Below, piece after piece: positions 1 through 64,000 of a stretch of DNA of 64,000 nucleotides. A program made the translations under genes and the position numbers. Below the pieces are notes generated by a model. That model was given only the letters and a program-made list of their open reading frames with translations. It was not told the origin of the DNA and ran no database searches. Every line of letters begins with the position of its first letter. Position 1 is the first letter of the stretch. This DNA comes from Candidatus Methanogaster sp. (GTDB lineage Archaea > Halobacteriota > Methanosarcinia > Methanosarcinales > Methanogasteraceae), in the NCBI GenBank assembly GCA_003194445.1, contig PQXF01000008.1, positions 1 through 64,000 on the forward strand, read 5' to 3'.

Positions 1-1
1 A

Positions 2-1018
2 CTCTTCCAAGCATCAAAAGTAACCATGGAGGATATGATAAAATTCTCAAATAAAAGAAGCAAAAAGAAAACCAAGCTGAAAATTGGCATGATTCAGGTT
101 TTGCATACATATGGTGCGGACATGAAATATAATCCTCATGTTCACGGCATTGTTACCGAAGGTGGTTTTGACGGGAAGAAAAATTGGATACATGTAAACT
201 TCATACGCTATGAGGGTTGGAGGAAGAAGTGGCAGTATGAGTTACTGACAAGGCTAAAAGAGGAAATGCCGAGATGCAAGGAGACAAATGATTTCATAGA
301 CCGGCATTTCAAAAAATATCCGAATGGATTTGTGATTTACGGAAAACGAAGATTCGAAAAGAGAGAAGGATGGAACATGGCAAGGTATATTGGCAGGTAT
401 GTGAAACATCCGCCAATAGCTGAATCGAGGATCACAGCTTATGATGGAAAACAGGTGACATTCTGGTACAAGGACACAAAAACCAAACGGACGATAACTG
501 TAACAATGGATAAGTTCGAGTTCGTCAGAACACTCCTGAGCCACATACCTAAGAAAAATTTTAAAATTGTAAGATACTGTGGCATATATTCAAGAAGGGG
601 CTATAAACACCGGCAAACCGAATTCAGTGAAGAAGAAGCAAAGCTGGTAATAAGGAGCTGGAGAGATGAAATCAAGAGAGTGTTCCACCACGATCCTTTG
701 TTGTGCCCCAATTGCAATACTGAGATGAAACTTGTAGGAATTTGCTATGAGGGGAGTGAAAACTATCCTGTGGAAGATGAAACATTATCTGGTAAACCTC
801 CACCAAATCAAAATTTAAGTCAACGGGAAAGGATGCAGTTAATTGTAGCTCTGATTAGAGAAAATCAGAGTGGAGGAGGGGCAAATATAGGGGTAGTGAT
901 CTCAGAAGCCGCTGAAAGAGGCATAGATAGAGAGCAAACTCTTAATGACATTCAACATTTGAAATCTGAGGGATATGCCTATGAGCCTAAAACTGGGGAA
1001 ATTAGATGTGCGCTGTGA
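2..1018 (+). CDS. IS91-type (Y2/HUH) transposase, left end outside window, with MCM-like winged-helix tail
   Basis: The frame is open to the left edge, so the true start and the N-terminal zinc finger lie outside. The HUH motif of single-strand transposases is visible as NPHVHGIVTEGG, and the catalytic tyrosine region as ARYIGRYVKHPPIAESRI with two tyrosines four residues apart, as in IS91/IS801-type enzymes. A CPNC zinc knuckle follows. The last 65 residues or so are not typical of IS91: after LSQRERMQLIV they form a winged-helix-like segment ending in a beta hairpin (LKSEGYAYEPKTGEIR). This closely resembles the C-terminal tail of the MCM helicase at 55175-58915 (LKTQGELYEPTQGNVRLS). Family assignment rests on motifs; the tail homology is read by eye. 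Confidence 0.85.
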   Translation, partial: LFQASKVTMEDMIKFSNKRSKKKTKLKIGMIQVLHTYGADMKYNPHVHGIVTEGGFDGKKNWIHVNFIRYEGWRKKWQYELLTRLKEEMPRCKETNDFIDRHFKKYPNGFVIYGKRRFEKREGWNMARYIGRYVKHPPIAESRITAYDGKQVTFWYKDTKTKRTITVTMDKFEFVRTLLSHIPKKNFKIVRYCGIYSRRGYKHRQTEFSEEEAKLVIRSWRDEIKRVFHHDPLLCPNCNTEMKLVGICYEGSENYPVEDETLSGKPPPNQNLSQRERMQLIVALIRENQSGGGANIGVVISEAAERGIDREQTLNDIQHLKSEGYAYEPKTGEIRCAL

Positions 1019-1027
1019 GAACATCAG

Positions 1028-1570
1028 TCAATTTTGCCCCGAAGGGGCTTTCTCGATGCGCGGGATCTTGTAGAACGTAATAACATCATATGAAGTTAAT
1101 AATGCCATTATAAATAGCAACGAAACTGACCTGATAGATGGAAGAGTACTAATAAGCCCAAAAGTCGCAATCATTACAGAAAGGATCGTTATGCCCAAAT
1201 TCCCGATCGCAGACAATCTTTGCTTAAATATAGGCTGAATCATAAAATCCTCCCACAAAGGAATTGACTTAGGCCACACTACCCCTTTATTGAGTATCGG
1301 CTCAAGATAGCAACGGATATATACGCCGATTCGTTTGATTGAAAAGCTATAACCATTTATTAACAAGTCGAAAAACACTGCTGCTAATGCAGGAACAACA
1401 AGAATTTCAATGGGGACACTCTGTAAATTCGCAACGATTAACCCAGACCCAACACTCACAAAAGTGATCTTAAATCCGATCAGTTGGGTTCGGATCTTCT
1501 GTGCTTCAAGAATTTCTTTTCTTAGCTCAGTATATAGAAATTTCGCAAGTTCAACACGATCCATAGCCAT
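1028..1570 (-). CDS. Hypothetical membrane protein with about four transmembrane helices
   Basis: A 180-residue protein not recognised as a known family. A charged, helical N-terminus (MAMDRVELAKFLYTELRK) is followed by hydrophobic segments near GFKITFVSVGSGLIVANL, IEILVVPALAAVFFDLLI, IGNLGITILSVMIATFGL and SVSLLFIMALLTSY, in two pairs. The start at 1570 is chosen because GGAG lies about six bases upstream; the frame is open 12 codons further but without a ribosome site. It is convergent with the transposase, whose stop is 9 bases away. The 2+2 helix layout resembles small membrane effectors of conflict systems, but no motif supports that. Confidence 0.6.
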   Translation of the reverse strand: MAMDRVELAKFLYTELRKEILEAQKIRTQLIGFKITFVSVGSGLIVANLQSVPIEILVVPALAAVFFDLLINGYSFSIKRIGVYIRCYLEPILNKGVVWPKSIPLWEDFMIQPIFKQRLSAIGNLGITILSVMIATFGLISTLPSIRSVSLLFIMALLTSYDVITFYKIPRIEKAPSGQN

Positions 1571-1769
1571 TTTCAATCTCCAATCTATTAAGAGCCTTCG
1601 CCCCAATTGGGGATGTACTAACTCTTTACCTCTATCGTCTATACCTATCCTTCAGATAACTTAAGAATATTCTCTGGTATCAGCCCACCCCAAAACCGCA
1701 ATCTCGATTATGGTAGAGTTTTCCGCAATACATACATAACAGAGCGGAACACACCCTACATAAACTTAC

Positions 1770-2855
1770 TTGACTGCGGGAGGACTGTCGGCACCAGTTG
1801 GTGTGACCGCCCCCACCAATCCATCAGATCAAATGAAAAAGAAAGAATATCCACCAAACAAATCGGTTGCGGCATGGACTTCGACAGATCGGCTACCGGA
1901 TGGCGTGATCCCATCGCTGACCATGATCCTCAGGACGTATGGCTGCTACCGGAGCAGGGGCGGCGAGGAATGCACGATGTGTGGTTTTGCAAGCGATAGC
2001 GCAACCGTGCCGCCGTCGCCTGATGGTCTGGTCGCACAGTTCCGCGATGCGCTTGCCCGCCGCCCGGATGGGAAGTTCATGGTGAAGATATTCACATCAG
2101 GCAGTTTTCTCGACGCATCCGAAGTGCCGCTTGAAGTGAGATCAACGATTCTTGAGGAACTTGACAGTGATCCCGATGTTTCAAAGGTGTTAATCGAGAC
2201 GAGACCCGAATTCGTGACACAAAAGACGGTTTCTGCCTGCAAAGAGAGTATCCGGAAGGACTTTGAGATTGCGATCGGGGTCGAGACGAGCAGCGATGAG
2301 ATCAGAGAGGACTGCATCAACAAAGGGTTCTTGTTTGAGGATTTTATCCGTGCAAGCGAGATCGCACACCAGCACGATGCGACTGTCAAGGCGTATCTAC
2401 TTCTAAAGCCGCCGTTCCTGTCCGAAGGCGCTGCGATCCGGGACATGGTCAGGTCAGTGCGCGATGTGTCAGGATATGCAGAGACGGTCTCGATCAACCT
2501 ATGCAATGTCCAGAGAGGGACGTTTGTTGCGAAACTCCAGAGGCGCGGTGAGTACCGCCCGCCATGGCTCTGGAGTGCGATAGCGGTGCTTCGGGACGCG
2601 AAGAGAGATAATCCTGACCTGATCATCACGTCCGATCCGGTCGGCGCGGGTTCGAGGTACGGACCGCACAACTGCGGCAGATGCGATCGGGATGCCGCTG
2701 ACGCTATCAACCGGTTCTCGCTTTCGCAGGACATATCTGATCTCGAGAATCATGAGATTACGTGCGACTGCATGCATCTGTGGCAGAAGGCGGTGGAACT
2801 TGAGGATGTGGCGTATGGCGCGCCGCTTGCACGCCGCGTCAAGGCACGACCATAA
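1770..2855 (+). CDS. raSEA: Archaeosine biosynthesis radical SAM protein RaSEA
   Basis: Radical SAM enzyme that with ArcS converts the lysine-adduct intermediate at tRNA position 15 into archaeosine. The iron-sulfur cysteines are seen in GCYRSRGGEECTMCGF (about residues 58-73), followed by the TIM-barrel strands of a radical SAM fold (FTSGSFLD, VLIETRPEF, AIGVETSSDEIR). The C-terminal cysteines (CGRCDRDA, CDCMH) fit the family. Length (about 340-361 aa) is normal. The start is uncertain: TTG at 1770, GTG at 1803 or ATG at 1833 (MKKKEYPP) are all possible and none has a clear ribosome site. The 3' end is the left boundary of the metG duplication. Confidence 0.85.
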   Translation: MTAGGLSAPVGVTAPTNPSDQMKKKEYPPNKSVAAWTSTDRLPDGVIPSLTMILRTYGCYRSRGGEECTMCGFASDSATVPPSPDGLVAQFRDALARRPDGKFMVKIFTSGSFLDASEVPLEVRSTILEELDSDPDVSKVLIETRPEFVTQKTVSACKESIRKDFEIAIGVETSSDEIREDCINKGFLFEDFIRASEIAHQHDATVKAYLLLKPPFLSEGAAIRDMVRSVRDVSGYAETVSINLCNVQRGTFVAKLQRRGEYRPPWLWSAIAVLRDAKRDNPDLIITSDPVGAGSRYGPHNCGRCDRDAADAINRFSLSQDISDLENHEITCDCMHLWQKAVELEDVAYGAPLARRVKARP

Positions 2856-3454
2856 GGAATATATCACCAAAACACCCAAAAACCAGTACTCGATGTAGAG
2901 AAGAACACTCGTCACATGCGGATTGCCGTATGCGAACGGACCCGCACATATCGGACATCTCAGGACGTACATCCCGGCTGACCTGTTCGTGCGGTCGCTT
3001 CGGAAACAGGGGAAGGATACGACGTTTGTATGTGGATCCGATGCGCACGGCACGCCGATCGTAATCAATGCAGAGGAACTCGGCATAACGCCGACAGAAC
3101 TTGTACAAAAGTATCATGATCATTTTGATGAGACTTTCAAGTCACTAAATATCATATTCGACAAATTCGGAAACACCGAATCCGATACAAACCACAAACG
3201 CACCACAGAGATCGTGAATACACTGATTGTGAATGGTTATGTCTTTTCGCAGAGTATCGAACTCGCATACTGCCCGACGTGTGATCGTTTTCTGCCTGGC
3301 AGGTATGTCGAAGGTGTGTGTCCGGACTGCGGCGCTGTGGCGCGGGGCGATGAGTGCGATCAGGGCTGCGGCAAGCATCTTGAGCCGCTATGTAAAATAT
3401 GCAGGAGCAAAGCGGAATAGCGGGTGCAAGGGCACTTCTTTTTCAGATTATCAG
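2848..3454 (+). repeat. Direct repeat, left copy (metG leader and 5' part)
   Basis: This segment matches 4394-5017 almost base for base: the RaSEA-metG junction leader, the metG start region and about 190 codons. Differences are few: scattered substitutions, an 18-base in-frame deletion between two GAGCCG motifs, and two stop mutations. The left copy is contiguous with raSEA, so it probably marks the ancestral raSEA-metG junction. Everything from 3455 to 4393, including the NYN gene, lies between the two copies. Confidence 0.9.
2893..3420 (+). pseudogene. metG: Truncated methionyl-tRNA synthetase copy
   Basis: N-terminal 5' part of metG, nearly identical to the intact gene at 4438. Codon 2 is mutated from CAG to TAG, so the normal start gives a one-codon product. 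Reading on, the HIGH-type motif ([10 protein letters not shown]) and the zinc knuckles are intact until a second TAG at 3418 where the intact gene has TAC. Six residues (PGEILE in the intact gene) are deleted between short direct repeats. There is no KMSKS region or anticodon domain. It cannot make a working synthetase and is a decaying duplicate. Confidence 0.9.
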
Positions 3455-3611
3455 TCCGGAGCCGTCGTGCCACAGGTGTCAGTGTTTCTCTGAAGCAGGT
3501 CTTGATTCAAGGCTCATGCCTCTTGTTTCTGATTTGAATGTCTGGAGATAGTACTGGCTTAACGAAAAGCTTATAAACCATGAAGACACACTATATGATA
3601 ATAACAACTTA

Positions 3612-3660
3612 CCAGGTGACGGGGACATACCCATTACAATGCATGGCATTGGTCACCTGG
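3612..3660 (-). terminator. Hairpin at the 3' end of the NYN gene
   Basis: Nine-base perfect inverted repeat, CCAGGTGAC (3612-3620) and GTCACCTGG (3652-3660), with a 31-base loop. It begins five bases beyond the stop of the minus-strand NYN gene. It could end that transcript, or be a remnant of an element end. No U-tract is obvious. Confidence 0.35.
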
Positions 3661-3665
3661 AATAC

Positions 3666-4157
3666 CTATCTTTCAACTCTTTCTGCTATGTTATCAATAA
3701 ATACGGACTCATCTGCAATTTCTTGTATTTCATTGCTAAAAGAATTTCTGAAACATGCTACAACTATTCTCTTGCCCTCTCTTTTTACTTCTCTTAGTGC
3801 TACGATGTAATCCTGGTCACCCCCCACGATCACAGCAACATCAAAATTGTCTTTAAAAGCGTGGGTTAGAAGTTCAGTTGTAAGCATCACATCAACCCCT
3901 TTCTCTGCAAGTTTTCCATTTCTCTCCACCAAAGGTCGCGTTTCGACATGAAATCCCTGCGCTTTCAATGCTTTATAAAACGAACGCGATGGTACATCAG
4001 AAGGGTCGACTCCGCTGTAAAAATATGCCCTTATCAAGTCATAATCTTTGGTCAGTTCGTCCCGCAGTTTCACGTAATCTATCTTATAACCCTGTCGAAA
4101 ATTTTTACAGCTATGAAATACGTTTGCACCGTCTACAAACATCATGGCGCGTTTCAT
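3666..4157 (-). CDS. NYN/PIN-like ribonuclease domain protein (LabA/DUF88 family)
   Basis: The protein opens with the NYN-domain signature MMFVDGANVFHS (first catalytic Asp), continues with KGVDVMLTTELLTHA (Lys-Gly-x-Asp, second acidic site) and has VIVGGDQDYIVALREVKREG (third acidic cluster, G-D-x-D-Y), ending in an Ile/Asp-rich strand. All expected metal-binding acids are present, so it is probably an active RNase of the PIN-like superfamily. ATG at 4157 gives a typical N-terminus; a GTG at 4184 is an alternative. The gene sits alone, in reverse orientation, between the truncated and intact metG copies, suggesting recent arrival. Confidence 0.85.
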   Translation of the reverse strand: MKRAMMFVDGANVFHSCKNFRQGYKIDYVKLRDELTKDYDLIRAYFYSGVDPSDVPSRSFYKALKAQGFHVETRPLVERNGKLAEKGVDVMLTTELLTHAFKDNFDVAVIVGGDQDYIVALREVKREGKRIVVACFRNSFSNEIQEIADESVFIDNIAERVER

Positions 4158-4393
4158 TAGTTTTACAGAATCCGTTTTAATCACTTCCTATATCGTTTTG
4201 ATTCTTGTGATAACATTGTTTTCAACTATTATTAATATTGGCGGACACCGTGCCACAACCACCTCTCAAAAAACACATTATCCACGCGATCTTGGACAAC
4301 ACACTGCCCGCCCCAGGTCTCCGCGGTGAGAACCCTGGCATGAAGTGCCGCCATCAACGCCACCCGGGTCGACCCCCTTGTTTGTGCGGACGT

Positions 4394-5017
4394 GACCATA
4401 AGGAATATATCACCCAACATCCAAAAACCAGTACTCGATGCAGAGAAGAACACTCGTCACATGCGGACTGCCGTATGCGAACGGACCCGCGCATATCGGG
4501 CATCTCAGGACGTACATCCCGGCTGATCTGTTCGTGCGGTCGCTCCGGAAACAGGGGAAGGATACGACGTTTGTATGCGGATCCGATGCGCACGGCACGC
4601 CGATCGTGATTAATGCAGAGGAACTCGGCATAACGCCGACAGAACTTGTACAAAAGTATCATGATCATTTTGATGAGACTTTCAAGTCACTAAATATCAT
4701 ATTCGACAAATTCGGAAACACCGAATCAGAGACGAACCACAAACGCACCACAGAGATCGTGAATACACTGATTGCGAATGGTTATGTCTTTTCGCAGAGT
4801 ATCGAACTCGCATACTGCCCGACGTGTGATCGTTTTCTGCCTGACAGGTATGTCGAAGGTGTGTGCCCGGACTGCGGCGCTGTGGCGCGGGGCGATGAGT
4901 GTGATCAGGGTTGTGGCAAGCACCTTGAGCCGGGCGAGATTCTTGAGCCGCTATGTAAGATATGCAGGAGCAAAGCGGAATACCGGACACAAGAACACTT
5001 CTTTTTCAGATTATCAG
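4394..5017 (+). repeat. Direct repeat, right copy (metG leader and 5' part)
   Basis: Intact partner of 2848-3454. It includes about 44 bases upstream of the metG start, so the leader was duplicated with the gene. Upstream of 4394 the sequence no longer resembles raSEA. Confidence 0.9.
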
Positions 5018-6435
5018 AATTCAAAGAATTTCTTTCGGACTATCTTGACAAACTTGGCGGTACATCGAATGCAAGGAATTATGCGTTGGGATGGATCAAT
5101 AAGGAACTACATGACTGGTGCATCACGAGAAATCTCGAATGGGGGGTCCGGTTTCCCGGTCATGAGAATCTGGTGGTCTATGTCTGGGTGGACGCGCCGA
5201 TCGGCTATATCTCGTTTACAGAGGAGTGGGCAGACGAGCGCGGGGCCGACTGGAAGAAATACTGGATGAACCCGGGCGGAGATACCGATATCATCCATTT
5301 CATCGGCGGAGACATCATCTACCACCACTGCATATTCTGGCCAGCCCTCCTTAAGGGCGCGGGATACACGCTTCCAAGAGCGGTTGTCGCATCAGGGATG
5401 GTTAAGATAGGGGATAAGACATTCTCAAAGAGCAGGGGGTACGTGGTCTGGGTAAACGACGATTATCTCGACAAGGGCTTTCATCCCGACCTGCTGCGGT
5501 ACTATCTTGCAAGCTACACCTCGCACACGAAGGAACTGAACTTCTCGTGGAAGGTCTTTCAGGAAAAGGTGAACAACGAACTTGTTGGGACGCTTGGAAA
5601 TTTCGTATACCGCACACTGCTCTTCGCGCACAAGAACTTTGGAACGGTTCCTGATGGGGATATCGATCCGGAGGTTGTTACGAATATCGCGGATGCAAGG
5701 GATGCTGTGATCGCGGCGTTTAATGAATATGAGTTTAAACGCGGCATTGATGCTGCGATGAACCTTGCTGCATTTGGCAATGTTTATTTCCAGTCAAACG
5801 AGCCGTGGCAACTGGTAAAGACGAACGCTCCAGGGGCAGGAAAGGTTGTCAGGAACTGCCTCCAGATCGTAAAGGCTCTTGCCGTATTATTCGAGCCGGT
5901 GATGCCAGCGACGGCAGCTGCCGCATGGGCTCAGGTCAGCATGGGCGCGGGGCTTAATGGTGCTTCGTATGATGAAGCGACCGTAGAGATTGCGGTCGGG
6001 CAGCCGATACCAAAGCCAGCGATGCTCTTTGCGAAGATCGAGGATGCAACGATACAGGAGATGGAAGGGATTCTCGAGGAACGGGTCAGCAAGGCAGTAA
6101 AGAAGAAACACGTCACTTTCGAAGAGTTCTCAGAACTGGACATCCGCATCGGCACGATTGTTAGCGCCGAACCCATCAAGAAATCGAAGAAACTTCTGAA
6201 ACTGCTTGTCGATCTTGGCGAGAACCGGGATCGGCAGATCGTTGCCGGAATCGCAGAGACTCATAACCCTGACGATCTGGTTGAAAGGCAGGTTGTGGTG
6301 CTTGCAAACATGCAACCTGCAAAGTTATTCGGCGTCGAGTCACAGGGCATGATCCTTGCAGGCGACTCTGACTCTGGTGGTGCAGTCCTGCTAATGCCCG
6401 AGCGCGAGGTTTCGGCTGGAACCGCGATTGCATGA
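4438..6435 (+). CDS. metG: Methionyl-tRNA synthetase with C-terminal tRNA-binding domain
   Basis: Class I synthetase charging tRNA-Met. The HIGH motif is PAHIGHL (residues 17-23), followed by a two-knuckle zinc insert (CPTCDRF, CPDCGA, CDQGCGK, CKICR; residues 126-180), and the KMSKS-type loop is TFSKSRG (about residues 326-332). Residues 560-665 form an EMAP/Arc1p-like tRNA-binding OB domain ([33 protein letters not shown]). At 665 residues it is full length. The upstream leader and 5' portion are duplicated at 2848-3454. No strong ribosome site lies before the ATG; the start is fixed by the conserved [15 protein letters not shown]-terminus. Confidence 0.97.
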
Positions 6436-6528
6436 CGTGCCTTGGATATGGGGATGCGATCTCCCCCAACCGAAGTACCGGCAGCAACAACAACAGTAAC
6501 GGCCCGGGGCAGCCCTGGCAAATCGAAA

Positions 6529-6537
6529 GCTATATAT
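6529..6537 (+). promoter_or_regulatory. TATA-box-like promoter of atpC
   Basis: GCTATATAT about 40 bases before the atpC ATG would place a start of transcription near 6560, leaving a short leader with the ribosome site AGGTGA at 6563-6568. Confidence 0.45.
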
Positions 6538-6573
6538 CGATCCGGACTCCTTTGTAGGCACACAGGTGAATAT

Positions 6574-7623
6574 ATGCTGAAGACACCGTGGAAACGGAAA
6601 CATGGTAGCAAGAGTTACGCGTACCTATGCGCAAGAGTGCGAGCGATGAAGAGCAAGCTGTTGCCAAAAGAGGTTTATCCGAGACTGATGAAGATGGAGA
6701 TCGCAGAGATCACAAGGTTCATCGAGGACTCCGAGTACAAGGCAGATGTTGACGAACTCGCGCAGAGGTATGATGGCGTCAATCTGATCGAACATGCCCT
6801 GAACCAGAATATTGCGCTGACATACAGAAAACTGCTCACTATATCGGCAGGAGAGTCGCACCAACTGATCTCTGAGTATCTCAGATGGTGGGATGTCTGG
6901 AACATCAAGACCATCCTCAGGGGTAAGAAATATGGGGCGACCGATGAGGAAATCCTCGAATCCGTGGTCTCAGCGGGGCAGTTTGGCTATCACGACCTGA
7001 TGACGATCGTGCAGAAGGATGTGCCAGAGATTATCGAGATGTTAAGGCAGAACTATCCGCTCGAGGGATATTCGGAGGAGGAACTGGATCACTTCGAGAA
7101 TGCGCTTGACAAATTCTACTACGAAAAATTAACCGAGGTCGAAGCGGTGCGCAAGCCAAAGACGAAGAGCCACCGGCTATTTTCAGAGATGATCCGAACA
7201 GAGGTCGATATGAAGAATCTAAAGACGCTCTTCAGGTCCGCAAAAGCAGGGGTTGAGCGGGAGCGGATCATCGATATGCTGATTCCGGGCGGGCTTAAGC
7301 TGAACATGATTGCGCTTATCAAACTGACCGGACTGCCTTTCAATGAATTCACAACATCGCTTCGGGACTATCCATACTGGGACGACCTCCTCACAGACAT
7401 AGTGACTGAGGATATAGACTCGTTGATCGGCGTTGAGATCGGTCTTGAGAAGTACTGGCTCGAATACGCTGCACGAACCTCCCACTACTACCCGCTCTCG
7501 ATCGTTCCGATAATGGATTACATCCTCTCCAAGAATAGCGAGGTCAATAACATCAGGATGATCGTGCGCGGCAGCGAGGCAGGGCTCTCTGACGAGGTGA
7601 TCCAGAGCAGACTGGTGCTGTAA
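6574..7623 (+). CDS. atpC: A-type ATP synthase subunit C
   Basis: Central-stalk connector (subunit C/d) joining the rotor to the membrane ring of the archaeal ATP synthase. The 349-residue all-helical protein shows family features: SYAYLCARVRAMKSKLL near the N-terminus, the WWDVWNIKTILRGK block, the repeated RTEVDMKNLKTLFRSAKAG block and the ending NNIRMIVRGSEAGLS. The ATG at 6574 is chosen for the AGGTGA site just upstream. None of the usual partner subunits (H, I, K, E, F, A, B, D) is adjacent: metG lies upstream and a degraded gene downstream, so the gene is separated from the main operon. Confidence 0.92.
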   Translation: MLKTPWKRKHGSKSYAYLCARVRAMKSKLLPKEVYPRLMKMEIAEITRFIEDSEYKADVDELAQRYDGVNLIEHALNQNIALTYRKLLTISAGESHQLISEYLRWWDVWNIKTILRGKKYGATDEEILESVVSAGQFGYHDLMTIVQKDVPEIIEMLRQNYPLEGYSEEELDHFENALDKFYYEKLTEVEAVRKPKTKSHRLFSEMIRTEVDMKNLKTLFRSAKAGVERERIIDMLIPGGLKLNMIALIKLTGLPFNEFTTSLRDYPYWDDLLTDIVTEDIDSLIGVEIGLEKYWLEYAARTSHYYPLSIVPIMDYILSKNSEVNNIRMIVRGSEAGLSDEVIQSRLVL

Positions 7624-7691
7624 ATATAAATTTTAAAACATATTTTTATTTTACAGAAAAATTCAAGTAGGTAACAGTTGATCGAGCTTAT

Positions 7692-7986
7692 ATGGTATTC
7701 CATTACCGTTGCATCAATCCGGGTTGTGAGAATTATAACAAACATTTCCGAACTGGTGAAACGGGAAGTTTTACATGTCCAATCTATGGGCAACCTTTGA
7801 CATTCGAACACCCGGAAGAGCCTACGACCGGTAATGGGGCGTTCGCAGGGATGATCGTCGGAGGTGCTATAGGGCTTTGCAGGGGGTCTGATTGGAGTGA
7901 TAATAGGTGGTGTATTGGGGGCTGTATTCGGTGATCAAGTTGAGAGAGAACAAAGGCAAATGCAGCAAAAACAAGGAAATTACTGA
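7692..7986 (+). pseudogene. Degraded zinc-ribbon / glycine-zipper small membrane protein
   Basis: The N-terminal half is a zinc-ribbon-like segment (YRCINPGCENYN, then FTCPIYG) in which the expected second cysteine of CPxCG is tyrosine (TAT for TGT). It continues into a glycine-rich hydrophobic stretch. At a run of five G (7882-7886) the frame breaks; one frame over, the protein continues as LIGVIIGGVLGAVFGDQVE and an EQRQMQQKQ tail, stopping at 7986. The lost cysteine plus frameshift suggest decay, though a base-calling error at the G run could explain the second defect. Confidence 0.6.
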
Positions 7987-8011
7987 ATCACTACCCTCCG
8001 AAGAAACATCC

Positions 8012-8404
8012 ATGGAAGAGGAACTACAGGTAGGGCTGAAGGCTAACTTAGATTACTTCGGAAGGGCATATTCGGCTTATCTTTACTTTTTATTAATTAT
8101 CACAACTGCCACAACGACATTTCTGCTTGATATCGGTGGTAACGGTTCGGGCAATGCTATTATCCAGTCGTTCCAACAGTATGGGGTCGATGGACTGTAC
8201 TTGATGATGATTATCTGGGCTGTATGTTTCATTGGTTTGAATTTTATCAATATTCAGTACAGGGACCGGTATAATAAATTATTGAATCTATACTATACAA
8301 AGACAGGGCCAATAATTATTAAAAAAGAAGCGTACGTCCTAAAAATTGTTAAATATCCTTCGAAAGTCGTGGCGATAACATCATCATCTACGTATCCGGA
8401 ATAA
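8012..8404 (+). CDS. Hypothetical protein with two membrane helices
   Basis: A 130-residue protein of no recognised family. A charged N-terminus (MEEELQVGLKANLDYFGRAY) is followed by a helix around YLYFLLIITTATTTFLLDIG, a loop, a second helix around GLYLMMIIWAVCFIGLNFI, and a basic C-terminal tail. The frame is open upstream to 7907, but that part overlaps the preceding degraded gene and looks non-coding, so the ATG at 8012 is preferred. It lies 28 bases before ubiA on the same strand. Confidence 0.5.
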   Translation: MEEELQVGLKANLDYFGRAYSAYLYFLLIITTATTTFLLDIGGNGSGNAIIQSFQQYGVDGLYLMMIIWAVCFIGLNFINIQYRDRYNKLLNLYYTKTGPIIIKKEAYVLKIVKYPSKVVAITSSSTYPE

Positions 8405-8432
8405 TCCGATCGCTTAAACGTCGTATCAAAAA

Positions 8433-9380
8433 ATGAGACAAGTAAAACCATATATCAAACTATTAAGACCCGAAATCGCTGCGATGGATCTTGCGCTTCC
8501 GGCAGCAAGCGCACTTCTCGCCACATATCTGCTTACAGGAGGTCTTCCTCCGCTTTTCCCATTCGTGCTGGCTGTCATCGGCGGATACTGCGCAATCACC
8601 AGCACGTATGTCTTCAATGACTGCTGCGACATCGACATCGATAAGATCAACCTGCCAGACCGCCCTCTCGTTTCCGAGCGTGTCACACGGCGCCAGGGGC
8701 TTTTATACGCATTTTGTCTCTTTGTCGTTGCGGCAGCGGTTGCTCTCTACTTAAATCCCGAATCCCTTGCAGTACTCATCATTGCAACACTTGCGATCAG
8801 CTTATACTCTGCCATCGCAAAACGAGCCACATTCTTAAGTTTTCTTCCGGTCGGGTTCGCGTATGGACTCGTACCGGTAGGAGTATGGCTCGCATTCGAT
8901 CCTGCAGGCGTACTCGATCTCGGCCTGGTACACACGTACGCGCCTGACGATGGTGTGCTGCTGCCGCTTCCTGCAATATTCTTCGGCGCAATGATCTGTG
9001 TTACGGACTGGGGGTTCACGCTATCAGGTGTGGCAAGGGATGTTGAGGGCGACCGGATCCGGGGTGCCCCGACGTTTCCTGTGACCTTCGGCGTTCCCGC
9101 GACATCGAAGTTTGTGATAGTGTGCTGGGGGTGTGGCGTTCTCTTCTCGCTTGCCATCGGGTATGCCGCGTACCCGCATCTCGGGCTAATCTACTTCACA
9201 GGCGCAATCCTTGCCGGAATCTGGATGCTAATGCAGGCAGCGGATTTTGTGCGAAACCCTCTGCCAGAGAGGGGAGGGAGGTTGTTCCTGCAGGCATCGT
9301 GGTATCGTGCAGTGATCTTTACCGCGATGATCGCGGATGTGGTGTTGGGCGCAGTTGGTTGGTGGTTGAGTTTGCTATGA
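8433..9380 (+). CDS. UbiA-family prenyltransferase, perhaps digeranylgeranylglyceryl phosphate synthase
   Basis: Integral membrane enzyme attaching a polyprenyl chain to an acceptor; in archaea the usual member makes the second ether bond of membrane lipids. The first Asp-rich motif is FNDCCDIDIDKINLPDRPL (N-D-x3-D-x-D, about residues 63-81) and the second is RDVEGDRIRGAPTFPVTFG (about residues 202-220). Around eight hydrophobic helices fill 315 residues, the normal size. Other archaeal UbiA members modify quinones, methanophenazine or heme, so substrate is inferred only. No partner genes of lipid synthesis are adjacent. Confidence 0.85.
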   Translation: MRQVKPYIKLLRPEIAAMDLALPAASALLATYLLTGGLPPLFPFVLAVIGGYCAITSTYVFNDCCDIDIDKINLPDRPLVSERVTRRQGLLYAFCLFVVAAAVALYLNPESLAVLIIATLAISLYSAIAKRATFLSFLPVGFAYGLVPVGVWLAFDPAGVLDLGLVHTYAPDDGVLLPLPAIFFGAMICVTDWGFTLSGVARDVEGDRIRGAPTFPVTFGVPATSKFVIVCWGCGVLFSLAIGYAAYPHLGLIYFTGAILAGIWMLMQAADFVRNPLPERGGRLFLQASWYRAVIFTAMIADVVLGAVGWWLSLL

Positions 9381-9419
9381 AAGTGGGATGCTAACATGAT
9401 CGTATTTATCTAATTATAC

Positions 9420-9677
9420 TTAATTATATATAACATTTTTGATTATAAACGCCACAGATTTTATCTCTTTTAAAGATCCATCATCCGGTTTAATATTAAT
9501 TTTAAGATTGGTCGCTTTGTCATGACCATGTAGTTTGTTGATCTTTCTGCCACGTTCATGACAGCGGGTAACGTTGATCGTGCTCCTCACCGTGATAATG
9601 ACATCTCCTTTACCGTCTAGTTCAATGTTCTCGATCTCGATCTCGGGGATATCTAACAGTTTCTCGATTATATCCAT
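9420..9677 (-). pseudogene. ISL3-family transposase N-terminal remnant
   Basis: The 85-residue frame begins MDIIEKLLDIPEIEIENIEL and has RCHERGRKINKLHGHDKATNL, matching the ISL3-type zinc-binding start of transposases, where the CxxC is normally RCHECGRKI; here the second Cys is Arg. The frame then drifts into unrelated sequence and stops, with no DDE core. It is a relic of an insertion element. Confidence 0.7.
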
Positions 9678-10066
9678 TGAAATCCATTCTATCAGATTAA
9701 ATGAATATGTTATGGTATGATAGATATATAAATAATTAACCATCGGCTTTGCTAAAATCTTGATGGACATGATGTAATGGTAGATCTACTCAGTTCTCGC
9801 ATGGTCCGGACAATTGATGAGCGACCATTTAGTATACAGATAGTGATATATTGATTTAATGATGGTTGACTGTCACGGGAGATACTAGAGAGCCAAAGTT
9901 CTCGATTGGTGCGCGAAACATCTTGGGCAATCGGTTCAAGCTAAGTGAAGAAATGCCTTTGCATCCAGCGATAAACCGGAACAAAAATGGGATCAATTTA
10001 GTGGGGCTGGATAAACGTCTTTTCATCAGCCCACCCAAAACCCCCCCATGGATAGTATCCCGAAGA
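9678..10066. other. Intergenic stretch, no gene recognised
   Basis: A mixed stretch upstream of the ISL3 remnant. A 56-codon minus-strand frame (ending near 9860) and a plus-strand frame starting at 9866 exist, but neither shows a ribosome site or recognisable motif. It probably contains degraded mobile-element DNA. Confidence 0.4.
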
Positions 10067-11296
10067 TCACTCCTTCTCAGCCACCAGAACCACCGTAGAA
10101 TACGTAAAAAGCAGCTCCCCCGCACCATCAAAGCGAACCCTGAGATCCAATTTATCCCCCTCGATCGAATCAGCCATCATGCGCCTGACCCTCGCAGCGA
10201 TCTCCTCACCGGGATCTGCGATCTTTATCCACTCATCGTAATAGAAGTCAGCAGCCCAGTTTCTCGCATGAATGATCTTAAACCCCGCAGCCTCAAGCAT
10301 CCCGACCAGTTCCGGCTCTGAATACAGGCGAACATGGGACGGATCACGGAGTTGCTCGATTTTGTTGTGATATTCGCTCTTTGCGGAATCTTCCGAAGAT
10401 AGGCCATCCACGAGTACGATCTTCCCGCCGCGTTTACAGACGCGAGCCATCTCTGATACAGCCTTTATAGGATCTGTGAAATGGTGGAATGCAAACCTGC
10501 ATGACACGATACCGAACGACTCGTCCTCAAATCCGAGCGATTCCACATCCATTACCCTGAAATCGACATTATCAAGACCCTGCTCTCTCTGTATGCGCTC
10601 AGCGACCAGAAGCATATCCCGGGTCATATCACAGCCAGTGACATCGGAAACCCGTTTTGCAAACTCAAACGCAAGAAACCCATTCCCTGTCGCCACATCC
10701 AGCACCTTATCAGACCCCGCAGGCGCGGTCAGGTCAACGATCAGATTCAGGTGGCCATCATCCGAAAGGATGCTGCTCTTCGAGTACGCGCCCGACCGCC
10801 TTCCGAACCGATCCTTTGCCGACTCTTTCTTGCGGTGCGCGACGAGACCTCCATCCAGCAGGATCTCGAGCAGGAAATCCGGCATCTTCGTCCCTGAGTA
10901 CTTGAAACCTCCAGCGGTTACCGTACCGTCTTTAATATTGATCTCAATTACGTCCCCTTCGTTGCAGGGAACCATCGTTCCGGTCTCGATTAGTGGGAGC
11001 CCGATGTTTATGGCATTTCGAAAGAAGATGCGCGCGAAGGATGCTGCCACAACGCATGCCACTCCGGCATGTTTGATCGCGAGTACTGCTTGCTCTCTTG
11101 ATGAACCGCATCCAAAATTCATGCCTGCGACGATGATATCGCCGCGCCTAACCTTCCCTGCAAATCCGGGATCGATACCCTCTAGCACGTGATCGGCAAA
11201 TACCTGCATGTCGGTGGTGCGCAGGTATTTGCCTGGGATTATCGCGTCGGTATCGATGTCATCCCCGAATATCCATGCCTTTCCTTTTATCTTCAC
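10067..11296 (-). CDS. hacB: Homoaconitase small subunit fused to a class I SAM methyltransferase
   Basis: Residues 1-160 are a LeuD/aconitase swivel domain: [17 protein letters not shown], then [12 protein letters not shown]. The loop YLRT is the one reported for methanogen homoaconitase (coenzyme B chain elongation) rather than the isopropylmalate isomerase type YLVY. From about residue 170 a second domain begins: [16 protein letters not shown] (SAM motif I), [22 protein letters not shown] and [10 protein letters not shown], a complete ubiE-like methyltransferase to residue 409. I see no stop or frameshift between them. The GTG start overlaps the cytochrome b stop (GTGA), so the two are translationally coupled. 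The large subunit is not in the window. The methyltransferase substrate is unknown. Confidence 0.85.
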
Positions 11297-12072
11297 TTCA
11301 GAACGACCAGTGGGTGATGCCCCTTCTTAGCTGGCTCCTCTTCATGTGGTGCTCTTATGATCTCGGTGTACTTGTCCAGCTCTTCCTTACCGCTTACGAA
11401 GACTGCATTGAAGTACTTCATGGTTCTTGGATCCATTCCAAGCAGTCCGAAGTGCAGCGCGAGTTCGACTATAAACCAGTACATCGCCCACAGGTGAACC
11501 GTGCGTATGAATCCGATCGGGGACATGTTGAACCATGGAGATATGTATCCAACGCCGTATAGGATCGCAGGTTCGATATACGTATGCCAGAACGCATACT
11601 CAGGAGCGTACATGATAACTCCAGTTGCCACGATCAGGAATATAGCGATGTTCTCTGGTATCACCAGCAGTTTAATTGCCGGATGCAGCTTGTTTTTGTA
11701 GTGCCCGCTCTCTTGATCGACGGAGACGTATCGTGGATACTCCGCCTTACCAAAGAGGCTAAGAATCATATTCTTCAGCTGGATCGCATCGGGTATGAAG
11801 AATATCTCCGAAAGGAGATGCCCGCTCGTAAGCAGGTTATAGATGGTAAATATCCAGACTGCTATGATGAATATGAGCGCGGCGAACATGTGGAACAAAC
11901 GCACGTTCTCATACGGGATGGACTGCCATGCCTCCGCCGTACACATATTGAACTGCTTTGCCATGTACCATCCGGTGATTATAAGGGTTACACATGAAAA
12001 TAGGTGAAATGCATGCGCACGCATACCTTTTGGGTCATATCGTTCGATTGTCAAACCATTGCTCTGTGACAT
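11293..12072 (-). CDS. Membrane cytochrome b (b561/formate dehydrogenase gamma-like)
   Basis: A 259-residue integral membrane protein with paired histidines in hydrophobic helices: [57 protein letters not shown] and [21 protein letters not shown]. This is the layout of di-heme cytochromes that connect hydrogenase, formate dehydrogenase or heterodisulfide reductase to the quinone/methanophenazine pool. The start at 12072 has AGGAGG seven bases upstream. No redox partner subunit is adjacent; instead it is coupled by a 4-base overlap to the homoaconitase fusion gene. Partner enzyme cannot be deduced. Confidence 0.82.
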
Positions 12073-12177
12073 GTAATGCCTCCTCTGCCGCATCATGCGG
12101 CGACACTCGATATACGAACCGATCAGTTTTAAAGGTTACGGTTCGCATGTTGTAACCGGGCGGTAGTGCTGGCATGG

Positions 12178-13530
12178 TTATGCGGTGCCCAAATCGCCTT
12201 TAACATAATCCACTCCCTCCTGCAGATACCCAATTGCCTCGCATATCTTGCATGGTTCTTCAAACCCGTAAGAGAGCCGCATCTGCCTTCTCCCTACCTC
12301 TGCCATACTGCCTGCCTGATGGACACAGAACTCGCCAGGGAGATAGAGTACCCGCGGCTTTCTCTCGTCAGGAGAGCCATCGATCGCGGGATCTCCTGTC
12401 ATCCTTGAGAGGAACCTGTGGAGTGGCGACCCCTCATCGGTCATAATCCCCTCTTCGAATGTCAGGTAGTAGTAAAATCCAGCCCTGCCACCTCGAATGT
12501 CCACAATAAAGTCCCCTATCTTCTCATCGATCCATCTCCTGACCGCGACCGCCCGTTCCCGGTACCCGGTCCTGACCTTTTTGATCTGGTCGTTTATGTA
12601 GTGATCCATGATGTAGCTTGCGATCTCCTGCGTGATGAGCGGCGCACTGAACCCCACATCGTTCGTCCGCTGAACCATCGCACGCATGAACGCGCACCGA
12701 GCTCCGGTCATGTACCCGATCCGAAGCGCGGGCGCAAGTATCTTTGAGAGCGTTCCTACCTCATAAACGATTCCGAGGTCGTCGTAGAGAAATCCGGATT
12801 CAGGCGATTCTGCAAGAGGATCGTGTATCATATCCTCATACGCCTTGTCAAATATTATCGGAATCTTTCTCCCCATATCGCGGGACAGTTCTGTCACAAT
12901 CCGGACAAGTTCTCTCCTGCGATCGTTCGATAGGATTGTGCTTGTCGGGTTGTTGACCGTCACGATATAGACAAATCGGATCTCCTGCCTTGCCTCGCCG
13001 AGTTCTTCGATCGATTTCGACAGCATATCGGTTCTTATCCCGTACTCATCCTCAGGAACTGCTAAAACATGAAACCCAGCCCGTTCAAGGAGATTGCAGT
13101 AGATGTAATAAATAGGGTCGGTTGTTACCACGATGCCTGGCTTTAAGAGCTGCGACACCCCGTCAAGCAGGCTTGTTGCACCATTGGGTCCTATTATGAT
13201 CTCCTTTGATCCCAGTATCTCTTCATCCATGCCACCGATCCGGTTATCGATGTGGTATCGCCTGATCGACTCGATTAAGTTCACAGATCCCTTTGAGCCG
13301 CCGTAGTTGAGTGCCGCCCTGTACTTCTCGGGATGGGCGAGAACCTCCCTCTGCGCCTCTTCGATCAATCTCCTTGGTATCGTCCTCTCATTCACGTACC
13401 CTACCCCGAGATTGATGTCGATACCATCCCTGAACTCGAGAGCGAAGTCCGCCATCATCCGGTTGACCGGCGAGGGTGTGGACGAGGCGTACCCGTACTT
13501 GGATAAGGGGATTTCATCCAGTCTCATCAC
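12178..13530 (-). CDS. Class I/II PLP-dependent aminotransferase
   Basis: A fold-type I aminotransferase of 450 residues. Visible: GPNGATSLLDGVSQLL (cofactor phosphate region), TVNNPTST (N-P motif), FDKAYEDM (Asp and Tyr holding the ring) and VGTLSKILAPALRIGYM with the Schiff-base lysine. It resembles 2-aminoadipate / MocR-type aminotransferases, so an amino-acid or 2-oxoacid substrate is likely, but specificity cannot be read. It starts with ATG at 13530, diverges from htpX, and lies upstream of but not coupled to the cytochrome b gene (106-base gap). Confidence 0.85.
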   Translation of the reverse strand: MMRLDEIPLSKYGYASSTPSPVNRMMADFALEFRDGIDINLGVGYVNERTIPRRLIEEAQREVLAHPEKYRAALNYGGSKGSVNLIESIRRYHIDNRIGGMDEEILGSKEIIIGPNGATSLLDGVSQLLKPGIVVTTDPIYYIYCNLLERAGFHVLAVPEDEYGIRTDMLSKSIEELGEARQEIRFVYIVTVNNPTSTILSNDRRRELVRIVTELSRDMGRKIPIIFDKAYEDMIHDPLAESPESGFLYDDLGIVYEVGTLSKILAPALRIGYMTGARCAFMRAMVQRTNDVGFSAPLITQEIASYIMDHYINDQIKKVRTGYRERAVAVRRWIDEKIGDFIVDIRGGRAGFYYYLTFEEGIMTDEGSPLHRFLSRMTGDPAIDGSPDERKPRVLYLPGEFCVHQAGSMAEVGRRQMRLSYGFEEPCKICEAIGYLQEGVDYVKGDLGTA

Positions 13531-13644
13531 CTCTTACGGGGCGTTACCATTATTTGAACTTTGCCGACCAGAACTGAAGAGATCAATGAATCGAAAGGAT
13601 TATGTACGCCGAGAACAGTGATTGGGTAAAAATGGAGGCTGACA

Positions 13645-14523
13645 ATGAAAAGATGGCAACGTGATTATGGATTAGCGACAAGGATGTTCTTGACGATGTT
13701 TATGCTCTTTGTAGTGTACATCGCATTCATAGGAGTATTATCTTACCTTGGGTTACCCCTCATCATGATCCTCCTCTTTGCAGGAGTTATGCTCTTTGCG
13801 CAGTACTATTTCTCGGATAAGATGGTGTTGTACAGCACAGGCGCCCGCGTCGTGACCGAAAGCGAAGAGCCCGGGTTGCACGAGATAGTCTCGAGACTCT
13901 GCATCGAGGCAGACCTGCCAAAGCCGAGGATCGCAGTTGTTGACAGCAGCATTCCAAATGCATTCGCAACCGGCAGAAGCCCTAATAAGGCATTGGTCGC
14001 GGTCACCACAGGACTCACGCAGAGACTCGACCGGAATGAGGTAGCTGCTGTGCTTGCACATGAACTGACGCATGTGAAGAACCGGGACGTGATGGTTATG
14101 ACCATCGCGAGTTTCTTCTCAACGATCGCATTCTTCCTTGTCAGGTATCTGATATTCTTTGGCGGAGGGAACCGGCGCGAGGGTGTGCAGATCATGATTG
14201 CATGGCTCGCATCGATTGCAGTGTGGATCATCAGTTATCTCCTGATCCGTGCGCTATCCAGGTACCGGGAATTCGCGGCAGATCGCGGAGCTGCTATAAT
14301 CACCGGTCATCCATCTCATCTCGTGAGCGCGCTTATGAAGATCAGCGGTTCAATGGATCGAGTACCGACCGATGACATCAGGAAGGCGGAAGGCATGAAC
14401 GCATTCTATATCATACCCGCGATATCCAAGAGTTCGATAATGGCACTATTCTCTACGCACCCCCCGCTTAAGAAGAGGGTTGCGGCACTCGAGAAGATCT
14501 CCAGAGAGATGGAACTGGCATGA
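13645..14523 (+). CDS. htpX: HtpX membrane zinc metalloprotease (M48)
   Basis: Membrane protease that removes damaged membrane proteins. Two N-terminal helices (FLTMFMLFVVYIAFIGVL, LIMILLFAGVMLF) precede the zinc site HELTHVKNRD (about residues 137-146) and the third ligand in REFAADRGA. Another helix pair lies between them. Length, 292 residues, is normal. GGAGG lies about nine bases upstream of the ATG. Its last codon and stop overlap the start of the next gene (ATGA), which encodes a PspAB-like partner, an arrangement also seen in Actinobacteria. Confidence 0.95.
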   Translation: MKRWQRDYGLATRMFLTMFMLFVVYIAFIGVLSYLGLPLIMILLFAGVMLFAQYYFSDKMVLYSTGARVVTESEEPGLHEIVSRLCIEADLPKPRIAVVDSSIPNAFATGRSPNKALVAVTTGLTQRLDRNEVAAVLAHELTHVKNRDVMVMTIASFFSTIAFFLVRYLIFFGGGNRREGVQIMIAWLASIAVWIISYLLIRALSRYREFAADRGAAIITGHPSHLVSALMKISGSMDRVPTDDIRKAEGMNAFYIIPAISKSSIMALFSTHPPLKKRVAALEKISREMELA

Positions 14524-15071
14524 AACTATTTGATGCGCTGCTTGGAAGAACGACACTTAAGAAACCGAGGATCGAGGCGTTGTTTACGCTTTCGACCGCA
14601 TACATATCACTGGAGGCACTCGGCTTCAAACCGGGCGGCGTATCCGGAATCTGTTTTAAGCCTGTCGAATCATCGCGGTTTTCGGAACTGGAGAGCAATC
14701 TTCGGGAACTCTTGCAACTCAGCGCATCTGAGACAGGGACCACGTGCCAGTTCCGGACAGACGAGTACAACTACAACTGGGTCATCTTAAGCGACGAGGA
14801 CTTCGAGGACATTGTTACCACCACGCACCTGATAAGCGAGACGGTCATCGAACATGACTTCGAGGAACGGCTTCTCTGCTCAATTTTTGCTTTTGGGGAC
14901 GTGTATCTGATTTACAGTTATAAGGAAGGGACTTTCTACCCGTTTGCTCCGCTGGCTGACAGGAAGAGAGATAGCAATCTCGAATTCAGGTTGAGATCGG
15001 CGATGGAAGGCGAACTTCCGATCGAAAAGGAGCTGGAGAAGTGGCATCCGCTCTGGGGGATCCCGTTTTAG
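14520..15071 (+). CDS. pspAB: PspA-associated protein PspAB
   Basis: A 183-residue soluble protein matching the PspAB family: the N-terminus MKLFDALLGRTTLKKPRIEA, the middle TDEYNYNWVILSDEDFEDIV and the C-terminal block YLIYSYKEGTFYPFAPL with the ending KWHPLWGIPF are characteristic. PspAB proteins accompany HtpX or phage-shock genes and are thought to act in membrane stress. Here it is translationally coupled to htpX by a four-base overlap. Its molecular role is not established. Confidence 0.82.
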   Translation: MKLFDALLGRTTLKKPRIEALFTLSTAYISLEALGFKPGGVSGICFKPVESSRFSELESNLRELLQLSASETGTTCQFRTDEYNYNWVILSDEDFEDIVTTTHLISETVIEHDFEERLLCSIFAFGDVYLIYSYKEGTFYPFAPLADRKRDSNLEFRLRSAMEGELPIEKELEKWHPLWGIPF

Positions 15072-15172
15072 GGGTGCGTTTTAAACGATGTGAAATGGTA
15101 ACAGCCATCCCCTGACGATCCACAGTTGATGCGGCGCCACGCGGTCAAGGAAGTTTAATAGTAAAAGTAGGT

Positions 15173-15871
15173 ATGGACATGAAAGCAGAGACCACTGTAA
15201 AAGAGAATAATAAGGGTAGCGTCGTTGTTTCGTGGACTGGTGGAAAGGATGGTTGTTTTGCGTGCCATAAAGCAATTTTGGAAGGGTTTGATGTGTCGTA
15301 TCTCTTGAATTTCAGGGACGTGAAAAAAAGCGGATCCCATGAAATAAATCCCGAGCTATTATCTCTACAATCAGAAGCGGTTGGAATTCCAATTCTCCAA
15401 ACGAATTTTATATCTTATGAACAGGACTTCAAAAAAGTAGTACGTGATTTGAAGGCAGGTGGTGCAAGGATAGATGGTGCTGTGTTTGGGCATATCGAAA
15501 CGCATAAGGGATTAGTGGATAGAATTTGCAGTGATCTGGGCATCAAATCGATATTACCGATCTGGAACTGTAGTTCAGAGCAGATCATCACCGATTTAAT
15601 AGATGCCGGGTTTGATGCTATCGTAATCAGTGCTAAAGCCGATTTATTCGATGAAGAGTGGCTTGGACGGAAGATCGATAGGAAATTTTTAAGCGATCTG
15701 CACAGGTTTAATGACGCGATCGATCCATGTGGTGAATATGGCGAGTTCCATACATTCATCCTCGGTGGTCCGATGTTCGGAAAGAAGTTAAAAATAGTCG
15801 ATAGTAGAAAGATATTAAAAGACGGATATTGGTTTTTAGATATCCTAAAATGCGGGACTGAAGAAAAATAG
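15173..15871 (+). CDS. dph6: Diphthine--ammonia ligase-like ATP pyrophosphatase (Dph6 family)
   Basis: The adenine-nucleotide alpha-hydrolase PP-loop is VVSWTGGKDGCFACH near residue 18. A second signature, DPCGEYGEFHTFILGGPMF (about residues 183-201), is typical of the MJ0570/Dph6 family that amidates diphthine on elongation factor 2. Length, 232 residues, fits. An AT-rich TTTAATAGT lies about 20 bases before the ATG, so the mRNA could be nearly leaderless. Base composition is AT-richer than its neighbours. Archaea often carry more than one such ATPase, so the exact substrate is inferred. Confidence 0.82.
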   Translation: MDMKAETTVKENNKGSVVVSWTGGKDGCFACHKAILEGFDVSYLLNFRDVKKSGSHEINPELLSLQSEAVGIPILQTNFISYEQDFKKVVRDLKAGGARIDGAVFGHIETHKGLVDRICSDLGIKSILPIWNCSSEQIITDLIDAGFDAIVISAKADLFDEEWLGRKIDRKFLSDLHRFNDAIDPCGEYGEFHTFILGGPMFGKKLKIVDSRKILKDGYWFLDILKCGTEEK

Positions 15872-15927
15872 AATTAGCCGATTCATATTTCGCGGGATGC
15901 CCCGGAGTCGTAGGAGGCGAGAATTGT

Positions 15928-16803
15928 ATGAACCAGACAGAACTCTTCGAGATCAGGATGAGTGATGTGTCGGAAACATCGCTTCTGACACTGTATTGCC
16001 ATGCCCTTGAAAGCCAATCCAGTGACCCGATCATAAGCGATCCGAAGGCAGTTGAGATCATGCGAGCGATGAACCAGGAACTCTCAAAATCGAAGAAGAG
16101 ACTGCACAGGAAGATGGTCAAGGGAAAAATCGATAAGAGGATGGTCGTTCATATCGCGATTCGTGCGAAGAGGTACGACGAGTATGTAACAGAGTTCCTC
16201 AAGTCCTCGCCAGAGGGAGTTGTGGTCAACATCGGGTGCGGGCTGGATTCTCGTTTTTCGCGCATTGATAACGGGCGAGTGCGTTTCTATGATCTTGATC
16301 TGCCGGACGTGATCGGGATCAAGAGGAGGTTTCTTGAGGAGACTGACCGGTATCATCTCATCCCGTCGTCGGTACTGGACTATGACTGGATGGAACCGCT
16401 CTTGCGGAGATGTGGTGGTCCGTTTCTCTTCGTTGCCGAGGGTGTTTTCATGTATCTTCACAGAGAGGACGTGAAATCACTGGTACTCGAACTTCAATCG
16501 AGATTTCCTGGTTCCGAACTTGTATGCGAGGTTGTTAATGACCTGTGGCTGAAGGGGGCATTGAAGGGGATTGTCAATTTCAAGATGCGAAAGGAACTGC
16601 ACCTCGGGAAAGATGCAACTTTCCATTTCGGGATCAAGGGGAGCAGGGAGATGGAGAAATGGAATCCGGGGATCACGTTTCTTGATGACTGGTCTTACTT
16701 TGATTCGAAGGAGGAGAAGCTTGGGTGGCTCAGGCTTATGGGGCGTGTTGGGTTGTTCAGGAAGACGCAATGGACGGTTCATTACAGGCTAAATCAGCCA
16801 TGA
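15928..16803 (+). CDS. LCM-type O-methyltransferase
   Basis: A leucine carboxyl methyltransferase/TcmP-like enzyme, 291 residues. Visible: FDxR-like AIRAKRYDEYV, SAM motif I VVNIGCGLDSRFSRI, the acidic strand FYDLDLPDVIGIKRRF, and FLFVAEGVFMYLHREDV, a hallmark of this family. Substrate unknown; related proteins methylate carboxyl or hydroxyl groups of polyketides or proteins. It stands alone on the plus strand between the dph6-like gene and a minus-strand block. Confidence 0.82.
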   Translation: MNQTELFEIRMSDVSETSLLTLYCHALESQSSDPIISDPKAVEIMRAMNQELSKSKKRLHRKMVKGKIDKRMVVHIAIRAKRYDEYVTEFLKSSPEGVVVNIGCGLDSRFSRIDNGRVRFYDLDLPDVIGIKRRFLEETDRYHLIPSSVLDYDWMEPLLRRCGGPFLFVAEGVFMYLHREDVKSLVLELQSRFPGSELVCEVVNDLWLKGALKGIVNFKMRKELHLGKDATFHFGIKGSREMEKWNPGITFLDDWSYFDSKEEKLGWLRLMGRVGLFRKTQWTVHYRLNQP

Positions 16804-16987
16804 GCGCAACCGAGCCGCCCCGCCCCGATGCGAGGAAGCGTCCCCTCGAGGAATCGCTTCGTCCGGGCGTCTGCTGCCGTTCACTGGCTGGACAAACGCC
16901 CCGGCTCTTTTTCGTCTGCCCGAGTCCCGAGCACCGGCAGTTCTCGATCGCGGAAACGGCAGTCTTCCGGAGACCTCACTGGAATCT

Positions 16988-17146
16988 CTATTTTCCCGAC
17001 GCTTCCCCGCGTTTAGCCAGTTCTTCCTGATACGCCTTCCAGCCTGGACACCACTTCGTATGCCACCGCCAGAGCTTGCTGATCAGTGAGTCTGGCTTTC
17101 TTTCCGCGTAACTGTGCCATTTACAGGATTCACACCCAGATTCCAT
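16988..17146 (-). CDS. Small cysteine/tryptophan-rich zinc-binding-like protein, 52 aa
   Basis: A strong ribosome site (AGGAGG at about nine bases) precedes ATG 17146. The product begins MESGCESCKWHSYAERK and contains LWRWHTKWCPGWKAYQEEL, giving a CxxC pair, one later Cys and several His/Trp residues, a pattern seen in tiny conserved proteins of methanogens. It is flanked by gene-free DNA on both sides. Function is unknown; metal binding is inferred from the cysteines. Confidence 0.72.
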   Translation of the reverse strand: MESGCESCKWHSYAERKPDSLISKLWRWHTKWCPGWKAYQEELAKRGEASGK

Positions 17147-17287
17147 CGCTGATACCTCCTTATTTCGCGTTTCTTTCGATACGTGCCGAGTTCACCCATG
17201 CACCCTCTACCGTGTTTGCGGGGTGCCAGAGATCTCCGGGTGAACCCGAAGCAAACACAAACACGCTGCCAGGGTCGGTGCATATCT

Positions 17288-17929
17288 TCATTTCCTCACA
17301 ATTATTGAGTGCATAAAATATGGAAATCTTCTCTTGATCTCATATCGGTTTATGCCCAATCTCCGAAAGATGGTTCTGATCTCATCTGGCATATACGCAG
17401 CCCTGATTGAAGCAATAAATCCGCTACCGCGGAATGGTAAGTAATATAACCACCAGACTCTTCTCAGGTCGTGTATGAATAATACCCCTCCAGCCCCAAC
17501 CGCCTTCAAAAGATTGCCGATGACTTTTTCTGCGTCTTTCCAGTGATGCATTGCAAGAGTGGAATAAACCAGATCGAATTCACCAAGCCCCTCCATCATC
17601 ACGTCATCCGCTGCATCCATAGCGACGAAACGTACCCTACCTCCGAGGTTTTTCTCCTCGATATATTCCCGAGCAACCGTAACCATGCCAGACGAGACCT
17701 CAACCGCAGTGATATGCACATCGGGGTCGTCTTCAGCAATCATTGCAGCCAGGACTCCAGTTCCTGCACCAACCTCAAGATAGTTCCCTCCCTTCACGCC
17801 AAGAGATTTGATATGATCCAGGAAACTTCCATACATAATATTTCTATGGTTTTTAGCCATTTCTGCATATTTTCGTGCGTTATCTATGCCTGAGATCGCT
17901 TCTTCGTGAGATTCTATTCTTTTTGGCAT
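17288..17929 (-). CDS. Class I SAM-dependent methyltransferase
   Basis: A 213-residue protein with SAM motif I GNYLEVGAGTGVLAAMIA, the acidic end of strand 2 in ITAVEVSSGMV, DAADDVM, and motif FDLVYSTLAMHHWKD. The ribosome site GGAGGAAG sits before ATG 17929. The C-terminus is basic (KRRFPYFMHSIIVRK) and might contact membrane or nucleic acid. Substrate is unknown. It is followed by the tiny zinc-binding-like gene on the same strand. Confidence 0.85.
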   Translation of the reverse strand: MPKRIESHEEAISGIDNARKYAEMAKNHRNIMYGSFLDHIKSLGVKGGNYLEVGAGTGVLAAMIAEDDPDVHITAVEVSSGMVTVAREYIEEKNLGGRVRFVAMDAADDVMMEGLGEFDLVYSTLAMHHWKDAEKVIGNLLKAVGAGGVLFIHDLRRVWWLYYLPFRGSGFIASIRAAYMPDEIRTIFRRLGINRYEIKRRFPYFMHSIIVRK

Positions 17930-18018
17930 CTTTCTTCCTCCTGTTTTAGATGGATCCGCCCATTACAATTGGGCTTATCTGTTCCGACTTCTGCTACCCC
18001 GGGTTCCGATAAGGAACG

Positions 18019-18681
18019 TCAAACAACGGTTCTGCGGGTCACATACGCGCAAGCAAGATCGTCGGCACCTTCATGCAGACCACGCACCAGGAATTTAAAC
18101 TCCTTTAACCCGAGAAAGCCATAGCCCTGCAGAAGCTCTTCGATGTACCCGCGGCTATGTATGAAGACTGGCACACCCCAATCGCTTATGATCTCAGAAT
18201 AGCCCTGTGGACCCTGATTGGCAACCGCATCTCCCTTTTCCGGGGTTTCTGCTATGATGTTGAAAGCGAAGATTCCTCCTGGTTTGATGACCCGGAAAAC
18301 CTCTTTAAAGATCGGTTCCAGATCGCCAATGAGATGAAAAACGCCGCAGCAGATCACATCGTCGAAGAAGCCATCAGAATATGGAAGCGGCATGTCTCGC
18401 AGATCGAACTCCCTCAAATCCTCTGCAAAATCCTTTGATCTGCAGATCTCAAGCATCTCTGCAGATCCGTCGATTCCGGATACCTCCAGACCCGCTCTGG
18501 CAAATGGCACGGAAGCAAGCCCGGTACCTATTCCGATATCAAGCAAGCGCTCATGGGGGCTTACATACTCAAAGCAGAGCCCGAATAGTACTTCGGGACC
18601 AAACCACCCGGTTTCGCGGGCTTCCTGGTCGTAGTCGGAAGCATGTTCGTCGTGTGCACGAATACCGTCGTTCTTTTCCAT
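18019..18681 (-). CDS. Class I SAM-dependent methyltransferase
   Basis: About 220 residues. Motif I is LLDIGIGTGLASVPFA, motif II SGIDGSAEMLEIC, then CCGVFHLIGD and FKEVFRVIKPGGIFAF. The start at 18681 (MEKNDGIRAHDEHA) is preferred because AAGGTG lies upstream; the frame is open nine more codons. It resembles the methyltransferases annotated broadly as UbiE/COQ5-like. It lies upstream of the other methyltransferase with about 90 bases between, possibly one transcript. Confidence 0.83.
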   Translation of the reverse strand: MEKNDGIRAHDEHASDYDQEARETGWFGPEVLFGLCFEYVSPHERLLDIGIGTGLASVPFARAGLEVSGIDGSAEMLEICRSKDFAEDLREFDLRDMPLPYSDGFFDDVICCGVFHLIGDLEPIFKEVFRVIKPGGIFAFNIIAETPEKGDAVANQGPQGYSEIISDWGVPVFIHSRGYIEELLQGYGFLGLKEFKFLVRGLHEGADDLACAYVTRRTVV

Positions 18682-18830
18682 GGTGATACACCTTTTGGTC
18701 GTTTTCAATTATTCATATTCCCATCCACAAGCAGCCCGCCTGATAGTTCTGTCGTCTCGTTGTAGCGGAGTGGTGGAGATGGTGATGGATCAGTAAGTGT
18801 AACAAAGTCGATATGATAACGTTATAGCAC

Positions 18831-19100
18831 TTACCCCTTCCTGAGCGACTCGATCTCAGCTTCACCGCGTATCCGCAGGAGAAACGTTCCGTAACATGGC
18901 TTGGTATATGGAAAGACCACATCATCGCCGTCAACCCCGATTAATACCGGAGGAACTCCGATCAGATAGACATCAAACATCCTGTAGCCGGGCTTAACCT
19001 GGTAAAATTCCTTAAAATTTTTCTTAACGTATTCCCTACACTCCTTAAATGACGTATTCTTAAGGATCACCTCATATTTCATCTGTTCTATGCATCCCAT
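18831..19100 (-). CDS. DUF1894 methanogen-conserved protein
   Basis: An 89-residue protein with the DUF1894 pattern MGCIEQMKYEVILKNTSF, then CREYVKKNFKEFYQVKPGY and VFPYTKPCYGTFLL. This family is confined almost wholly to methanogens and their relatives, and is commonly next to DUF1890, as here. The start overlaps the DUF1890 stop by 13 bases, so translation is coupled. It is the last gene of the ycaO operon. Function unknown. Confidence 0.85.
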   Translation of the reverse strand: MGCIEQMKYEVILKNTSFKECREYVKKNFKEFYQVKPGYRMFDVYLIGVPPVLIGVDGDDVVFPYTKPCYGTFLLRIRGEAEIESLRKG

Positions 19101-19537
19101 ACCATCACCTGATCTATACGCCTCTTCAGTGGAACCGGGTTGTGACCGGTTTTATAAACAATTTTCTCGCATTCAAAATCGATCATCGACGCAAACGCAT
19201 CCGCATCGCTTCCAAAGACGATCGCAAATAGTTTTGCGTCAGACATGCTGCTTAATGTGAAGAGGTACGATATTCCGGCATCGTTATACACAAATACGAA
19301 GCAGAGATCGAAGTCCAACTTCTTTTCAGCAAGATTTTCTATGCATGAATCCAGATCGACCGTTTCCGAAACGTAATTCCCTTCCGGATCAGAGACCTTC
19401 AGAAGAGCAATAGCAGATCTCGTCCCCGCGACTGTCACGTCGATACTATCTCTCTTGAGTTTGTTTGCAAGATAGAGTGCAATTGCGGTCTGAACCGGAG
19501 ATTCCGGACATCCCAGCAGAAGAAGCGCATTACTCAT
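19088..19537 (-). CDS. DUF1890 methanogen-conserved protein
   Basis: A 149-residue protein beginning MSNALLLLGCPESPVQTAIA, the DUF1890 signature, followed by VDLDSCIENLAEKKLDFDLC and VFVYNDAGISYLFT. The fold looks like a Rossmann-type or glycosyltransferase-B-like small domain with a conserved N-terminal cysteine. The start is one base after the E1-like gene's stop. Its strict co-occurrence with methane metabolism and place in an operon with McrA-modification genes suggest a role in MCR maturation or cofactor supply; this is inference. Confidence 0.85.
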   Translation of the reverse strand: MSNALLLLGCPESPVQTAIALYLANKLKRDSIDVTVAGTRSAIALLKVSDPEGNYVSETVDLDSCIENLAEKKLDFDLCFVFVYNDAGISYLFTLSSMSDAKLFAIVFGSDADAFASMIDFECEKIVYKTGHNPVPLKRRIDQVMVWDA

Positions 19538-19538
19538 A

Positions 19539-20291
19539 TCAATCCACCCCAACGCCTTTACAATCGACACATCCCGGATCCCGCTCGACCGGTATCTCGC
19601 TCATCGTTGTAGCCGCTCCGTCCCAGAAGAGGAGTCTGTTCGCTGCGAGTGTTCCGGTACACGAGATATATTTCAGAACCTCATTCACCTGGATGCTTGC
19701 CACAACGCCGCATGTCGCGCCGATGATCGGAAAAACTCTTTCAGGCGGAGCGTTTGGGAATATGCATCTCAGACATGCCGTCTCTCCCGGGATTATGGTT
19801 GTTACCTGCCCGACAAACCCGTGAACCGCTCCATGAAAGAGCGGGATGTTCCTTACTATCGCCACCTTGTTCAGCAGGTATCTCGCACGAAAGTTGTCCA
19901 TCGCATCAACGATCAGGTCAGAGCCGCCAACGAGTTCGGAGGCATTATCTTCATCGATCTTCTCTGCTATGACCTCTATCTCGACATCAGGATTGATTTT
20001 TACCAGTTTCTCTCTGGCAGAATCGATCTTCATCCGCAAAACGTCGCCATCCCAGTGCAGGATCTGCCGGTTCAGATTGCTCGAATCGACGGTATCAAAG
20101 TCCGCAATTACAATCTTGCCGATGCCTGCTGCTGCAAGATAGATTGCCGAGGGGGAGCCAAGTCCGCCAGCGCCTGCAATAAAGACGTTTGCGTCCCTGA
20201 TCCGCTCCTGCCCGTCATCTCCGAGTAGCGGTATCTGCCTGTTGTATCGCTCTGATCTCTCTGATCCCACCTTTGTCAGCATAGTCCTCAC
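19539..20291 (-). CDS. moeB: E1-like adenylyltransferase (MoeB/ThiF/HesA family)
   Basis: Activates the C-terminal glycine of a ubiquitin-like sulfur carrier. Visible: the start SERYNRQIPLLGDDGQERI, the nucleotide loop VFIAGAGGLGSPSAIYLAAAG, DFDTVDSSNLNRQILH with the Arg finger, and zinc cysteines CLRCIFPN and CVDCKGVGVD at the C-terminus. Length 250 residues. The GTG at 20291 and the ATG at 20282 both have GAGG upstream; either could start. Its likely partner is the MoaD-like protein at 21694-21969 in the same operon. It is immediately followed by DUF1890. Confidence 0.9.
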   Translation of the reverse strand: MRTMLTKVGSERSERYNRQIPLLGDDGQERIRDANVFIAGAGGLGSPSAIYLAAAGIGKIVIADFDTVDSSNLNRQILHWDGDVLRMKIDSAREKLVKINPDVEIEVIAEKIDEDNASELVGGSDLIVDAMDNFRARYLLNKVAIVRNIPLFHGAVHGFVGQVTTIIPGETACLRCIFPNAPPERVFPIIGATCGVVASIQVNEVLKYISCTGTLAANRLLFWDGAATTMSEIPVERDPGCVDCKGVGVD

Positions 20292-20297
20292 AATTCC

Positions 20298-20999
20298 TCA
20301 CAATCCTTGATGCAGTATGATCCGGTCGGGATGGGCATAAACCGTGAACCTGTTCCCCCTTGCAAAGCATATCAGCGTCACTCCTGCCAGATCCGCAGTG
20401 CGAATTCCCTTATCGGTGGCGGCGGATCTCGATATCACGATCGGGATGCCAGCATTGGCGGCTTTCGATACCATCATTGCCGGCTGTCTGCCGCTGCATC
20501 CGAGAATGCACGTGGATAGATCGATATTATTAAGAATGGCATATCCGACAACCTTATCAACCGTATTATGCCTTCCTATGTCCTCGCTCCTTGCAATCAG
20601 TCTTCCGTCAGAGAAGAGAAGAGAACAGTGTGCTCCTCCGGTTATTTCCCAGATTTCAGATACGAGCGAATCCATGACCTCAAAAATATGTTCTTTTTCG
20701 ATTGTAACAGAAGATTCGGAAGATTCGGAAGACTCGGTTGTACACCTCTCTTCCGGCGTCTCTACATGCACGCGTATCTCATCCCCTGATACCTGTACAC
20801 CGGAGACACCGGATGCGAGCCCTTCGCAGATGACATGACCTGCGCCCAGTTCCTCAAGTTGGGACGGACTTGCGACCAACTCACAGATGAACTCGTTATT
20901 CAAGTATACTCGGAAAGATTCCTCGATGCAGACGTCATCGATGGTCTCTGCGACACGATCATCATCCACACGTATTGCAGGTGATTGGCAGATGTTCAT
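20298..20999 (-). CDS. fdhD: FdhD-family sulfur carrier, lacking the usual CxxC
   Basis: FdhD passes sulfur to the molybdenum or tungsten cofactor of formate dehydrogenases. Conserved family parts are present: EELGAGHVICEGLA, ITGGAHCSLLFSDGRL, RSEDIGRHNTVDKVVGYAIL and CSGRQPAMMVSKAANAG. The sulfur-transfer loop, normally SCGxCG in the middle of the protein, is replaced by CTTESSESSESSVTIE, encoded by a 9-base tandem repeat, leaving one cysteine. The start ATG 20999 has GAGGAG upstream and overlaps the cutA stop by four bases. Function may be altered. Confidence 0.85.
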   Translation of the reverse strand: MNICQSPAIRVDDDRVAETIDDVCIEESFRVYLNNEFICELVASPSQLEELGAGHVICEGLASGVSGVQVSGDEIRVHVETPEERCTTESSESSESSVTIEKEHIFEVMDSLVSEIWEITGGAHCSLLFSDGRLIARSEDIGRHNTVDKVVGYAILNNIDLSTCILGCSGRQPAMMVSKAANAGIPIVISRSAATDKGIRTADLAGVTLICFARGNRFTVYAHPDRIILHQGL

Positions 21000-21307
21000 C
21001 TCGTCTCCTCTAAAACCCATTCCAGATACCTGACATATCCTTCGATTATCGGAAGAGCGATGATCTCAGGAACCTCGTAACTGTGCAGTTCGGTTATCCT
21101 CGAAACGATCTCCTTCATCCTCTCTTTTCTCGTTTTGACGATCAACAAATCCTCTTTTTCGGCACACAATTCTCCTTCCCACCTGAAATATGATCTGATC
21201 CCTGTAATGTTCACACATGCTGCAAGCCTCTCTTCGATAAGAGCTTTTGCTATCTCTTCTGATCGGGCGGGCGGGGCTGTGCAGAGGATCGCGACCGATT
21301 CATCCAT
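20996..21307 (-). CDS. cutA: CutA1 divalent-cation tolerance protein
   Basis: Small trimeric ferredoxin-fold protein with the family pattern AILCTAPPARSEEIAKALIE, ERLAACVNITG, YFRWEGELCAEKEDLLIVKT and SYEVPEIIALPI. Linked in other organisms to metal tolerance, although the exact role is unsettled. It starts within the 3' end of moaE and overlaps fdhD, so it is a firm member of the operon. Confidence 0.92.
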   Translation of the reverse strand: MDESVAILCTAPPARSEEIAKALIEERLAACVNITGIRSYFRWEGELCAEKEDLLIVKTRKERMKEIVSRITELHSYEVPEIIALPIIEGYVRYLEWVLEETR

Positions 21308-21692
21308 CAACCCATCTCCCACCGTCCTCTGACAGTTCCTTCTTCCACATCGGCACCCGTTCTTTCAGCTCGTCGATCACATACTCACATGCAGCGAACG
21401 CATCCTTCCGGTGCGGGGCGCCGCATACGATGAGCAAGATGTTATCGCTCACAGCAAGCGATCCTGTTCGGTGGATGACGTCAAGCGAGGTCAGGTCAAA
21501 CTGCTCGAGTGCCTCATCTCGTATCAGCCCGAGTTCGTGTATGGCACGTTCCGTATACGCCTCGATCTCCATGCCAACGATCCCGTCGTCCCGCACGATG
21601 CCAAGGAACGTGACTACCGCACCTGCATCCGGATGCTTCGCATTCCCTATCATCTCATCGATCTTGAAATCTTCTTCTGTAATCTTAATCAT
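21300..21692 (-). CDS. moaE: Molybdopterin synthase large subunit MoaE
   Basis: Catalytic subunit that, with thiocarboxylated MoaD, makes molybdopterin. Visible: GAVVTFLGIVRDDG, EAYTERAIHELGLIRDEAL, IHRTGSLAVSDNILLIV, RKDAFAACEYVIDELKERV and the catalytic-lysine segment PMWKKE. 130 residues, the usual size. It starts one base after the moaD stop. Together with MoaD and the E1-like protein it forms a full sulfur-insertion set. Confidence 0.95.
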   Translation of the reverse strand: MIKITEEDFKIDEMIGNAKHPDAGAVVTFLGIVRDDGIVGMEIEAYTERAIHELGLIRDEALEQFDLTSLDVIHRTGSLAVSDNILLIVCGAPHRKDAFAACEYVIDELKERVPMWKKELSEDGGRWVDG

Positions 21693-21693
21693 C

Positions 21694-21969
21694 CTAACCA
21701 CCTGCCACCGGAGGGAATATCGCAACCTCGTCGCCATCTGCAAGTTCGGTTCGGGTTCCGCTTAAGGACTGGATATGCCTCCCGTTTACCAGTATGTTCA
21801 CATACTTCTTGATCCCGCCGGATTCATCAAATATTATGTCATGCGCGTCGTGTGTTACACACAAGCTGCTGAGCAGATCCATCACGGTTGTTTTCCCGTC
21901 CAGTCCGAGGATGAGCTCCTTTCCGAATACCTCTCTGAATCTTGCGAATGCTTTTACATTGATCATCAT
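21694..21969 (-). CDS. moaD: MoaD-like ubiquitin-fold sulfur carrier
   Basis: A 91-residue beta-grasp protein ending in the diagnostic Gly-Gly (FPPVAGG), which is adenylated and thiocarboxylated by an E1-like enzyme. The core shows INVKAFARFREVFGKE and ILVNGRHIQSLSG. The ATGATG start overlaps the tfuA stop. Besides molybdopterin synthesis it might deliver sulfur for the thioamide made by YcaO-TfuA, encoded immediately upstream; that is an inference from position. Confidence 0.92.
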   Translation of the reverse strand: MMINVKAFARFREVFGKELILGLDGKTTVMDLLSSLCVTHDAHDIIFDESGGIKKYVNILVNGRHIQSLSGTRTELADGDEVAIFPPVAGG

Positions 21970-22637
21970 TCCGTGACCTCGTTTATGTCCCGTACCCTCT
22001 TCAATGCCTCGATCGCATCCTCCATCTTAATATCCCTCTTCTCCGCTTCAATAAAACTCCTTAAACGCTTGAGAGCGTCACCATCTATCACACCTTCCGC
22101 AGCATCGAGTATCCGCTGGTAGGTTCTGTCAGGGAAGTACAGGGATTTTGCGATTCTTAGAACCTTCTCGCAGGCATCTCTGTCGATCACCCCTTCTGCT
22201 TCCGCTATCCGGAGATTGTACCGTATGTTGACCAGCGGCTCAGAGAGGGGCTTGAAATAGACCGGATCAAAGAAGAGAGCAACCTCGTCATCGGATATGA
22301 GTTTTCCACTCTTGTACCACTCATATATCTTCCCAACACCTTCCATCCCGTACAGATCCAGTTCGGATGCCCTGAGTGCACCCATACTCGATGATCCGAT
22401 CACCGTAACCCCCTTCTTCAGAGCATAGAGGATCTCCCGGTGAGCTACCGCAGAATCCTGGAAGAATACGCCGTCTATTAGGCATATAATCCCTGCGCCA
22501 TCGTTAGCTGCTTTTGAAACGTCCCCCCTCTTTGCAGGTGGCATGTACTCTACATCATGTCCTATGTCAAGGATCTCCTTTGCAGCCTCCTTATCTATGC
22601 TTGGCCCTACAAAAACGACGATTTTTCTCCCTTTCAT
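21966..22637 (-). CDS. tfuA: TfuA partner of the McrA-thioglycine YcaO
   Basis: TfuA supplies or positions sulfide so that YcaO converts a glycine of McrA into thioglycine. Family motifs: IVVFVGPSID, MPPAKRGDV, IICLIDGVFFQDSAVAHREI, GSSSMGALRASELDLYGM and EWYKSGKLISDDEVALFF. The ATG at 22637 is preceded by GGTG and lies inside the end of ycaO, a 47-base overlap. In methanogens this pair is a standing companion of the MCR system. Confidence 0.93.
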   Translation of the reverse strand: MKGRKIVVFVGPSIDKEAAKEILDIGHDVEYMPPAKRGDVSKAANDGAGIICLIDGVFFQDSAVAHREILYALKKGVTVIGSSSMGALRASELDLYGMEGVGKIYEWYKSGKLISDDEVALFFDPVYFKPLSEPLVNIRYNLRIAEAEGVIDRDACEKVLRIAKSLYFPDRTYQRILDAAEGVIDGDALKRLRSFIEAEKRDIKMEDAIEALKRVRDINEVTE

Positions 22638-23832
22638 GATTACACCGCGTCCCGCTCCGCTCAGAATCCATCGCATAGACCTCCAGTCCGGGAACGATTA
22701 CCCTGACAACAGGAACATCGATCTCGCTCCTTGTCAGGTCCACAACGATCACGCGATCCATTCCGGCACATTCGAGATTTTTGATCATGTGTCCTATGTC
22801 GTCCAGAAAATCATCGCTCTCAAACGATGTGATACTATCGAAATCTCGATCTACCGTCCCGGTTCCATCGGATACACCAAACCAGTGCTTGTTGATCCTC
22901 TTTGTACGTTCATAGCCGATCTTTGTTCGGAACTCTGCGACCGTGGTGTCCTCCCTTGCACCATGTATCTGGGTCAGTCTACTCTGGGCAACCTCTGTTA
23001 TCGCCCTTAACATCGCAACATACGCATCAGTGTGCGCCCCCATACCGATCGTGAGGAGCGCGGGGTCTTTCAGCAGAGCGTCATCCGAGACTGCAGCAAA
23101 CGTCGGGATGCCGATGTCGCTTGTCATATCCCTGATCTGCACCGAGACTTCCGCATCCGAAAATCTATTCATGAGATCTCCAATCATCCCGTTATCCGGG
23201 CTTGTGATCACAGGGCCGGTATTCCGGGACGTCTCGACAAGCGACCACGCATCCCTCTCGATCACCTCTGAAAGCCCGTGGAATATCGCCTCTTCGATCT
23301 CGTTTCCTGATGCCAGACCGTTTGTGTTCGTCCGGAAGAGTAGAGCGCAATCCCGGAAAAGCGGGAGCGGGTGGAATACGGCACTTGCAGGCACGAGTAT
23401 CTCCTCGTCATTCATCAGATCATATCCCCAGGTCCATTGGATGCTCTGATCGTGGTTTGTTGAGTGCGGCAGGATCAGTTCATCAGGATTAAGAGCGTTT
23501 CGGTCACTGCTCAACTCCGAGAACCGACCCTTCACCAGTTCTCTGTCGTGAACCTCTGCCGAGTAGCGTTCTATACCCTCCATCATCGCCGATGCCATGG
23601 CTTCTTCCGGCGTTGCCCCTTTCCCATTGTAGACCGAGATCGCGCCATCATCCGCGGTCGGTCTGATGCTCGAGAAGACCGGGATGCCGATCCGGTCAAG
23701 GTCTGTTATATCAGCAACCCTTGTTATGCCAGCCGCCGCCATCTTCGACTCGATGCGGGAGAGTGTCTCCTCCGGAGGAACCGCTCTATGCGTGTCTTTT
23801 TTATATTTTTTGATGCATGATTTTAGTCTCAC
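22591..23832 (-). CDS. ycaO: YcaO-domain protein for McrA thioglycine (methanogenesis marker 1)
   Basis: ATP-dependent enzyme that phosphorylates a backbone amide to allow sulfur insertion, here most likely at the McrA active-site glycine. The ATP/Mg-binding glutamates fall in MEGIERYSAE and GLSEVIERDAW; LFRTNTNGLASGN and ITEVAQSRLTQIHGARED are YcaO blocks. The gene starts with GTG and has GAGGTGAT upstream. The product runs about 20 residues beyond the usual ending PGLEVYAMDSER, with a basic tail that overlaps tfuA. First gene of a nine-gene operon. Confidence 0.93.
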   Translation of the reverse strand: MRLKSCIKKYKKDTHRAVPPEETLSRIESKMAAAGITRVADITDLDRIGIPVFSSIRPTADDGAISVYNGKGATPEEAMASAMMEGIERYSAEVHDRELVKGRFSELSSDRNALNPDELILPHSTNHDQSIQWTWGYDLMNDEEILVPASAVFHPLPLFRDCALLFRTNTNGLASGNEIEEAIFHGLSEVIERDAWSLVETSRNTGPVITSPDNGMIGDLMNRFSDAEVSVQIRDMTSDIGIPTFAAVSDDALLKDPALLTIGMGAHTDAYVAMLRAITEVAQSRLTQIHGAREDTTVAEFRTKIGYERTKRINKHWFGVSDGTGTVDRDFDSITSFESDDFLDDIGHMIKNLECAGMDRVIVVDLTRSEIDVPVVRVIVPGLEVYAMDSERSGTRCNHEREKNRRFCRAKHR

Positions 23833-23864
23833 CAGATCACCTCGTTTACTTCGAACGACGCCTA

Positions 23865-23913
23865 CTGTTATATGCGAGTATCGCTAACATAACAATTGTT
23901 AAGCATATAAAGG
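23865..23913. promoter_or_regulatory. Divergent promoters with a 12-base palindrome between ycaO and the HTH gene
   Basis: A minus-strand TATA-like CGCATATAACAG (complement of 23865-23876) faces ycaO and a plus-strand GCATATAAAGG (23903-23913) faces the regulator. Between them TAACAATTGTTA (23890-23901) is a perfect palindrome, placed to control both directions. The regulator at 23928 is the natural candidate to bind it. Confidence 0.5.
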
Positions 23914-23927
23914 TTGCGATCAATAGT

Positions 23928-24239
23928 ATGAAAGTCCCTTGTGAAAATGTGGTATGGTATGTGCTCCCCGCTATCAGATCCGAACTGGCAAAAGAACTCG
24001 CGAAGGTAATATCCCAGAAAGAGATATCGGAAATACTTGGAATCACGCAGGCAGCGGTTTCGCAGTATGTATCCAATAAAAGAGGATCCAGGATCGAACT
24101 ACCAGATGATGCCAGGGTTGCCATAGCTGACCTTGCAGACGATATCGCCAGAGTTGGTACTGGTGATCCGACGCTTGCGATATGTGAGATATGCAAGAAG
24201 ATCAGAGAGGATGAACACTGCGAGATCTGCCCGAAATGA
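23928..24239 (+). CDS. HTH transcriptional regulator with C-terminal cysteine cluster (COG2522-like)
   Basis: 103 residues. A helix-turn-helix is clear in KVISQKEISEILGITQAAVSQYVSNKRG, the XRE/Cro-like arrangement. The C-terminus carries CEICKKIREDEHCEICPK, a CxxC...CxxC pattern that could bind zinc or an iron-sulfur cluster and act as a redox or metal sensor. It is transcribed away from ycaO, with a palindrome in the shared promoter, so it may govern the ycaO-moa operon in response to sulfur, metal or redox state. Start chosen as MKVPCENVVWYVLPAIR, the conserved N-terminus of these proteins. Confidence 0.85.
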   Translation: MKVPCENVVWYVLPAIRSELAKELAKVISQKEISEILGITQAAVSQYVSNKRGSRIELPDDARVAIADLADDIARVGTGDPTLAICEICKKIREDEHCEICPK

Positions 24240-24386
24240 TCCGACCAGGGTAGGAGGTTATTGTTTTTCAGATTTGACCCGGAGTACCGCAACCAAACAA
24301 CCCACTTTTGCGCGGGCGTCGGTCGGTTAACTTTTTGAACGGAAGCACAGAGACCCAAGCATAACGTATCAAGGAGTAAGGAGCAG

Positions 24387-26501
24387 ATGAGAAAAGCACT
24401 ACTGGTTCTCTTGATATTAGCCGCGTTGCTATCATCCGCTTGCATCGACGACGAAAAGTCCAAAAATGGCATAGGCACGCCTGCAACAGGAGAACCGGAC
24501 GAGAAGGTACATCGGGAGAACTGCAGCCAAATCATCCCGCGCGAGGTTCTCTTCGGCAACCCGGACAAGGAATCACCCCTCCTAAGCCCTGATGGGACGC
24601 GGATCAGTTATCTTGCTCCTGTGGGTGGTGTAATGAACATCTGGGTGGGACCTGCTGATAATCCGGGCGCAGCCGAACCGGTCACAGATGATACCGGCCA
24701 CGGCATCAGGTATTACGCATGGGCTTACACAAGCAAGCATATCCTGTATATCCGGGACCGGGCTGGCGATGAGAACTGGCGGGCGTACAGCGTAGACCCC
24801 ATAACACGCGAGACTATTGACTTAACCCCATTTGAGGATATGCAAGCCATCGTTTATGGAATAAGCCCGAAATGCCCGGGTGAGATCGTGGTCGCCATGA
24901 ACGACCGCGATCCAGAACTTCACGACTTCTATCGCGTCAACATCACAACCGGCGAGAGGATTCTTATTCAGGTGAACGAGGGATTCTTGTGCTTTGTCAC
25001 CGATGACGATTACACCGTCCGCTTTGCGGTGCGGGTGACTGCTGACGGCGGGATCGAGCTTCTCAAGCCCTCCGAAACCGGGGGCTGGAAGCTGTTCACC
25101 ACAATACCAATGGCGGATACGTTCACCACGGACTCTCGCGGATTTGACCGGACTGGTGCGATTATGTACCTGATCGACAGCCGTGACCGGGACACTGCCG
25201 CGCTCTTCGCAGTCGACACCGAGAGTGGGGAACGGACCCTGATCGCCACGAACGCACGCACCGATGTCAGCGATGTCATGATCCATCCGACCAAGAAGAA
25301 CGTTCAAGCAGTCGCATTCACCTACGCGCGCAAGAATTGGCAGGTCATCGACAAGTCCATCGTGGACGACTTCGTCTATTTAAGCGTGGTTGCGGACGGC
25401 GATTTCGAGATCGTTAGCCGGACACTCGATGATCGGTACTGGATGGTCGCATACGAGATGGATGATGGTCCTGTGCGGTACTATCGCTACGACCGCACGA
25501 AACGGAACGCCGAGTTCCTGTTCACGAACCGTGCAGCGCTTGAGGATCTGCCACTTTCGAAGATACGCCCGGTCGTCATCAAGTCGCGTGACGGTCTGGA
25601 TCTGGTCAGTTACTACACGCTGCCCGCGGGAAGCGGTAACGGCGGCGACCGCGACGGCCATCCTGATGAGCCGCTGCCGATGGTGCTCCTTGTGCATGAG
25701 GGTCCATGGGCGCGTGACGACTGGGGCTACAGTGCTGAGAGCCAGTGGCTTGCCAACCGTGGCTATGCTGTCCTGAATGTCAACTTCCGCAGCTCCACCG
25801 GTTTTGGCAAGGCGGTTACCAACGCTGGCGATCTGGAGTGGGGTGGTAAGATGCATGATGACCTCATCGATGCGGTAGATTGGGCGGTTCGTGAAGGGGT
25901 CGCGGACCCGGATCGAGTGGCGATCATGGGACGCTGCTACGGCGGATATGCGGCACTCTGGGGCATGACCAGCACACCAGAGACATTTGCCTGCGGCGTA
26001 GACATCTCTGGCCCGTCAAATCTGGTAACGCTCCTCGAGACGGTGCCGCCGTACTGGCAGCCCATGATCGAAGTCCTGACGACGCGCATAGGGGATTATC
26101 GAACAGAAGAGGGTAGAGCGTTTCTTTCGGAGCGATCCCCGCTAACGTATGTGAATCGGATCGAAAATCCGCTCCTGATCGCTCATGGCGCAAATGACCC
26201 CCGCGTCAAACAGGCAGAGTCTGACCAGATCGTCCGCGTGATGCAGGAGCGAAATATCTCTGTGACATACCTGCTCTACCCGGATGAGGGACAGGAGTTC
26301 GCCAGACCTGAGAATGAACTCTCGTTCTATGCCGTAACCGAGGCGTTCCTTGCCGAGCATCTGGGCGGGAGGTATGAGCCGATCGATGATGATTTAGATG
26401 GGTCGAGCATCGCAGTTCCGGTCGGAGCAGAAGAGGTGCCAGGTCTTGCTGAGGCGATGGCTGATCATAACGCTCCGGGTAACAAATCGGGAAGTCATTG
26501 A
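24387..26501 (+). CDS. S9 prolyl-oligopeptidase-like lipoprotein with Ser and His of the triad replaced
   Basis: A 704-residue exported protein: lipobox LLSSAC follows a short hydrophobic signal, then a TolB/WD-like beta-propeller (residues 45-400) and an alpha/beta-hydrolase domain. The fold is intact (VLLVHEGPWARDDWGY, LNVNFRSSTGFGK, LIAHGANDPRVKQAESDQ), but the nucleophile motif GxSYGGY reads GRCYGGY, giving Cys for Ser, and the histidine motif YPDEGHGFARPEN reads YPDEGQEFARPEN, giving Gln for His. Only the Asp is kept. It probably does not act as an ordinary serine peptidase. AAGGAG precedes the ATG. Monocistronic by spacing. Confidence 0.88.
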   Translation: MRKALLVLLILAALLSSACIDDEKSKNGIGTPATGEPDEKVHRENCSQIIPREVLFGNPDKESPLLSPDGTRISYLAPVGGVMNIWVGPADNPGAAEPVTDDTGHGIRYYAWAYTSKHILYIRDRAGDENWRAYSVDPITRETIDLTPFEDMQAIVYGISPKCPGEIVVAMNDRDPELHDFYRVNITTGERILIQVNEGFLCFVTDDDYTVRFAVRVTADGGIELLKPSETGGWKLFTTIPMADTFTTDSRGFDRTGAIMYLIDSRDRDTAALFAVDTESGERTLIATNARTDVSDVMIHPTKKNVQAVAFTYARKNWQVIDKSIVDDFVYLSVVADGDFEIVSRTLDDRYWMVAYEMDDGPVRYYRYDRTKRNAEFLFTNRAALEDLPLSKIRPVVIKSRDGLDLVSYYTLPAGSGNGGDRDGHPDEPLPMVLLVHEGPWARDDWGYSAESQWLANRGYAVLNVNFRSSTGFGKAVTNAGDLEWGGKMHDDLIDAVDWAVREGVADPDRVAIMGRCYGGYAALWGMTSTPETFACGVDISGPSNLVTLLETVPPYWQPMIEVLTTRIGDYRTEEGRAFLSERSPLTYVNRIENPLLIAHGANDPRVKQAESDQIVRVMQERNISVTYLLYPDEGQEFARPENELSFYAVTEAFLAEHLGGRYEPIDDDLDGSSIAVPVGAEEVPGLAEAMADHNAPGNKSGSH

Positions 26502-26590
26502 TAGTAAATTCGCGGCGGTCGTTAGTCTGATGGGTTCTTCTTGCATCACACAGTATTTCGATTTATCGAAGGGTTTAAGTACTATTAGTT

Positions 26591-26602
26591 ACGTATATAT
26601 TA
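26591..26602 (+). promoter_or_regulatory. TATA-box-like promoter of the gerW operon
   Basis: ACGTATATATTA about 60 bases before the first small gene; the expected start of transcription is near 26625. Confidence 0.45.
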
Positions 26603-26651
26603 TCGGACAGGTCACTCAATAGACCAGTCCGAACAAAATGAGGTGAGAAAG

Positions 26652-26807
26652 ATGAATAACCCCAACCAGAACTACAACCACAGCGAAGCGCGACAGGAGA
26701 AAGACCAGTTCAGGCATACCGCGCAGGTGCCGATCACGGTCCCTGAGTACAGAGTCACTATCGAGCATGGATCGATCGGATGCTCCCAGGAGAGGTGGAC
26801 GGCATGA
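26652..26807 (+). CDS. Small protein, 51 aa, first gene of the gerW operon
   Basis: ATG 26652 is preceded by GAGGTGAG. The product begins MNNPNQNYNHSEARQEKDQF, is hydrophilic, and includes VPITVPEYRVTIEHGSIGC. No family is recognised. Its stop overlaps the next start (ATGA). Good translation signals and coupling support real expression; function is unknown. Confidence 0.5.
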   Translation: MNNPNQNYNHSEARQEKDQFRHTAQVPITVPEYRVTIEHGSIGCSQERWTA

Positions 26808-26896
26808 GCGGAACTACCATCGAGCAGAAGCCGCCAATTCACGCAACCAAAAGTGTTATCTGGTCTATTTGCGATTGGGTTAACAGAGGTGCATAA
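26804..26896 (+). CDS. Tiny protein, 30 aa, coupled to the previous gene
   Basis: Begins at the overlapping ATG and reads MSGTTIEQKPPIHATKSVIW to a stop two bases before the gerW start region. AGGAGAGG lies upstream. It may be a real small protein or serve to carry ribosomes to gerW. Confidence 0.4.
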   Translation: MSGTTIEQKPPIHATKSVIWSICDWVNRGA

Positions 26897-26898
26897 AA

Positions 26899-27306
26899 AT
26901 GGGTGTCGAAGAATTGATGCAGGAAGTCGTAGAGCAACTTGAAAAACTGGTTACCACCAAGACCATCGTCGGTGAGCCAATCACAGTAGCAGGCAAAACC
27001 GTGGTACCGATCAGCAAGGTGTCATTCGGATTTGGCAGTGCTGGAGGAGAGGGTAAGCGCGGTGAGGAAGGTGGTTTCGGTGGCGGCGGTGGCGGTGGCG
27101 CAAAGATCGAGCCGGTTGCATTCCTCGTGGTATCAGAAGACGAGGTCAAACTGTTCCCAGCAACAGGAAAGGGCATAGACCTCGGAAAGATCGTGGAAGC
27201 TGTGCCTGAAGTCGTGGATAAGCTAAAATCCCTGAGAGGAAAGAAGGGAAGGGAGACAGAGAAGACAACGGAGAAGGAGCCGGAAAAATCCGCAGACGAG
27301 GATTGA
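26899..27306 (+). CDS. GerW/YtfJ family protein
   Basis: A 135-residue protein with the YtfJ pattern: LEKLVTTKTIVGEPITVAGK, TVVPISKVSFGFGSAGGEG, a long Gly-rich stretch, then IEPVAFLVVSEDEVKLFP. The C-terminal tail is Lys/Glu-rich and disordered. In Bacillus this family is needed for spore germination, but it is widespread in non-spore formers and archaea with unknown role. AGAGGTG precedes the ATG. It is followed by a DUF2953 gene, the same pairing (ytfJ-ytfI) found in Firmicutes. Confidence 0.9.
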   Translation: MGVEELMQEVVEQLEKLVTTKTIVGEPITVAGKTVVPISKVSFGFGSAGGEGKRGEEGGFGGGGGGGAKIEPVAFLVVSEDEVKLFPATGKGIDLGKIVEAVPEVVDKLKSLRGKKGRETEKTTEKEPEKSADED

Positions 27307-27319
27307 GGGGAGTGGTATC

Positions 27320-27967
27320 TTGCACCTATCCCTTCTTATTTTTTTATTGCTTGTCATATCAACGCTTACGCTTGCACTGATGCTTCTGTTATGGATTCCG
27401 TTCGTTTTCCGGTTTGAACTGAAGCGAGACCCTGACAGCGATCCCGTGCAGAGAATCGAGATGCGATGGCTGTTTTTATCCCATGTCATCGATGGTTTCG
27501 CAGCCACCGGGCAAGAAGACCGGAGAGAGGAGAAGGAGGATGCGAAAATGGACATCAAGCGCATCTTTGAACTGTTCCGCACGCTATACCGTCCTGTGAC
27601 CACGCTGGCGCGGAGGGTGGTGCAGAAAATCGATTTCAGGGAGATTTCATGCCGCGCAACGTTCGGACTCGATGATCCCGCCGATACCGGCATGTTATCA
27701 GGGTTTCTGTACGCGGCTTTTGTCCCACTGACTCGTTATCCTGCTATCTCGATCCGGCTACAGCCGGTCTTTCATGAGCCGGCATTCGCATACTGCGTCA
27801 GGGGTTCGCTTGGGGTAACGGTTGGGCGAATGATCATTCCTGCCATCAGGTTCCTATGCGACAGCGCGGTTCGCGGGGTGATCGTGGGGCGTATCCGTGG
27901 TTCTTTGTCATCTTCTGGCGGTGTGCTTGGACGGGGGGCGCGGAAGCGCTTGCCGGGTGGTTGTTAG
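27320..27967 (+). CDS. DUF2953 (YtfI-like) membrane-anchored protein
   Basis: Starts with TTG (GAGGGGAGTGG upstream), 215 residues. An N-terminal helix (LSLLIFLLLVISTLTLALMLLLW) anchors the protein; the later block CRATFGLDDPADTGMLSGFLYAA and ISIRLQPVFHEPAFAYCVRGSL are DUF2953 signatures. It is partner of the preceding GerW-like gene, 13 bases away. Role unknown, presumably at the membrane. Confidence 0.85.
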   Translation: MHLSLLIFLLLVISTLTLALMLLLWIPFVFRFELKRDPDSDPVQRIEMRWLFLSHVIDGFAATGQEDRREEKEDAKMDIKRIFELFRTLYRPVTTLARRVVQKIDFREISCRATFGLDDPADTGMLSGFLYAAFVPLTRYPAISIRLQPVFHEPAFAYCVRGSLGVTVGRMIIPAIRFLCDSAVRGVIVGRIRGSLSSSGGVLGRGARKRLPGGC

Positions 27968-28035
27968 CCGGAGGTGGCTAATCATATTTTTTGATTTTAT
28001 GCGTTGCTTATTGCAAACAACTTTGCGACACAAAG

Positions 28036-28080
28036 CATTATATATTACAAACTCCTTTACGTTAATGTACGGAGGTACAT
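28036..28080 (+). promoter_or_regulatory. Promoter and inverted repeat before the membrane-protein array
   Basis: TATA-like CATTATATATT (28036-28046) predicts a start near 28070. There, ATGTAC (28065-28070) and GTACAT (28075-28080) form a perfect six-base inverted repeat around GGAG, so it straddles both the likely transcription start and the ribosome site. It is a candidate operator for the winged-helix regulator at the end of the array. Confidence 0.5.
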
Positions 28081-28083
28081 ATC

Positions 28084-28704
28084 ATGACACAAGAAATCAA
28101 TCTCAAAGAACTCGAGAAGAAGGCATTTCGGTCATACCACGAGGACGGCATCTGGGACATATTCCTGGGACTTATAATGATGGCAATGGCGGTCAACGCA
28201 TTTCTCTCAAAGATCGGCGTTCCTGAGCTGCAGACAATGATAGCGTTCATCGGGCTGGAGCTGGTGGCGGTAATATTCCTGATCGCCGGCAAGAAGCGCA
28301 TCACAGTCCCCCGGATCGGGCATGTCAAATTCGGCAAGACGCGCAGAGCAAAACTTACAAAAGTGAAGATAGTGCTGGCGCTTTCTGTGATTTTCGGTCT
28401 GGTTGCGCTTGCCCTGGGGATCATCATGCAGGGTGACTCGTCCGGAGTTCTGTTACCGCTCGCATGGATGGTAAATGCTCTCATCGTCTTTAGCGTGATG
28501 GCGTATTTCATGGATTTCCCGCGCCTCTACATAATCGGCATATTATATGCAATGGTATTACCAATCGATGTAGCACTCCATGAGTTCGGTATCGCCTACA
28601 TAATCTTTGGCATCGCTGCCACAATCATTCTTGTTATGGGGCTTGTCATCCTGTCCCGGTTCCTGCGTGATCATCCGCTGCCTGCAGAGGGGGTCGAACT
28701 ATGA
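28084..28704 (+). CDS. Tandem-array membrane protein, copy 1
   Basis: 206 residues with about six membrane helices. The shared family frame is an N-terminal amphipathic segment (LKELEKKAFRSYHEDGIWDI), a basic loop after helix 2 (KKRITVPRIGHVKFGKTRRAK) and the ending SRFLRDHPLPAEG. All five array members share this frame. No characterised family is recognised. GGAGG precedes the ATG; the stop overlaps the next start by four bases. Confidence 0.8.
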   Translation: MTQEINLKELEKKAFRSYHEDGIWDIFLGLIMMAMAVNAFLSKIGVPELQTMIAFIGLELVAVIFLIAGKKRITVPRIGHVKFGKTRRAKLTKVKIVLALSVIFGLVALALGIIMQGDSSGVLLPLAWMVNALIVFSVMAYFMDFPRLYIIGILYAMVLPIDVALHEFGIAYIIFGIAATIILVMGLVILSRFLRDHPLPAEGVEL

Positions 28705-29299
28705 CCCGAGCTATTGATCTGAAAGAACTCGAGAAGAAGGCATGGACATCTATTTTTGAAGATGGAATTGCCGACATAGGACTCGGTCTTCTACTCACTG
28801 TGGCAACAATTTGCCAGATATTTAATGAGAGCAGTCTTTATCTGTATTCATTATTCATAGTACCGGCACTGTTTATCATTATAGCAAAGCGATACATTAC
28901 AGCCCCCAGGATGGGGGTTGTAAAATTTAGCAGGGAGCGTACCAGAAAGAGGTTAGGCTTATATTAGTCATGACAATTTCAATTGTTTTTCTCCTGATAC
29001 TGACGGCAATAGGATCGCTTCAACGACTACCGATGGCACCAGTGGTAGTCGGAGCGATAGTCTTCATCATCCCCTGTTCAATTGCATACTTTTGGAACTG
29101 GGACCGGATGTATCTCTATGCTGTCCTGTTTACAGTATCTTTTACACTCAATGAGATAACAATAGCCGATACCGGAGTCATCGCAAGTGGTGCATACGCC
29201 TGGCTGATTTCAGGAATAATCATGATAGCGATCGGGGTTGTGTATCTGGTTAGATTTCTGCGTAAATATCCGCTGCCCGCGGAGGGGGCAGAGGCATGA
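28701..29299 (+). pseudogene. Tandem-array membrane protein, copy 2, frameshifted
   Basis: Both halves match the paralogues: the first (28701-28967) has LKELEKKAWTSIFEDGIADI through RYITAPRMGVVKFSRERTRK, the second (28970-29299) has helices 3-6 and ends VRFLRKYPLPAEG. They are in different frames, broken in the basic loop around 28945-28955. Joined, they give the normal length of about 199 residues. Either a genuine single-base loss or a base-calling error; each half could also be translated separately because an ATG opens the second. Confidence 0.7.
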
Positions 29300-29916
29300 C
29301 TCAGGATATTAACCCGAAAGAACTCGAGAAAAAGGTCTACAGGTCATATCACCGGGATGGTATTCTGGATATCTCACTTGGTTTATTGATACTTCTATTT
29401 GGCATTGCCATGTACACTCATCTGATTCCTTTTGTAGGTTTGATTCCCATCATGGTGATGAGTGCAGGATACTTAGCCAAGAAATTTGTCATAATTCCCC
29501 GAATGGGTCATGTCAACTTCAGCAATGCACGAAAAGAAAAAGAGAGAGGGAAAATGTCTTTCTGGCTGGTTCTGGGAATTGTGGTTCTTGGAGCCGTTTT
29601 GGTTGGACTTGCTAAAAGAAACATTTTGCCGGGATTGGACTCTGTGCTGCAAACATATCCTCTGCTGGCTCTGGCTGTGATAGTCTCCTCACTGATCATC
29701 GCCGCAGCACTCATGTTTGGGGCCGTCCATCTGTACGCCTACGCAGCACTGGTTTTGATAGTCCTTGTTCCGTGTCAATCCATCTATGCTCCAGAGCCGC
29801 ACAGGGTCGTTTTCGCAGGCACATTTATCCTGCTCTGCGGGCTGTTAACATTTATTCGGTTTTTGCGTAAGTATCCGCTGCCGGAAAAGGAGGCATCCGA
29901 TGTCAGCCACAATTGA
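29296..29916 (+). CDS. Tandem-array membrane protein, copy 3
   Basis: 206 residues; PKELEKKVYRSYHRDGILDI at the N-terminus, VIIPRMGHVNFSNARKEKER in the loop, and IRFLRKYPLPEKE at the end. Its start overlaps copy 2 by four bases. The codons for PEKE contain AAAAGGAGG, which acts as ribosome site for copy 4, whose start lies inside this gene (17-base overlap). Confidence 0.8.
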   Translation: MTQDINPKELEKKVYRSYHRDGILDISLGLLILLFGIAMYTHLIPFVGLIPIMVMSAGYLAKKFVIIPRMGHVNFSNARKEKERGKMSFWLVLGIVVLGAVLVGLAKRNILPGLDSVLQTYPLLALAVIVSSLIIAAALMFGAVHLYAYAALVLIVLVPCQSIYAPEPHRVVFAGTFILLCGLLTFIRFLRKYPLPEKEASDVSHN

Positions 29917-30532
29917 CCTGTCCAAGATCGAGAAAAAGGCATATCGTGATTCTCAGCAGGATGGGATCATGGAGCTTGTAATCGGGCTCTTTCTTGTTAT
30001 TATGGTTGTGCCGCAGATCAATTTAAACTACGTCTTTCTGGTACTCCTCTTACCCCCTATGTTTACGTTCATTATCGAGCGACTGCGGAAGAGGTACAGC
30101 TATCCCAGAATCGGCTATGTCAAACTCCATACCGACCCACCGAAGGAGACTGCAAAAGGAATCTTCACTTACATGATAGCAGTGCTTGTGGTTGTAGCAA
30201 TTATCTCATTTATCATATCCGGCGATATGGCAGGCCTTGAACGCTGTGTCAAATGGTCTCCGGCATTTGTTGGGTTTACATTGGTAGGAGCATTTCACTA
30301 TATGGCATCCAAGTCAGGAAGCGTTCGTTTCCATCTCTTTGCCGTCGTGTCCGCAACACTCGGATTTATCCTGTCGATGGTTGACTTTGATTCGGAGTTC
30401 AACTTCGGCGTAATCATCTATCTCCTCATCATGGGGGGACTTTTGGTGATTTCCGGGATTGTGAGGTTCATCCGGTTCCTGCACATGTATCCGCTGCCGG
30501 AAAAGGAGGTCTCCGATGTCAACACAAATTGA
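29900..30532 (+). CDS. Tandem-array membrane protein, copy 4
   Basis: 210 residues with the shared frame: LSKIEKKAYRDSQQDGIMEL, RKRYSYPRIGYVKLHTDPPK and IRFLHMYPLPEKE. It is most like copy 5 (both have DSQQDG and MASKSGSVR-type loops), suggesting the latest duplication. As in copy 3 its final codons carry the ribosome site of the next gene. Confidence 0.8.
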   Translation: MSATIDLSKIEKKAYRDSQQDGIMELVIGLFLVIMVVPQINLNYVFLVLLLPPMFTFIIERLRKRYSYPRIGYVKLHTDPPKETAKGIFTYMIAVLVVVAIISFIISGDMAGLERCVKWSPAFVGFTLVGAFHYMASKSGSVRFHLFAVVSATLGFILSMVDFDSEFNFGVIIYLLIMGGLLVISGIVRFIRFLHMYPLPEKEVSDVNTN

Positions 30533-31136
30533 TCTGCTCAAGATCGGGAAGAAGGCATACAAAGACTCCCAGCAGGACGGCTTGATGGAAATCATGATGG
30601 GACTGATCCTCATGACTTTCGGTGGATTTTTCTATTCTCCGATCTTTGCATTCTATATATTATTGATAGTATTCTCTGGAAAGATCGTAGAGTTCGTCCG
30701 AAGACGGTACACACATCCCAGAATCGGGTTTGTTAGATTCCACCGGGAAAATCCAAAGGATGCCCTGACAGGCGTCTTTCTCTTCGAACTTTCAGTCATC
30801 GTGATCATCTTCACCCTGATCTCTATATTTGGCAATGTAACGGATTATTCTAGTTGGGTGAATTGGGCGCCGTTATTCTTCGGGATGATTCTGGTCGGAC
30901 CCTTCGCCCACGCAGCATCCAAATCGGGAAGTGTCCGTTATTCCGGATATGCTATCCTGTCAGTGATTCTTGGGATATTATTCTCTTTAATAGAATTTGG
31001 ATCCGGATGTACCGGATTGATACTGTATCTGAGTCTCATAGGGGGATTCTTAGTCCTTGGCGGTCTGGCAATCTTCATACGCTTCCTGCGCAAATATCCG
31101 CTGCCGGAGACGGGGGTGCGTGATGGCAGCAAGTGA
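30516..31136 (+). CDS. Tandem-array membrane protein, copy 5
   Basis: 206 residues with LLKIGKKAYKDSQQDGLMEI, RRRYTHPRIGFVRFHRENPK and IRFLRKYPLPETG. The last 14 bases overlap the winged-helix regulator, so the whole set is one translationally coupled operon. Confidence 0.8.
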   Translation: MSTQIDLLKIGKKAYKDSQQDGLMEIMMGLILMTFGGFFYSPIFAFYILLIVFSGKIVEFVRRRYTHPRIGFVRFHRENPKDALTGVFLFELSVIVIIFTLISIFGNVTDYSSWVNWAPLFFGMILVGPFAHAASKSGSVRYSGYAILSVILGILFSLIEFGSGCTGLILYLSLIGGFLVLGGLAIFIRFLRKYPLPETGVRDGSK

Positions 31137-31440
31137 AACCGGTAGCGAAGACCTCCGACCCATCGCTGGAATCGACCGCTTGATCCACGAGCCGGCAAGG
31201 CTAATGATCATGGCATACCTCTACGTCGTCGAGAGCGCAGACTTTCTCTTCCTGATGCGCCAGACCGGGCTTACGGCTGGCAATCTCTCATCGCATACAA
31301 GCAAGCTTGAGGCTGCCGGGTACATCGAGGTCGTGAAGGAGTTTGTGGACAGAAAGCCGCATACGATGCTCCGGCTGACCGGTGCGGGCAGGGATGCATT
31401 TCAGGGGTATCGGGAGGGGATGATGCAGGTTCTTCGATGA
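31123..31440 (+). CDS. Winged-helix transcriptional regulator of the array
   Basis: 105 residues. RLIHEPARLMIMAYLYVVES begins the domain, followed by the recognition-helix region MRQTGLTAGNLSSHTSKLEA and the wing GYIEVVKEFVDRKPHTMLRL, the ArsR/MarR-like HTH_34 type often encoded beside small membrane proteins. It is coupled to the array by overlap and probably regulates it, maybe at the inverted repeat 28065-28080. A degraded partial duplicate lies at 32278-32512. Confidence 0.88.
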   Translation: MAASETGSEDLRPIAGIDRLIHEPARLMIMAYLYVVESADFLFLMRQTGLTAGNLSSHTSKLEAAGYIEVVKEFVDRKPHTMLRLTGAGRDAFQGYREGMMQVLR

Positions 31441-31613
31441 ACTGCCCATCTGACATAGAGACCAGACACTCGATATTGGGTTTATGCCATGACTTTGTTG
31501 GGTTCTGGCTCGGTCTGTTTTTGGATGTGACGTTAGATCTATGCTGTGTTCTGCAGCACTGGAATCAGTCCGGTGACACCGAATGGCGTAACATATCCAT
31601 CGAGTAGAGATGC

Positions 31614-31623
31614 GTATATTATA
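31614..31623 (+). promoter_or_regulatory. TATA-box-like promoter of the DUF4258 pair
   Basis: GTATATTATA about 30 bases before the ATG at 31645, consistent with a leaderless or near-leaderless transcript. Confidence 0.45.
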
Positions 31624-31644
31624 GTTCCAAAGAAAGTATCAACG

Positions 31645-31920
31645 ATGAAGATTCGGTTTTACATGGACCCGAAGACAAACACCTCACACATCCACCGCCA
31701 TAAAGTAACCGAACAGGAAGTGGAAGATGTCCTATCGCATCCCGGTGAAGACCGCATTGGGCACGAGGGGGTACGAGTTGCCATTGGTCAGACCCGATCC
31801 GGCAGGTACCTTCGTGTCATCTATGTGCCAGAACCAGAGAGTATATTTGTGATAACCGCATACAATTTATCAGGAAAAGCACTGATAGCTTACCGAAGAC
31901 GTATCAAAAGGAGAAAATGA
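31645..31920 (+). CDS. DUF4258 (RelE/BrnT-like) putative toxin
   Basis: A 91-residue protein: HIHRHKVTEQEVEDVLSHPG, VRVAIGQTRSGRYLRVIYV and FVITAYNLSGKALIAYRRRI are the DUF4258 pattern seen in toxin-like small proteins paired with an antitoxin. The basic C-terminus (YRRRIKRRK) fits an RNase toxin. The ATG at 31645 follows a TATA box closely. It overlaps the downstream small gene by four bases. Toxicity is inferred from family and pairing. Confidence 0.8.
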   Translation: MKIRFYMDPKTNTSHIHRHKVTEQEVEDVLSHPGEDRIGHEGVRVAIGQTRSGRYLRVIYVPEPESIFVITAYNLSGKALIAYRRRIKRRK

Positions 31921-32141
31921 GACAGAATAAACTCCCATCAGGATGGAATGAAGAGCGGGTACAGCGTGTTTTAGCGCATTATGAGAGCCAGACTGACGAA
32001 GAAGCCGTTGCCGAAGACGAAGCTGCTTATGAAGGTTCCGGAGATACGTTTATGAAAATTCCATACAAATTGGTCCCCATTGTCCGTGATCTGATTGCGC
32101 AGACCAATTCTGCCGAACATGCGAAAAAGCTAGACGTGTAG
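31917..32141 (+). CDS. Putative antitoxin of the DUF4258 pair
   Basis: A 74-residue acidic protein with GWNEERVQRVLAHYESQTDE and EAVAEDEAAYEG, a pattern common to short antitoxins found behind DUF4258 proteins. Start overlaps the toxin stop (ATGA). The toxin-first order differs from VapBC but is usual for this type. Confidence 0.75.
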   Translation: MRQNKLPSGWNEERVQRVLAHYESQTDEEAVAEDEAAYEGSGDTFMKIPYKLVPIVRDLIAQTNSAEHAKKLDV

Positions 32142-32277
32142 CGATTTGTAGTTTTATCCCCCTTTCAAATATCTTTTCTTCTATGTTCATGGATTTTCTG
32201 CGGACTTTAAGCCTGATATGCAATTTTTTTTGTGCCTGCTGCTATGCTTAACGTCCACACACAGTAAGAATCATTCC

Positions 32278-32512
32278 AGCGAAGACCTCAGAGCCCAATC
32301 GCGGGAATCGACCGCATGATCCACGAACCGGCAAGGCTCATGATTATGGCATATCCCTATATCGCCCGGGAACGCCGGCTTCCTCTTCGTGATGCGCCAG
32401 ACCGGGCTTACGGCTGGCAATCTCTCCTCGCATACAAGCAAGCTTGAGGCTGCCGGGTACATCGAGGTCGCGGGAGGAGTTTGTGGACAGAAAGCCGCAT
32501 ACGATGCTCCGG
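32278..32512 (+). pseudogene. Degraded duplicate of the winged-helix regulator gene
   Basis: Matches 31144-31374 at most positions (the stretches around GATCCACGA, TGCGCCAGACCGGGC and AAGCCGCATACGATGCTCC are the same) but has small indels in several places, so the frame is broken. It lacks the first codons and the 3' end. The DUF4258 pair lies between the intact gene and this copy. Confidence 0.85.
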
Positions 32513-33072
32513 ATGAAATAAGGAATATGGGGGAGACACTGCAATTAAAAATTAATGAAGAGAGAATATATAGGGAGAAGTCAACAATTGAAAAAGGAAC
32601 ACGAAGACTGTCTGAACATGATATGCAATCTCTAAAGAGCACTCAAAAAGGAAATAAATAGTATTAAAAAGAAGATAACGAAGATAGAAAAAAATCACCT
32701 GAAACAGTTTACCTCACTGAAGAAAAAAAGAGATGAACTTGCAAGAATCATAGATAAGAAGAAGATATATAGTGTGGATGTAGAGCTGGACCAGATAATG
32801 ACATGTTTCAAGATTTCCTTTGCGAATATCTGCTGTTACATGCCGGATGAATATTTAAACGGTGAGAAAATGACACTACAACGGCTTTTTGAGGTGATAT
32901 TTGATCTTTAAGGTACCGTAAGAATCGAAAATGGATGCCGAAATATATTTATAAAGAAAAATCCAAAACAACGGGATATCATGAAGAAATTAGAATCGGC
33001 ACTCGATTCAATTAATTGTATGAGGATTAAAGATTTGAATGGATGTATATATAACTTCAAGCTTCTCTAATT
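32513..33072 (+). pseudogene. Transposase C-terminal remnant with in-frame stops
   Basis: AT-rich, Lys-rich reading frame ending at 33070. Pieces such as QLKKEHEDCLNMICNL, LKKKRDELARIIDKKKIYSV, FANICCYMPDEYLNG and, after a stop, NPKQRDIMKKLESALDSINC and IKDLNGCIYNFKLL can be read. The last piece resembles the tail of archaeal transposases. No DDE residues are visible. Base composition is far from its neighbours, pointing to foreign DNA. Confidence 0.5.
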
Positions 33073-33111
33073 TAACTTGCCGCTATAATTCGTATAGCTA
33101 AAAGTCATGTA

Positions 33112-34446
33112 TTACTCAAATAGTTTCTTTACTTTTGGCAGTGATGAGGTCAGTGCAAAGACGACCGCCCTATCACCTGCACGAACCTGGTGGATCCCTC
33201 TGGGTACAATCACCTCGTTATCGCGCACGATCGCGCTTACTATGGCGCCTTTCGGGAACTTAGTCCTATCAAGGGTCTTCTTTGTCATCTTTGATCCGGG
33301 TGCTGCTATCAACTCGATGATCTCTGCCTGTTCACCATCGATAGTTGCGAGCGACTCAACACCAGCACCCATGCTGACGCGCAGGACACCGTCGATGGTT
33401 GCCTGTTTCGGGGAGAGTGCCGCATCGATTCCGACCATCTCAAAGAGTTCCATGTACTCGGATCGATCGACCTTTGCGATAACTTTCTTTGCGCCGAGTT
33501 GCTTTGCGAGCAGCAGGCAGAGAAGATTCTTCTCGTCGCTGTTGGTCGTTGCGATGACCACGTTCATCGTAGCCGCGCCTTCTGATCTTAGAAGCGCTTC
33601 ATCGGTGCCGTCGCCGTGCAGCACCAGTACACCGGAAAGCGCACCTGCGATCTCCAAACACCGATCCTCGTCTGCCTCAACGATCTTGAGATCAACATCG
33701 CCACGCTCTGCAAGCAGACTTGCAAGGTAGAACCCAACAGTGCCAGCGCCAACGATCATAACCTTGTTATGCATGTTCGAGCCGCCGCCAAACATCTCCT
33801 CGATCGCGATTATGGATTCCTGCTTCCCGATAACGATTATATGGTCGCCTTCATGCATAACGTCGCTGCCGTGCGGAATCAAAACGTCTTTTCCCCTGAC
33901 AAGCGCGCTGATGACGCAGCAATCAGGGATCTCCGCATCCGCAAGTGATACCCCGTCAAATGTCGTATCCCTACCAACCTTAAACTCCATCATCTTGACC
34001 TTGCCATCGGCGAATGCTTCCATGCCGACCGCAGAGGGTACTGATATGATCCCTGCAACCTCTGAGGCAAGCGTCAGTTCAGGACAGACCATGTAATCCA
34101 TGCCGATCTCTTTTCTGTGCGCAGTCGGCTTGTTTATATAGTCGGGATTCGAGACCCTGGCTATCGTCGTGCACGTCTTCTTATCCTTTGTTAACAGCTT
34201 CGTAGCGATGCAGGCGACGACATTGATCTCATCGTTGCCTGTAACAGCAACCACAAGGTCTGCTGGCAGAACCTGCTTTAAGATGCTTACATTGGCACCA
34301 TTTCCTTGAAGAACCTGCACATCCAGTTTACCTGCCCTTTCGCAGGATTCTTCCCTCCTATCGATGAGGATGACATCGTTATTCGCATATAACGCTTTTG
34401 CGATCGAGTATCCGACCTCTCCTGCACCGATGATTGCGATCTTCAT
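33112..34446 (-). CDS. trkA: Trk potassium uptake regulator TrkA
   Basis: Peripheral NAD-binding subunit gating the TrkH channel. 444 residues with two RCK repeats: IAIIGAGEVGYSIAKAL (residues 3-19) and VMIVGAGTVGFYLASLLA (about 229-246) are the two nucleotide loops, each followed by a RCK-C domain (FDGVSLADAEIPDCCVISAL and SKMTKKTLDRTKFPKGAIVS). No trkH lies in the window. It follows gap by six bases, so it is in the cooT-gap-trkA transcript. Confidence 0.95.
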   Translation of the reverse strand: MKIAIIGAGEVGYSIAKALYANNDVILIDRREESCERAGKLDVQVLQGNGANVSILKQVLPADLVVAVTGNDEINVVACIATKLLTKDKKTCTTIARVSNPDYINKPTAHRKEIGMDYMVCPELTLASEVAGIISVPSAVGMEAFADGKVKMMEFKVGRDTTFDGVSLADAEIPDCCVISALVRGKDVLIPHGSDVMHEGDHIIVIGKQESIIAIEEMFGGGSNMHNKVMIVGAGTVGFYLASLLAERGDVDLKIVEADEDRCLEIAGALSGVLVLHGDGTDEALLRSEGAATMNVVIATTNSDEKNLLCLLLAKQLGAKKVIAKVDRSEYMELFEMVGIDAALSPKQATIDGVLRVSMGAGVESLATIDGEQAEIIELIAAPGSKMTKKTLDRTKFPKGAIVSAIVRDNEVIVPRGIHQVRAGDRAVVFALTSSLPKVKKLFE

Positions 34447-34452
34447 CCGTGT

Positions 34453-35454
34453 TTAAAGCTCCATCGCATTGTTTGTCTTTGTAATCGATCGCATCGCATC
34501 GCTCTCGGTCTCAGTCATGGCCCGAATGCAGTCGATGTTCTCAGGTATTACGTCAGATTCCTGGTGGATCGCCTGGAACATGTACAACTCGCAATCAGAG
34601 ACGTTGACCGACTCCTCCCATACACAGTTCTCCCACATATCGCTACGCGGGCGGTCCATATCGCGTGCCAGCTCCATAACCTCTGCGGTCGAAGCCATCC
34701 CCTCGCTGATGAGCCGGATCCTTGAGTTCTCATCGAGAGCCTCGAGCACATCATCAGACGTGCATGCATCTTTCATGTCCACGTTCACGATATGCAGGTG
34801 CATAAGCGTCGTTGGAACCTTGATCGCAACGGTATCGATATCGATCTTGGGAAGCACCGTCTTCACGTCAGGTCCATGATGGGACGGCATCTTCAGTTCA
34901 GGCACGATCGCATTTATGGGACCCTTCTTTATATCTCCGGGATCGGCAGATCGCCTGCAGAGCGTCGCACGCACCTTCCCGACACCGAACGCGGAATCGA
35001 GCGTTGAGATAACCCTGGATAGTCCGGTTGTGTTGCAGGAGACGACTCTTGCATAATCGCATCCGAGTGCATCATCGTAGTTCGAGTGCGCATTAAACGA
35101 GATTCCCGCGAGTTCGTGATCCTCCCCGCCCTGCCACATCGCTTTTATGCCGGCGGCATCGTAGAGTGCCTTGTTAGGTGCAGCAATCTTGTTAGGCGTG
35201 CAGTCCACAACAACGTCTCCTATCTCGAGCATATCCTCAACCGTGCCGCTCACTTCCATTCCGGCGGCCTCAAAGTCGGGTTCCCTGCCAGCAAGCACAT
35301 ACAGGGGATATCCCTTCTCAAGCGCCATCCGAGCCTCGAAGTTCGGGCGCGTCTTTGCCACACCCACAACTTCCATATCCGACTGGAGCGCGGCAGCATC
35401 TGCTACACGCTTCCCGATCGTTCCATAGCCATTTACCACAACTTTTACAGACAT
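34453..35454 (-). CDS. gap: Archaeal type II glyceraldehyde-3-phosphate dehydrogenase
   Basis: 333-residue glycolytic/gluconeogenic enzyme. The nucleotide loop is VVVNGYGTIGKRVADAA, and the catalytic Cys lies in VVSCNTTGLSRV near residue 140. MWQGGEDHELAGISFNAHSN and LCRRSADPGDIKKGPINAIV are archaeal-type blocks. GAGGG lies before the ATG, and the cooT stop is two bases upstream. Confidence 0.96.
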   Translation of the reverse strand: MSVKVVVNGYGTIGKRVADAAALQSDMEVVGVAKTRPNFEARMALEKGYPLYVLAGREPDFEAAGMEVSGTVEDMLEIGDVVVDCTPNKIAAPNKALYDAAGIKAMWQGGEDHELAGISFNAHSNYDDALGCDYARVVSCNTTGLSRVISTLDSAFGVGKVRATLCRRSADPGDIKKGPINAIVPELKMPSHHGPDVKTVLPKIDIDTVAIKVPTTLMHLHIVNVDMKDACTSDDVLEALDENSRIRLISEGMASTAEVMELARDMDRPRSDMWENCVWEESVNVSDCELYMFQAIHQESDVIPENIDCIRAMTETESDAMRSITKTNNAMEL

Positions 35455-35456
35455 AG

Positions 35457-35633
35457 TTATCCCTCTATAGTCGCTTTTTCGTTGGTTATATCGATTTCAC
35501 TGATTCGCCCGTGCACGGTCGTTACGTCGCCAAGGATGCTTCGTAGTTCGATCGCATCACCGTTCACCTTGATCTGCACGACATCCTCTGCAAGAACTGT
35601 TCCGTCCGGTTTTACCACCTTTAGTTCACACAT
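35457..35633 (-). CDS. cooT: CooT-family nickel-binding protein, 58 aa
   Basis: The product begins MCELKVVKPDGTVLAEDVVQ and continues with VNGDAIELRSILGDVTTVHG to DITNEKATIEG, the CooT/COG1532 pattern whose Cys2 binds nickel in a homodimer. In bacteria CooT assists carbon-monoxide dehydrogenase maturation. Here it is two bases upstream of gap; a link to nickel enzymes such as MCR or CODH is inference. Confidence 0.85.
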   Translation of the reverse strand: MCELKVVKPDGTVLAEDVVQIKVNGDAIELRSILGDVTTVHGRISEIDITNEKATIEG

Positions 35634-35860
35634 GGGTTTGGGTATGCCAGTTCAGTAGATAAAACTTTTGTGTCTGTTTGAGGGTGTCACGCCTTGTGGT
35701 GTTGGCACCCACCCCCGCGTGGAGGTTTGCGTAAGTCGATGAGACGACCGGGGGGCGATCATCTTTTTATTTTTTTTGTTTGGAATGAATACGTTCGTTG
35801 AAACTGCTGGTGTATCAGAGGATGTTAGTTTTACTTCGTATGAATTATAAGAAGGATATG

Positions 35861-37186
35861 TTATTGTATTGGAAAGTTATCGAGTTCTTCCTTCAGTTCC
35901 ACAGGCAAGTCTTCGGTGTTGTAATCCTCGCCATTACCCTGGATCTTCGAGGCGAGAGCATTTAAAAAGGTGTCAAAGTGGACTTCTATATTAACTTCTT
36001 TGAGCGCCTTGATAAATTCAATCGTTGTATCCCTTTCCATCTCTTTCATCCTATAAATTATAAGGAAGATTGTTCTTGTATATATCTTCGGGTTAAAAAT
36101 TGCGGCTTTTAAGGCGGTTAAATAGTATCCGTACTGGGAGCTATCTTGTTTCCGGATGATATCTCCGAGAAGCACGTATGAACGGACTTTAAGTTCCTTA
36201 AACTCCTTGTGTGTAGCATCAAAGGCACAGACCTTGGTCTTCTCCTCAGCCTCCAGAAGCATATTGGTTTCTGCAAGTGTTTTTGCTAATTCCAGGTATG
36301 TTCTGGCAAGCTCATATCTTGCGCCAATAGTTTGAAATTTTTTCAATGATTGTCTAAAATAACTTTTGGATTCGTTTATCTGGTTGTATCTGAAACTTAC
36401 AATGCCCATGTTTCTCAATGAAATTCCTTGATCCAATGGCATCTGAAGATATTTTGCAAGTTTCAAAGCAGATATGCAGTAATTGTTAGCCCGTAATAAA
36501 CTTTCTTTGGACTTGTTCGATTCAAAGTCCATCAGGCGAGCTCTTACAATTTTATTGCAGATCTTAACTTTCTTTGTACTCAATTCCGAATCAGATGCGA
36601 TTCTAAGCGCCTCTTTGAAACTTGAAAAAGCATCCTCGTACCTATCCTCCACACTGAACAACTCTCCAAGATTCATAAGAGCATCGATCTTTCCTACCGG
36701 AGTGGTTCTATCAGACAATTCGAGTGATTTTTCAAGGTTCTCTCTTGCATCCTCCCATTCCCCTGATTTTATCTGCAACTCCCCAATATACGAAAGGACC
36801 TCGCCCCGACTCGTCAGACTTTCCATGGTTTCAAATATCTCCAAGGCGTCATTGAAGAACTGCAGCGATTTATCCCAATCTCCAAATACCATATTAGATT
36901 CGCCAAGACGTAAGAGCGCTTCTCCTTCACCTCGTCTATCTCCGACCTCTCTGGCGATAGCAAGCGCCTGTTTATGGTACTCGATAGCCTTCCTTATCTC
37001 GCCCAGGGCATAATATGCACGCCCGAGGTTGCCGAGACGATTGCATTCATCTCCCCTGTCCCCGATCTCCCGGGCGATAGTAAGCGCCTGTTCATGGTAC
37101 TCGATAGATTCTCTGAACTCACTTCTTTCGTAAGCATTATTACCTCTTTCAGTTAATTCCCCTACAGAAGATGCACCAGAAGCCAT
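35861..37186 (-). CDS. Tetratricopeptide-repeat protein
   Basis: About 441 residues. Repeats at the N-terminus are near-perfect (GNNAYERSEFRESIEYHEQA, ALTIAREIGDRGDECNRLGN, LGRAYYALGEIRKAIEYHKQ) and continue as more divergent TPRs to about residue 330 (SFRYNQINESKSYFRQSLKK). The C-terminal 100 residues are a non-repeat helical region. It is a protein-interaction scaffold or sensor. The ATG at 37186 overlaps the stop of the previous gene, making it the third gene of a coupled set. Confidence 0.88.
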   Translation of the reverse strand: MASGASSVGELTERGNNAYERSEFRESIEYHEQALTIAREIGDRGDECNRLGNLGRAYYALGEIRKAIEYHKQALAIAREVGDRRGEGEALLRLGESNMVFGDWDKSLQFFNDALEIFETMESLTSRGEVLSYIGELQIKSGEWEDARENLEKSLELSDRTTPVGKIDALMNLGELFSVEDRYEDAFSSFKEALRIASDSELSTKKVKICNKIVRARLMDFESNKSKESLLRANNYCISALKLAKYLQMPLDQGISLRNMGIVSFRYNQINESKSYFRQSLKKFQTIGARYELARTYLELAKTLAETNMLLEAEEKTKVCAFDATHKEFKELKVRSYVLLGDIIRKQDSSQYGYYLTALKAAIFNPKIYTRTIFLIIYRMKEMERDTTIEFIKALKEVNIEVHFDTFLNALASKIQGNGEDYNTEDLPVELKEELDNFPIQ

Positions 37187-37674
37187 CAAATCCCCCCTCC
37201 AGCAGATCTTTTGCCAGCCGTGAACTCTTTAATATCGAATTTGGTCTCGATACCCAAATCTTTCATTAAGTTCTTTATTTCCCTTTTAATCTCGATTTCA
37301 GTTTCACATTTCAATAGCAAATCACTTAATTCCTGGAAACAGTGGGTTTGATCTCCTTTTGCAAACCCAATTATTCTCGCTTTACCACCTTTACTATGGG
37401 CAGATACTTTTCCCATGATGAAACCAAGTTTCCAGAAATCCATTTTCTCTGCTTCCTCTGAGGAACTGATAACGAGTACACTTTTTTCTGAATAACCGTC
37501 CAGAAAACTCTTTAAACCCGTTACTCCCATTTGCCGAAGGTTCTCGAGATTCACAACATGAATTTCCGCGTCAGGGGCATCACTTTGAATAATTAATCTA
37601 ATGTCCTCATCGTTGATTCTAATATCCTCTCCGGACCATAACAAAATCCAGAAATCTTTTTTCTCTCCATTCAT
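37186..37674 (-). CDS. Hypothetical alpha/beta protein of the TPR cassette, weakly TIR-like
   Basis: 162 residues. Alternating strands and helices: DFWILLWSGEDIRINDEDIR, EIHVVNLENLRQMGVTGL, KSVLVISSSEEAEKMDFWKL, GFIMGKVSAHSKGGKARIIG. The last parts resemble the FELGFFIGKLG region of TIR-like nucleotide-binding domains, but the similarity is weak and the catalytic Glu is not clear. It is coupled by four-base overlaps to both neighbours. Function is unknown; an effector or signalling role is possible. Confidence 0.5.
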   Translation of the reverse strand: MNGEKKDFWILLWSGEDIRINDEDIRLIIQSDAPDAEIHVVNLENLRQMGVTGLKSFLDGYSEKSVLVISSSEEAEKMDFWKLGFIMGKVSAHSKGGKARIIGFAKGDQTHCFQELSDLLLKCETEIEIKREIKNLMKDLGIETKFDIKEFTAGKRSAGGGI

Positions 37675-38218
37675 ATTCTTTTCCCTCTCAAGGATTTGTC
37701 CTTACTCTCACAGAACTCCTTCAGATTTTTAAGGTCTTTGTATAAACCTTCGAACTCTTTAATCTTACCAGTGAGTGAATCATCATCTACACTATAAGTT
37801 CCTTTCTTTACCTTTTTGAACCATCTTACCGCCAATGCCCAGTTACTATTAATAGATGTCTGATTTAAATCAACGATATTTTTTACCCTGAAAAATATAC
37901 TCAAGTAATCTTCTCCTGATTCCCCAAGTTTCCCTTTTAACTGCACTGCCGTGCCGTAGTTATACATTATGTCGCTCAAAGGCTGAACTGCCGAATTAAA
38001 AAGCTCCCTCCCTCTCGTTTCATCCATCTCATATTTATCAATTTTATTAAACAGTAGCAATAAATTGCAACAGGCAAGCCATAAAGGGTAGTATAACGTT
38101 GCTCTGAGTTCTTTTTTTCTCTCATATCGCGAAAAAGAGTTCCAACACCCCCAAGTATGAGTCCAATAATAAACTCTATTTTTTCAGATACTATCTCTGT
38201 AACCAACGGTATGGACAT
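37671..38218 (-). pseudogene. Membrane-anchored protein of the TPR cassette, frameshifted at a run of seven A
   Basis: The N-terminal part (38218 downwards) reads MSIPLVTEIVSEKIEFIIGL with a helix and MREKK; at T7 on the plus strand (38112-38118) the frame shifts, and one frame over it continues ELRATLYYPLWLACCNLLLL, a second helix, and then the soluble part DKYEMDETRGRELFNSAVQP to the stop at 37671. Joined it is about 180 residues with two helices and a cytoplasmic tail. The fault could be a base-calling error, decay, or slippage for control. Stop overlaps the next start. Confidence 0.65.
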
Positions 38219-38456
38219 GATACTTGGTACGTAAAACTCTCAAAAACAGTGGCGGTAGCCACGATTCTGAAATTGCTTTTTCATCGACAGTATAAGCACT
38301 GCGGAGCAGGTCATGTGTGTTTTCTAACCAGCTTCATTCCAGTTAAACCTTCCGCAGGACTAAATTAGAATGGTAATCTGACAAGATGCCTTTTATGCTA
38401 AAAACGTACCGTTTCGATGGTAAAACTTTGATTGACCAGTAGATGGTATTTCAAGA

Positions 38457-38685
38457 TCATCGCGATCGATCATACACCTTCGCCATTAACTCATGAACGA
38501 TCGTTTTCGAAATCTCAATGGCATGATCACCTTTTATTACAATCCATGTATTCGAGAACCGTGCAGACATCCGAAACACCCTGTTTATTGTGCCCGATAT
38601 CAACGACCCACCCAGCCACCTCACACACATTCGCAATCGCTATGCCACAGATCAGTTCTGTCTGCAGTTGCACCGATGCCAGCAT
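38457..38685 (-). pseudogene. Possible remnant of an unidentified conserved protein
   Basis: One frame gives MLASVQLQTELICGIAIANV with amphipathic character, another gives SLISGTINRVFRMSARFSNT and WIVIKGDHAIEISKTIVHEL, ending at a stop at 38457. Both look protein-like and are in different frames, suggesting a frameshifted C-terminal piece of a gene. I cannot name it. Confidence 0.3.
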
Positions 38686-38766
38686 CACCAAGTTGGACCT
38701 GGGCGATGATCACATAAATGAGGTGCGAAGGAGATACCTTAATAGAACAAAGTCTGAATGATGATT

Positions 38767-39414
38767 ATGAGGTACGGAATAGTGGTCGCTTGTCTGATGC
38801 TGTGCATATCAGTATCAGCATCCGGGTGCATCACCGAAGATAATGATACCAATGATATCAATGATAGCAAGGTGCACAAAATGATAGATATGAGCAATAA
38901 AACGATACTGATGGTCATCGCGCCATCTGATTTCAGGGATGAGGAACTCTTCATCCCAAAAGAATTTTTCGAGAAGAACGGGGCAGAGGTCGTGATAGCA
39001 TCTGAGAAGAAGGGAACAGCGAAAGGGATGCTTGGCGGGACTGCACCTGTCGATCTTCCCGTATCCGAAGTCGCTGTCAGCGATTATGATGCCGTCGTCT
39101 TTGTCGGAGGTTCTGGCGTTGAATCGCATAAACTCTACGAGAATGAGGCGTACCTGAAACTGGCAGCGGATGCAGAGAATTCCGAAAAGATCATCGGTGC
39201 GATCTGTCTCGGTCCGATGGTTCCTGCTGCTGCCGGCATCCTATCCGGAAAGAATGCGACCGTCTTTGAAAGCGGCACATCATACATCACCGGAAAAGGT
39301 GCCAGATACACAGGAGCGGAAGTGACCCGGGACGGCAGGATCATTACGGGGGAATGTCCTCATGCGGCAGAGGAGTTTGCACGGACGGTTTCCAAAGCAC
39401 TGACGCCTGGGTGA
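38767..39414 (+). CDS. DJ-1/PfpI-family lipoprotein, copy 1
   Basis: 215 residues. Signal and lipobox (VVACLMLCISVSASGC) target it to the outside of the membrane. The DJ-1/PfpI core follows: ILMVIAPSDFRDEELFIPKE (with the conserved Glu), ASEKKGTAKGMLGG, YDAVVFVGGSGVESHKLY and GAICLGPMVPAAAGIL containing the nucleophile-elbow Cys. Such proteins are proteases, deglycases or redox sensors; an anchored extracellular form is less usual. Nearly the same as the gene at 40761. Confidence 0.88.
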   Translation: MRYGIVVACLMLCISVSASGCITEDNDTNDINDSKVHKMIDMSNKTILMVIAPSDFRDEELFIPKEFFEKNGAEVVIASEKKGTAKGMLGGTAPVDLPVSEVAVSDYDAVVFVGGSGVESHKLYENEAYLKLAADAENSEKIIGAICLGPMVPAAAGILSGKNATVFESGTSYITGKGARYTGAEVTRDGRIITGECPHAAEEFARTVSKALTPG

Positions 39415-39424
39415 TTGAGAATCC

Positions 39425-39801
39425 ATGACGCCACACCTCGATCCGTGGGCATCTGCCGGCACCGACTACTACTCGAAGTTATTCGAGGAATTTGGGATCT
39501 AGTAATTCGAGGAACTTCTCCCGCATGTCCCGGACCCGTGTCCGTTCATGCGAAGGAGGATCATCTTCGAGCATCGGGCTATGAGCCGGTACTGGACGCA
39601 ATCGTCCACAAAAAGCCCTTCGCAGTGATGAGCGGTTTCATGCCGTCCGGGAGCAACCATCTCGGAAACAAGATGGTGATGGAGGAGATTATCTGGCGTC
39701 AGCATAATAGCGGCGATGCATTCGTCGGAATTGCTGACATGGAGGCGCATTCGGTCCGCGGGATGTCGTGGAAGGGTTGCCGGCGGATCGGGGTCGAGGG
39801 C
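39425..39801 (+). pseudogene. trpS: Truncated tryptophanyl-tRNA synthetase copy
   Basis: Matches the first 125 or so codons of trpS (41428). It has TAG TAA where the intact gene has CAA TCA (after GGGAT), a two-base loss near GGATCATCTTC, and ends abruptly near GGGGTCGAGG. Only the HIGH-like segment [14 protein letters not shown] survives. Non-functional. Confidence 0.9.
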
Positions 39802-39984
39802 AAGTGACATACCTGGCGACCTTAACCACGACGGTATCCTCGCCCCAGCCGACGCCGCGATCGTGCTCCACCTCGCAGCTACCGGCGGCCGGGACCCCGC
39901 GACGGACGCCAACAACGACCGTCCGCATCATACCCCTCGACGTGCTTGCGATCCTGCAGGCGGCAACTGACGCGATAGAATTAT
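39802..39984 (+). pseudogene. Dockerin-domain C-terminal remnant
   Basis: In one frame GDLNHDGILAPADAAIVLHL and AATGGRDPATDANNDR, then after a one-base shift near 39920 ITPLDVLAILQAATDAIEL and a stop. These are the two calcium-binding segments of a type I dockerin. It has no start and abuts the truncated trpS, so it is a leftover of an exported protein gene. Confidence 0.8.
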
Positions 39985-40060
39985 GACTGAAGCTTGACCG
40001 AAGCTGGTTTCGGTCTACTTCGATAATCATTATAACACATTAAGCACAGAGGTGGTAGCA

Positions 40061-40306
40061 ATGACCGCTATCAAGAATGTGCAGATAGAACTCCCACAGG
40101 AACTATATAACGAGTTCCGAACCATCGTTGAGGTAGAGGGAAAAACAATCAAAACTGCGATCGTTGAGGCAATCAACGAGTGGAAGATGCGTCATACAAC
40201 ATTTGATACTGCCGACCCTCTCTTTGATTTTTCCAATGTGATCGAAGCTGGGGGGGATGCTGCAACAGTAGATGAGATCACATATTCCAGAGAGGCTACC
40301 TATTGA
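40061..40306 (+). CDS. vapB: VapB-type antitoxin
   Basis: 81 residues. The N-terminal IKNVQIELPQELYNEFRTIV followed by EGKTIKTAIVEAINEWKMRH is a ribbon-helix-helix DNA-binding segment; the rest is the acidic toxin-binding tail. GAGGTGGTAGCA precedes the ATG. It overlaps the PIN toxin start by four bases. A TATA-like CATTATAAC lies near 40029. Confidence 0.82.
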   Translation: MTAIKNVQIELPQELYNEFRTIVEVEGKTIKTAIVEAINEWKMRHTTFDTADPLFDFSNVIEAGGDAATVDEITYSREATY

Positions 40307-40719
40307 AATTGTTCATCGATGCATCCGCATTTATAGCGCGGCTGGATAAGAAAGATGTGCACCATGGTGCTACAATCGAGGCATTCAGTGCAATTGCACG
40401 AGGAGTATATAAATACAACAGATTATATACATCAAATTATGTGCTGGATGAGTCTGTGACTCATATACTCTATCGAAGAAAGAGGCATGACCACGCCCTG
40501 CGGATGCTGGACTTGATCACAAACTCACAATACATCACCATGCTCTGGGTTACAGAATCTGTTCAAAGCAAGGCTATTTCCCTATTTAGAAAGTACACGG
40601 ATCAGCTACTCTCAATAACTGACTGTACAAGTGCTATTTTGATGAATGATTATAATATAGATGCAATATTCACATTCGATGGCGATTTTGAGGTGCTCAG
40701 ATTTGAAACGATTCCGTAG
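40303..40719 (+). CDS. vapC: PIN-domain toxin (VapC family)
   Basis: 138 residues. The four PIN acids are seen in FIDASAFIARLD, NYVLDESVTHIL, ITDCTSAILM and IFTFDGDF. Predicted ribonuclease, controlled by the preceding antitoxin. It starts with TTG or ATG-equivalent at the overlap. The stop codon is the exact left edge of the right-hand DJ-1/trpS repeat. Confidence 0.9.
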   Translation: MKLFIDASAFIARLDKKDVHHGATIEAFSAIARGVYKYNRLYTSNYVLDESVTHILYRRKRHDHALRMLDLITNSQYITMLWVTESVQSKAISLFRKYTDQLLSITDCTSAILMNDYNIDAIFTFDGDFEVLRFETIP

Positions 40720-41805
40720 CGAAGGAGATACCTTAATAGAACAAAGTCTGAATGATAATCATGAGATATAGAACAGTGGTCGCTTGTCTGATGCTGTGCA
40801 TATCAGTATCAGCATCCGGATGCATCACTGAATATACTGACAGCGACAATACCAATGATACCCATGATAACGAGGTGTTCAAAATGATAGATCTGAGCAA
40901 TAAAACGATACTGATGGTTATCGCGCCATCTGATTTCAGGGACGAGGAACTCTTCGTCCCAAAAGAGTTTTTCGAGAAGAACGGGGCAGAGGTCGTGATA
41001 GCATCTGAGAAGAAGGGGACAGCGAAAGGGATGCTTGGCGGGACTACACCCATCGATCTTTCCATATCTGATGCCGATATCAGCAATTATGATGCCGTCG
41101 TCTTTGTAGGGGGTTCCGGCATCAAATCGCATAAACTCTACGAGAACGAGGCGTACCTGAAACTGGCAACGGACGCTAGCAGTTCGGAAAAGGTCATCGG
41201 TGCGATCTGTCTCGGCCCGATGGTTCCTGCAGCTGCCGGCATCCTATCCGAAAAGAATGCGACCGTCTTTGAAAGCGGCACATCATACATCACCGGAAAA
41301 GGTGCCAGATACACAGGAGCGGAAGTGACCCGGGACGGCAGGATCATTACGGGGATAGGTCCTCATGCGGCAGAGGAGTTTGCACGGACGGTTTCCAAAG
41401 CACTGACGCCTGGGTGATTGAGAACCCATGACACCACATCTTGACCCATGGGCATCTGCCGGCATCGACGACTACTCGAAGTTATTCGAGGAATTTGGGA
41501 TACAATCATTCGAGGAACTCCTCCCGCATGTCCCGAATCCGTGCCCGTTCATGCGAAGGAGGATTATCTTCGGGCACAGAGGCTATGAGCCGGTACTGGA
41601 CGCGATCATCCACAAAAAGCCTTTTGCGGTGATGAGCGGTTTTATGCCGTCCGGGAGCAACCATCTCGGAAACAAGATGGTGATGGAGGAGATCATCTGG
41701 CATCAGCGCATGGGCGGCGATGCATTTGTCGGGATTGCTGACATGGAGGCGCATTCGGTCCGCGGGATGTCGTGGGACGCCTGTCGGCGGATCGGGGTCG
41801 AGGAT
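40719..41805 (+). repeat. Direct repeat, right copy (DJ-1 lipoprotein gene plus 5' part of trpS)
   Basis: Partner of 38725-39801; the trpS here continues to full length. Confidence 0.9.
40761..41417 (+). CDS. DJ-1/PfpI-family lipoprotein, copy 2
   Basis: 218 residues. Same signal, lipobox and catalytic segments as copy 1 (SDFRDEELFVPKEFF, GAICLGPMVPAAAGIL). Differences cluster in the linker after the lipobox and around residues 95-125, so both may be under selection. It lies ten bases before trpS. Confidence 0.88.
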   Translation: MRYRTVVACLMLCISVSASGCITEYTDSDNTNDTHDNEVFKMIDLSNKTILMVIAPSDFRDEELFVPKEFFEKNGAEVVIASEKKGTAKGMLGGTTPIDLSISDADISNYDAVVFVGGSGIKSHKLYENEAYLKLATDASSSEKVIGAICLGPMVPAAAGILSEKNATVFESGTSYITGKGARYTGAEVTRDGRIITGIGPHAAEEFARTVSKALTPG

Positions 41806-42846
41806 TACGTCCTCAGTCTGATCGCGCTCGGATTTGAACCGGACGGGCACATCTATTACCAGTCAGAGTGCTCTGATGTGCGAGATCTTGCATTCGAACT
41901 CGGCATGAAGACGAACGTGTCCGAACTCTCCGCGATCTACGGATTCAGCGGCGAAACGAGCATCGCACACCTCCAGAGTGCGCTTGTGCAGAGCGCGGAC
42001 ATTCTCCAGCCGCAGATCGGGAGATATGGCGGTCCAAAGCCGGTCGTGATCCCGGTCGGCGCTGATCAGGACCCGCACATCAGGCTTGTGCGTGGGCTTG
42101 CAAGCAAGATGCGGATGTTCCGGTGCGAGATCAGGTCGGTTCACGATGTGCAGCATCACACAAGTGTAGAGAGCGCAAAAGGGATGCGGATATCCAGGCA
42201 TGAGATTTACGAGAGCACCGGGCAGTACATCAGCGTGCGTGGCAAATCCGCACCGAAGGCGGCACTATCAGCGGTGGCATCAGCCATCAATGGCATGGGT
42301 TACGATGTGACGCAGCACGAAGAGCATCTCGATATCTTTGTAGATAGCGGCGACGACATAGTCGTTACAGGTAGCATCGATGCACATCTCTTCGAGATGA
42401 TCGAATCCGTGGTGCAGAGAACCGAGATTGCGTTTGGGGGCTACGGGTTCATGCCGCCGGCAGCGACCTACCACAGGTTCATGAGCGGACTTTCCGGCGG
42501 AAAGATGTCAAGCAGCATTCCTGAGAGCATAATCGCTCTGACCGAGCCGCCAGAGGATGCTTTCGCGAAGGTGAAGAATGCAAAGACCGGCGGGCGGATG
42601 ACGCTTGAGGAGCAGAAGCGGCTCGGCGGGGAACCTGATAAATGCACGGCGTATGAACTCCTATTATTCCACCTGATACCGGATGATAGAGAGATTGTGG
42701 AGATCTATCACGAGTGCAAGAGTGGAAAGCGGATGTGCGGACCGTGCAAGGCGTATGCTGCCGAACTGATGGCTGAATTCTTGCGCGGGCATCAGGAAGA
42801 GCGCGAGATTGCGAGGGAGCGGTTGAACGAGTACGGGCTTGCTTGA
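41428..42846 (+). CDS. trpS: Tryptophanyl-tRNA synthetase
   Basis: Class I synthetase, 472 residues. HIGH-like motif [10 protein letters not shown] (about residues 72-81), [16 protein letters not shown], and KMSKS-type loop [11 protein letters not shown] near 350-360. The long N-terminal part [20 protein letters not shown] is typical of archaeal enzymes. It is intact, unlike the copy at 39425. Confidence 0.96.
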
Positions 42847-43241
42847 GGGGGTGGGGTATGATATCTCGCCTCACGGGGTCCAGCGCCGGAGGTTGTCGCC
42901 AAGCCGTGGAGTTTCGCAAAGTTGGGGGTATCCGGGTGGATGCTCACAGCTTTTGATTTTCTGCCGGTTTGATCAAATCTTGTTCTTGATTGAGGCGCGC
43001 AGGTGTAATTTAAGAAGGTAGAAACGTATCCGTTCCAAATCAGAGGGTAACTCGAAGAAGTACAAATATGCAGATTCCGAAATATCCCGTCATTGGTAAA
43101 TGTAGCGCCGTTTAGGCACCCTCCAAACCTGAAAGTCGACAGGCCAGGATATGGTAGTTCTAGTATGGTGTGGCTTAAAGCAATCATCAATTATCACTAT
43201 AATCATATCTCTCTTTCAAGATTAAAAAGCTTTTGGAATAA
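42847..43241. other. Gene-free stretch after trpS
   Basis: I see no coding frame with translation signals and no recognisable element in these 395 bases. Confidence 0.4.
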
Positions 43242-43349
43242 GATGATCCCATTTCCGTTGAACCGGACATCAGCACCCGCAGATCTGGCGCATTCGAGCG
43301 CGTACTCCCTGAGTAGCACCTCGCTCTTACATTCTCTTCCGTATCCGTA
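43242..43349 (-). pseudogene. Fragment of the marker protein 11 gene
   Basis: Matches 45383-45488 (the 3' part of the gene at 45314-46207) with about 85 percent identity by eye, the stretch GCATTCGAGCGCGTACTCCC being nearly unchanged. It corresponds to the segment reading LLREYALECAR in the intact protein. Same orientation as the intact gene. Secreted-protein genes lie between. Confidence 0.85.
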
Positions 43350-43418
43350 GCAGTTTTCGACCACTACATCGACCTATGAGATCCTGAAATATATGATCAT
43401 CGATGGATGCTATCGATC

Positions 43419-43919
43419 TTACACAGCCACCTGCAAGATCATGAGAGCGTCGAGAGAGTTGACTTTACAGTCGTTGTTTACGTCTGCATCTCGATTATAT
43501 TCACCGCTTGCTGCGAGGTTAAGCGCGATCACGGCATCTGCTGGCGTGACCACGCAATCGTGGTTTACATCTCCGCAGGGGCACTCCGGGTCGTTTGCGG
43601 TGATGTCACACCTATAGGATACGAACGCACGATCCGGAACAAGATATAGTTCGTAGCCATCTTCGTTGTATTCTCCGCCTACGCCAGCGGTATAGATGTT
43701 GAGCCCGACTGTATAATCTCCTTCAGTTCTCAAAAAGCCTGATGTTCCCGTACCTACAGCAAAACTCATTTTGTAAGCATCCTCTGACGAGATATCAGAG
43801 AATTCATGAGGTGTCACCAGCTTGATGTGATAGCCCGATTCAGATCCCAAATAGGCTTGAACACTTGCTGGAGCGAGTGTTAGTGTTAGTATCAGGAGTA
43901 AGACCGTTTTTCTCATCAT
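43419..43919 (-). CDS. Secreted protein with C-terminal type I dockerin domain
   Basis: 166 residues. A signal peptide (LLLILTLTLAPASVQA) leads to a cohesin/beta-sandwich-like middle of about 85 residues, then a dockerin: GDVNHDCVVTPADAVIALNL and ADVNNDCKVNSLDALMILQV, two calcium loops with Asp at the expected places. It likely joins extracellular complexes through a cohesin encoded elsewhere. Its start overlaps the stop of the gene before it. Confidence 0.88.
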   Translation of the reverse strand: MMRKTVLLLILTLTLAPASVQAYLGSESGYHIKLVTPHEFSDISSEDAYKMSFAVGTGTSGFLRTEGDYTVGLNIYTAGVGGEYNEDGYELYLVPDRAFVSYRCDITANDPECPCGDVNHDCVVTPADAVIALNLAASGEYNRDADVNNDCKVNSLDALMILQVAV

Positions 43920-44296
43920 TCCAGATTCACCCCGGAAGTCATGAAATGTTTCAGTACCATTTTGTTCTCCATATCCACGATTACGAGCATTCCTCTGCCA
44001 TTTGTGTAGTCGATCCTATGAAGCGTCTTCTCTGGCAGGTCACCATAGATCACCGGATATTCCCTCGAGAGCTTCGTTATGTTATCAGGATGCAGGACCG
44101 TGATCTCATACTGGCAGTCCTCTGTTATGAATTCATCCGCGAACGACGCATTCATTGCAACCGCAAGGATACGATCATCGGCAATCTCCAGGTTCTGCTC
44201 CTGCGGTTCTCCTCGGTACCCAAACCCGATGACTGCTGCCATGCAGATGGCAGAGAGCCCGGTAAACAGGAGTAATCTCTTGACGCTCAGGATCAT
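43916..44296 (-). CDS. Hypothetical exported or membrane-anchored protein
   Basis: 126 residues. One N-terminal helix (LLLFTGLSAICMAAVIGFGY), then a soluble part containing ADDRILAVAMNASFADEFIT and GRGMLVIVDMENKMVLKHFM, a small alpha/beta pattern. No family recognised. Coupled to the dockerin gene by overlap. Confidence 0.55.
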   Translation of the reverse strand: MILSVKRLLLFTGLSAICMAAVIGFGYRGEPQEQNLEIADDRILAVAMNASFADEFITEDCQYEITVLHPDNITKLSREYPVIYGDLPEKTLHRIDYTNGRGMLVIVDMENKMVLKHFMTSGVNLE

Positions 44297-44316
44297 GATC
44301 GTTTCAGCCCGATTAC

Positions 44317-45157
44317 TTACCCGACAAACTTGATGACATCGCCTGCAGGGGAGTTGTCACCGAATGTCACGTCCGCCGATATGTATGTGGCTTCGTCCGC
44401 ATCAATATCCACTGTCATCCGGTACATATCACCAGGGATCAGTCTCAGTTCACTTACTGCACCGAGCGGGATGTTGAAGACGCCGCTATGGATGCAGTCG
44501 CTAAATGTGCTCTGCCATTCCGAACTGCCTGCTGAATCCGTGATCGTCACCCTCATGCTGCCTGTTTGGAGAGCGCAGCCTGTCGTGCTGCTGGTAAGCT
44601 TTCCCTGGAGCGTTACGATCGTCGGGTGCTTCGAAACGCCATAATATATGAATGCCCGGTTAGAGCCGTGTGCGCCTATGACCAGATCGGTGGAGCCGTC
44701 GTTGTTCAGATCACCCGCGTTGGCTACTGCGTAACCGAAGTGTGTTGCCCCGGTGTGGTCGGCTATACACACATCTGATTTTCCGTCAAAGTCCGGACCT
44801 CCGTAGTACTACTTTGTCAGATTAACTACCCATTCAGGCGCTTGGTGTTGGTTTTGTTTTCCAAACGGTTTGAGGTCGTGCCACCGCCCGCTGTTGATTT
44901 GCCTGTAATGTGACAAAGTAGGAATAGTATACGAATGCCTTGTTAGCACCGCGTGCGCCTATGACCAGGTCGGTGTAGCCGTCATTGTTCAGATCGCCTG
45001 CACTGGCTACTGATACGCCGAAGGATGTCGCTCCTGTATGATCGGATATGTCCACATCCGATTCACCGTCGAAGGGCACCGCGCTCACCGCGCTCGTACA
45101 TGCGAGGATTACTGAAGCGATCCCGAGTACCATGACCAATAGTGTTGTTAGTTTCAT
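44317..45157 (-). pseudogene. Interrupted FG-GAP repeat exported protein
   Basis: The 5' half (45157-44834) has a signal peptide (LLVMVLGIASVILACTSAVS) and one FG-GAP repeat (SVASAGDLNNDGYTDLVIGA). The 3' half (to 44317) has a second repeat (AVANAGDLNNDGSTDLVIGA) and a beta-sandwich. The two are broken by an interruption with stops around 44810-44920. Without it the protein would have tandem integrin-like calcium repeats facing the outside. Upstream-most of the exported-protein set. Confidence 0.75.
44810..44920. mobile_element. Possible 111-base inverted-repeat element inside the FG-GAP gene
   Basis: Ends are TACTTTGTCAGATTA (44810-44824) and TAATGTGACAAAGTA (44906-44920), an inverted repeat with one mismatch in 15. 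It has no coding capacity. Stops in the FG-GAP gene lie within it. Removing it does not restore the frame exactly, and no certain target duplication is seen, so decay or a different origin is possible. Confidence 0.4.
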
Positions 45158-45313
45158 CTACTCCTTCTCCATCTTGTTTTTTTGAAGGTGCGCGCTCATG
45201 GATACCACCCCTTATAAATGTTTCGCAAGTCTGGTCGATAGCGTTGTTGATGCGATTCCGCAGCAGTATCGGTTTTTGTTTTATATCGGGTGCGCGGTGG
45301 AATCGATAGAATA

Positions 45314-46207
45314 TCACATCATCTCAGAAAGCCCGACCGACTGGTCAGGCATCGCGACATACGGGATTGCGCCGAGTGCGCCGATGATACCGTTTCCGTC
45401 AAGCCAGACACGAGTACCCGCATATCTGGCGCATTCGAGTGCGTACTCCCTGAGTAGCACCTCACTCTTGCATTCTCTCCCGTAATCCGCAAGAATCGAT
45501 CCGTCGAAATCGGAGAGTGAGACCATGCCGACCTCATCAGAGACCGAATACGTAAGCAGGAGATCACGGATCTCGGTAAGCACGTGTTCCGCACCGCCAC
45601 CCAGACATGCGAACTCAAGAGCCGTCGAAACGCAGTTCTGCGTCTTTGCAGGCACCGGATGCAACTGCACAATCGAATGAGATATGTACCGGGCAGCATC
45701 GCAGTCGACAGCGCATGCGATGTTGTGCGCAAGACACCATGTCGCACCGACTTCCTTTGAGTCGGTGTCATCGATCCCGATGATCAGCCGGCTCCGTCTG
45801 GGGAGGACAATCGTGCCGCTCCCGACCTTCCCGCCGCCGGATTCGCTGATATCTGACCGGATCACGCCGCTTGCGCCGGCACGGCAGGTGGTTGCACCGA
45901 CCCCGCCGCCGCCAAGACCCGCGTAGGTGATCCGGATATTGTCATCATGTACTACAACGGATTTGATGCCCGCGGCTGCACGCGACGGCTCAAGCACGAG
46001 ATCACACTCGCCGGTCTTGCAGAGGTACCTGATTGTGTTCCCGATCACTTTTGCATCGAGTACCAGCGGGCTCTTCCGGTAATGGTGCCGCGCCCATGCG
46101 GAGCCGCCGTAGCAACTGGAAAACTCGATGATCTCGACGAGACTGTTATCCGCATTTCCGACCGCATATATCGCCTGATACGGCACATTGTAGGGATCGT
46201 CGATCAC
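45314..46207 (-). CDS. Methanogenesis marker protein 11
   Basis: 297 residues. The core SRLIIGIDDTDSKEVGATWC and LAHNIACAVDCDAARYISHS is the IDDTD-type domain shared with tRNA-Ile agmatidine synthase TiaS, as found in marker protein 11 (TIGR03280). The N-terminal YQAIYAVGNADNSLVEIIEF block and the glycine-rich AGLGGGGVGATTCRAGA segment fit. Conserved in methane-metabolising archaea; biochemical role unknown. It starts with GTG overlapping the stop of the LeuD-like gene. Confidence 0.9.
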   Translation of the reverse strand: MIDDPYNVPYQAIYAVGNADNSLVEIIEFSSCYGGSAWARHHYRKSPLVLDAKVIGNTIRYLCKTGECDLVLEPSRAAAGIKSVVVHDDNIRITYAGLGGGGVGATTCRAGASGVIRSDISESGGGKVGSGTIVLPRRSRLIIGIDDTDSKEVGATWCLAHNIACAVDCDAARYISHSIVQLHPVPAKTQNCVSTALEFACLGGGAEHVLTEIRDLLLTYSVSDEVGMVSLSDFDGSILADYGRECKSEVLLREYALECARYAGTRVWLDGNGIIGALGAIPYVAMPDQSVGLSEMM

Positions 46208-46722
46208 TCGTATCCCCCATTCTCTTTGAGATACTTAAGCAACCCTCCGGACTTGCGTAACTCCTGCATGAACTTCGGAATCGGGCTGAAACCACACTCT
46301 GCTCCGGTCGTCACGTTCGCAATCGACCCGTTCTCGAAATCGATCCGCAGTTCATCATCCTTGTGAACATCTTCCGCAATCCCCGAGCATTCGATCGGAG
46401 ACAACCCGATATTAAACCCGTTTCGGTAGACGATACAGGCAAACGACTCTGTGATCGCACAACCCACGCCACAGGCTGCTATGACCTGCGGCGCCTGCTC
46501 TCTTGATGATCCGCATCCGAAATTCGATGCCGTAACGATGATCGGGTTTTCCGCATGCTTGCTATCGGTGTAGTAATCCGGATCGATCGATTCAAAGGTG
46601 CGGACTGTGAGTTTGGAAAGATCGAGCTCGTCGTACTTGTACTTTCCCGAGATCACCTCGTCTGTGTCCGCATCCTGTGGAACTATCCGCAGCACCTTGC
46701 CGGTTATCGGTTCCAGTGTCAT
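46204..46722 (-). CDS. leuD: Aconitase-family small subunit (LeuD-like), atypical loop
   Basis: 172-residue swivel-domain protein: [60 protein letters not shown]. The substrate loop reads YKYD instead of YLRT or YLVY, so it is not clearly isopropylmalate isomerase or homoaconitase. It is coupled by GTGA to marker protein 11. A second small subunit, fused to a methyltransferase, is at 10067. No large subunit is adjacent. Confidence 0.82.
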   Translation of the reverse strand: MTLEPITGKVLRIVPQDADTDEVISGKYKYDELDLSKLTVRTFESIDPDYYTDSKHAENPIIVTASNFGCGSSREQAPQVIAACGVGCAITESFACIVYRNGFNIGLSPIECSGIAEDVHKDDELRIDFENGSIANVTTGAECGFSPIPKFMQELRKSGGLLKYLKENGGYE

Positions 46723-47149
46723 GATATACTGCTTCCACTCAAACCTTTTATATGTGCTGATTCAGGGCACGGTGTCCCTCTCGTCCTTCCCATCCCACTG
46801 TGAAGTATCCTACCAGCGTGGATAGTTCAACTGAAGATGGGATCGATAGCGATCAGCAGCACAGTCGCCAACGCCGATTGCACCGGCTTTCTCTGCAACT
46901 TGCCCGAAGCCCGGACTCATGAAGTCTTCTGCAACATTTCGGTAGTGTCCCATAAACTGTGACTTAAATTAACAATCATTGGGCTTGATGGCGATTTTGC
47001 ATAATTTGGATGCACCACCTAAAACCACCATCAGTAGGGCACATAGGAGCTAAAAAACTGTGTCGGGTCACGAAAATTAGCACACTACCAACATTTCGAG
47101 GCGGGCGGGACAGTCTTGGCTGAGGCGATGCGGGAATTTTCTGAAGAGA
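46723..47149. other. Gene-free stretch with one IS-end-like sequence
   Basis: GGTAGTGTCC at 46941-46950 equals the outer ten bases of the IS1-like element at 54089. It is followed by AT-rich DNA. No matching second end is seen nearby, so it may be a solo element end or chance. No gene recognised. Confidence 0.35.
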
Positions 47150-47636
47150 TCACTCCGGATACAGTTCCACGATCATCTTCCATCTCGAAAGTGGCGTCAT
47201 GATCGCTTTGCCTTTCTTCGTGATTTCCATGACCATGAGAACAGCCTTTTGGGAGATACATTCCGAGTTTTCCTGCGCCGACTGTGGATATGCTGCATTC
47301 GTATCCGCAGGCGGGCTTGTTCTTGGTGTATCGATCGATGATCTTCGATGAATCGGCATCGAATGCGAAATCTCCGCAGTTGGAGCACCGGAGCCCGGTC
47401 AGATTCGGGATAACGATTCGCTCACCTGCCAGCACCACCTCAAATACGAGATCATCTGCAAAACCGACTGTCTGTGAGCCGCATACCGGGCAGGCAGCAT
47501 AAGTGACATTCTTCAGTGGCGATCCGTGTCTACCTGCGCGCCTCTTTGCGATCTCTATTTTTGTCCCCTCCACCATCTCGGGTGTTATCGTGGGAATATC
47601 AGCCATCAGAGGAGGGTTTTCTTTTTTTGTGTTCAT
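47150..47636 (-). pseudogene. YgiT-type zinc-ribbon protein with AbrB-like tail, frameshifted
   Basis: The first part has the zinc ribbon ACPVCGSQTVGFADD and LRCSNCGDFAFDADSSKIID. It continues to CGYECSISTVGAGKLGMYLP and should run on in the next frame as AVLMVMEITKKGKAIMTPLS and RWKMIVELYPE, an AbrB/SpoVT-like DNA-binding pattern, stopping at 47150. A one-base fault lies near 47246-47252 at CCAAAAGG. Such proteins act as antitoxins or repressors. Start uncertain (47636 or 47606). Confidence 0.6.
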
Positions 47637-47697
47637 GTATTCATAACACGCAGCCAGAACGTATTTAAATGGTTGCGGGTCTTACATAACACCAACA

Positions 47698-48969
47698 ATG
47701 AATAGCGATATCGATCACATCATGCGTGCCGCAGAGGCACACCATACATGGTACCGCGACTCCCTCCCGATGATCGCAAGCAACAACCTCACGAGTCGGA
47801 AGGTGCGGATGCTTGCGGCAAGCGATCTTGCTCACCGGTATGCGGAGGGCGTGGTCGGACACAGGTTCTATCAGGGCTGTAAATACATCGACGAGATCGA
47901 GGGAAAGACGATCGAACTCGCAATGAAACTCTTCAGGGCGGAACACGTCAATGTGCAGCCAACATCAGGCGTAGGCGCGAACATCGCTGCTTTTTTTGCA
48001 ATCGCAAAGCCAGGAGACACAATCATATCACTCGATGTTCCGTATGGCGGACACATCAGCCACGTACAGTACTCCGCTGCCGGTGTCAGGGGACTTCGCG
48101 TGATGCACCACCCATTCGATCCCGAGACCATGAACATCGATCCCGACCGCATGACCGCCATGATCAGGGATGTAAAGCCGCGTATCGTGCTTCTCGGAGG
48201 AAGTCTCTTCCTGTTCCCGCATCCGGTTCGGGAGGCGGCTGATGCTGCCCGCGAAGTAGGAGCAACACTTGTCTATGACGGCGCGCATGTGCTCGGGCTT
48301 ATTGCAGGAAAACGGTTTCAGGATCCGCTTCGCGAGGGTGCGGAAGTGGTTACCGGATCCACACACAAGACATTTCCGGGACCGCAGGGCGCGATGATCC
48401 TGTGCAAAGAGGAACTCTCGGACAGGATCGATGAAGCGGTCTTTCCTGGCACAGTGAGCAACCACCATCTGCACCATCTTGCAGGACTCGGGGTCTCGCT
48501 TGCAGAGATGATCGAGTTTGGCGAGGATTACGCATCTTCCGTGATCGCAAACGCAAAATCGCTTGCGCAATCCTTATATGAGCGAGGATTCGACGTGCTT
48601 TGCGAGCCTTATGGTTTTACAGAGTCGCATCAAGTTGCAGTCAATGTAACAAAGGTTGGCGGCAGCATCAGATCCGCAACAAGACTCGAAGAGGCAAACA
48701 TCATCGTAAACAAGAATCTCCTGCCCGGAGATGCGGTCAGCATCACAGACGAGCCGTCCGGAGTTAGGATCGGGACTCAAGAACTGACCCGCATCGGAAT
48801 GGGCGCATCAGAGATGGATGCGATCGCTGATTTCTTCAAACGAATCGTGCTCGACTCTGAATCGCCTGAAAGCGTCAGAGACGATGTGATCGAGTTGAAG
48901 AGCGGGTACCAGAAAGTCTGCTACTGTTTCGATGAGACTGATGCGTACGGTCTTCCAGATGGATTGTAA
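47698..48969 (+). CDS. glyA: Serine hydroxymethyltransferase
   Basis: PLP enzyme converting serine and glycine while moving a C1 unit to tetrahydromethanopterin or folate. 423 residues. Visible: [59 protein letters not shown] and the lysine loop [20 protein letters not shown]-like TATTTAAAT about 25 bases before the ATG suggests a near leaderless mRNA. The next gene is serS, about 220 bases downstream on the same strand. Confidence 0.96.
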
Positions 48970-49060
48970 AGGGTCGTAACGGAATACTATAATCATCCGG
49001 ATCATTGGAGACTTTTTATCCTGTTGTGGTATCCGCGTAACATCCCCCCTATTTAGATTC

Positions 49061-49090
49061 GTGACATTTGACACATTTGACACATTCGTG
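49061..49090. repeat. Short tandem repeat upstream of serS
   Basis: GACATTTGACACATTTGACA and onwards: three units of about nine bases (GACACATTT type), flanked by TTCGTG on both sides. It may be a control site or simple slippage. Confidence 0.4.
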
Positions 49091-49186
49091 ATAAAATCGG
49101 TAGAAGGGATCACGGATGAACGAATCGCACGAATGTCATGGAGGTAGAGAGAGAATTTAATTAGATTCATCCGCAATCATAATCAT

Positions 49187-50680
49187 ATGTACTTTCATCT
49201 GATCGGCAACTTCAACACGAGCGCACCAGCAGGTCAGGCAGATGCAGACGTATCAGCCCTCGTAAGCGAGGCAAACGAGACGTTGCTGACAAAGGGCGCG
49301 CCAGAAGGGAAAGGCGCACGAATACTCGACTTTCGGATCGAAGATCAGAAGATCAGGGTAGAGATTGAGTCGGACCAGTACGTACGCGTCCACGATGCAA
49401 TTCTCAGGTTGAGAAAACCTCTTGCAACCCTTCTTGGAAAGAAATACCGTATAGGGATCAGGGGCATCGAGATCGAGTCTTACGTTGCGAAGATACCATC
49501 AAAAAATCCAGTCAAAGCAGAAAAAATCCCCTACGTCTCAAATATGGAGTTTGACGGCGACGAGATCACCATCGAAATGGAGATCGGGGAATCCGAGATC
49601 CAGAACAGTATACCTGATCGGATAATCACGCTCATCACGGATAAGATCACGGCAGAAGGGTATGGCGGGAAGGAAGAGCACTGGAACCTGCTCTGGGAGA
49701 GCGCGGAGAAGCCCATCCTGTCTGGCGAAGACCCGACACCGGAACTGGTCAAGCGGAACTGGGTCAAACACGGAGCATCCCGCGGGCAGTGGATATACGG
49801 TCCCGAGGCGACCAGAATCTTCCGCGCATTCGAACAGATCGTGAAAAAGGAGGTTCTCGATTTTCTCGGATACCAGGAGATGATCTTCCCGAAACTCGTG
49901 ACGTGGGATGTCTGGAAGAAATCAGGACATGCAAAGGGAGTTTATCCTGAGATATACTACGTCTGTCCGCCAAAAACAAGGGATCCTGACTTCTGGGAAG
50001 AGGTTTCTGACTACTACAAGGTCACTCATGAGATTCCGCTCGACCTGATCGCGGAGAAGATCGATAAGCCGATCGGAGGACTGTGCTATGCCCAGTGCCC
50101 GCCATTCTGGCCCTTCTTGCAGGGAAAAACGATTGCGGATGATGCACTTCCGCTCCGGGTATTCGACCGCTCAGGGACATCACACCGGTACGAGAGCGGT
50201 GGCATCCACGGCATCGAGCGCGTCGACGAGTTCCACAGGATCGAGATCGTCTGGATGGGGTCGCCGGAGCAGGTCGTAGAGGAGGCGACGCGCATCCATG
50301 AGCGGTATAAGTATATCTTCGAGGAGATACTCGAACTTACGTGGCGGATGGCATGGGTTACGCCGTGGTTCATGGCGCAGGAGGGTCTGACCGGAACCAC
50401 TGGAAGCGAGAAGGTTGGGACGACCGATTACGAGTCGTTTATGCCGTACCGCGACGATTGGCTTGAGTTCCAGAACGTGAGCGTGAACGGAGACAAATAT
50501 CCACTTGGATTCAACGTAAAGGCACAGAGCGGGAATGAACTGTGGAGTGGATGTTCCGGAGTCGGGCTTGAGCGCTGGGCGAGTTCGTTCTTTGCGCAGA
50601 AGGGGCTTGATTACGAGAACTGGCCAGAACCGCTTAAGGAGATCGTAGGCGAACTGCCGAAAGGTTTTGCGTTTATGTAG
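49187..50680 (+). CDS. serS: Seryl-tRNA synthetase, rare methanogen type (SerRS2)
   Basis: Class II synthetase of the zinc-dependent type restricted to methanogens and relatives. 497 residues. The N-terminal six-stranded domain is distinctive ([19 protein letters not shown]). Zinc ligands are expected in [22 protein letters not shown] and [12 protein letters not shown]; motif 2 reads [20 protein letters not shown] and motif 3 [13 protein letters not shown]. Its presence is a strong lineage marker. An AATTTAATTAGATT leader lies upstream. Confidence 0.96.
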
Positions 50681-50744
50681 TGGCACTGGGCTGGATCTCG
50701 CCCGGATGTTTTTGGTTTTGAGTTACGTGTTCAGCTAACCACAA

Positions 50745-50780
50745 GATTACACAGATCTCCACAGGATTTCTGTGTTAATC
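50745..50780. repeat. Hairpin-forming sequence between serS and polB
   Basis: GATTACACAGA (50745-50755) faces TCTGTGTTAATC (50769-50780). The motif TCTGTGTTAATC recurs in the longer hairpin at 54023-54071. The rest of 50681-51030 is gene-free apart from the polB promoter region. Confidence 0.4.
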
Positions 50781-51030
50781 TCGTGTAATCACATGGTTTT
50801 TCCAACTCAGCTAAACACATACGGTTTTCGAATATCCGAAAAAATCGAAGTCTCGAACTGACACCGCATGATGAGATCTCCGCCCATACGGCTTTGGGAT
50901 ATTGCTGATAATCGGGTGGAGAAGCCGTCGCCAACCGCCCCTGCACCGGAAAATCCGGATGACGCGGATCAGTATAATCTCGCAATAAAGGCGCGCCACA
51001 TAAAGTTTTATCTCTCGAACATCCCAAGTA

Positions 51031-52575
51031 GTGTCAATGCAGGAGTCATTGATTATTGAGGAGTTTGCGAATGCGGGGTATCAGGTCAGCCCGGATGCGG
51101 TCGCGCTGATCGGCTCGTACAGCGCGCCCGATACGATCGTTTCTAAGGTGCTGCAATCGCTTGATGATTCGGTGCTCGTGGTGGGCAGGGAACATCTCAA
51201 CCTCGGTGGCGTGAAGATTCCTGAAAAGCCGACAGATAAATTGGCGGAGAAAGTAGCAGCGAAATTGTCGAGACCAGCCCATGCTCCGGCAGTGAACATA
51301 CTCTCTGATATCAGCAATGAATCAACATGCATTGGCGAATACTCCGAGTTTGTACGATACTTCCGCGATCGTTACACGCGGTTAAGCGGCATCATCAGGG
51401 GCCGGATCACAGCGCGCCCGATCGAATCGCTGCGCGCGAGGCACAGTGGGCGGGAGTATGACAGCGTCTCGATAATCGGCATGGTCTCTGATGTCAGGAC
51501 GACATCAAACGGCAACAAATTGCTGGAGATCGAGGATCCCACCGGCTCGTTTCTTGTGCTGGTCCGCCCATCCGACCGTGATCTGTGGGCTATCGCATCT
51601 GGCATCGTTCATGACGAGGTGATCGGGGTCACAGGTTCGATCACCAGAGATGGGCATCTTATGATCGTAAAGAGCATCGTGCTGCCGGATCTGCCGAACA
51701 GATACAACCAGATGCTCCCTGATAATGGAAATCGCCATAAGCGATCCCCACCGACGCCACGACCCGTAGGGTGGGGCATTAACGGCAGTGAACACGGTAA
51801 CGGAGACAGCGCGGCTGGTTGCGCAGTCCTTATTTCAGATGTGCATATCGGAAGCGACACGTTTCTTGGGGATGCATTCTCCGATTTCATCGACTGGCTC
51901 GGTGACGGTCCTGAGCCGGTGCAGTACCTGGTAATAGCAGGCGATATCGTGGACGGGGTCGGGATATATCCAGGTCAGGAGTCTGAACTGGAGATCCCTG
52001 ATGTATATGATCAATACAGACGTGCGGCAGAGTATCTCGGACGGGTTCCTAAAAATATCAGGATCATAATAGCGCCCGGCAACCACGATGCAGTGAGGCT
52101 GGCAGAACCGCAGCCAGCGCTACCCGAAAAGATCAGATCGATCTTCTCTGATGATGTGATCTTTACCGGCAATCCCGCGCTTGTTGAGATCTGTGGCGTA
52201 CGGATACTGATCTATCACGGACGCTCGATGGATGACCTGATCGCAACCATCCCGAAGATGAGTTACCAGCGTCCGGAGCTGGTCATGATCGAGATGCTCA
52301 AGCGCAGGCATCTTGCGCCCATGTACGGCGGCAGGGTATCGATTGCGCCTGAGAACTCGGATCATTTCGTGATCGACCGGGTGCCGCACATCCTCCACTG
52401 TGGGCACGTCCACACTATCGGAATGGATCATTACAAAGGCGTCACCGTGGTCAATTCCGGAACATGGCAGTCCCAGACCGATTTCCAGAAGCGGATGAAC
52501 CTCGATCCTGTTCCGGCCCATGCCACGATCGTCGATCTTGCGACGCTTGGCACGAAGATGGTTAAATTTGCGTGA
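51031..52575 (+). CDS. polB: DNA polymerase D small subunit DP1 (3'-5' exonuclease)
   Basis: 514 residues. N-terminal helical part, an OB-fold (YDSVSIIGMVSDVRTTSNGN) and a Mre11-like phosphoesterase: LISDVHIGSD, IAGDIVDGVG, IIAPGNHDAVRLAEPQPAL, YHGRSMDDL and HCGHVHTIGMDHY, all metal ligands present. The large subunit DP2 is not in the window. Start GTG 51031 or ATG 51037; a TATA-like stretch ACATAAAGTTTTATC is about 25 bases upstream, so a leaderless mRNA is likely. Confidence 0.96.
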   Translation: MSMQESLIIEEFANAGYQVSPDAVALIGSYSAPDTIVSKVLQSLDDSVLVVGREHLNLGGVKIPEKPTDKLAEKVAAKLSRPAHAPAVNILSDISNESTCIGEYSEFVRYFRDRYTRLSGIIRGRITARPIESLRARHSGREYDSVSIIGMVSDVRTTSNGNKLLEIEDPTGSFLVLVRPSDRDLWAIASGIVHDEVIGVTGSITRDGHLMIVKSIVLPDLPNRYNQMLPDNGNRHKRSPPTPRPVGWGINGSEHGNGDSAAGCAVLISDVHIGSDTFLGDAFSDFIDWLGDGPEPVQYLVIAGDIVDGVGIYPGQESELEIPDVYDQYRRAAEYLGRVPKNIRIIIAPGNHDAVRLAEPQPALPEKIRSIFSDDVIFTGNPALVEICGVRILIYHGRSMDDLIATIPKMSYQRPELVMIEMLKRRHLAPMYGGRVSIAPENSDHFVIDRVPHILHCGHVHTIGMDHYKGVTVVNSGTWQSQTDFQKRMNLDPVPAHATIVDLATLGTKMVKFA

Positions 52576-52593
52576 TCGACCCCAATCCAAACC

Positions 52594-53250
52594 CTATCGC
52601 CCATATCTCCGCTGGCGCTTCTGGTAGTCTCGCATGATCCTTAAGAAGTCCAGCCGTCTCATATCAGCGAAATTCACATCTGTGAAATACAGTTCGGAAT
52701 ATATCGTCTGCCAGATCAAAAAATCGGTCAGGTGCTTTCCACCTGCACGGATGACCAGATCAGGATTGTGCCTGAAGAGGAGGTGGGATTCGATCATATC
52801 CGAATTGATATCTTCGTAATCGATCTCTCCACGCTCCATCCTCCTTAGAATAGCCCTTATCGCATCAGTAAGTTCGAGTTTCCCACCGTACCCGATCGAG
52901 ATATCAAGTTTCACCTCCGGACTCCTATTTCCGATCGGAATCGTCCTCAGCCCCTGATCGTCCTTTGTGTATACCCTTGCGATCAGATCGGTTCTCGCAA
53001 GTCTGTCGATGATCTGCGAAGCCACGTCCTCTCGCAGGGGGCCATCCGCGATCACAGCGATGTACACGATAAGCGATCCGATGCCGAGATCTGCGCACCA
53101 CGAGACAAATGCTCGCAGTTGTTTAGCCCCGCCCGGTGCAAGGAGATCGCTCTCGGTAAGCGCAAGCGTGAGCCCGACTGGTAGTTCGTACTTGCTGACC
53201 CTTGAGCGCAGTCGGTACTCGTATATGCGTTCGTATATGCGCTGGAGCAT
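52594..53250 (-). CDS. cis-Prenyltransferase-like protein without the catalytic Asp motif
   Basis: 218 residues. The C-terminal half is UppS-like: FRHNPDLVIRAGGKHLTDFL, IWQTIYSELYFTDVNFADMR and the end RDYQKRQRRYGR. The N-terminal signature H-x-AIIMDGNRRWA, which holds the essential Asp, is replaced by LPVGLTLALTESDLLAPGG. It is thus likely the non-catalytic partner (NgBR-like) of a heteromeric enzyme making long polyprenyl diphosphates for glycosylation. The catalytic partner is elsewhere. Confidence 0.8.
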   Translation of the reverse strand: MLQRIYERIYEYRLRSRVSKYELPVGLTLALTESDLLAPGGAKQLRAFVSWCADLGIGSLIVYIAVIADGPLREDVASQIIDRLARTDLIARVYTKDDQGLRTIPIGNRSPEVKLDISIGYGGKLELTDAIRAILRRMERGEIDYEDINSDMIESHLLFRHNPDLVIRAGGKHLTDFLIWQTIYSELYFTDVNFADMRRLDFLRIMRDYQKRQRRYGR

Positions 53251-53428
53251 GACTCGTTATTATGGCGGCGAAAGGGTTATTGGTTGCGCCCAAAAAAGCA
53301 CAGAACCGAAAAGCCCATAAAGAATTGTGTAAGTCACACGCTTGCTGATATATCTAAGATAAGGGACGCTTCTGGATACAATCCCAAATATTCGCTTGAA
53401 GAAAGGTATCCGGGAGCTTATTTAGCTC

Positions 53429-53869
53429 CTAATCACCCCATCTGAATTGTTTTGTTGCTTTTGCAAGTTTTATCTGACGTCCGGTTTCATCCATATCCTC
53501 GATGGTGATGATCACATTGATACGGTCCCCGTCATCAGGCACCTTCTTGAGTTCGGACATCAACTCGTATTCACCGGGACCTGTGTAACTGACAGACCTC
53601 CAGTAACCGATAAAAGCACCCCTGTCTTGCGGGTTGTGGATGCATTTCATATAAACGCCCGGGGTATTCATCGGGGCGTCCTGATATTTCCGTAGTATGC
53701 TTGCGGTTTCGGTGGAAACATCGGTGCTCACAATCTCCGGATTACCTTCGTCATCCTCTGCGACGAGCACCTTTGCCTTTATCACTGATTTTCCATCGGA
53801 TATGCACCCGGAAGCAGCGATCAGAAGAACAAATAGTACCACAGCTGCTCCAATTTGTCCCATGCACAA
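53429..53869 (-). CDS. Hypothetical lipoprotein
   Basis: 146 residues with a signal and lipobox (VLFVLLIAASGC). The mature part (KAKVLVAEDDEGNPEIVSTD, YTGPGEYELMSELKKVPDDG, DRINVIITIEDMDETGRQIK) is beta-rich. No family recognised. It ends the block before the IS1-like element. Confidence 0.65.
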   Translation of the reverse strand: MCMGQIGAAVVLFVLLIAASGCISDGKSVIKAKVLVAEDDEGNPEIVSTDVSTETASILRKYQDAPMNTPGVYMKCIHNPQDRGAFIGYWRSVSYTGPGEYELMSELKKVPDDGDRINVIITIEDMDETGRQIKLAKATKQFRWGD

Positions 53870-54022
53870 GTAAACAGTCCCATATTGTTATTAAGTTTTT
53901 CGGTATCTACGGAGAGTCTTTTTATTATTTTCCGGGAACGTCGGATTGTCTTACGCAACCACAACTGTTAGAATGGATCACTATCGATCTGAAAAGTTGT
54001 TTACACTGATAATCTGTGTCCA

Positions 54023-54071
54023 CCTGTGTTAATCTGTGGCTGATGCTATTTTAGCCACAGATTAACACAGG
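54023..54071. repeat. Perfect 19-base inverted repeat
   Basis: CCTGTGTTAATCTGTGGCT (54023-54041) and its exact complement (54053-54071) enclose an 11-base loop. It lies 18 bases outside the left end of the IS1-like element. It could be a dispersed palindromic repeat or a strong terminator for either neighbour. Confidence 0.7.
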
Positions 54072-54088
54072 AGCGCCGAGATAAATTC

Positions 54089-55163
54089 GGTAGTGTCCTA
54101 ACATACGATAGTTTATTGTAGTGTGCAGTAGAACCATTCTCTTGGTGAACACCATGGCACGACCAAGAGGAAAAATCGATGCTGTTTGTCAGAACCCACA
54201 ATGCCATTATTACCGAAAAGAAGCTGGGAAAGACATTATCAAAAGCGGTAGATACAAGAGCACCGGGCATCAAAGGTATTACTGCAGGCATTGCGAGACT
54301 TATTTCATGGAAACAAAAGGCACGCCGTTATACCAAAAGCACCTATCCGAAAGTGAAATAATCAATATCTGCAAACATTTGATAGAGAAGAACGGTATAC
54401 GGAGTATCGAACGGATAACCGGTCACCACCGAGATACTATAGGTAGACTGCTGGAGGATATGGCTGAGCATGCAGCAGAGATGAATGAGTACCTCATAAA
54501 GACCCTCGGACTCACACCGCTTGAATGCGATGAAATATGGAGCAATGTCTGCAAAAACAAAAAAATATTGAGCCCGGCAGCCCAAACAGGCCTTGCGAAG
54601 GTGATGCATGGATATATACCTGCGTAAAGCGAAGTACATACTTCTTTGTGGCATTTTCGGTTGGAAAACAGACTCAAGAGAGTTGTAGGCGGATGATGAA
54701 GAAAGTATTTGGAAGGACAGAGCAGCCATCTCCGCAGGCCAAAATGGAGATGTTCACCGATGGAAACGACGACTATACTCATGTTTTGCCAGAGTATTGT
54801 GCAGATGCCTGTACCCGAGTATGGGCAGCTTGTAAAGATCAGAGAGAACGGGCGAGTCGTCCGTAAAGAGAAAAGGATAATATATGGCAACCCAGACCTC
54901 GGTGATATAGAAACCACTAACGTCGAGAACTACAACGGGATACTGAGGGAACGGATTGGTAGGCTGGTGCGGAAGACAAAGTGTTTCTCGAAACGGAAGC
55001 GGATGTTGGAATGTTCGCTCCACGTGTTTCAATTCTATTGGAATTTCATAAACGAGTTCAAAAGAAGAACTTCCCCTGCAATGTTGGAAGGATTGACAGA
55101 TCACCTGTGAACATGGCACGAATTCTTCTATTTCAATTAACTATCTTAAATTAGGACATTACC
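54089..55163. mobile_element. IS1-like insertion element, about 1075 bases
   Basis: Ends are GGTAGTGTCCTAA (54089-54101) and TTAGGACATTACC (55151-55163), a 13-base inverted repeat with one mismatch. It carries one transposase gene in broken frames. No clear target duplication is seen. It sits between the lipoprotein gene and mcm without disrupting a gene. Confidence 0.82.
54154..55110 (+). pseudogene. IS1-family transposase, frame broken twice
   Basis: Three frame segments make up one protein: a zinc-finger start (CQNPQCHYYRKEAGKDIIKS, RYYCRHCETYF) and HTH, then DEIWSNVCKNKK with the first catalytic Asp; after A7 at 54559-54565 the frame moves -1 to GDAWIYTCVKRSTYFFVAFS and MEMFTDGNDDYTHVLPEYC; then near 54805 it moves +1 to IETTNVENYNGILRERIGRL and the C-terminus. 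The first shift is where IS1 elements can use programmed slippage; the second looks like real damage. Confidence 0.8.
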
Positions 55164-55174
55164 AAAAAAATCGG

Positions 55175-58100
55175 TCACGACAGCCTGACATTCCCCTGTG
55201 TGGGCTCGTAGAGTTCGCCCTGTGTCTTGAGTCTCCCGAGCATGTCCTCGACATGTGCCCTGTCAAACCCCTGCTCCTCGGCCATTGCACAGATGTCATC
55301 CTTCGAAGCCATGCCGCCGTGCTCTGCCGCAATATCACGTATGATGCCGCGCAGTATCTTGAACTTATCACGCTGGCTCTTGCTGACACCGGTGGTTATG
55401 AGGTCGGCATCAAACATGCCGGTCTCGGCATCGAACGCAACCTGCCGCAGGCAGCTCTCGACGACCCGGATCACACGCTCCGCATCCTCGATCGTGGATT
55501 CGTAGCTGAGCCGCAGCCTCGCGCTCGCCTCGCATAACCGCACCAACGCCTCAAGCTGCCTTGCTGTTACCGGTACCGGCGAGTCCCGATCCTCGCCCTG
55601 CCGCCGAAGCCCGAGATAGAACCCGATCAGACGATCCATTGCATCACGCTCCATGACCGGATAGACGCCCCTCTTCGCATAAGCGATGTACTTCCTGAGC
55701 AGATCCGGCATGATCTCCGGCTTTATGATCATCATCGCGCCCTCGACATCCGCTTGCGTGACGCCGCTACCTGAGACATTGGTCCGGTGGGCATGAAGTT
55801 CGCCTGCATGGTGCGCTCTAAGAATGTGGGATGCGATAGCCGAGTCCCTGCCGACATCGGGTTCATCCTTGAGCACGAAGATCAAGTCGAATCTGGAGAG
55901 GAGCGCAGGCGCCATCTTGATCTGCTGCGCGATTCCTTCGTACGGGTCGAACCGCCCATATTTTGGATTCGCAGCACCGAGAAGGGAACATCTTGACTTC
56001 AGGGTTGCCATGATTCCTGCTTTCGCAATACTTACCGTGTTATGAAGGATCAGCCCGTTGCTCACGAACGTGTGGTCCGGCTCAACCGTAACGTCATAAA
56101 CCCAGTCGAAACCATCGTTTTCGACCATTGATACTGATTTAACAGTCGTAAACCGGATGTCAGACTCAATAATTCTTTTTATGTCTTTAACCTCCTCCCT
56201 TGATGCTTCGATATTCGCTTTCGCGATACACCTGACCTGTTCTAACAGGGGGGTTGCGTTCGGTGCAGACGGGTTCCTTTCGATAGATGTCACCATCCAA
56301 TTTGAAATATGCATCTGTTCAGCGATCAGATATGTAGGGATCCAGTATTTCTTTCGTATCTCCCTCGGGTTCACCATCTCATCGATGTCGTGTGGCTGGA
56401 TGCCGGCCAGATGTGATTCGACCTTGTTTAAGTATTTCAGAGCAACTTTTCTGTGAACCCCCCTTTTTTTCGCGATGGTCTTGTTGAAATTGCCGTGATA
56501 CAACCTGTAACCCTTTAGCTGTGTTTTTATCCGGATTGCGACATCGACAGGCACACGGTTATAATCGTTTAGTGTACTTTCGCGTCCGGATGTACACCTC
56601 TTTATTTTTCTATTTCTCAAGTCATGTTTCCCGATGACATCGTAAAACTTTTGTCGGCTGCCATATCCGGATATCATCACTTTGTACCTGTTTGACCCGT
56701 ATTTATCAGAGGAAGTGATGCATGAATAGATGCCCAAACAGAGCAATAAATCAGAATAATCGTTTGCCAGACCGATCGAATTCGTGGTATATCCAAACCG
56801 CTCGGAATCGCAAAAACCATCACCGCGGAACGCACCGATCAAGAATTCTGTCCTGACATCGTCGTGTGATATAAATACCTGGCCAGGAATTCGCTTTTCA
56901 TCCGATCCACCCGTTATGCCCTCGAAATTCAGTTTCATGAATTCGTACAGCGAACTTGATGCACACCTAACCGTGTACAAATCCGTTGTAATGGCTTCGT
57001 CGTCGACGCTTGCGTTGGTGGTTTTTCTTACACTATGCCGCCGATACCGGATAGATGTCGCGGCGTCAAAGGTCCTCCGGATCAGATTATCCGTATCGTT
57101 TATGATACTAAGATCGGCGTTCGAGATTATGACCTCAGCAGCGTTGTTCTTCTCTGAATAACAGACATGCCCCTCGCTAACGATATGCCCAAGCAGTCTA
57201 CCGAGATCGCTGTCAAGATGTGTCGGAAATGATATCTCCGTGTAACTGGAATCATGCTCACGTTGACGCAAATCCGGGATTTGCAATGCGACCGCTGAAC
57301 TGACGAGTGGATATTTAGTTGGAATTGGGGCAAACGCCCCCACCTCAAGCTCATCTGCCAGCACGGTTATTATCTCGCCGTTTTGCACGACATAAACAGG
57401 GTGTTCCGGTGTAACGGTGATGCTTCTTCCGTTCGAGTACGTGATCCGTATGAAGTGGTCGGGTGCCTTATGCCGGCTGACGCGGTTGATTGGTATCTGG
57501 CATATATTATTATCCCGATCAAGTGTCAATATCTCTGCGCCGTCAAGATCGTGGTTACCATCGAAGGGTAAAATCTCACAATCAACTCCATCTACAGTCT
57601 TATCCTGGTTATTTTCGATAAGCGTATCAACAAACTCCCCCATCCTGACTTTCCGCCCATCCGAAAACATAATCTCGGTGAACGGGTGATATGATTGCTG
57701 CTCCATCGCCTCATGAATCGCGCTCCTGTCCTCCGATCGCATCTTATCCATCTCATCGACCGCTGCGATCCCCTGATCTGCAAGCACGAGTGCGCCAGCC
57801 TCAAGCGTCCATCTACCATCGCCGAACTCGTCGCGGACAGCAGCCGCGGTAAGCCCAGCTGCCGAACTTGAGCGACCACTCGTATATATCCCGCGGGGCG
57901 CAAGTTTCCTGATGTACCTGAGAAGCTGTGACTTCGCGATCCCGGGATCGCCGACAAGCAGCACATGCATATCCCCGCGGACCCTTGCGCCGTCAGGAAG
58001 ATTCTTTGGAACGCCGCTCATCAACTGGAGCGCAAGTGCCTCCTTCACCTCCTCGTAACCATAGATGGATGGGGCGATCGATGCAATGATTTTTTTGTAT

Positions 58101-58915
58101 ATCTCTGGGTCTTCACTGAGTTTTACGATCTCTTCTTCCTCTTCCGGCGTGATCTCGATCTCTGTGAACTCCTTGTCCTTCGTCTCGATCGAGACCGAGT
58201 CGAGTATGATATCAAAGAACGTACTCTTCCCTTCGCGCGTGATCCGCTGGTACGATCGCAGGATTCCTGCAACGATCACATGATCTCCGGGCGCTACGAT
58301 CCCGGCAATATCATCCTCGATATTGACATCAAGGGTCTGCGGCTGTTCTCCCCCACGCATATCCTCCGGAGATTCTTGCACCCGCAGTTTCTGTGCGTCT
58401 ATAAACTCCGATTCAGTAAGTTTTATCTTAAACGGTCCTTTTCTCCCGCACCCCTCGTTTTTACACATATACGGCTCCACAAACCGCCCGCTGGACTGGG
58501 GTATGAGCATAGTCTCTCCACACCCGTTGCATTCGAATGCCGCGACAAGCAATCGCGGGCGCACCTCGGTCGCCATGCGCACAAGCCCCTCGATAGCGAT
58601 CAGTTTTGAGATGTGGATGCTCCTGAGATCCCGTATCTTGACCTTCTGCGGAATGTCCGTGATCCGCAGATGTGCACCTGCAAGTGTCTTCTTGATCGGG
58701 AGATCGAAACTCCGGAGTGCTTCTTCTGCGGTACTGAGAATCTGATCCGGATGCGCCAGAAGTTCGTCTGCCAGATCCGGATCGAATTTCTCGATATTTA
58801 CGAAATCAACATATAGACTCCGGATTTCCGGGTATTCGTTCGCCAGAGCAAGGATGTCTCCGATGTAATATCGATTAAAAAACTTATCCCATTGTGCAGA
58901 TGTGTCGGTTTTCAT
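55175..58915 (-). CDS. mcm: MCM replicative helicase containing an intein
   Basis: 1246-residue precursor. Exteins join to 694 residues, a normal archaeal MCM: N-terminal domain with zinc ligands CNGCGETM and CKNEGCGRKG, Walker A VGDPGIAKSQLLRYI, Walker B AAVDEMDKM, arginine finger ALLSRFDLIF, and C-terminal winged helix ending LYEPTQGNVRLS. The intein breaks the chain between EAMEQQ and TVSIAKAG, in the conserved segment after Walker B. The unwinding enzyme is essential, so splicing is required. Start ATG 58915. Confidence 0.96.
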   Translation of the reverse strand: MKTDTSAQWDKFFNRYYIGDILALANEYPEIRSLYVDFVNIEKFDPDLADELLAHPDQILSTAEEALRSFDLPIKKTLAGAHLRITDIPQKVKIRDLRSIHISKLIAIEGLVRMATEVRPRLLVAAFECNGCGETMLIPQSSGRFVEPYMCKNEGCGRKGPFKIKLTESEFIDAQKLRVQESPEDMRGGEQPQTLDVNIEDDIAGIVAPGDHVIVAGILRSYQRITREGKSTFFDIILDSVSIETKDKEFTEIEITPEEEEEIVKLSEDPEIYKKIIASIAPSIYGYEEVKEALALQLMSGVPKNLPDGARVRGDMHVLLVGDPGIAKSQLLRYIRKLAPRGIYTSGRSSSAAGLTAAAVRDEFGDGRWTLEAGALVLADQGIAAVDEMDKMRSEDRSAIHEAMEQQSYHPFTEIMFSDGRKVRMGEFVDTLIENNQDKTVDGVDCEILPFDGNHDLDGAEILTLDRDNNICQIPINRVSRHKAPDHFIRITYSNGRSITVTPEHPVYVVQNGEIITVLADELEVGAFAPIPTKYPLVSSAVALQIPDLRQREHDSSYTEISFPTHLDSDLGRLLGHIVSEGHVCYSEKNNAAEVIISNADLSIINDTDNLIRRTFDAATSIRYRRHSVRKTTNASVDDEAITTDLYTVRCASSSLYEFMKLNFEGITGGSDEKRIPGQVFISHDDVRTEFLIGAFRGDGFCDSERFGYTTNSIGLANDYSDLLLCLGIYSCITSSDKYGSNRYKVMISGYGSRQKFYDVIGKHDLRNRKIKRCTSGRESTLNDYNRVPVDVAIRIKTQLKGYRLYHGNFNKTIAKKRGVHRKVALKYLNKVESHLAGIQPHDIDEMVNPREIRKKYWIPTYLIAEQMHISNWMVTSIERNPSAPNATPLLEQVRCIAKANIEASREEVKDIKRIIESDIRFTTVKSVSMVENDGFDWVYDVTVEPDHTFVSNGLILHNTVSIAKAGIMATLKSRCSLLGAANPKYGRFDPYEGIAQQIKMAPALLSRFDLIFVLKDEPDVGRDSAIASHILRAHHAGELHAHRTNVSGSGVTQADVEGAMMIIKPEIMPDLLRKYIAYAKRGVYPVMERDAMDRLIGFYLGLRRQGEDRDSPVPVTARQLEALVRLCEASARLRLSYESTIEDAERVIRVVESCLRQVAFDAETGMFDADLITTGVSKSQRDKFKILRGIIRDIAAEHGGMASKDDICAMAEEQGFDRAHVEDMLGRLKTQGELYEPTQGNVRLS
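56039..57694 (-). other. Intein in MCM, 552 residues, with LAGLIDADG endonuclease
   Basis: Residues 408-959 of the precursor. Splicing block A starts with Ser (SYHPFTEIMFSDGRKVRM); block B is SITVTPEHPVYVV; the end is YDVTVEPDHTFVSNGLILHN followed by Thr of the C-extein. Two LAGLIDADG motifs (LGRLLGHIVSEGHVCY and EFLIGAFRGDGFCDSE) indicate a homing endonuclease. All splicing residues (Ser1, block B Thr and His, penultimate His, terminal Asn, Thr+1) are present, so it should be active. Confidence 0.95.
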
Positions 58916-59071
58916 GTTGTGTCAGTGACTATGTCTGCGCAGGTATTTAGGGTTTTGATCGGGAGATCCTGATCATAGACATAGTATATACAGGCCATGA
59001 CATCTTGCGTGGTGCTGGCGTTGTTTTCGCATACATCATTATGCGGTGAAAATCGATGAAAGTCAATAGAA

Positions 59072-59546
59072 GTGATGGTACACAAGGATACTTTTTCCAC
59101 CAGCACACACATATTATTACCGAAAGCACTTGAGGCGATAACATTGCCACAATACACCAACATACCGGAACACGTAAAAGGGATCGGTAAAATAATTGAA
59201 CCTTTCAAGAAGAATAAAGACGTGATCTCGATCTACCTCTTCGATTCCTACGTGAGAGGCATGGAAAAGCCATTCTCTGAGATAGACATCTGCGTGATTG
59301 CTGACAAAGATGCAGACAGGGATAAAATGCTGAGCCACTCATCTAAAAATATTCAATCTTCTAGCGCGGGGCAATATAATAGATAAAGAACTTGCCAGCG
59401 ACCTTTCAAATCTGGTGTATCAGAGGAATGTTCTTGCCCATGAATACCATAACCTGACCGAGAAGGACGTTTTCAGTACGTATCGCAGGGTGCATGTTAT
59501 CAGGAAGTTCGTAAAACGGGTGAAGGATAATATAAAGGACGTTTAA
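59072..59546 (+). pseudogene. Remnant of a nucleotidyltransferase-HEPN (MNT-HepT) toxin-antitoxin pair
   Basis: The first part has VISIYLFDSYVRGMEKPFSE and IDICVIADKD, the MNT antitoxin motif (GSYARG replaced by DSYVRG). It stops at 59384. In the next frame IDKELASDLSNLVYQRNVLA and HEYHNLTEKDVFSTYRRVHV follow, the C-terminal half of a HepT HEPN protein with the RNase motif RNVLAH. The middle (C-end of MNT and N-end of HepT) is missing, so it is a deletion chimera. Confidence 0.75.
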
Positions 59547-59705
59547 TGATTTTCTCGTCTGTTAGGCACTCGTAGTTTTAATCGGGATGCCTAAAATCGA
59601 CCTCTGCCAAAGCGAAAGGTATTTATTACACCTATCGATAATCCGATTGTACTACACATTTCGCGTTAGTGCGAAAGTGTATAAGCATAATAAGAGGAGA
59701 TATAT

Positions 59706-59885
59706 ATGACAGTAACAGTGAACGAAGAAGAATGTACGGGATGCGGAAGTTGCGTGGACGAGTGCCCTGCAGAAGCAATCACCCTGAACGATGACGACAT
59801 CGCTGTGATTGATCAGGATGAGTGCACTGAGTGCGGAACCTGCGTGGACGTTTGTCCAAGCGAAGCAATAACGATGGACGACTGA
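59706..59885 (+). CDS. Small 2x[4Fe-4S] ferredoxin, 59 aa
   Basis: Two clusters are bound by [12 protein letters not shown] and [12 protein letters not shown], each CxxCxxCxxxCP. The protein is otherwise acidic and carries no extra domain. GAGGAG lies seven bases before the ATG, and a TATA-like stretch GGTATTTATTACA is near 59625. It serves as soluble electron carrier. It is followed by asd 33 bases downstream. Confidence 0.96.
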
Positions 59886-59918
59886 AACGGTCGTCCATCA
59901 CTTTATTTTTTGATTATT

Positions 59919-60944
59919 ATGGAGACAATAACTGTTGGTATACTCGGGGCAACCGGCGCTGTCGGACAGCGGTTTGTCGAGGCGCTTTCAGACCATCCAT
60001 GGTTTGAACTGACAACACTCGCTGCATCAGAGCGAAGCGCGGGCAAGCCATACTCGCGCGCTTCTAACTGGAGACTCTCGTCTCCACCCCCAGGTGAGAT
60101 TGGGGGGCAGGTTGTAGTTTCCATGAAGCCGGAAGAAGTTAAAGCAGATCTGGTCTTCTCAGCACTGCCCGCGGATGTTGCGCGCACCGTCGAGCCAGTG
60201 TTTGCACGCGCCGGCGCCATGGTTGCGAGCAATGCGTCGGCATTCAGGCAGGAGCCGGATGTGCCGCTCTTGATTCCTGAAGTAAATTCCGATCATCTTG
60301 GTCTGCTCGAGATCCAGCGAGATGCACGGGGCTGGGACGGTGCGATCGTGACCAATCCGAACTGTTCTGTGATCATGCTCGCTGTCACGCTAAAGCCGCT
60401 TATGCAGTTTGGGATCGTCGATGTCAAGGTTGCGACGATGCAGGCGATCTCAGGCGCGGGGTACAATGGCGTGGCATCGATGGCGATTCTCGATAACATC
60501 GTCCCGTATATCGGTGACGAAGAGGAGAAGGTCGAGAAAGAGGCGCAGAAACTGCTCGGAACCTTCGATGGCAGCTCTGTCGTCAATGCTGAGTTCGATG
60601 TGAGTGCAAGCTGCCACAGGGTGCCGGTTCTTGACGGGCACACCGAGGCGGTATGGATAACGATGGTTGATGACCCATCACCTGCTGAAGTTCGGGACGC
60701 ATTCGTTAGTTTCGATCCGGGACTCGATCTTCCGACCGAGCCAGAACACGTAATCATCGTCCGCGACGAACCCGACCGACCGCAGCCGAGACTGGACCGG
60801 GACGCAGGCAACGGCATGAGCGTCTCTGTCGGGCGCATAAGGGAAGGGATTCGGTATATTACGATGGGGCACAACACGGTTCGGGGCGCTGCTGGCGCAT
60901 CGGTGCTGAACGCTGAGTTGATGCTTAAGTCGCGGCTATTGTGA
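59919..60944 (+). CDS. asd: Aspartate-semialdehyde dehydrogenase
   Basis: Enzyme of the aspartate pathway leading to Lys, Thr and Met. 341 residues from ATG 59919 (a TTG at 59910 in frame is less likely). The nucleotide loop is VGILGATGAVGQRFVEAL, the catalytic Cys lies in VTNPNCSVIMLAVTLKP, with QAISGAGYNGVASMAIL and the catalytic His region CHRVPVLDGHTEAVWI. Archaeal/fungal-type length. Confidence 0.95.
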   Translation: METITVGILGATGAVGQRFVEALSDHPWFELTTLAASERSAGKPYSRASNWRLSSPPPGEIGGQVVVSMKPEEVKADLVFSALPADVARTVEPVFARAGAMVASNASAFRQEPDVPLLIPEVNSDHLGLLEIQRDARGWDGAIVTNPNCSVIMLAVTLKPLMQFGIVDVKVATMQAISGAGYNGVASMAILDNIVPYIGDEEEKVEKEAQKLLGTFDGSSVVNAEFDVSASCHRVPVLDGHTEAVWITMVDDPSPAEVRDAFVSFDPGLDLPTEPEHVIIVRDEPDRPQPRLDRDAGNGMSVSVGRIREGIRYITMGHNTVRGAAGASVLNAELMLKSRLL

Positions 60945-60969
60945 ACAATCTATCAAAACCTGCTCAACC

Positions 60970-61110
60970 ATGCGGATCAGATTTACAAGGCATGCAAAGT
61001 TCAAAAATGATGGTGGGTGGCGGCGCGGGCGTGGACTGCACGACGATACAGGCGGCGGTGGATGCTGCAAGCGATGGGGATACTACTTTCGTGCGGAGCG
61101 GGATGAATGC
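60970..61110 (+). pseudogene. Fragments of a DUF4258-type toxin start and a beta-helix surface protein
   Basis: ATG 60970 gives MRIRFTRHAKFKND, like the start of DUF4258/BrnT-type toxins. In another frame VDCTTIQAAVDAASDGDTTF and VRSG follow, a segment typical of NosD/PbH1 surface proteins (compare the protein at 63777), then a stop. Both are broken pieces, showing earlier recombination here. Confidence 0.5.
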
Positions 61111-61225
61111 CTGAAGAATGTGGGCATGAACAGGCAGCTCACACGTGCAGCACAGATCTTTGATTTTGGGGTATGTCGGGGTGCAATAGTGGAGCGGTTG
61201 CAATCGAGGTCGAATATGCTACTAC

Positions 61226-61552
61226 CTACACTGTTATCAGAATCTTGTTTTCAGCCCGTGGTACATAATGATCCGATATCACATCATCCAACTCCATAAA
61301 CTTCTTTACAATCGGATTTTTCTTATTCAGTTTATACATCCTAGCTCTACCAACTTCCCTTGTCGCTATCACGACATCATTTCTCTCTATGACTTTCCAT
61401 ATATTGAAGAGTGTTGCTCTGCTGATACCAGCGCCTCTCGCAATGTCTGACTTTGAGTGATCATAAGCTTCGTTATCTATCAGAAAATCCAGTACCTTCA
61501 ATACCGGGTTTTTCGTTCCGAAAAATTCCATGAGTAGTGTAGTATTTTCCAT
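61226..61552 (-). CDS. Winged-helix DNA-binding protein
   Basis: 108 residues from ATG 61552. The helix-turn-helix is NEAYDHSKSDIARGAGISRA and TLFNIWKVIERNDVV, then a wing and the linker TREVGRARMYKLNKKNPIVK, as in small archaeal ArsR/MarR-type regulators. It is divergent from a small gene only 40 bases away, with TATA-like sequences for both between. The pair likely forms a self-regulating unit, possibly toxin-antitoxin-like. Confidence 0.8.
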   Translation of the reverse strand: MENTTLLMEFFGTKNPVLKVLDFLIDNEAYDHSKSDIARGAGISRATLFNIWKVIERNDVVIATREVGRARMYKLNKKNPIVKKFMELDDVISDHYVPRAENKILITV

Positions 61553-61592
61553 AATACAACACAGGAGGATTCGTTTATATATCTTACCATCA

Positions 61593-61868
61593 ATGTTTAA
61601 AAATATGGACAATACGGATGTGCTGAAAGCGACGATACTAAAGAAGCTGAAAAGACGCGGAAAGTGGGGCGGCGCACATACAAGCTTTGATAGATTGACC
61701 ACCGGGATACCAAAACATCTGAAGGGCGAGACAAAGAACGTTGCTAAAGATTTAATCAAATCCGGTTTATTGTTCTCGAAACCGACATCTTATGGATTGG
61801 AGATATCTCTTAATCCAAAAAGAAGGAAGGAAATCGATACGATCATTGAGAAATATCTACCGAAGTAG
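61593..61868 (+). CDS. Small basic protein paired with the winged-helix gene
   Basis: 91 residues, MFKNMDNTDVLKATILKKLK, then RRGKWGGAHTSFDRLTTGIP, KHLKGETKNVAKDLIKSGLL and FSKPTSYGLEISLNPKRRKE. It is Lys-rich and looks like a winged-helix or nucleic-acid-binding fold. TATATATCTTACC lies just upstream, so leaderless translation is plausible. The family is seen in archaea beside small regulators; role unknown. Confidence 0.65.
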   Translation: MFKNMDNTDVLKATILKKLKRRGKWGGAHTSFDRLTTGIPKHLKGETKNVAKDLIKSGLLFSKPTSYGLEISLNPKRRKEIDTIIEKYLPK

Positions 61869-62204
61869 AGGGTTTGTATGAACCTTGCCGTCTGACAGAT
61901 CTAAAGGGATTGAGCCAGTATCTTTGCTACCCCCTTTCCCTACAAACCCATTTCAGGTCCACATCTGCATCAAGTGCCGGCTTCTTTCCTAATGCATGCA
62001 AACATAAGTTTTAGCCGGAGGAGGTGGTTGATCTCGCAGCCGCGGCATCGCCGATAATACGCTGGCGGCTTTTGGTCGGGCATTACCAGGAGACCATTTT
62101 AGCAGCACGTTTGCGTGCAGTGGTCATGGCAAGGGAATTTGGCGGGCATCTGCCTGACCCGGGTGGTGGCTTTACGTTCGAGGATGCCTGCGATACTGTG
62201 GGGC
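61869..62204. other. Gene-free stretch
   Basis: No coding frame with signals is seen. The latter half becomes GC-rich and merges with the left repeat of the next entries. Confidence 0.4.
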
Positions 62205-62530
62205 GGGCACGGCGGCGCCGCGGGTTTGCTGATAGGTGTGGACTTGGGGCGTGGCGGAGTCGGGAGTGATTGCCGCGAGGGTTGCCTGATTGCACGCTGG
62301 TTCGCGGGCGCCCGGGTGGTCGGGCGGCGGCTCTGCATGGCGATATTTTGGGGGCGAAAGGCTTTTATAGGGGCGGGTTGTGCGTAGGAGATGTAGCACA
62401 TCGGAGTCGATTATTATGACAAGGCAGCCACCTACAACCGGAACTCATGTCGTTTTGCGAACAATTCTCAGCGCGGGCGTGCTCGCTGTGCTGGTGCTTG
62501 CGTGCGCGGGCACGGCGGCGGGCGTGACGG
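62205..62530 (+). repeat. Direct repeat, left copy (promoter and signal-peptide region of a surface protein)
   Basis: Matches 63430-63757, including CGCCGCGGGTTTG, the TATA box GCTTTTATAGG (62361-62371; second copy 63585-63595), the start ATGACAAGGC and the signal-peptide codons (TTCTCAGCGC to GTGCGCGGG). Differences are many upstream and few in the coding part. The PIN gene lies between the copies. Confidence 0.85.
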
Positions 62531-62586
62531 CATGGGTGGATGATGATGATGGCGGCGCTGATTTCACGAGCATGCAGGGAGCATGA
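62416..62586 (+). pseudogene. Truncated surface-protein gene, signal peptide plus start of a beta-helix domain
   Basis: From ATG 62416: MTRQPPTTGTHVVLRTILSA, the export helix GVLAVLVLACAGTAAGV, then AWVDDDDGGADFTSMQGA and stop. Full proteins of this kind continue AVDAASDGDTI. The gene has been cut off at 62586, next to the PIN module. Confidence 0.7.
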
Positions 62587-62631
62587 AACATTATTTGAAG
62601 TACAGTGTCATAGGAAATATCAGGCGATCTC

Positions 62632-62772
62632 ATGGAAGCGAAGAAGAAGCTGACTAAAGAGGAACTGAGAGAACTGGCAAATAAAGGTTATGGTGCACTA
62701 TCATGGATAAAACTCTCAGAACCATTAGAGAAGAGATTAAAGAGAATAGAGCGGGAAATATCCCGTCGATAA
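62632..62772 (+). CDS. Small basic protein preceding the PIN gene, antitoxin-like
   Basis: 46 residues, MEAKKKLTKEELRELANKGY then GALSWIKLSEPLEKRLKRIE, helical and charged. It overlaps the PIN gene by 70 bases in another frame. Position and size suggest an antitoxin, but the fold is not recognised. Confidence 0.4.
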   Translation: MEAKKKLTKEELRELANKGYGALSWIKLSEPLEKRLKRIEREISRR

Positions 62773-63386
62773 CTCTATTGGTAGATACAAATATTCTCGC
62801 AGATTATGGGTGGAAAAGAGACGATAACGTGCTGTATCTCTTCGATACACTTGTTGTGGACAATTATGACAATCTTTTGGTTATCGCTCCAAAAATCTCC
62901 AATGTTGAGTTTAAGGCTATAACAAAGCACGAACGGGCTGCATGGCTCAATCTCAAAGGTAGTATCGAAGGTAAATTGAAGGATATATCTCGATACAAGG
63001 GATTTAAAAAATTATATAATAATTTAGATGAATCTCGCAGTGAATTGGATAATCTTGTACGATCATTAGACCGCTCGTTGTACGAAGTTCTTGAAATATT
63101 ATCAAATCTGATGTTTTTCTTTGAAACCGAGTTGCCACTACAGGATTCGATGGCATTTTACATCTCAAAAGATCCGGAATATGGATTATTGTTCGAAGAT
63201 GCTCTTGTCTTTTCGTTCGTCAAACTCGTCGGAAAATCCCTTGAAAACGAGAGTAAAGTGCTTTTCTTGACGGGAGATAGAGACTTCGACGTCGGAAAGG
63301 TGTTGAAAGAACTAAGCGAGGTTGGGGTCGAGGTCTATTTCAATTCCGGAGAATGTCTGCAACGTGTTAAGGCTTTATTGGAATAG
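62703..63386 (+). CDS. PIN-domain protein
   Basis: 227 residues. ITLLVDTNILADYGWKRDDN has the first acid; IAPKISNVEFKAITKHERAA the second; LLFEDALVFSFVKLVG the third; FLTGDRDFDVGKVLKELSEV the fourth. The longer middle helix region (about residues 75-130) is larger than in VapC. Likely RNase. It lies between direct repeats of a surface-protein leader and is AT-rich against GC-rich flanks, a sign of transfer. Confidence 0.82.
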   Translation: MDKTLRTIREEIKENRAGNIPSITLLVDTNILADYGWKRDDNVLYLFDTLVVDNYDNLLVIAPKISNVEFKAITKHERAAWLNLKGSIEGKLKDISRYKGFKKLYNNLDESRSELDNLVRSLDRSLYEVLEILSNLMFFFETELPLQDSMAFYISKDPEYGLLFEDALVFSFVKLVGKSLENESKVLFLTGDRDFDVGKVLKELSEVGVEVYFNSGECLQRVKALLE

Positions 63387-63429
63387 GATATTGGGTATTG
63401 CTGCCTTTGCGCCCTCTGGCTGCCTCGCC

Positions 63430-63757
63430 GCATCCGGGCGGGCACGGACGCCGCGGGTTTGTTAGTCGGGCGTGGGCCCCCGGGGTCAGGGACGTGGCGG
63501 TGGCGGGAGTGATTGACGCGGGGTTGTCGGATGCGCGGGTGGTCGGGTGGTGGCTCTGCATAGCGATATTCGAGTGGGCGAAAGGCTTTTATAGGGGTGG
63601 GTTGTGTGTGAAGGATGTAACACACCGGAGTCGATTATTATGACAAGGCGTCCCCCCACAACCGAAATACGTAGCGTATTGCGAACAATTCTCAGCGCTG
63701 GCGTGCTCGCTGTGCTGGTGCTTGCGTGCGCGGGTGCGGCGGCGGGCGCGGACATGC
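63430..63757 (+). repeat. Direct repeat, right copy (promoter and signal-peptide region)
   Basis: Partner of 62205-62530. Here the leader opens the gene pair at 63640 and 63777. Confidence 0.85.
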
Positions 63758-63780
63758 AGATTGCGGAGGTGGCGGCATGA
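63640..63780 (+). CDS. Stand-alone signal-peptide-like small protein, 46 aa
   Basis: MTRRPPTTEIRSVLRTILSA, hydrophobic GVLAVLVLACAGAAAG, then DMQIAEVAA and stop. It equals the truncated gene at 62416 up to the export helix. Its stop overlaps the start of the next gene (ATGA), so it may be a leader peptide or the cut 5' end of a former gene. Confidence 0.5.
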   Translation: MTRRPPTTEIRSVLRTILSAGVLAVLVLACAGAAAGADMQIAEVAA

Positions 63781-64000
63781 CCCGCCTGCCGCTGGTGGCT
63801 GCGGTTCTCGTGGCGGTGCTTGCGGCGGCGGGTGTGGGGGCTGGTGCTGAGTGGGATGTGTATCCGGGCGCGGGCACGCCGATTCAGACGCCGATTGACG
63901 GCGCAGGGGCGCTGGATACGATTTACGTGCATGCCGGAACGTATGTCGAGAATGGGGATGTGGACAAGCGAGTCACGCTGATCGGCGATGGTGTGATCGT
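63777..64000 (+). CDS. Exported beta-helix (NosD/PbH1-type) surface protein, runs off the right edge
   Basis: MTRLPLVAAVLVAVLAAAGV is a signal peptide; the mature part WDVYPGAGTPIQTPIDGAGA, then LDTIYVHAGTYVENGDVDKR and VTLIGDGVIV is the usual start of right-handed parallel beta-helix surface proteins of methanogens and ANME archaea. GGAGGTGG precedes the ATG. The 3' end is outside. Confidence 0.8.
   Translation, partial: MTRLPLVAAVLVAVLAAAGVGAGAEWDVYPGAGTPIQTPIDGAGALDTIYVHAGTYVENGDVDKRVTLIGDGVI

Follow-up and report, generated by a model that had tools for sequence, protein, structure and literature searches.

An archaeal IS91-type transposase with an MCM-like winged-helix tail that may serve as a tethered replisome-docking module

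The transposase gene at the left edge of the window (the whole 64,000-nucleotide stretch analysed here) belongs to an IS91-type element whose protein ends in a winged helix resembling that at the C-terminus of archaeal MCM helicases. We give an even chance to the reading that this tail, most simply explained by a single gain, acts as a tethered replisome-docking module; it is probably a handle for borrowing the DNA-copying machinery of the host. IS91-type transposases encode no helicase, whereas Helitrons do (PMC5876387), and it is therefore an unsettled matter how these elements draw on the host to unwind and synthesise DNA.

The open reading frame at 2-1018 on the forward strand encodes 338 aa and represents the 3′ two-thirds of an insertion sequence of the IS91 family. 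Its 5′ end is open because the window begins at base 1 of the contig (C158); the contig thus lacks approximately 137 residues of the N-terminus, among them the zinc-binding domain, and a search of the same genome did not recover them. The features discussed here are as follows.

2..1018, forward strand: IS91-family HUH/Y2 transposase, 5′-truncated by the contig edge (Pfam; NF033538 transpos_IS91 on the full-length relative L042)
86..595, forward strand: Y2_Tnp catalytic domain (PF04986), residues 29-198 (Pfam)
137..145, forward strand: HUH motif H46-V-H48 (NPHVHGIV); the H46 and H48 columns are nearly invariant in the transposase alignment
386..400, forward strand: Y2 motif Y129-x3-Y133 (ARYIGRYVKHP); Y129 and Y133 are nearly invariant in the transposase alignment
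704..715, forward strand: CPxC pair of a C-terminal zinc-ribbon-like segment (transposase alignment)
767..817, forward strand: proline-rich linker PVEDETLSGKPPPNQNL, of low confidence in the full-length model
818..1009, forward strand: MCM-type winged-helix tail, residues 273-336 (profile, structure and selection analyses)
1034..1055, forward strand: right (ori) end, a GCCCC-GAA-GGGGC hairpin followed by TTTCTCG (consensus TTTCTTG, with CTTG changed to CTCG here; end comparison)
55181..55384, reverse strand: for comparison, the winged helix at the C-terminus of the host MCM helicase, whose gene spans 55175-58915 (Pfam and genome search)

That the gene encodes an IS91-type transposase, as an earlier note on this DNA had claimed, is borne out by the Y2_Tnp match (E 7.6e-38) and by the full-length relatives, which are ∼467-475 aa long (L042-L045: 475, 474, 477 and 474 aa counted from the preceding stop codon) and carry an additional N-terminal Zn_Tnp_IS91 domain (PF14319 on L042); L042 scores 280.6 bits (cut-off 125; E 1.7e-83) against the NCBIfam model NF033538. 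The HUH and two-tyrosine motifs and the IS91 zinc domain are thus all accounted for, and the Y129-x3-Y133 spacing equals that of Y249/Y253 in IS91 TnpA (PMC5714925). The Zn_Tnp_IS91 and Y2_Tnp domains and the HUH and Y-x3-Y motifs are shared with IS91, IS801, IS1294 and ISCR, as are a right-end hairpin beside CTTG, tandem end-to-end junctions and the lack of a helicase. What sets the tailed clade apart from this family is an extra MCM-type winged helix of ∼65 aa, borne on a proline-rich linker after the zinc ribbon; in the alignment, tailless relatives end shortly past the CPxC segment. The first ∼140 codons of L042 contain no ATG, and translation in L042-L045 probably begins at a GTG that lies in an inverted repeat of the left end (GATTTC.TTGGCTTT...AAAGCCAAGAAATC).

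The tail had been noticed through a by-eye match to the C-terminus of the MCM helicase in the same window, and the match was recovered by search: residues 273-336 align with 32% identity, and the match has an E of 5.5e-4 when the entire 3.6-Mb genome is searched, so it is not a chance resemblance. Since this gene, like most copies, sits at the end of a draft-genome contig, a frame error, mis-assembly or read-through could in principle have fused an unrelated reading frame to the transposase. The earlier note had named absence of the tail from close relatives as the sign of such an error, and the relatives show the opposite: all four full-length relatives (64-77% overall identity), which are independent genes, carry the tail, and it occurs in transposases or remnants of at least 15 genomes of the order Methanosarcinales, Methanoperedens included. 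Fragments or remnants were found in the Methanoperedens family (f4), in family f3 and in the window's own family (f1). In each copy the element's right end follows the tail stop codon and is conserved, which places the tail within the element. Every row compared has a tail of 66 residues, counted from SQ to its end, and none has an indel. Its dN is well below dS in all pairs (0.21 and 1.28, respectively, for the window copy and L044), and by this measure it is under purifying selection, which also argues against an artefact, although it is less constrained and faster-evolving than the catalytic core. Frame error and mis-assembly of the tail are thus ruled out by the relatives, and artefact as a whole is exceedingly improbable. 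A Bathyarchaeota contig (L040) has a 71% identical core and masked bases at the expected tail position, and no tailed reading frame was found in the IMG/VR match L152.

MCM outscored every other winged-helix family tried, in agreement with the proposal that the tail is of MCM type. In profile-profile comparisons with hhalign, whose E-values are pairwise, the tail scored 87.6 against MCM and 95.9 against a wider MCM set, as compared to 72.6 for the C-termini of RPA-associated (OB-fold) proteins and 56.2 for DUF5817, two sets gathered because they matched the tail, 54.5 for HVO_B0008, and at most 14.5 for four unrelated HTH or other window proteins. A PDB search with a single tail sequence returned archaeal MCM 2ma3 first, the four best entries of a profile search of the PDB (2m45, 8x7t, 2ma3 and 4fdg) were all archaeal MCM, and the NCBIfam MCM model matched the tail at 6.9e-6. 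When genomes were scanned in six frames with the tail profile, 228 of 295 had a match, and the best 29 matches outside the window were all MCM C-termini. A single 77-residue query gave three matches, all helicases, in 2.3 Gb of phage records, and mostly MCM genes in 7.3 Gb of plasmid records, where two further matches were small hypothetical proteins and a third was unannotated. MCM C-termini were therefore the closest winged helices in profile, genome, phage and plasmid searches alike, and a generic winged helix matching the tail better than MCM was looked for by sequence and profile but not found. The Haloarcula taiwanensis plasmid pNYT2 encodes, between genes for an AAA-family ATPase and Cdc6, a free-standing protein of 178 aa that has an MCM-like tail (L255, 2168-2701).

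Pfam searches with the tail alone gave MCM_WH_arc at 1.3e-3, MCM_C at 2e-3 and HVO_B0008_C at 3.9e-5, all below curated cut-offs. The MCM_WH_arc (PF21120) cut-off is uninformative here because the window's true MCM also falls below it (22.6 bits, and 19.2 for the tail, against 26.1). HVO_B0008_C, despite its best Pfam score, was rejected as the better match since the profile comparison favours MCM (87.6 vs 54.5) and the family, which is rare and haloarchaeal, has mostly MCMs as its own next matches. The archaeal MCM C-terminal winged helix (PF21120/PF21100; 2ma3, 2m45) is the best match by profile, sequence and fold, and shares with the tail an SQ-x-[DE]-[RK] start and an LK..G..YEP..G..R end, but MCM has a two-residue insertion before the second helix that the tail lacks. 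The tailed transposase, unlike MCM, carries no AAA+ helicase: a domain search of the window copy and its relatives found no AAA+ P-loop, OB or lid domains of MCM. The C-terminal winged helix of archaeal RPA and RPA-associated (COG3390-like) proteins aligns with the tail gap-free and is also tethered, at the end of a single-strand-DNA protein, and that of Rpa2 (PolD-bound, 9f2a; also bound by PriSL) gives a TMq of 0.69-0.70 with the tail; its profile score is nevertheless below that of MCM, and the transposase has no OB fold. On sequence and profile grounds the tail is MCM-like rather than a generic winged helix. The same kind of C-terminal winged helix is present in COG3390-like RPA-associated OB-fold proteins (L062-L065, L068-L072, L213-L218), where it is mostly missed by Pfam and NCBIfam. 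In the host MCM gene (55175-58915, reverse strand), a large intein that bears a LAGLIDADG domain sits in the P-loop region (Pfam Intein_splicing 8.3e-18).

The suggestion that the tail was borrowed from MCM stood only in part: it is of MCM type, but MCM itself may not have been its source. In a tree of 59 winged helices, transposase tails, MCM, RPA-associated proteins and DUF5817 formed four clades, with the tails in a clade of their own (100/95) and MCM in one clade (94/95); with 70 columns, the tree is weak on branching order. Among the MCMs sampled, none grouped so as to enclose the tails. Recent capture from the host's own MCM was rejected, as the identity is only 32% and the tails are not nested in MCM. 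By these comparisons the tail is a separate lineage within a small archaeal winged-helix family found on replication proteins (MCM, RPA-associated COG3390-like proteins, DUF5817 and HVO_B0008). In the tree of transposase cores, the tailed proteins form one clade (100/100), and the tailless archaeal and bacterial IS91 transposases all fall outside it. The tail was absent from every bacterial and other archaeal IS91 transposase examined, and tailless copies in the same genome (contigs C114, C31 and C136) stop soon after the zinc ribbon. The simplest reading of this distribution is a single gain, in which the transposase of one archaeal IS91 clade would have acquired the linker and winged helix together. 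As the earlier note had surmised, no IS91 element with such a tail was found described in the open-access PMC literature.

An AlphaFold2 (AF2) prediction of the tail gave a winged helix with a mean pLDDT of 87, its elements ordered helix, strand, helix, helix and two strands. In the model of full-length L042, whose core is poor (mean pLDDT 55) and which was used for the linker and tail alone, the tail is the best-modelled part and sits behind a disordered linker (pLDDT <50 at 388-408). Foldseek with the tail returned 2ma3 first (best E 0.035), with linker histone, Z-alpha and IdeR close behind; because winged-helix families rank so closely, fold comparison alone does not decide MCM kinship. 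Invariant residues (LK, G, Y, GEI) mark the end of helix 3 and strands 2-3, and the recognition helix varies over its first half. The former surface is the canonical partner-binding face of a winged helix (PMC11686378), and the conservation pattern of the tail is compatible with docking of the kind seen for the Rpa2 winged helix, although the invariant LK..G..YEP..GEI residues may be purely structural.

According to flank comparison, 1523-1536 bp separate the left end (ACGTATAGGAAAGTATAAA) from the right end (TTGCCCCGA(T)AGGGGCTTTCTTG); the two ends differ from each other and both are fixed. In ∼20 copies the right-end hairpin abuts CTTG, as GCCCCGA(T)AGGGGCTTTCTTG, and is followed by unrelated flanks; a search of 186 genomes gave 37 exact right ends, spread over 14 genomes, and none for a reversed-pattern control. 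In tandem junctions the right end runs straight into the left end, CTTG being followed directly by ACGTATAGG (L185, L199, L204, L210). Miniature elements of 104 bp consist of the left and right ends alone (L184, L204/L210; G025 and G030, of the window's genus), and at one site two of them lie in tandem, joined at CTTG. The ends, tandem junctions and miniatures appear to fit IS91-type rolling-circle transposition (reviewed in PMC5714925). The window copy itself may be inactive because CTTG is changed to CTCG and its 5′ end lies off the contig; a pattern scan found no left end in the window, as expected of a truncated copy. Tailless sister elements have the same hairpin-TTTCTTG end and several copies per genome, and the tail is thus not essential to the chemistry.

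The tail could instead bind DNA, recognising the hairpin or left end of its own element and so replacing or reinforcing end recognition. Such a role has precedent in the Rep-Arvir rolling-circle initiators of archaeal viruses, whose fused MarR-like wHTH has been proposed as the part that binds the hairpin origin (PMC13107129), and the net charge of the tail is slightly positive (mean +0.9, as compared to -1.7 for MCM and -2.8 for the RPA-associated proteins). However, the ends hardly differ from copy to copy, in contrast to the freely varying positions of the recognition helix (49-58 of tail alignment A1), the tailless sisters retain the same end, and the nearest relatives of the tail are protein-interaction or regulatory winged helices; we thus regard end recognition as rather unlikely. 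We consider it less probable still that the tail serves in regulation or assembly (oligomerisation, autoinhibition or stability) with no replisome partner. The winged helix of SsoMCM would be the model for such a role, the MCM winged helix being described, in work cited in PMC11686378, as an allosteric regulator of ATPase and helicase, and the weaker constraint on the tail than on the core would suit it, but a long, proline-rich disordered linker would be expected of a tethered bait more than of a packed regulator.

Replisome docking is favoured over both of these because the tail is tethered by a linker, the helix-3/strands 2-3 face is invariant, and the winged helices of Rpa2 and MCM are themselves handles. 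That of archaeal Rpa2 binds the primase PriSL (25 nM) and PolD (about 100 nM) and stimulates primase only if tethered to RPA, as a "WH-bait", while that of MCM binds Orc1 and regulates the helicase (PMC11686378). Recruitment to forks or single-stranded DNA, as the earlier note had suggested, can reasonably be inferred from the work on archaeal Rpa2 (PMC11686378). Under replisome docking, the Y2 domain would nick at the hairpin/CTTG of the right end, and host replisome proteins would reach the nick through the tethered winged helix, the candidate partners being PriSL/PolD, on the model of archaeal Rpa2, or MCM/Orc1, on that of the MCM winged helix. The recruited proteins would then unwind and copy the element, and docking would stand in for the helicase that is absent from IS91 transposases and present in Helitrons. 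The Helitron (HUH-Y2 Rep plus helicase) is likewise a Y2 rolling-circle transposase to which a replication-type module has been added, but it has an active helicase, whereas the tailed transposase has just a helicase's accessory domain. That the tail is a mimic of a replisome winged helix which captures replication machinery at the nick, and so forms a counterpart of the Helitron helicase assembled in trans, is a more tentative proposal, to which we give slightly less than even weight. Many winged helices bind DNA, the tail evolves faster than the core, and the tailless sisters are multicopy, all of which counts against docking.

This natural fusion to an MCM-type winged helix points to PriSL, PolD, MCM and Orc1 as candidate host partners, and the tail is a clean domain for deletion. 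It also marks the small archaeal winged helix as a portable module, present on MCM, on RPA-associated proteins and in at least one transposon lineage.

Elsewhere in the window are two duplications. One is direct (2871-3454 and 4416-5017; 97% over 300 nt, 1545 bp apart) and consists of a truncated copy of the start of a methionyl-tRNA synthetase gene just upstream of the full gene. The other is in tandem (38725-39799 and 40719-41803; ∼2.0 kb apart, 83-91%), its unit containing a DJ-1/PfpI-like gene and the start of the downstream gene (likely tryptophanyl-tRNA synthetase), with one copy truncated.

Follow-up and report, generated by a model that had tools for sequence, protein, structure and literature searches.

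A conserved pairing of unnamed membrane protein genes with a winged-helix regulator gene, and a candidate operator, in Candidatus Methanogaster sp.

The ytrA gene of Bacillus encodes a small regulator within an exporter operon, and this regulator represses that operon. The locus described here recalls this arrangement of a small regulator inside an autoregulated exporter operon. The regulator families differ, and the constant partner here is an unnamed membrane protein family (M). The regulator (H) scored 94.2 bits against PF13601 (HTH_34), above the cut-off of 27, and aligned with the Pyrococcus protein PH1061 (PDB 1ub9) over residues 18–98 (E 4e-7). Neither an operator nor partner genes of PH1061 came up in the searches, whereas H is associated with M and with a defined palindrome. 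The available portion of the report on Stf76 of the plasmid-virus pSSVx describes a small archaeal winged-helix protein that recognises two sites in its own promoter, and autoregulation was suggested (PMC4027180). Compared by description only, H is like Stf76 in its small size, winged helix, archaeal origin and proposed binding at its own promoter; that portion mentions no membrane-protein partner, whereas H has M.

DrrA/NatA-type ABC-2 exporters and NF041647 (ABC permease/CPBP) are a further point of comparison. Such genes share an operon or switch region with M and H in loci of Asgard archaea and in some loci of Chloroflexota, whereas no relative lies near the locus studied here. The matches of the Asgard locus L040 to drrA and NF041647 fall below their cut-offs, as does the ABC-2 match of its permease. 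A literature search in a limited collection found no account of the M–H system or its operator.

The M gene array and its regulator

The window is the whole 64,000-nucleotide stretch analysed (contig PQXF01000008.1). It contains a tandem array of five related genes for a six-helix membrane protein of about 206 residues, followed by the H gene. The features are as follows.

28084..28704, + strand, M copy 1 (206 aa), a six-helix membrane protein
28701..29299, + strand, M copy 2, frameshifted into two pieces, 28701–28967 and 28970–29299
29296..29916, + strand, M copy 3, 206 aa
29900..30532, + strand, M copy 4, 210 aa
30516..31136, + strand, M copy 5, 206 aa
31123..31440, + strand, H, HTH_34 winged-helix regulator, 105 aa, 14-base overlap with copy 5
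32292..32515, + strand, relic of a broken second H copy downstream, three pieces in differing frames

The five M genes and the winged-helix gene of the initial annotation were thus recovered, except that copy 2 is frameshifted into pieces of 88 and 109 residues. Its counterpart, matched to copy 2 by eye, is intact in L031 (L031:6067-6705), L035 and L036. Successive genes overlap by 4, 4, 17, 17 and 14 bases according to their coordinates, in agreement with the 4 to 17 bases first reported, and the 17-base M overlap also occurs in L031, L035 and L036. The ribosome sites had been described as written inside the codons of a C-terminal PEKE motif. This holds for copies 3 and 4, at whose ends AAAAGGAGG codes for part of PEKE and stops 6 bases 5′ of the following ATG; the sites are coded in C-terminal codons because the genes overlap. 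M–M junctions elsewhere are short overlaps in the Thermoplasmata loci L038 and L039 and short gaps in the Loki loci L040 and L045; the style of coupling therefore varies within the M family. The N-terminal frame LEKKAxxSxxxDGI, attributed to all copies, is not shared throughout: copy 3 has LEKKV, copy 4 has IEKKAYRDSQQDG and copy 5 has IGKKAYKDSQQDG.

The remaining intact copies have 40, 26 and 32% identity to copy 1. Judged from their sequences, the M copies are old separate subfamilies rather than a recent amplification. Some other loci also hold diverged copies side by side, and in related Methanosarcinales and Methanophagales loci it is a member of the copy 5 subfamily that stands alone or last next to H. 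M occurs patchily across archaea and in some bacteria. The copy-number comparison in relatives proposed in the initial annotation gave 1 to 5 copies per locus, with remnants present; many relatives have one M together with the regulator.

The coupling of M to a winged-helix regulator proved to be real and strongly conserved. Of 107 rows, some of them overlapping from one search to another, 100 have H after the last M; five of the remaining seven end within 103 bases of M, so that H follows in 100 of the 102 rows that could be evaluated. H was not found nearby in L022 (an M fragment), L135 and L138, whose M matches may be due to chance or fragments. H has 105 residues, nearly all of them winged helix, and has no sensor domain. 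The H of L040 scored 87.7 bits against PF13601. PADLOC gave a weak match of H to Csa3 (E 1.4e-5).

The candidate operator

Three features lie upstream of copy 1.

28014..28051, + strand, proposed operator region, with the palindrome CTTTG-N5-CAAAG at 28021–28035
28038..28045, + strand, TATA box TTATATAT, directly 3′ of the palindrome (read by eye)
28065..28080, + strand, perfect inverted repeat ATGTAC-GGAG-GTACAT with 6-bp arms, containing the first ribosome site

Extra CAAA half sites are present at 28014 and 28048, and CAAA recurs at a 17-base spacing. Five TATA columns were invariant across 11 aligned sequences, window included, and transcription would start near 28065. The exact palindrome occurs once in the window (chance mean 0.06). 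It was found at three places in the 3.6 Mb genome, compared with 10 for the reversed control, and thus there was no sign of a wider regulon.

The same palindrome precedes M–H operons in several phyla of archaea and bacteria, at the TATA box in archaea and beside bacterial promoter boxes (read by eye). In the discovery set (30 of 33 loci used; L042, L056 and L062 dropped), 16 loci carried the exact site no more than 150 bases ahead of the first M, and 11 of these are the window and its close kin; the reversed and complemented controls gave 0. All 1,024 half sites were compared at spacer 5 in 35 held-out loci, a set that left out the duplicates L136 and L139 and rows with fewer than 150 bases upstream. 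CTTTG was the commonest (9 loci), GTTTG came next (5 loci), and every other half site occurred in at most 2 loci. When the remaining spacer lengths between 0 and 11 were tried, the highest count, 7, came from the same site shifted by one base, and the next was 5.

Of the 73 deduplicated rows, 34 showed no core site within 200 bases of the first M; many of these 34 are Asgard loci where the operon starts further upstream. No core site remained for L032, L056, L123, L125, L128–L131, L133 and L134, and none was found in L167, L176 and L184, which are longer Asgard-phylum stretches. A search of viral contigs with the extended operator matched 54 stretches, of which 0 carried M or H.

The outer base pair of the palindrome varies with one residue of the H recognition helix. 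After rows without H or with fewer than 60 bases upstream were dropped, GTTTG...CAAAC accompanied K, R or Q at this residue in 7/7 rows and other residues in 0/30. One half site ends in C rather than G in three of these 30 rows (L035, L036 and L054). This covariation goes back to no more than about two changes on the regulator tree.

The region 28014–28051 is therefore described here as the likely operator, a candidate assignment that rests on the sequence comparisons. The self-control proposed in the initial annotation is well supported on the same grounds, although through this region rather than through 28060–28085. The perfect inverted repeat over the first ribosome site is present as described. 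The site common to different phyla sits about 40 bases upstream of it, and the repeat was dropped as a regulator site because none was seen outside near relatives.

M protein models and exporter neighbours

The profile search agreed with the description of M as an unknown protein, since M was placed in no named Pfam or NCBIfam family. The window copies had no match above cut-off in either collection, and when 51 M members were scanned in Pfam, four families matched one member each (best E 0.001). A sequence search of solved structures assigned no family. PADLOC (anti-phage defence) and PHROGs (phage) gave no match for the four intact copies, and a search of viral contigs with copy 3 confirmed no M.

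The predicted models of copy 1 (pLDDT 92.1, pTM 0.85) and copy 5 (pLDDT 78.3, pTM 0.72) both showed six long helices, preceded by a short one at the N terminus. Fold searches with these models returned nothing significant. The best Foldseek match was YiiP (E 0.13), in the range of common helical arrangements. With the copy 1 model, VIA gave Z 7.7 for ZnT7 (121 residues, rmsd 4.8) and Z 7.6 for succinate-acetate permease (133 residues, rmsd 4.9); together with TMEM45A these matches span Z 7.3–7.7 and were judged to reflect a common helical arrangement. The fold matches listed for the M models included no ABC-2 permease. Conservation within M is highest at the N terminus, in loop 2 and at the C terminus, segments that would be cytosolic if the charge pattern is trusted.

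In the Asgard loci and one group of loci from Chloroflexota, ABC exporter genes lie in the M–H operon or flank the operator, with an ABC-2 ATPase and permease in the same operon. CPBP-protease relatives are present in some Asgard loci. Twenty longer Asgard-phylum stretches were examined: where ABC or CPBP genes precede M, 10 of the 11 cases that could be evaluated have the exact site ahead of the extended operon; where the ABC and M genes diverge, the site lay between them in 3/3. In Chloroflexota, an ABC ATPase gene was located 3′ of H in 8 of 10 fetched stretches, and an ABC-2 permease came next in both stretches read further. In the Chloroflexota loci L043, L044, L049 and L061, nothing related to the Asgard ABC or CPBP proteins was found. 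Most other loci compared with the L040 proteins showed no ABC-2 operon; L033 and L054 had weak ATPase matches on the opposite strand. At E 1e-4, none of the three L040 proteins (ATPase, permease and CPBP protein) had a relative in the 64 kb window.

A proposed self-regulated operon and alternative readings

We consider it reasonably probable that the M–H module is a self-regulated membrane-protein operon in which H represses and M acts as an effector or accessory in export or a membrane-stress response. Of these parts, self-regulation is well supported, and the role of M as a membrane effector or accessory is inferred. An H dimer would bind CTTTG-N5-CAAAG (or GTTTG-N5-CAAAC) at the promoter and block access of TBP/TFB in archaea or of polymerase in bacteria. 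Expression would be absent or low until a signal relieves the block by H, whereupon M and H would be produced together, with M acting in the membrane. The same switch region would also serve a DrrA/NatA-type ABC-2 exporter in the Asgard loci and in one group of loci from Chloroflexota. Since this region is shared with the exporter and, in some Asgard loci, with CPBP relatives, the response probably exports a membrane-active compound or protects against one. No exporter is attached in the window, and M itself is therefore taken as the effector there. Since the copies are old and diverged and some other loci keep diverged copies together, M may form a hetero-oligomeric complex; such a complex is not required, because many relatives have a single copy plus the regulator. 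Differing copies may thus pair, and a single copy would suffice in many relatives. H could also be an activator instead of a repressor.

M might instead be a membrane sensor that captures H directly, keeping it at the cytosolic side of the membrane, and that takes it off the DNA or releases it to the DNA upon disturbance of the membrane. The small, nearly all winged-helix H adjoins M almost invariably while other partners vary, and the conserved segments of M would face the cytosol; simple autoregulation explains the adjacency too, and five M per regulator would be an odd sensor stoichiometry, so we regard this reading as unlikely. We also speculate, with a comparably low expectation, that M and H form a new membrane-to-promoter signalling unit. 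M would control the sensorless repressor H by direct contact, the operator of H would be common to Asgard archaea, ANME-type archaea and Chloroflexota, different M paralogues would tune the unit to different membrane signals, and ABC exporters would be plug-in outputs.

It is quite doubtful that M is an accessory or substitute membrane subunit of an ABC-2 exporter, kept without its ATPase in the window lineage. The varied arrangements in which ABC genes join M–H in Asgard and some Chloroflexota loci, and the helix layout of the M models, are consistent with such a role, but the operons concerned already contain permease genes, the ATPase relative is absent from the window, and M found no significant fold match.

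The inverted repeat may form a weak 5′ hairpin of the mRNA, and control could then be post-transcriptional, with the hairpin at 28065–28080 gating the first ribosome site. All six pairs, some of them G–U, are held in 7 of 11 sequences, window included. The hairpin has only 6 bp, with the ribosome site within its loop; five of six pairs remain in L052 and L057, four in L059 and three in L060, and no repeat was seen in the more distant loci examined. Conservation of the repeat thus extends to near relatives only, and such gating is very improbable. A plain tandem duplication that lies next to an unrelated regulator and shares no mechanism with it would fit the copy number of 1 to 5, the remnants and the broken copy 2, but it is scarcely credible given that the copies appear to be ancient subfamilies, not local duplicates, and that M–H adjacency and the operator recur across phyla.

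The self-regulated operon favoured here delimits a membrane protein family that has no name as yet, together with its fixed regulator and a predicted operator that occurs in archaea as well as in bacteria. A direct test is possible through the site and the residue of the recognition helix. For uncultured Asgard and ANME-type archaea, this provides a first handle on the possible control of membrane stress or export.

The M array and its regulator in the window

The initial annotation described a five-copy array of membrane proteins with a winged-helix regulator, and this arrangement is present. On the + strand of the window, five tandem genes for M (about 206 residues each) are followed by a 105-residue winged-helix regulator, H. 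Start and stop overlap at each M-M and M-H junction by 4, 4, 17, 17 and 14 bases, in agreement with the claimed 4–17 bases. H scored 94.2 bits against the HTH_34 profile (cut-off 27) and matches the solved structure PH1061, while M reached no cut-off in Pfam and NCBIfam profile scans. A comparison of copy number gave one to four M per locus in relatives (pieces counted) versus five in the window. Copy 2 is broken by a frameshift into pieces of 88 and 109 residues; its counterpart, matched by eye, is unbroken in the relatives' loci L031, L035 and L036, so the break is either a loss in the window's strain or an assembly error. The remaining intact copies have 40, 26 and 32% identity to copy 1. 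The neighbouring features are as follows:

26899–27967: GerW/YtfJ-like and DUF2953 genes, just upstream of the M array
31648–31920 and 31917–32141: small gene pair, between H and the H relic
32292–32515: broken second H, downstream of the array, in pieces in three frames

GerW/YtfJ-like and DUF2953 genes are familiar from spore formers, and DUF2953 also lies upstream of M in L053. The 31648–31920 product has a weak DUF4258/BrnT toxin likeness under the cut-off, and the 31917–32141 product had no match. In the relative L062, the second H is almost whole (1755–2036), and a gene resembling the small pair sits between H and this second H. Pieces of the second H occur in other relatives.

The models of copy 1 (pLDDT 92.1, pTM 0.85) and copy 5 (pLDDT 78.3) showed six long helices after a short N-terminal helix. 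Fold searches with these models gave no significant match among solved structures. Judged by charge pattern, both termini and loops 2 and 4 would face the cytosol; conservation is highest in the N terminus, loop 2 and the C terminus, but not in loop 4.

The M tree comprised 51 proteins, with the broken copy 2 excluded. Copy 5 clusters with the H-adjacent M of Methanosarcinales and Methanophagales (support 100/99). Copy 1 joins L031 first, then a protein of Phycisphaerae (100/98, 100/99), and copy 3 pairs with a Chloroflexota protein (98/91). Copy 4 falls outside the copy 5 clade, and its Thermoplasmata partner is weakly supported (81/44). By tree and by eye, only copies 1, 2 and 5 are matched in L031. 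These scattered positions argue that the array is a set of diverged, old M subfamilies. Members of both main M branches are combined in L031, L032, L035, L041 (a mix that rests on a tool-flagged join of two long branches) and L042; others hold a single branch. In L050, a remnant M (6001–6240) joins residues 1–35 to 165–206, the form that a deletion collapsing copies would leave.

The predicted operator and the recognition helix of H

The sequence CTTTGCGACACAAAG at 28021–28035 lies immediately 5′ of the TATA box (28038–28045, by eye). CAAA recurs at 28014, 28031 and 28048 with 17-base spacing, and the CAAA columns and CTTTG are unchanged across 11 aligned sequences, window counted. The inverted repeat at 28065–28080 named in the initial annotation does exist as a 6-bp repeat, but it is conserved only nearby: all six pairs (G-U counted) form in 7 of 11 sequences, window counted, and none was seen in the more distant loci examined.

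Upstream sequence could be used for 30 of the 33 discovery loci. CTTTG-N5-CAAAG was found exactly within 150 bases upstream of the first M in 16 of these (the window and its close kin, 11; Thermoplasmata, 3; Longilinea, 2), compared with 0 in reversed or complemented controls. GTTTG-N5-CAAAC was exact in three loci (L033, L041, L061). The discovery loci hold six exact copies elsewhere, including two doubled sites ahead of longer Asgard operons; two others, in L038 and L049, look like chance. All 1,024 half sites were counted blind at spacers 0–11 in 35 loci outside the defining set. CTTTG at spacer 5 ranked first (9 loci); at that spacer GTTTG was second (5), with others at 2 or fewer. ACTTT at spacer 7 (7 loci) is identical to the CTTTG spacer-5 site, and the best remaining value was 5 loci, at spacer 0.

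Twenty longer stretches were picked from 66 positive Asgard-phylum genomes, and 18 had upstream sequence. The site lay ahead of the operon or between divergent genes in 15 of 18: ahead of the operon in 10 of the 11 whose M follows ABC or CPBP genes, before M alone in two, and between divergent genes in three. It was not found upstream in L167, L176 and L184; for L184 only some 490 bases could be scanned. Longer Asgard operons in L034 (1932/1982), L040 (622/672) and L170 (1581/1632) are preceded by two copies of the operator, spaced by about 50 bases. The window's genome has three exact sites versus 10 for the control, and with this count a wider regulon is not indicated.

The core TTTG-N5-CAAA occurred within 200 bases upstream in 39 of 73 deduplicated rows. 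Of these, GTTTG...CAAAC was present in 7/7 with K, R or Q just ahead of the recognition helix's GN, and in 0/30 with another residue there; L035, L036 and L054, among the 30, are partial exceptions with a mixed site, one half ending in C. Fisher's p of 6.5e-8 includes two unreadable rows (repeats of other loci, H cut short) and ignores kinship. The regulator tree, built on few columns, needs two changes for the K/R/Q label, which makes the independent evidence for covariation small. The 34 rows without the core site, nine carrying K or R, bear neither for nor against it. The Longilinea genome G441 holds both types, W with CTTTG (L044) and K with GTTTG (L137). One Longilinea genome thus carries two M-H modules of differing operator and recognition-helix types (L137/L240 and L044).

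Spread of the module and its partner genes

M was found in 16 of the 60 nearest genomes (own genome counted). Phylum-wide counts are lower bounds because candidates were scored only in part: at least 10 of 392 genomes in the window's phylum (own counted), at least 16 of 301 in Longilinea's (centre genome counted) and at least 66 of 195 in that of the Lokiarchaeota locus L045 (counting the centre and three others already known). A genome-contig scan gave 32 M loci, with archaeal titles (Methanosarcinales, ANME-2, Methanophagales, Thermoplasmata, Methanomassiliicoccales, Lokiarchaeota) and bacterial ones (several Chloroflexota groups, Phycisphaerae, Gemmatimonadota, Zixibacteria). The closest of them, L031, bears the title Methanosarcinales archaeon. 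In whole-genome searches of 20 genomes, M sat at a single place in 18 and at two in G439 and G441; several genomes of L045's Asgard phylum had M on more than one contig. The last M is followed by H in 100 of 107 rows (rows shared between searches). In five of the other seven the sequence stops within 103 bases past M; L135 and L138 have no H after M, and neither does L022, an M fragment outside this count.

The Lokiarchaeota locus L040 has the order Rce1/CPBP-type protease, small protein, ABC ATPase, permease, M, M, H. Its permease has an ABC-2 match under the cut-off, and such a permease precedes M in all five Lokiarchaeota discovery loci (partial in one). In three further Asgard-phylum stretches, the operator separates an ABC pair from divergent M and H. 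Ten Chloroflexota stretches were picked from 16 positive genomes, and H is followed by an ABC ATPase in eight (about 300 bases past H in L248). Five of these carry a GTTTG site; in the other three H has K, and no core site was found. An ABC-2 permease comes next in both stretches read further. No ABC ATPase follows H in L245 and L246 among these ten, or in L250 and L251 of the window's phylum. No relative of the Asgard ABC/CPBP proteins was found in the Chloroflexota loci L043, L044, L049 and L061, and L033 and L054 gave only weak ATPase matches on the opposite strand. A rival explanation is that M is itself an exporter subunit; no ABC/CPBP relative was found in the window. A methyltransferase-like gene lies close behind H in two distant lineages (L053, 4591–5403; L038, 7506–8309).

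Possible action of the M-H module

Literature searches around HTH_34, PF13601, PH1061 and related terms found no account of an M-H system. Comparison at the sequence level established the gene order, operator, promoter position, covariation and exporter links. An H dimer probably binds the predicted operator and represses from there. In the bacterial loci L061 and L049, the latter's site having one mismatch, a TATAAT-like box is followed by the site (by eye), which fits repression in bacteria too. Alternatively, M may capture H directly. M would act in the membrane: by itself in the window's lineage, alongside an ABC-2 exporter in certain others.
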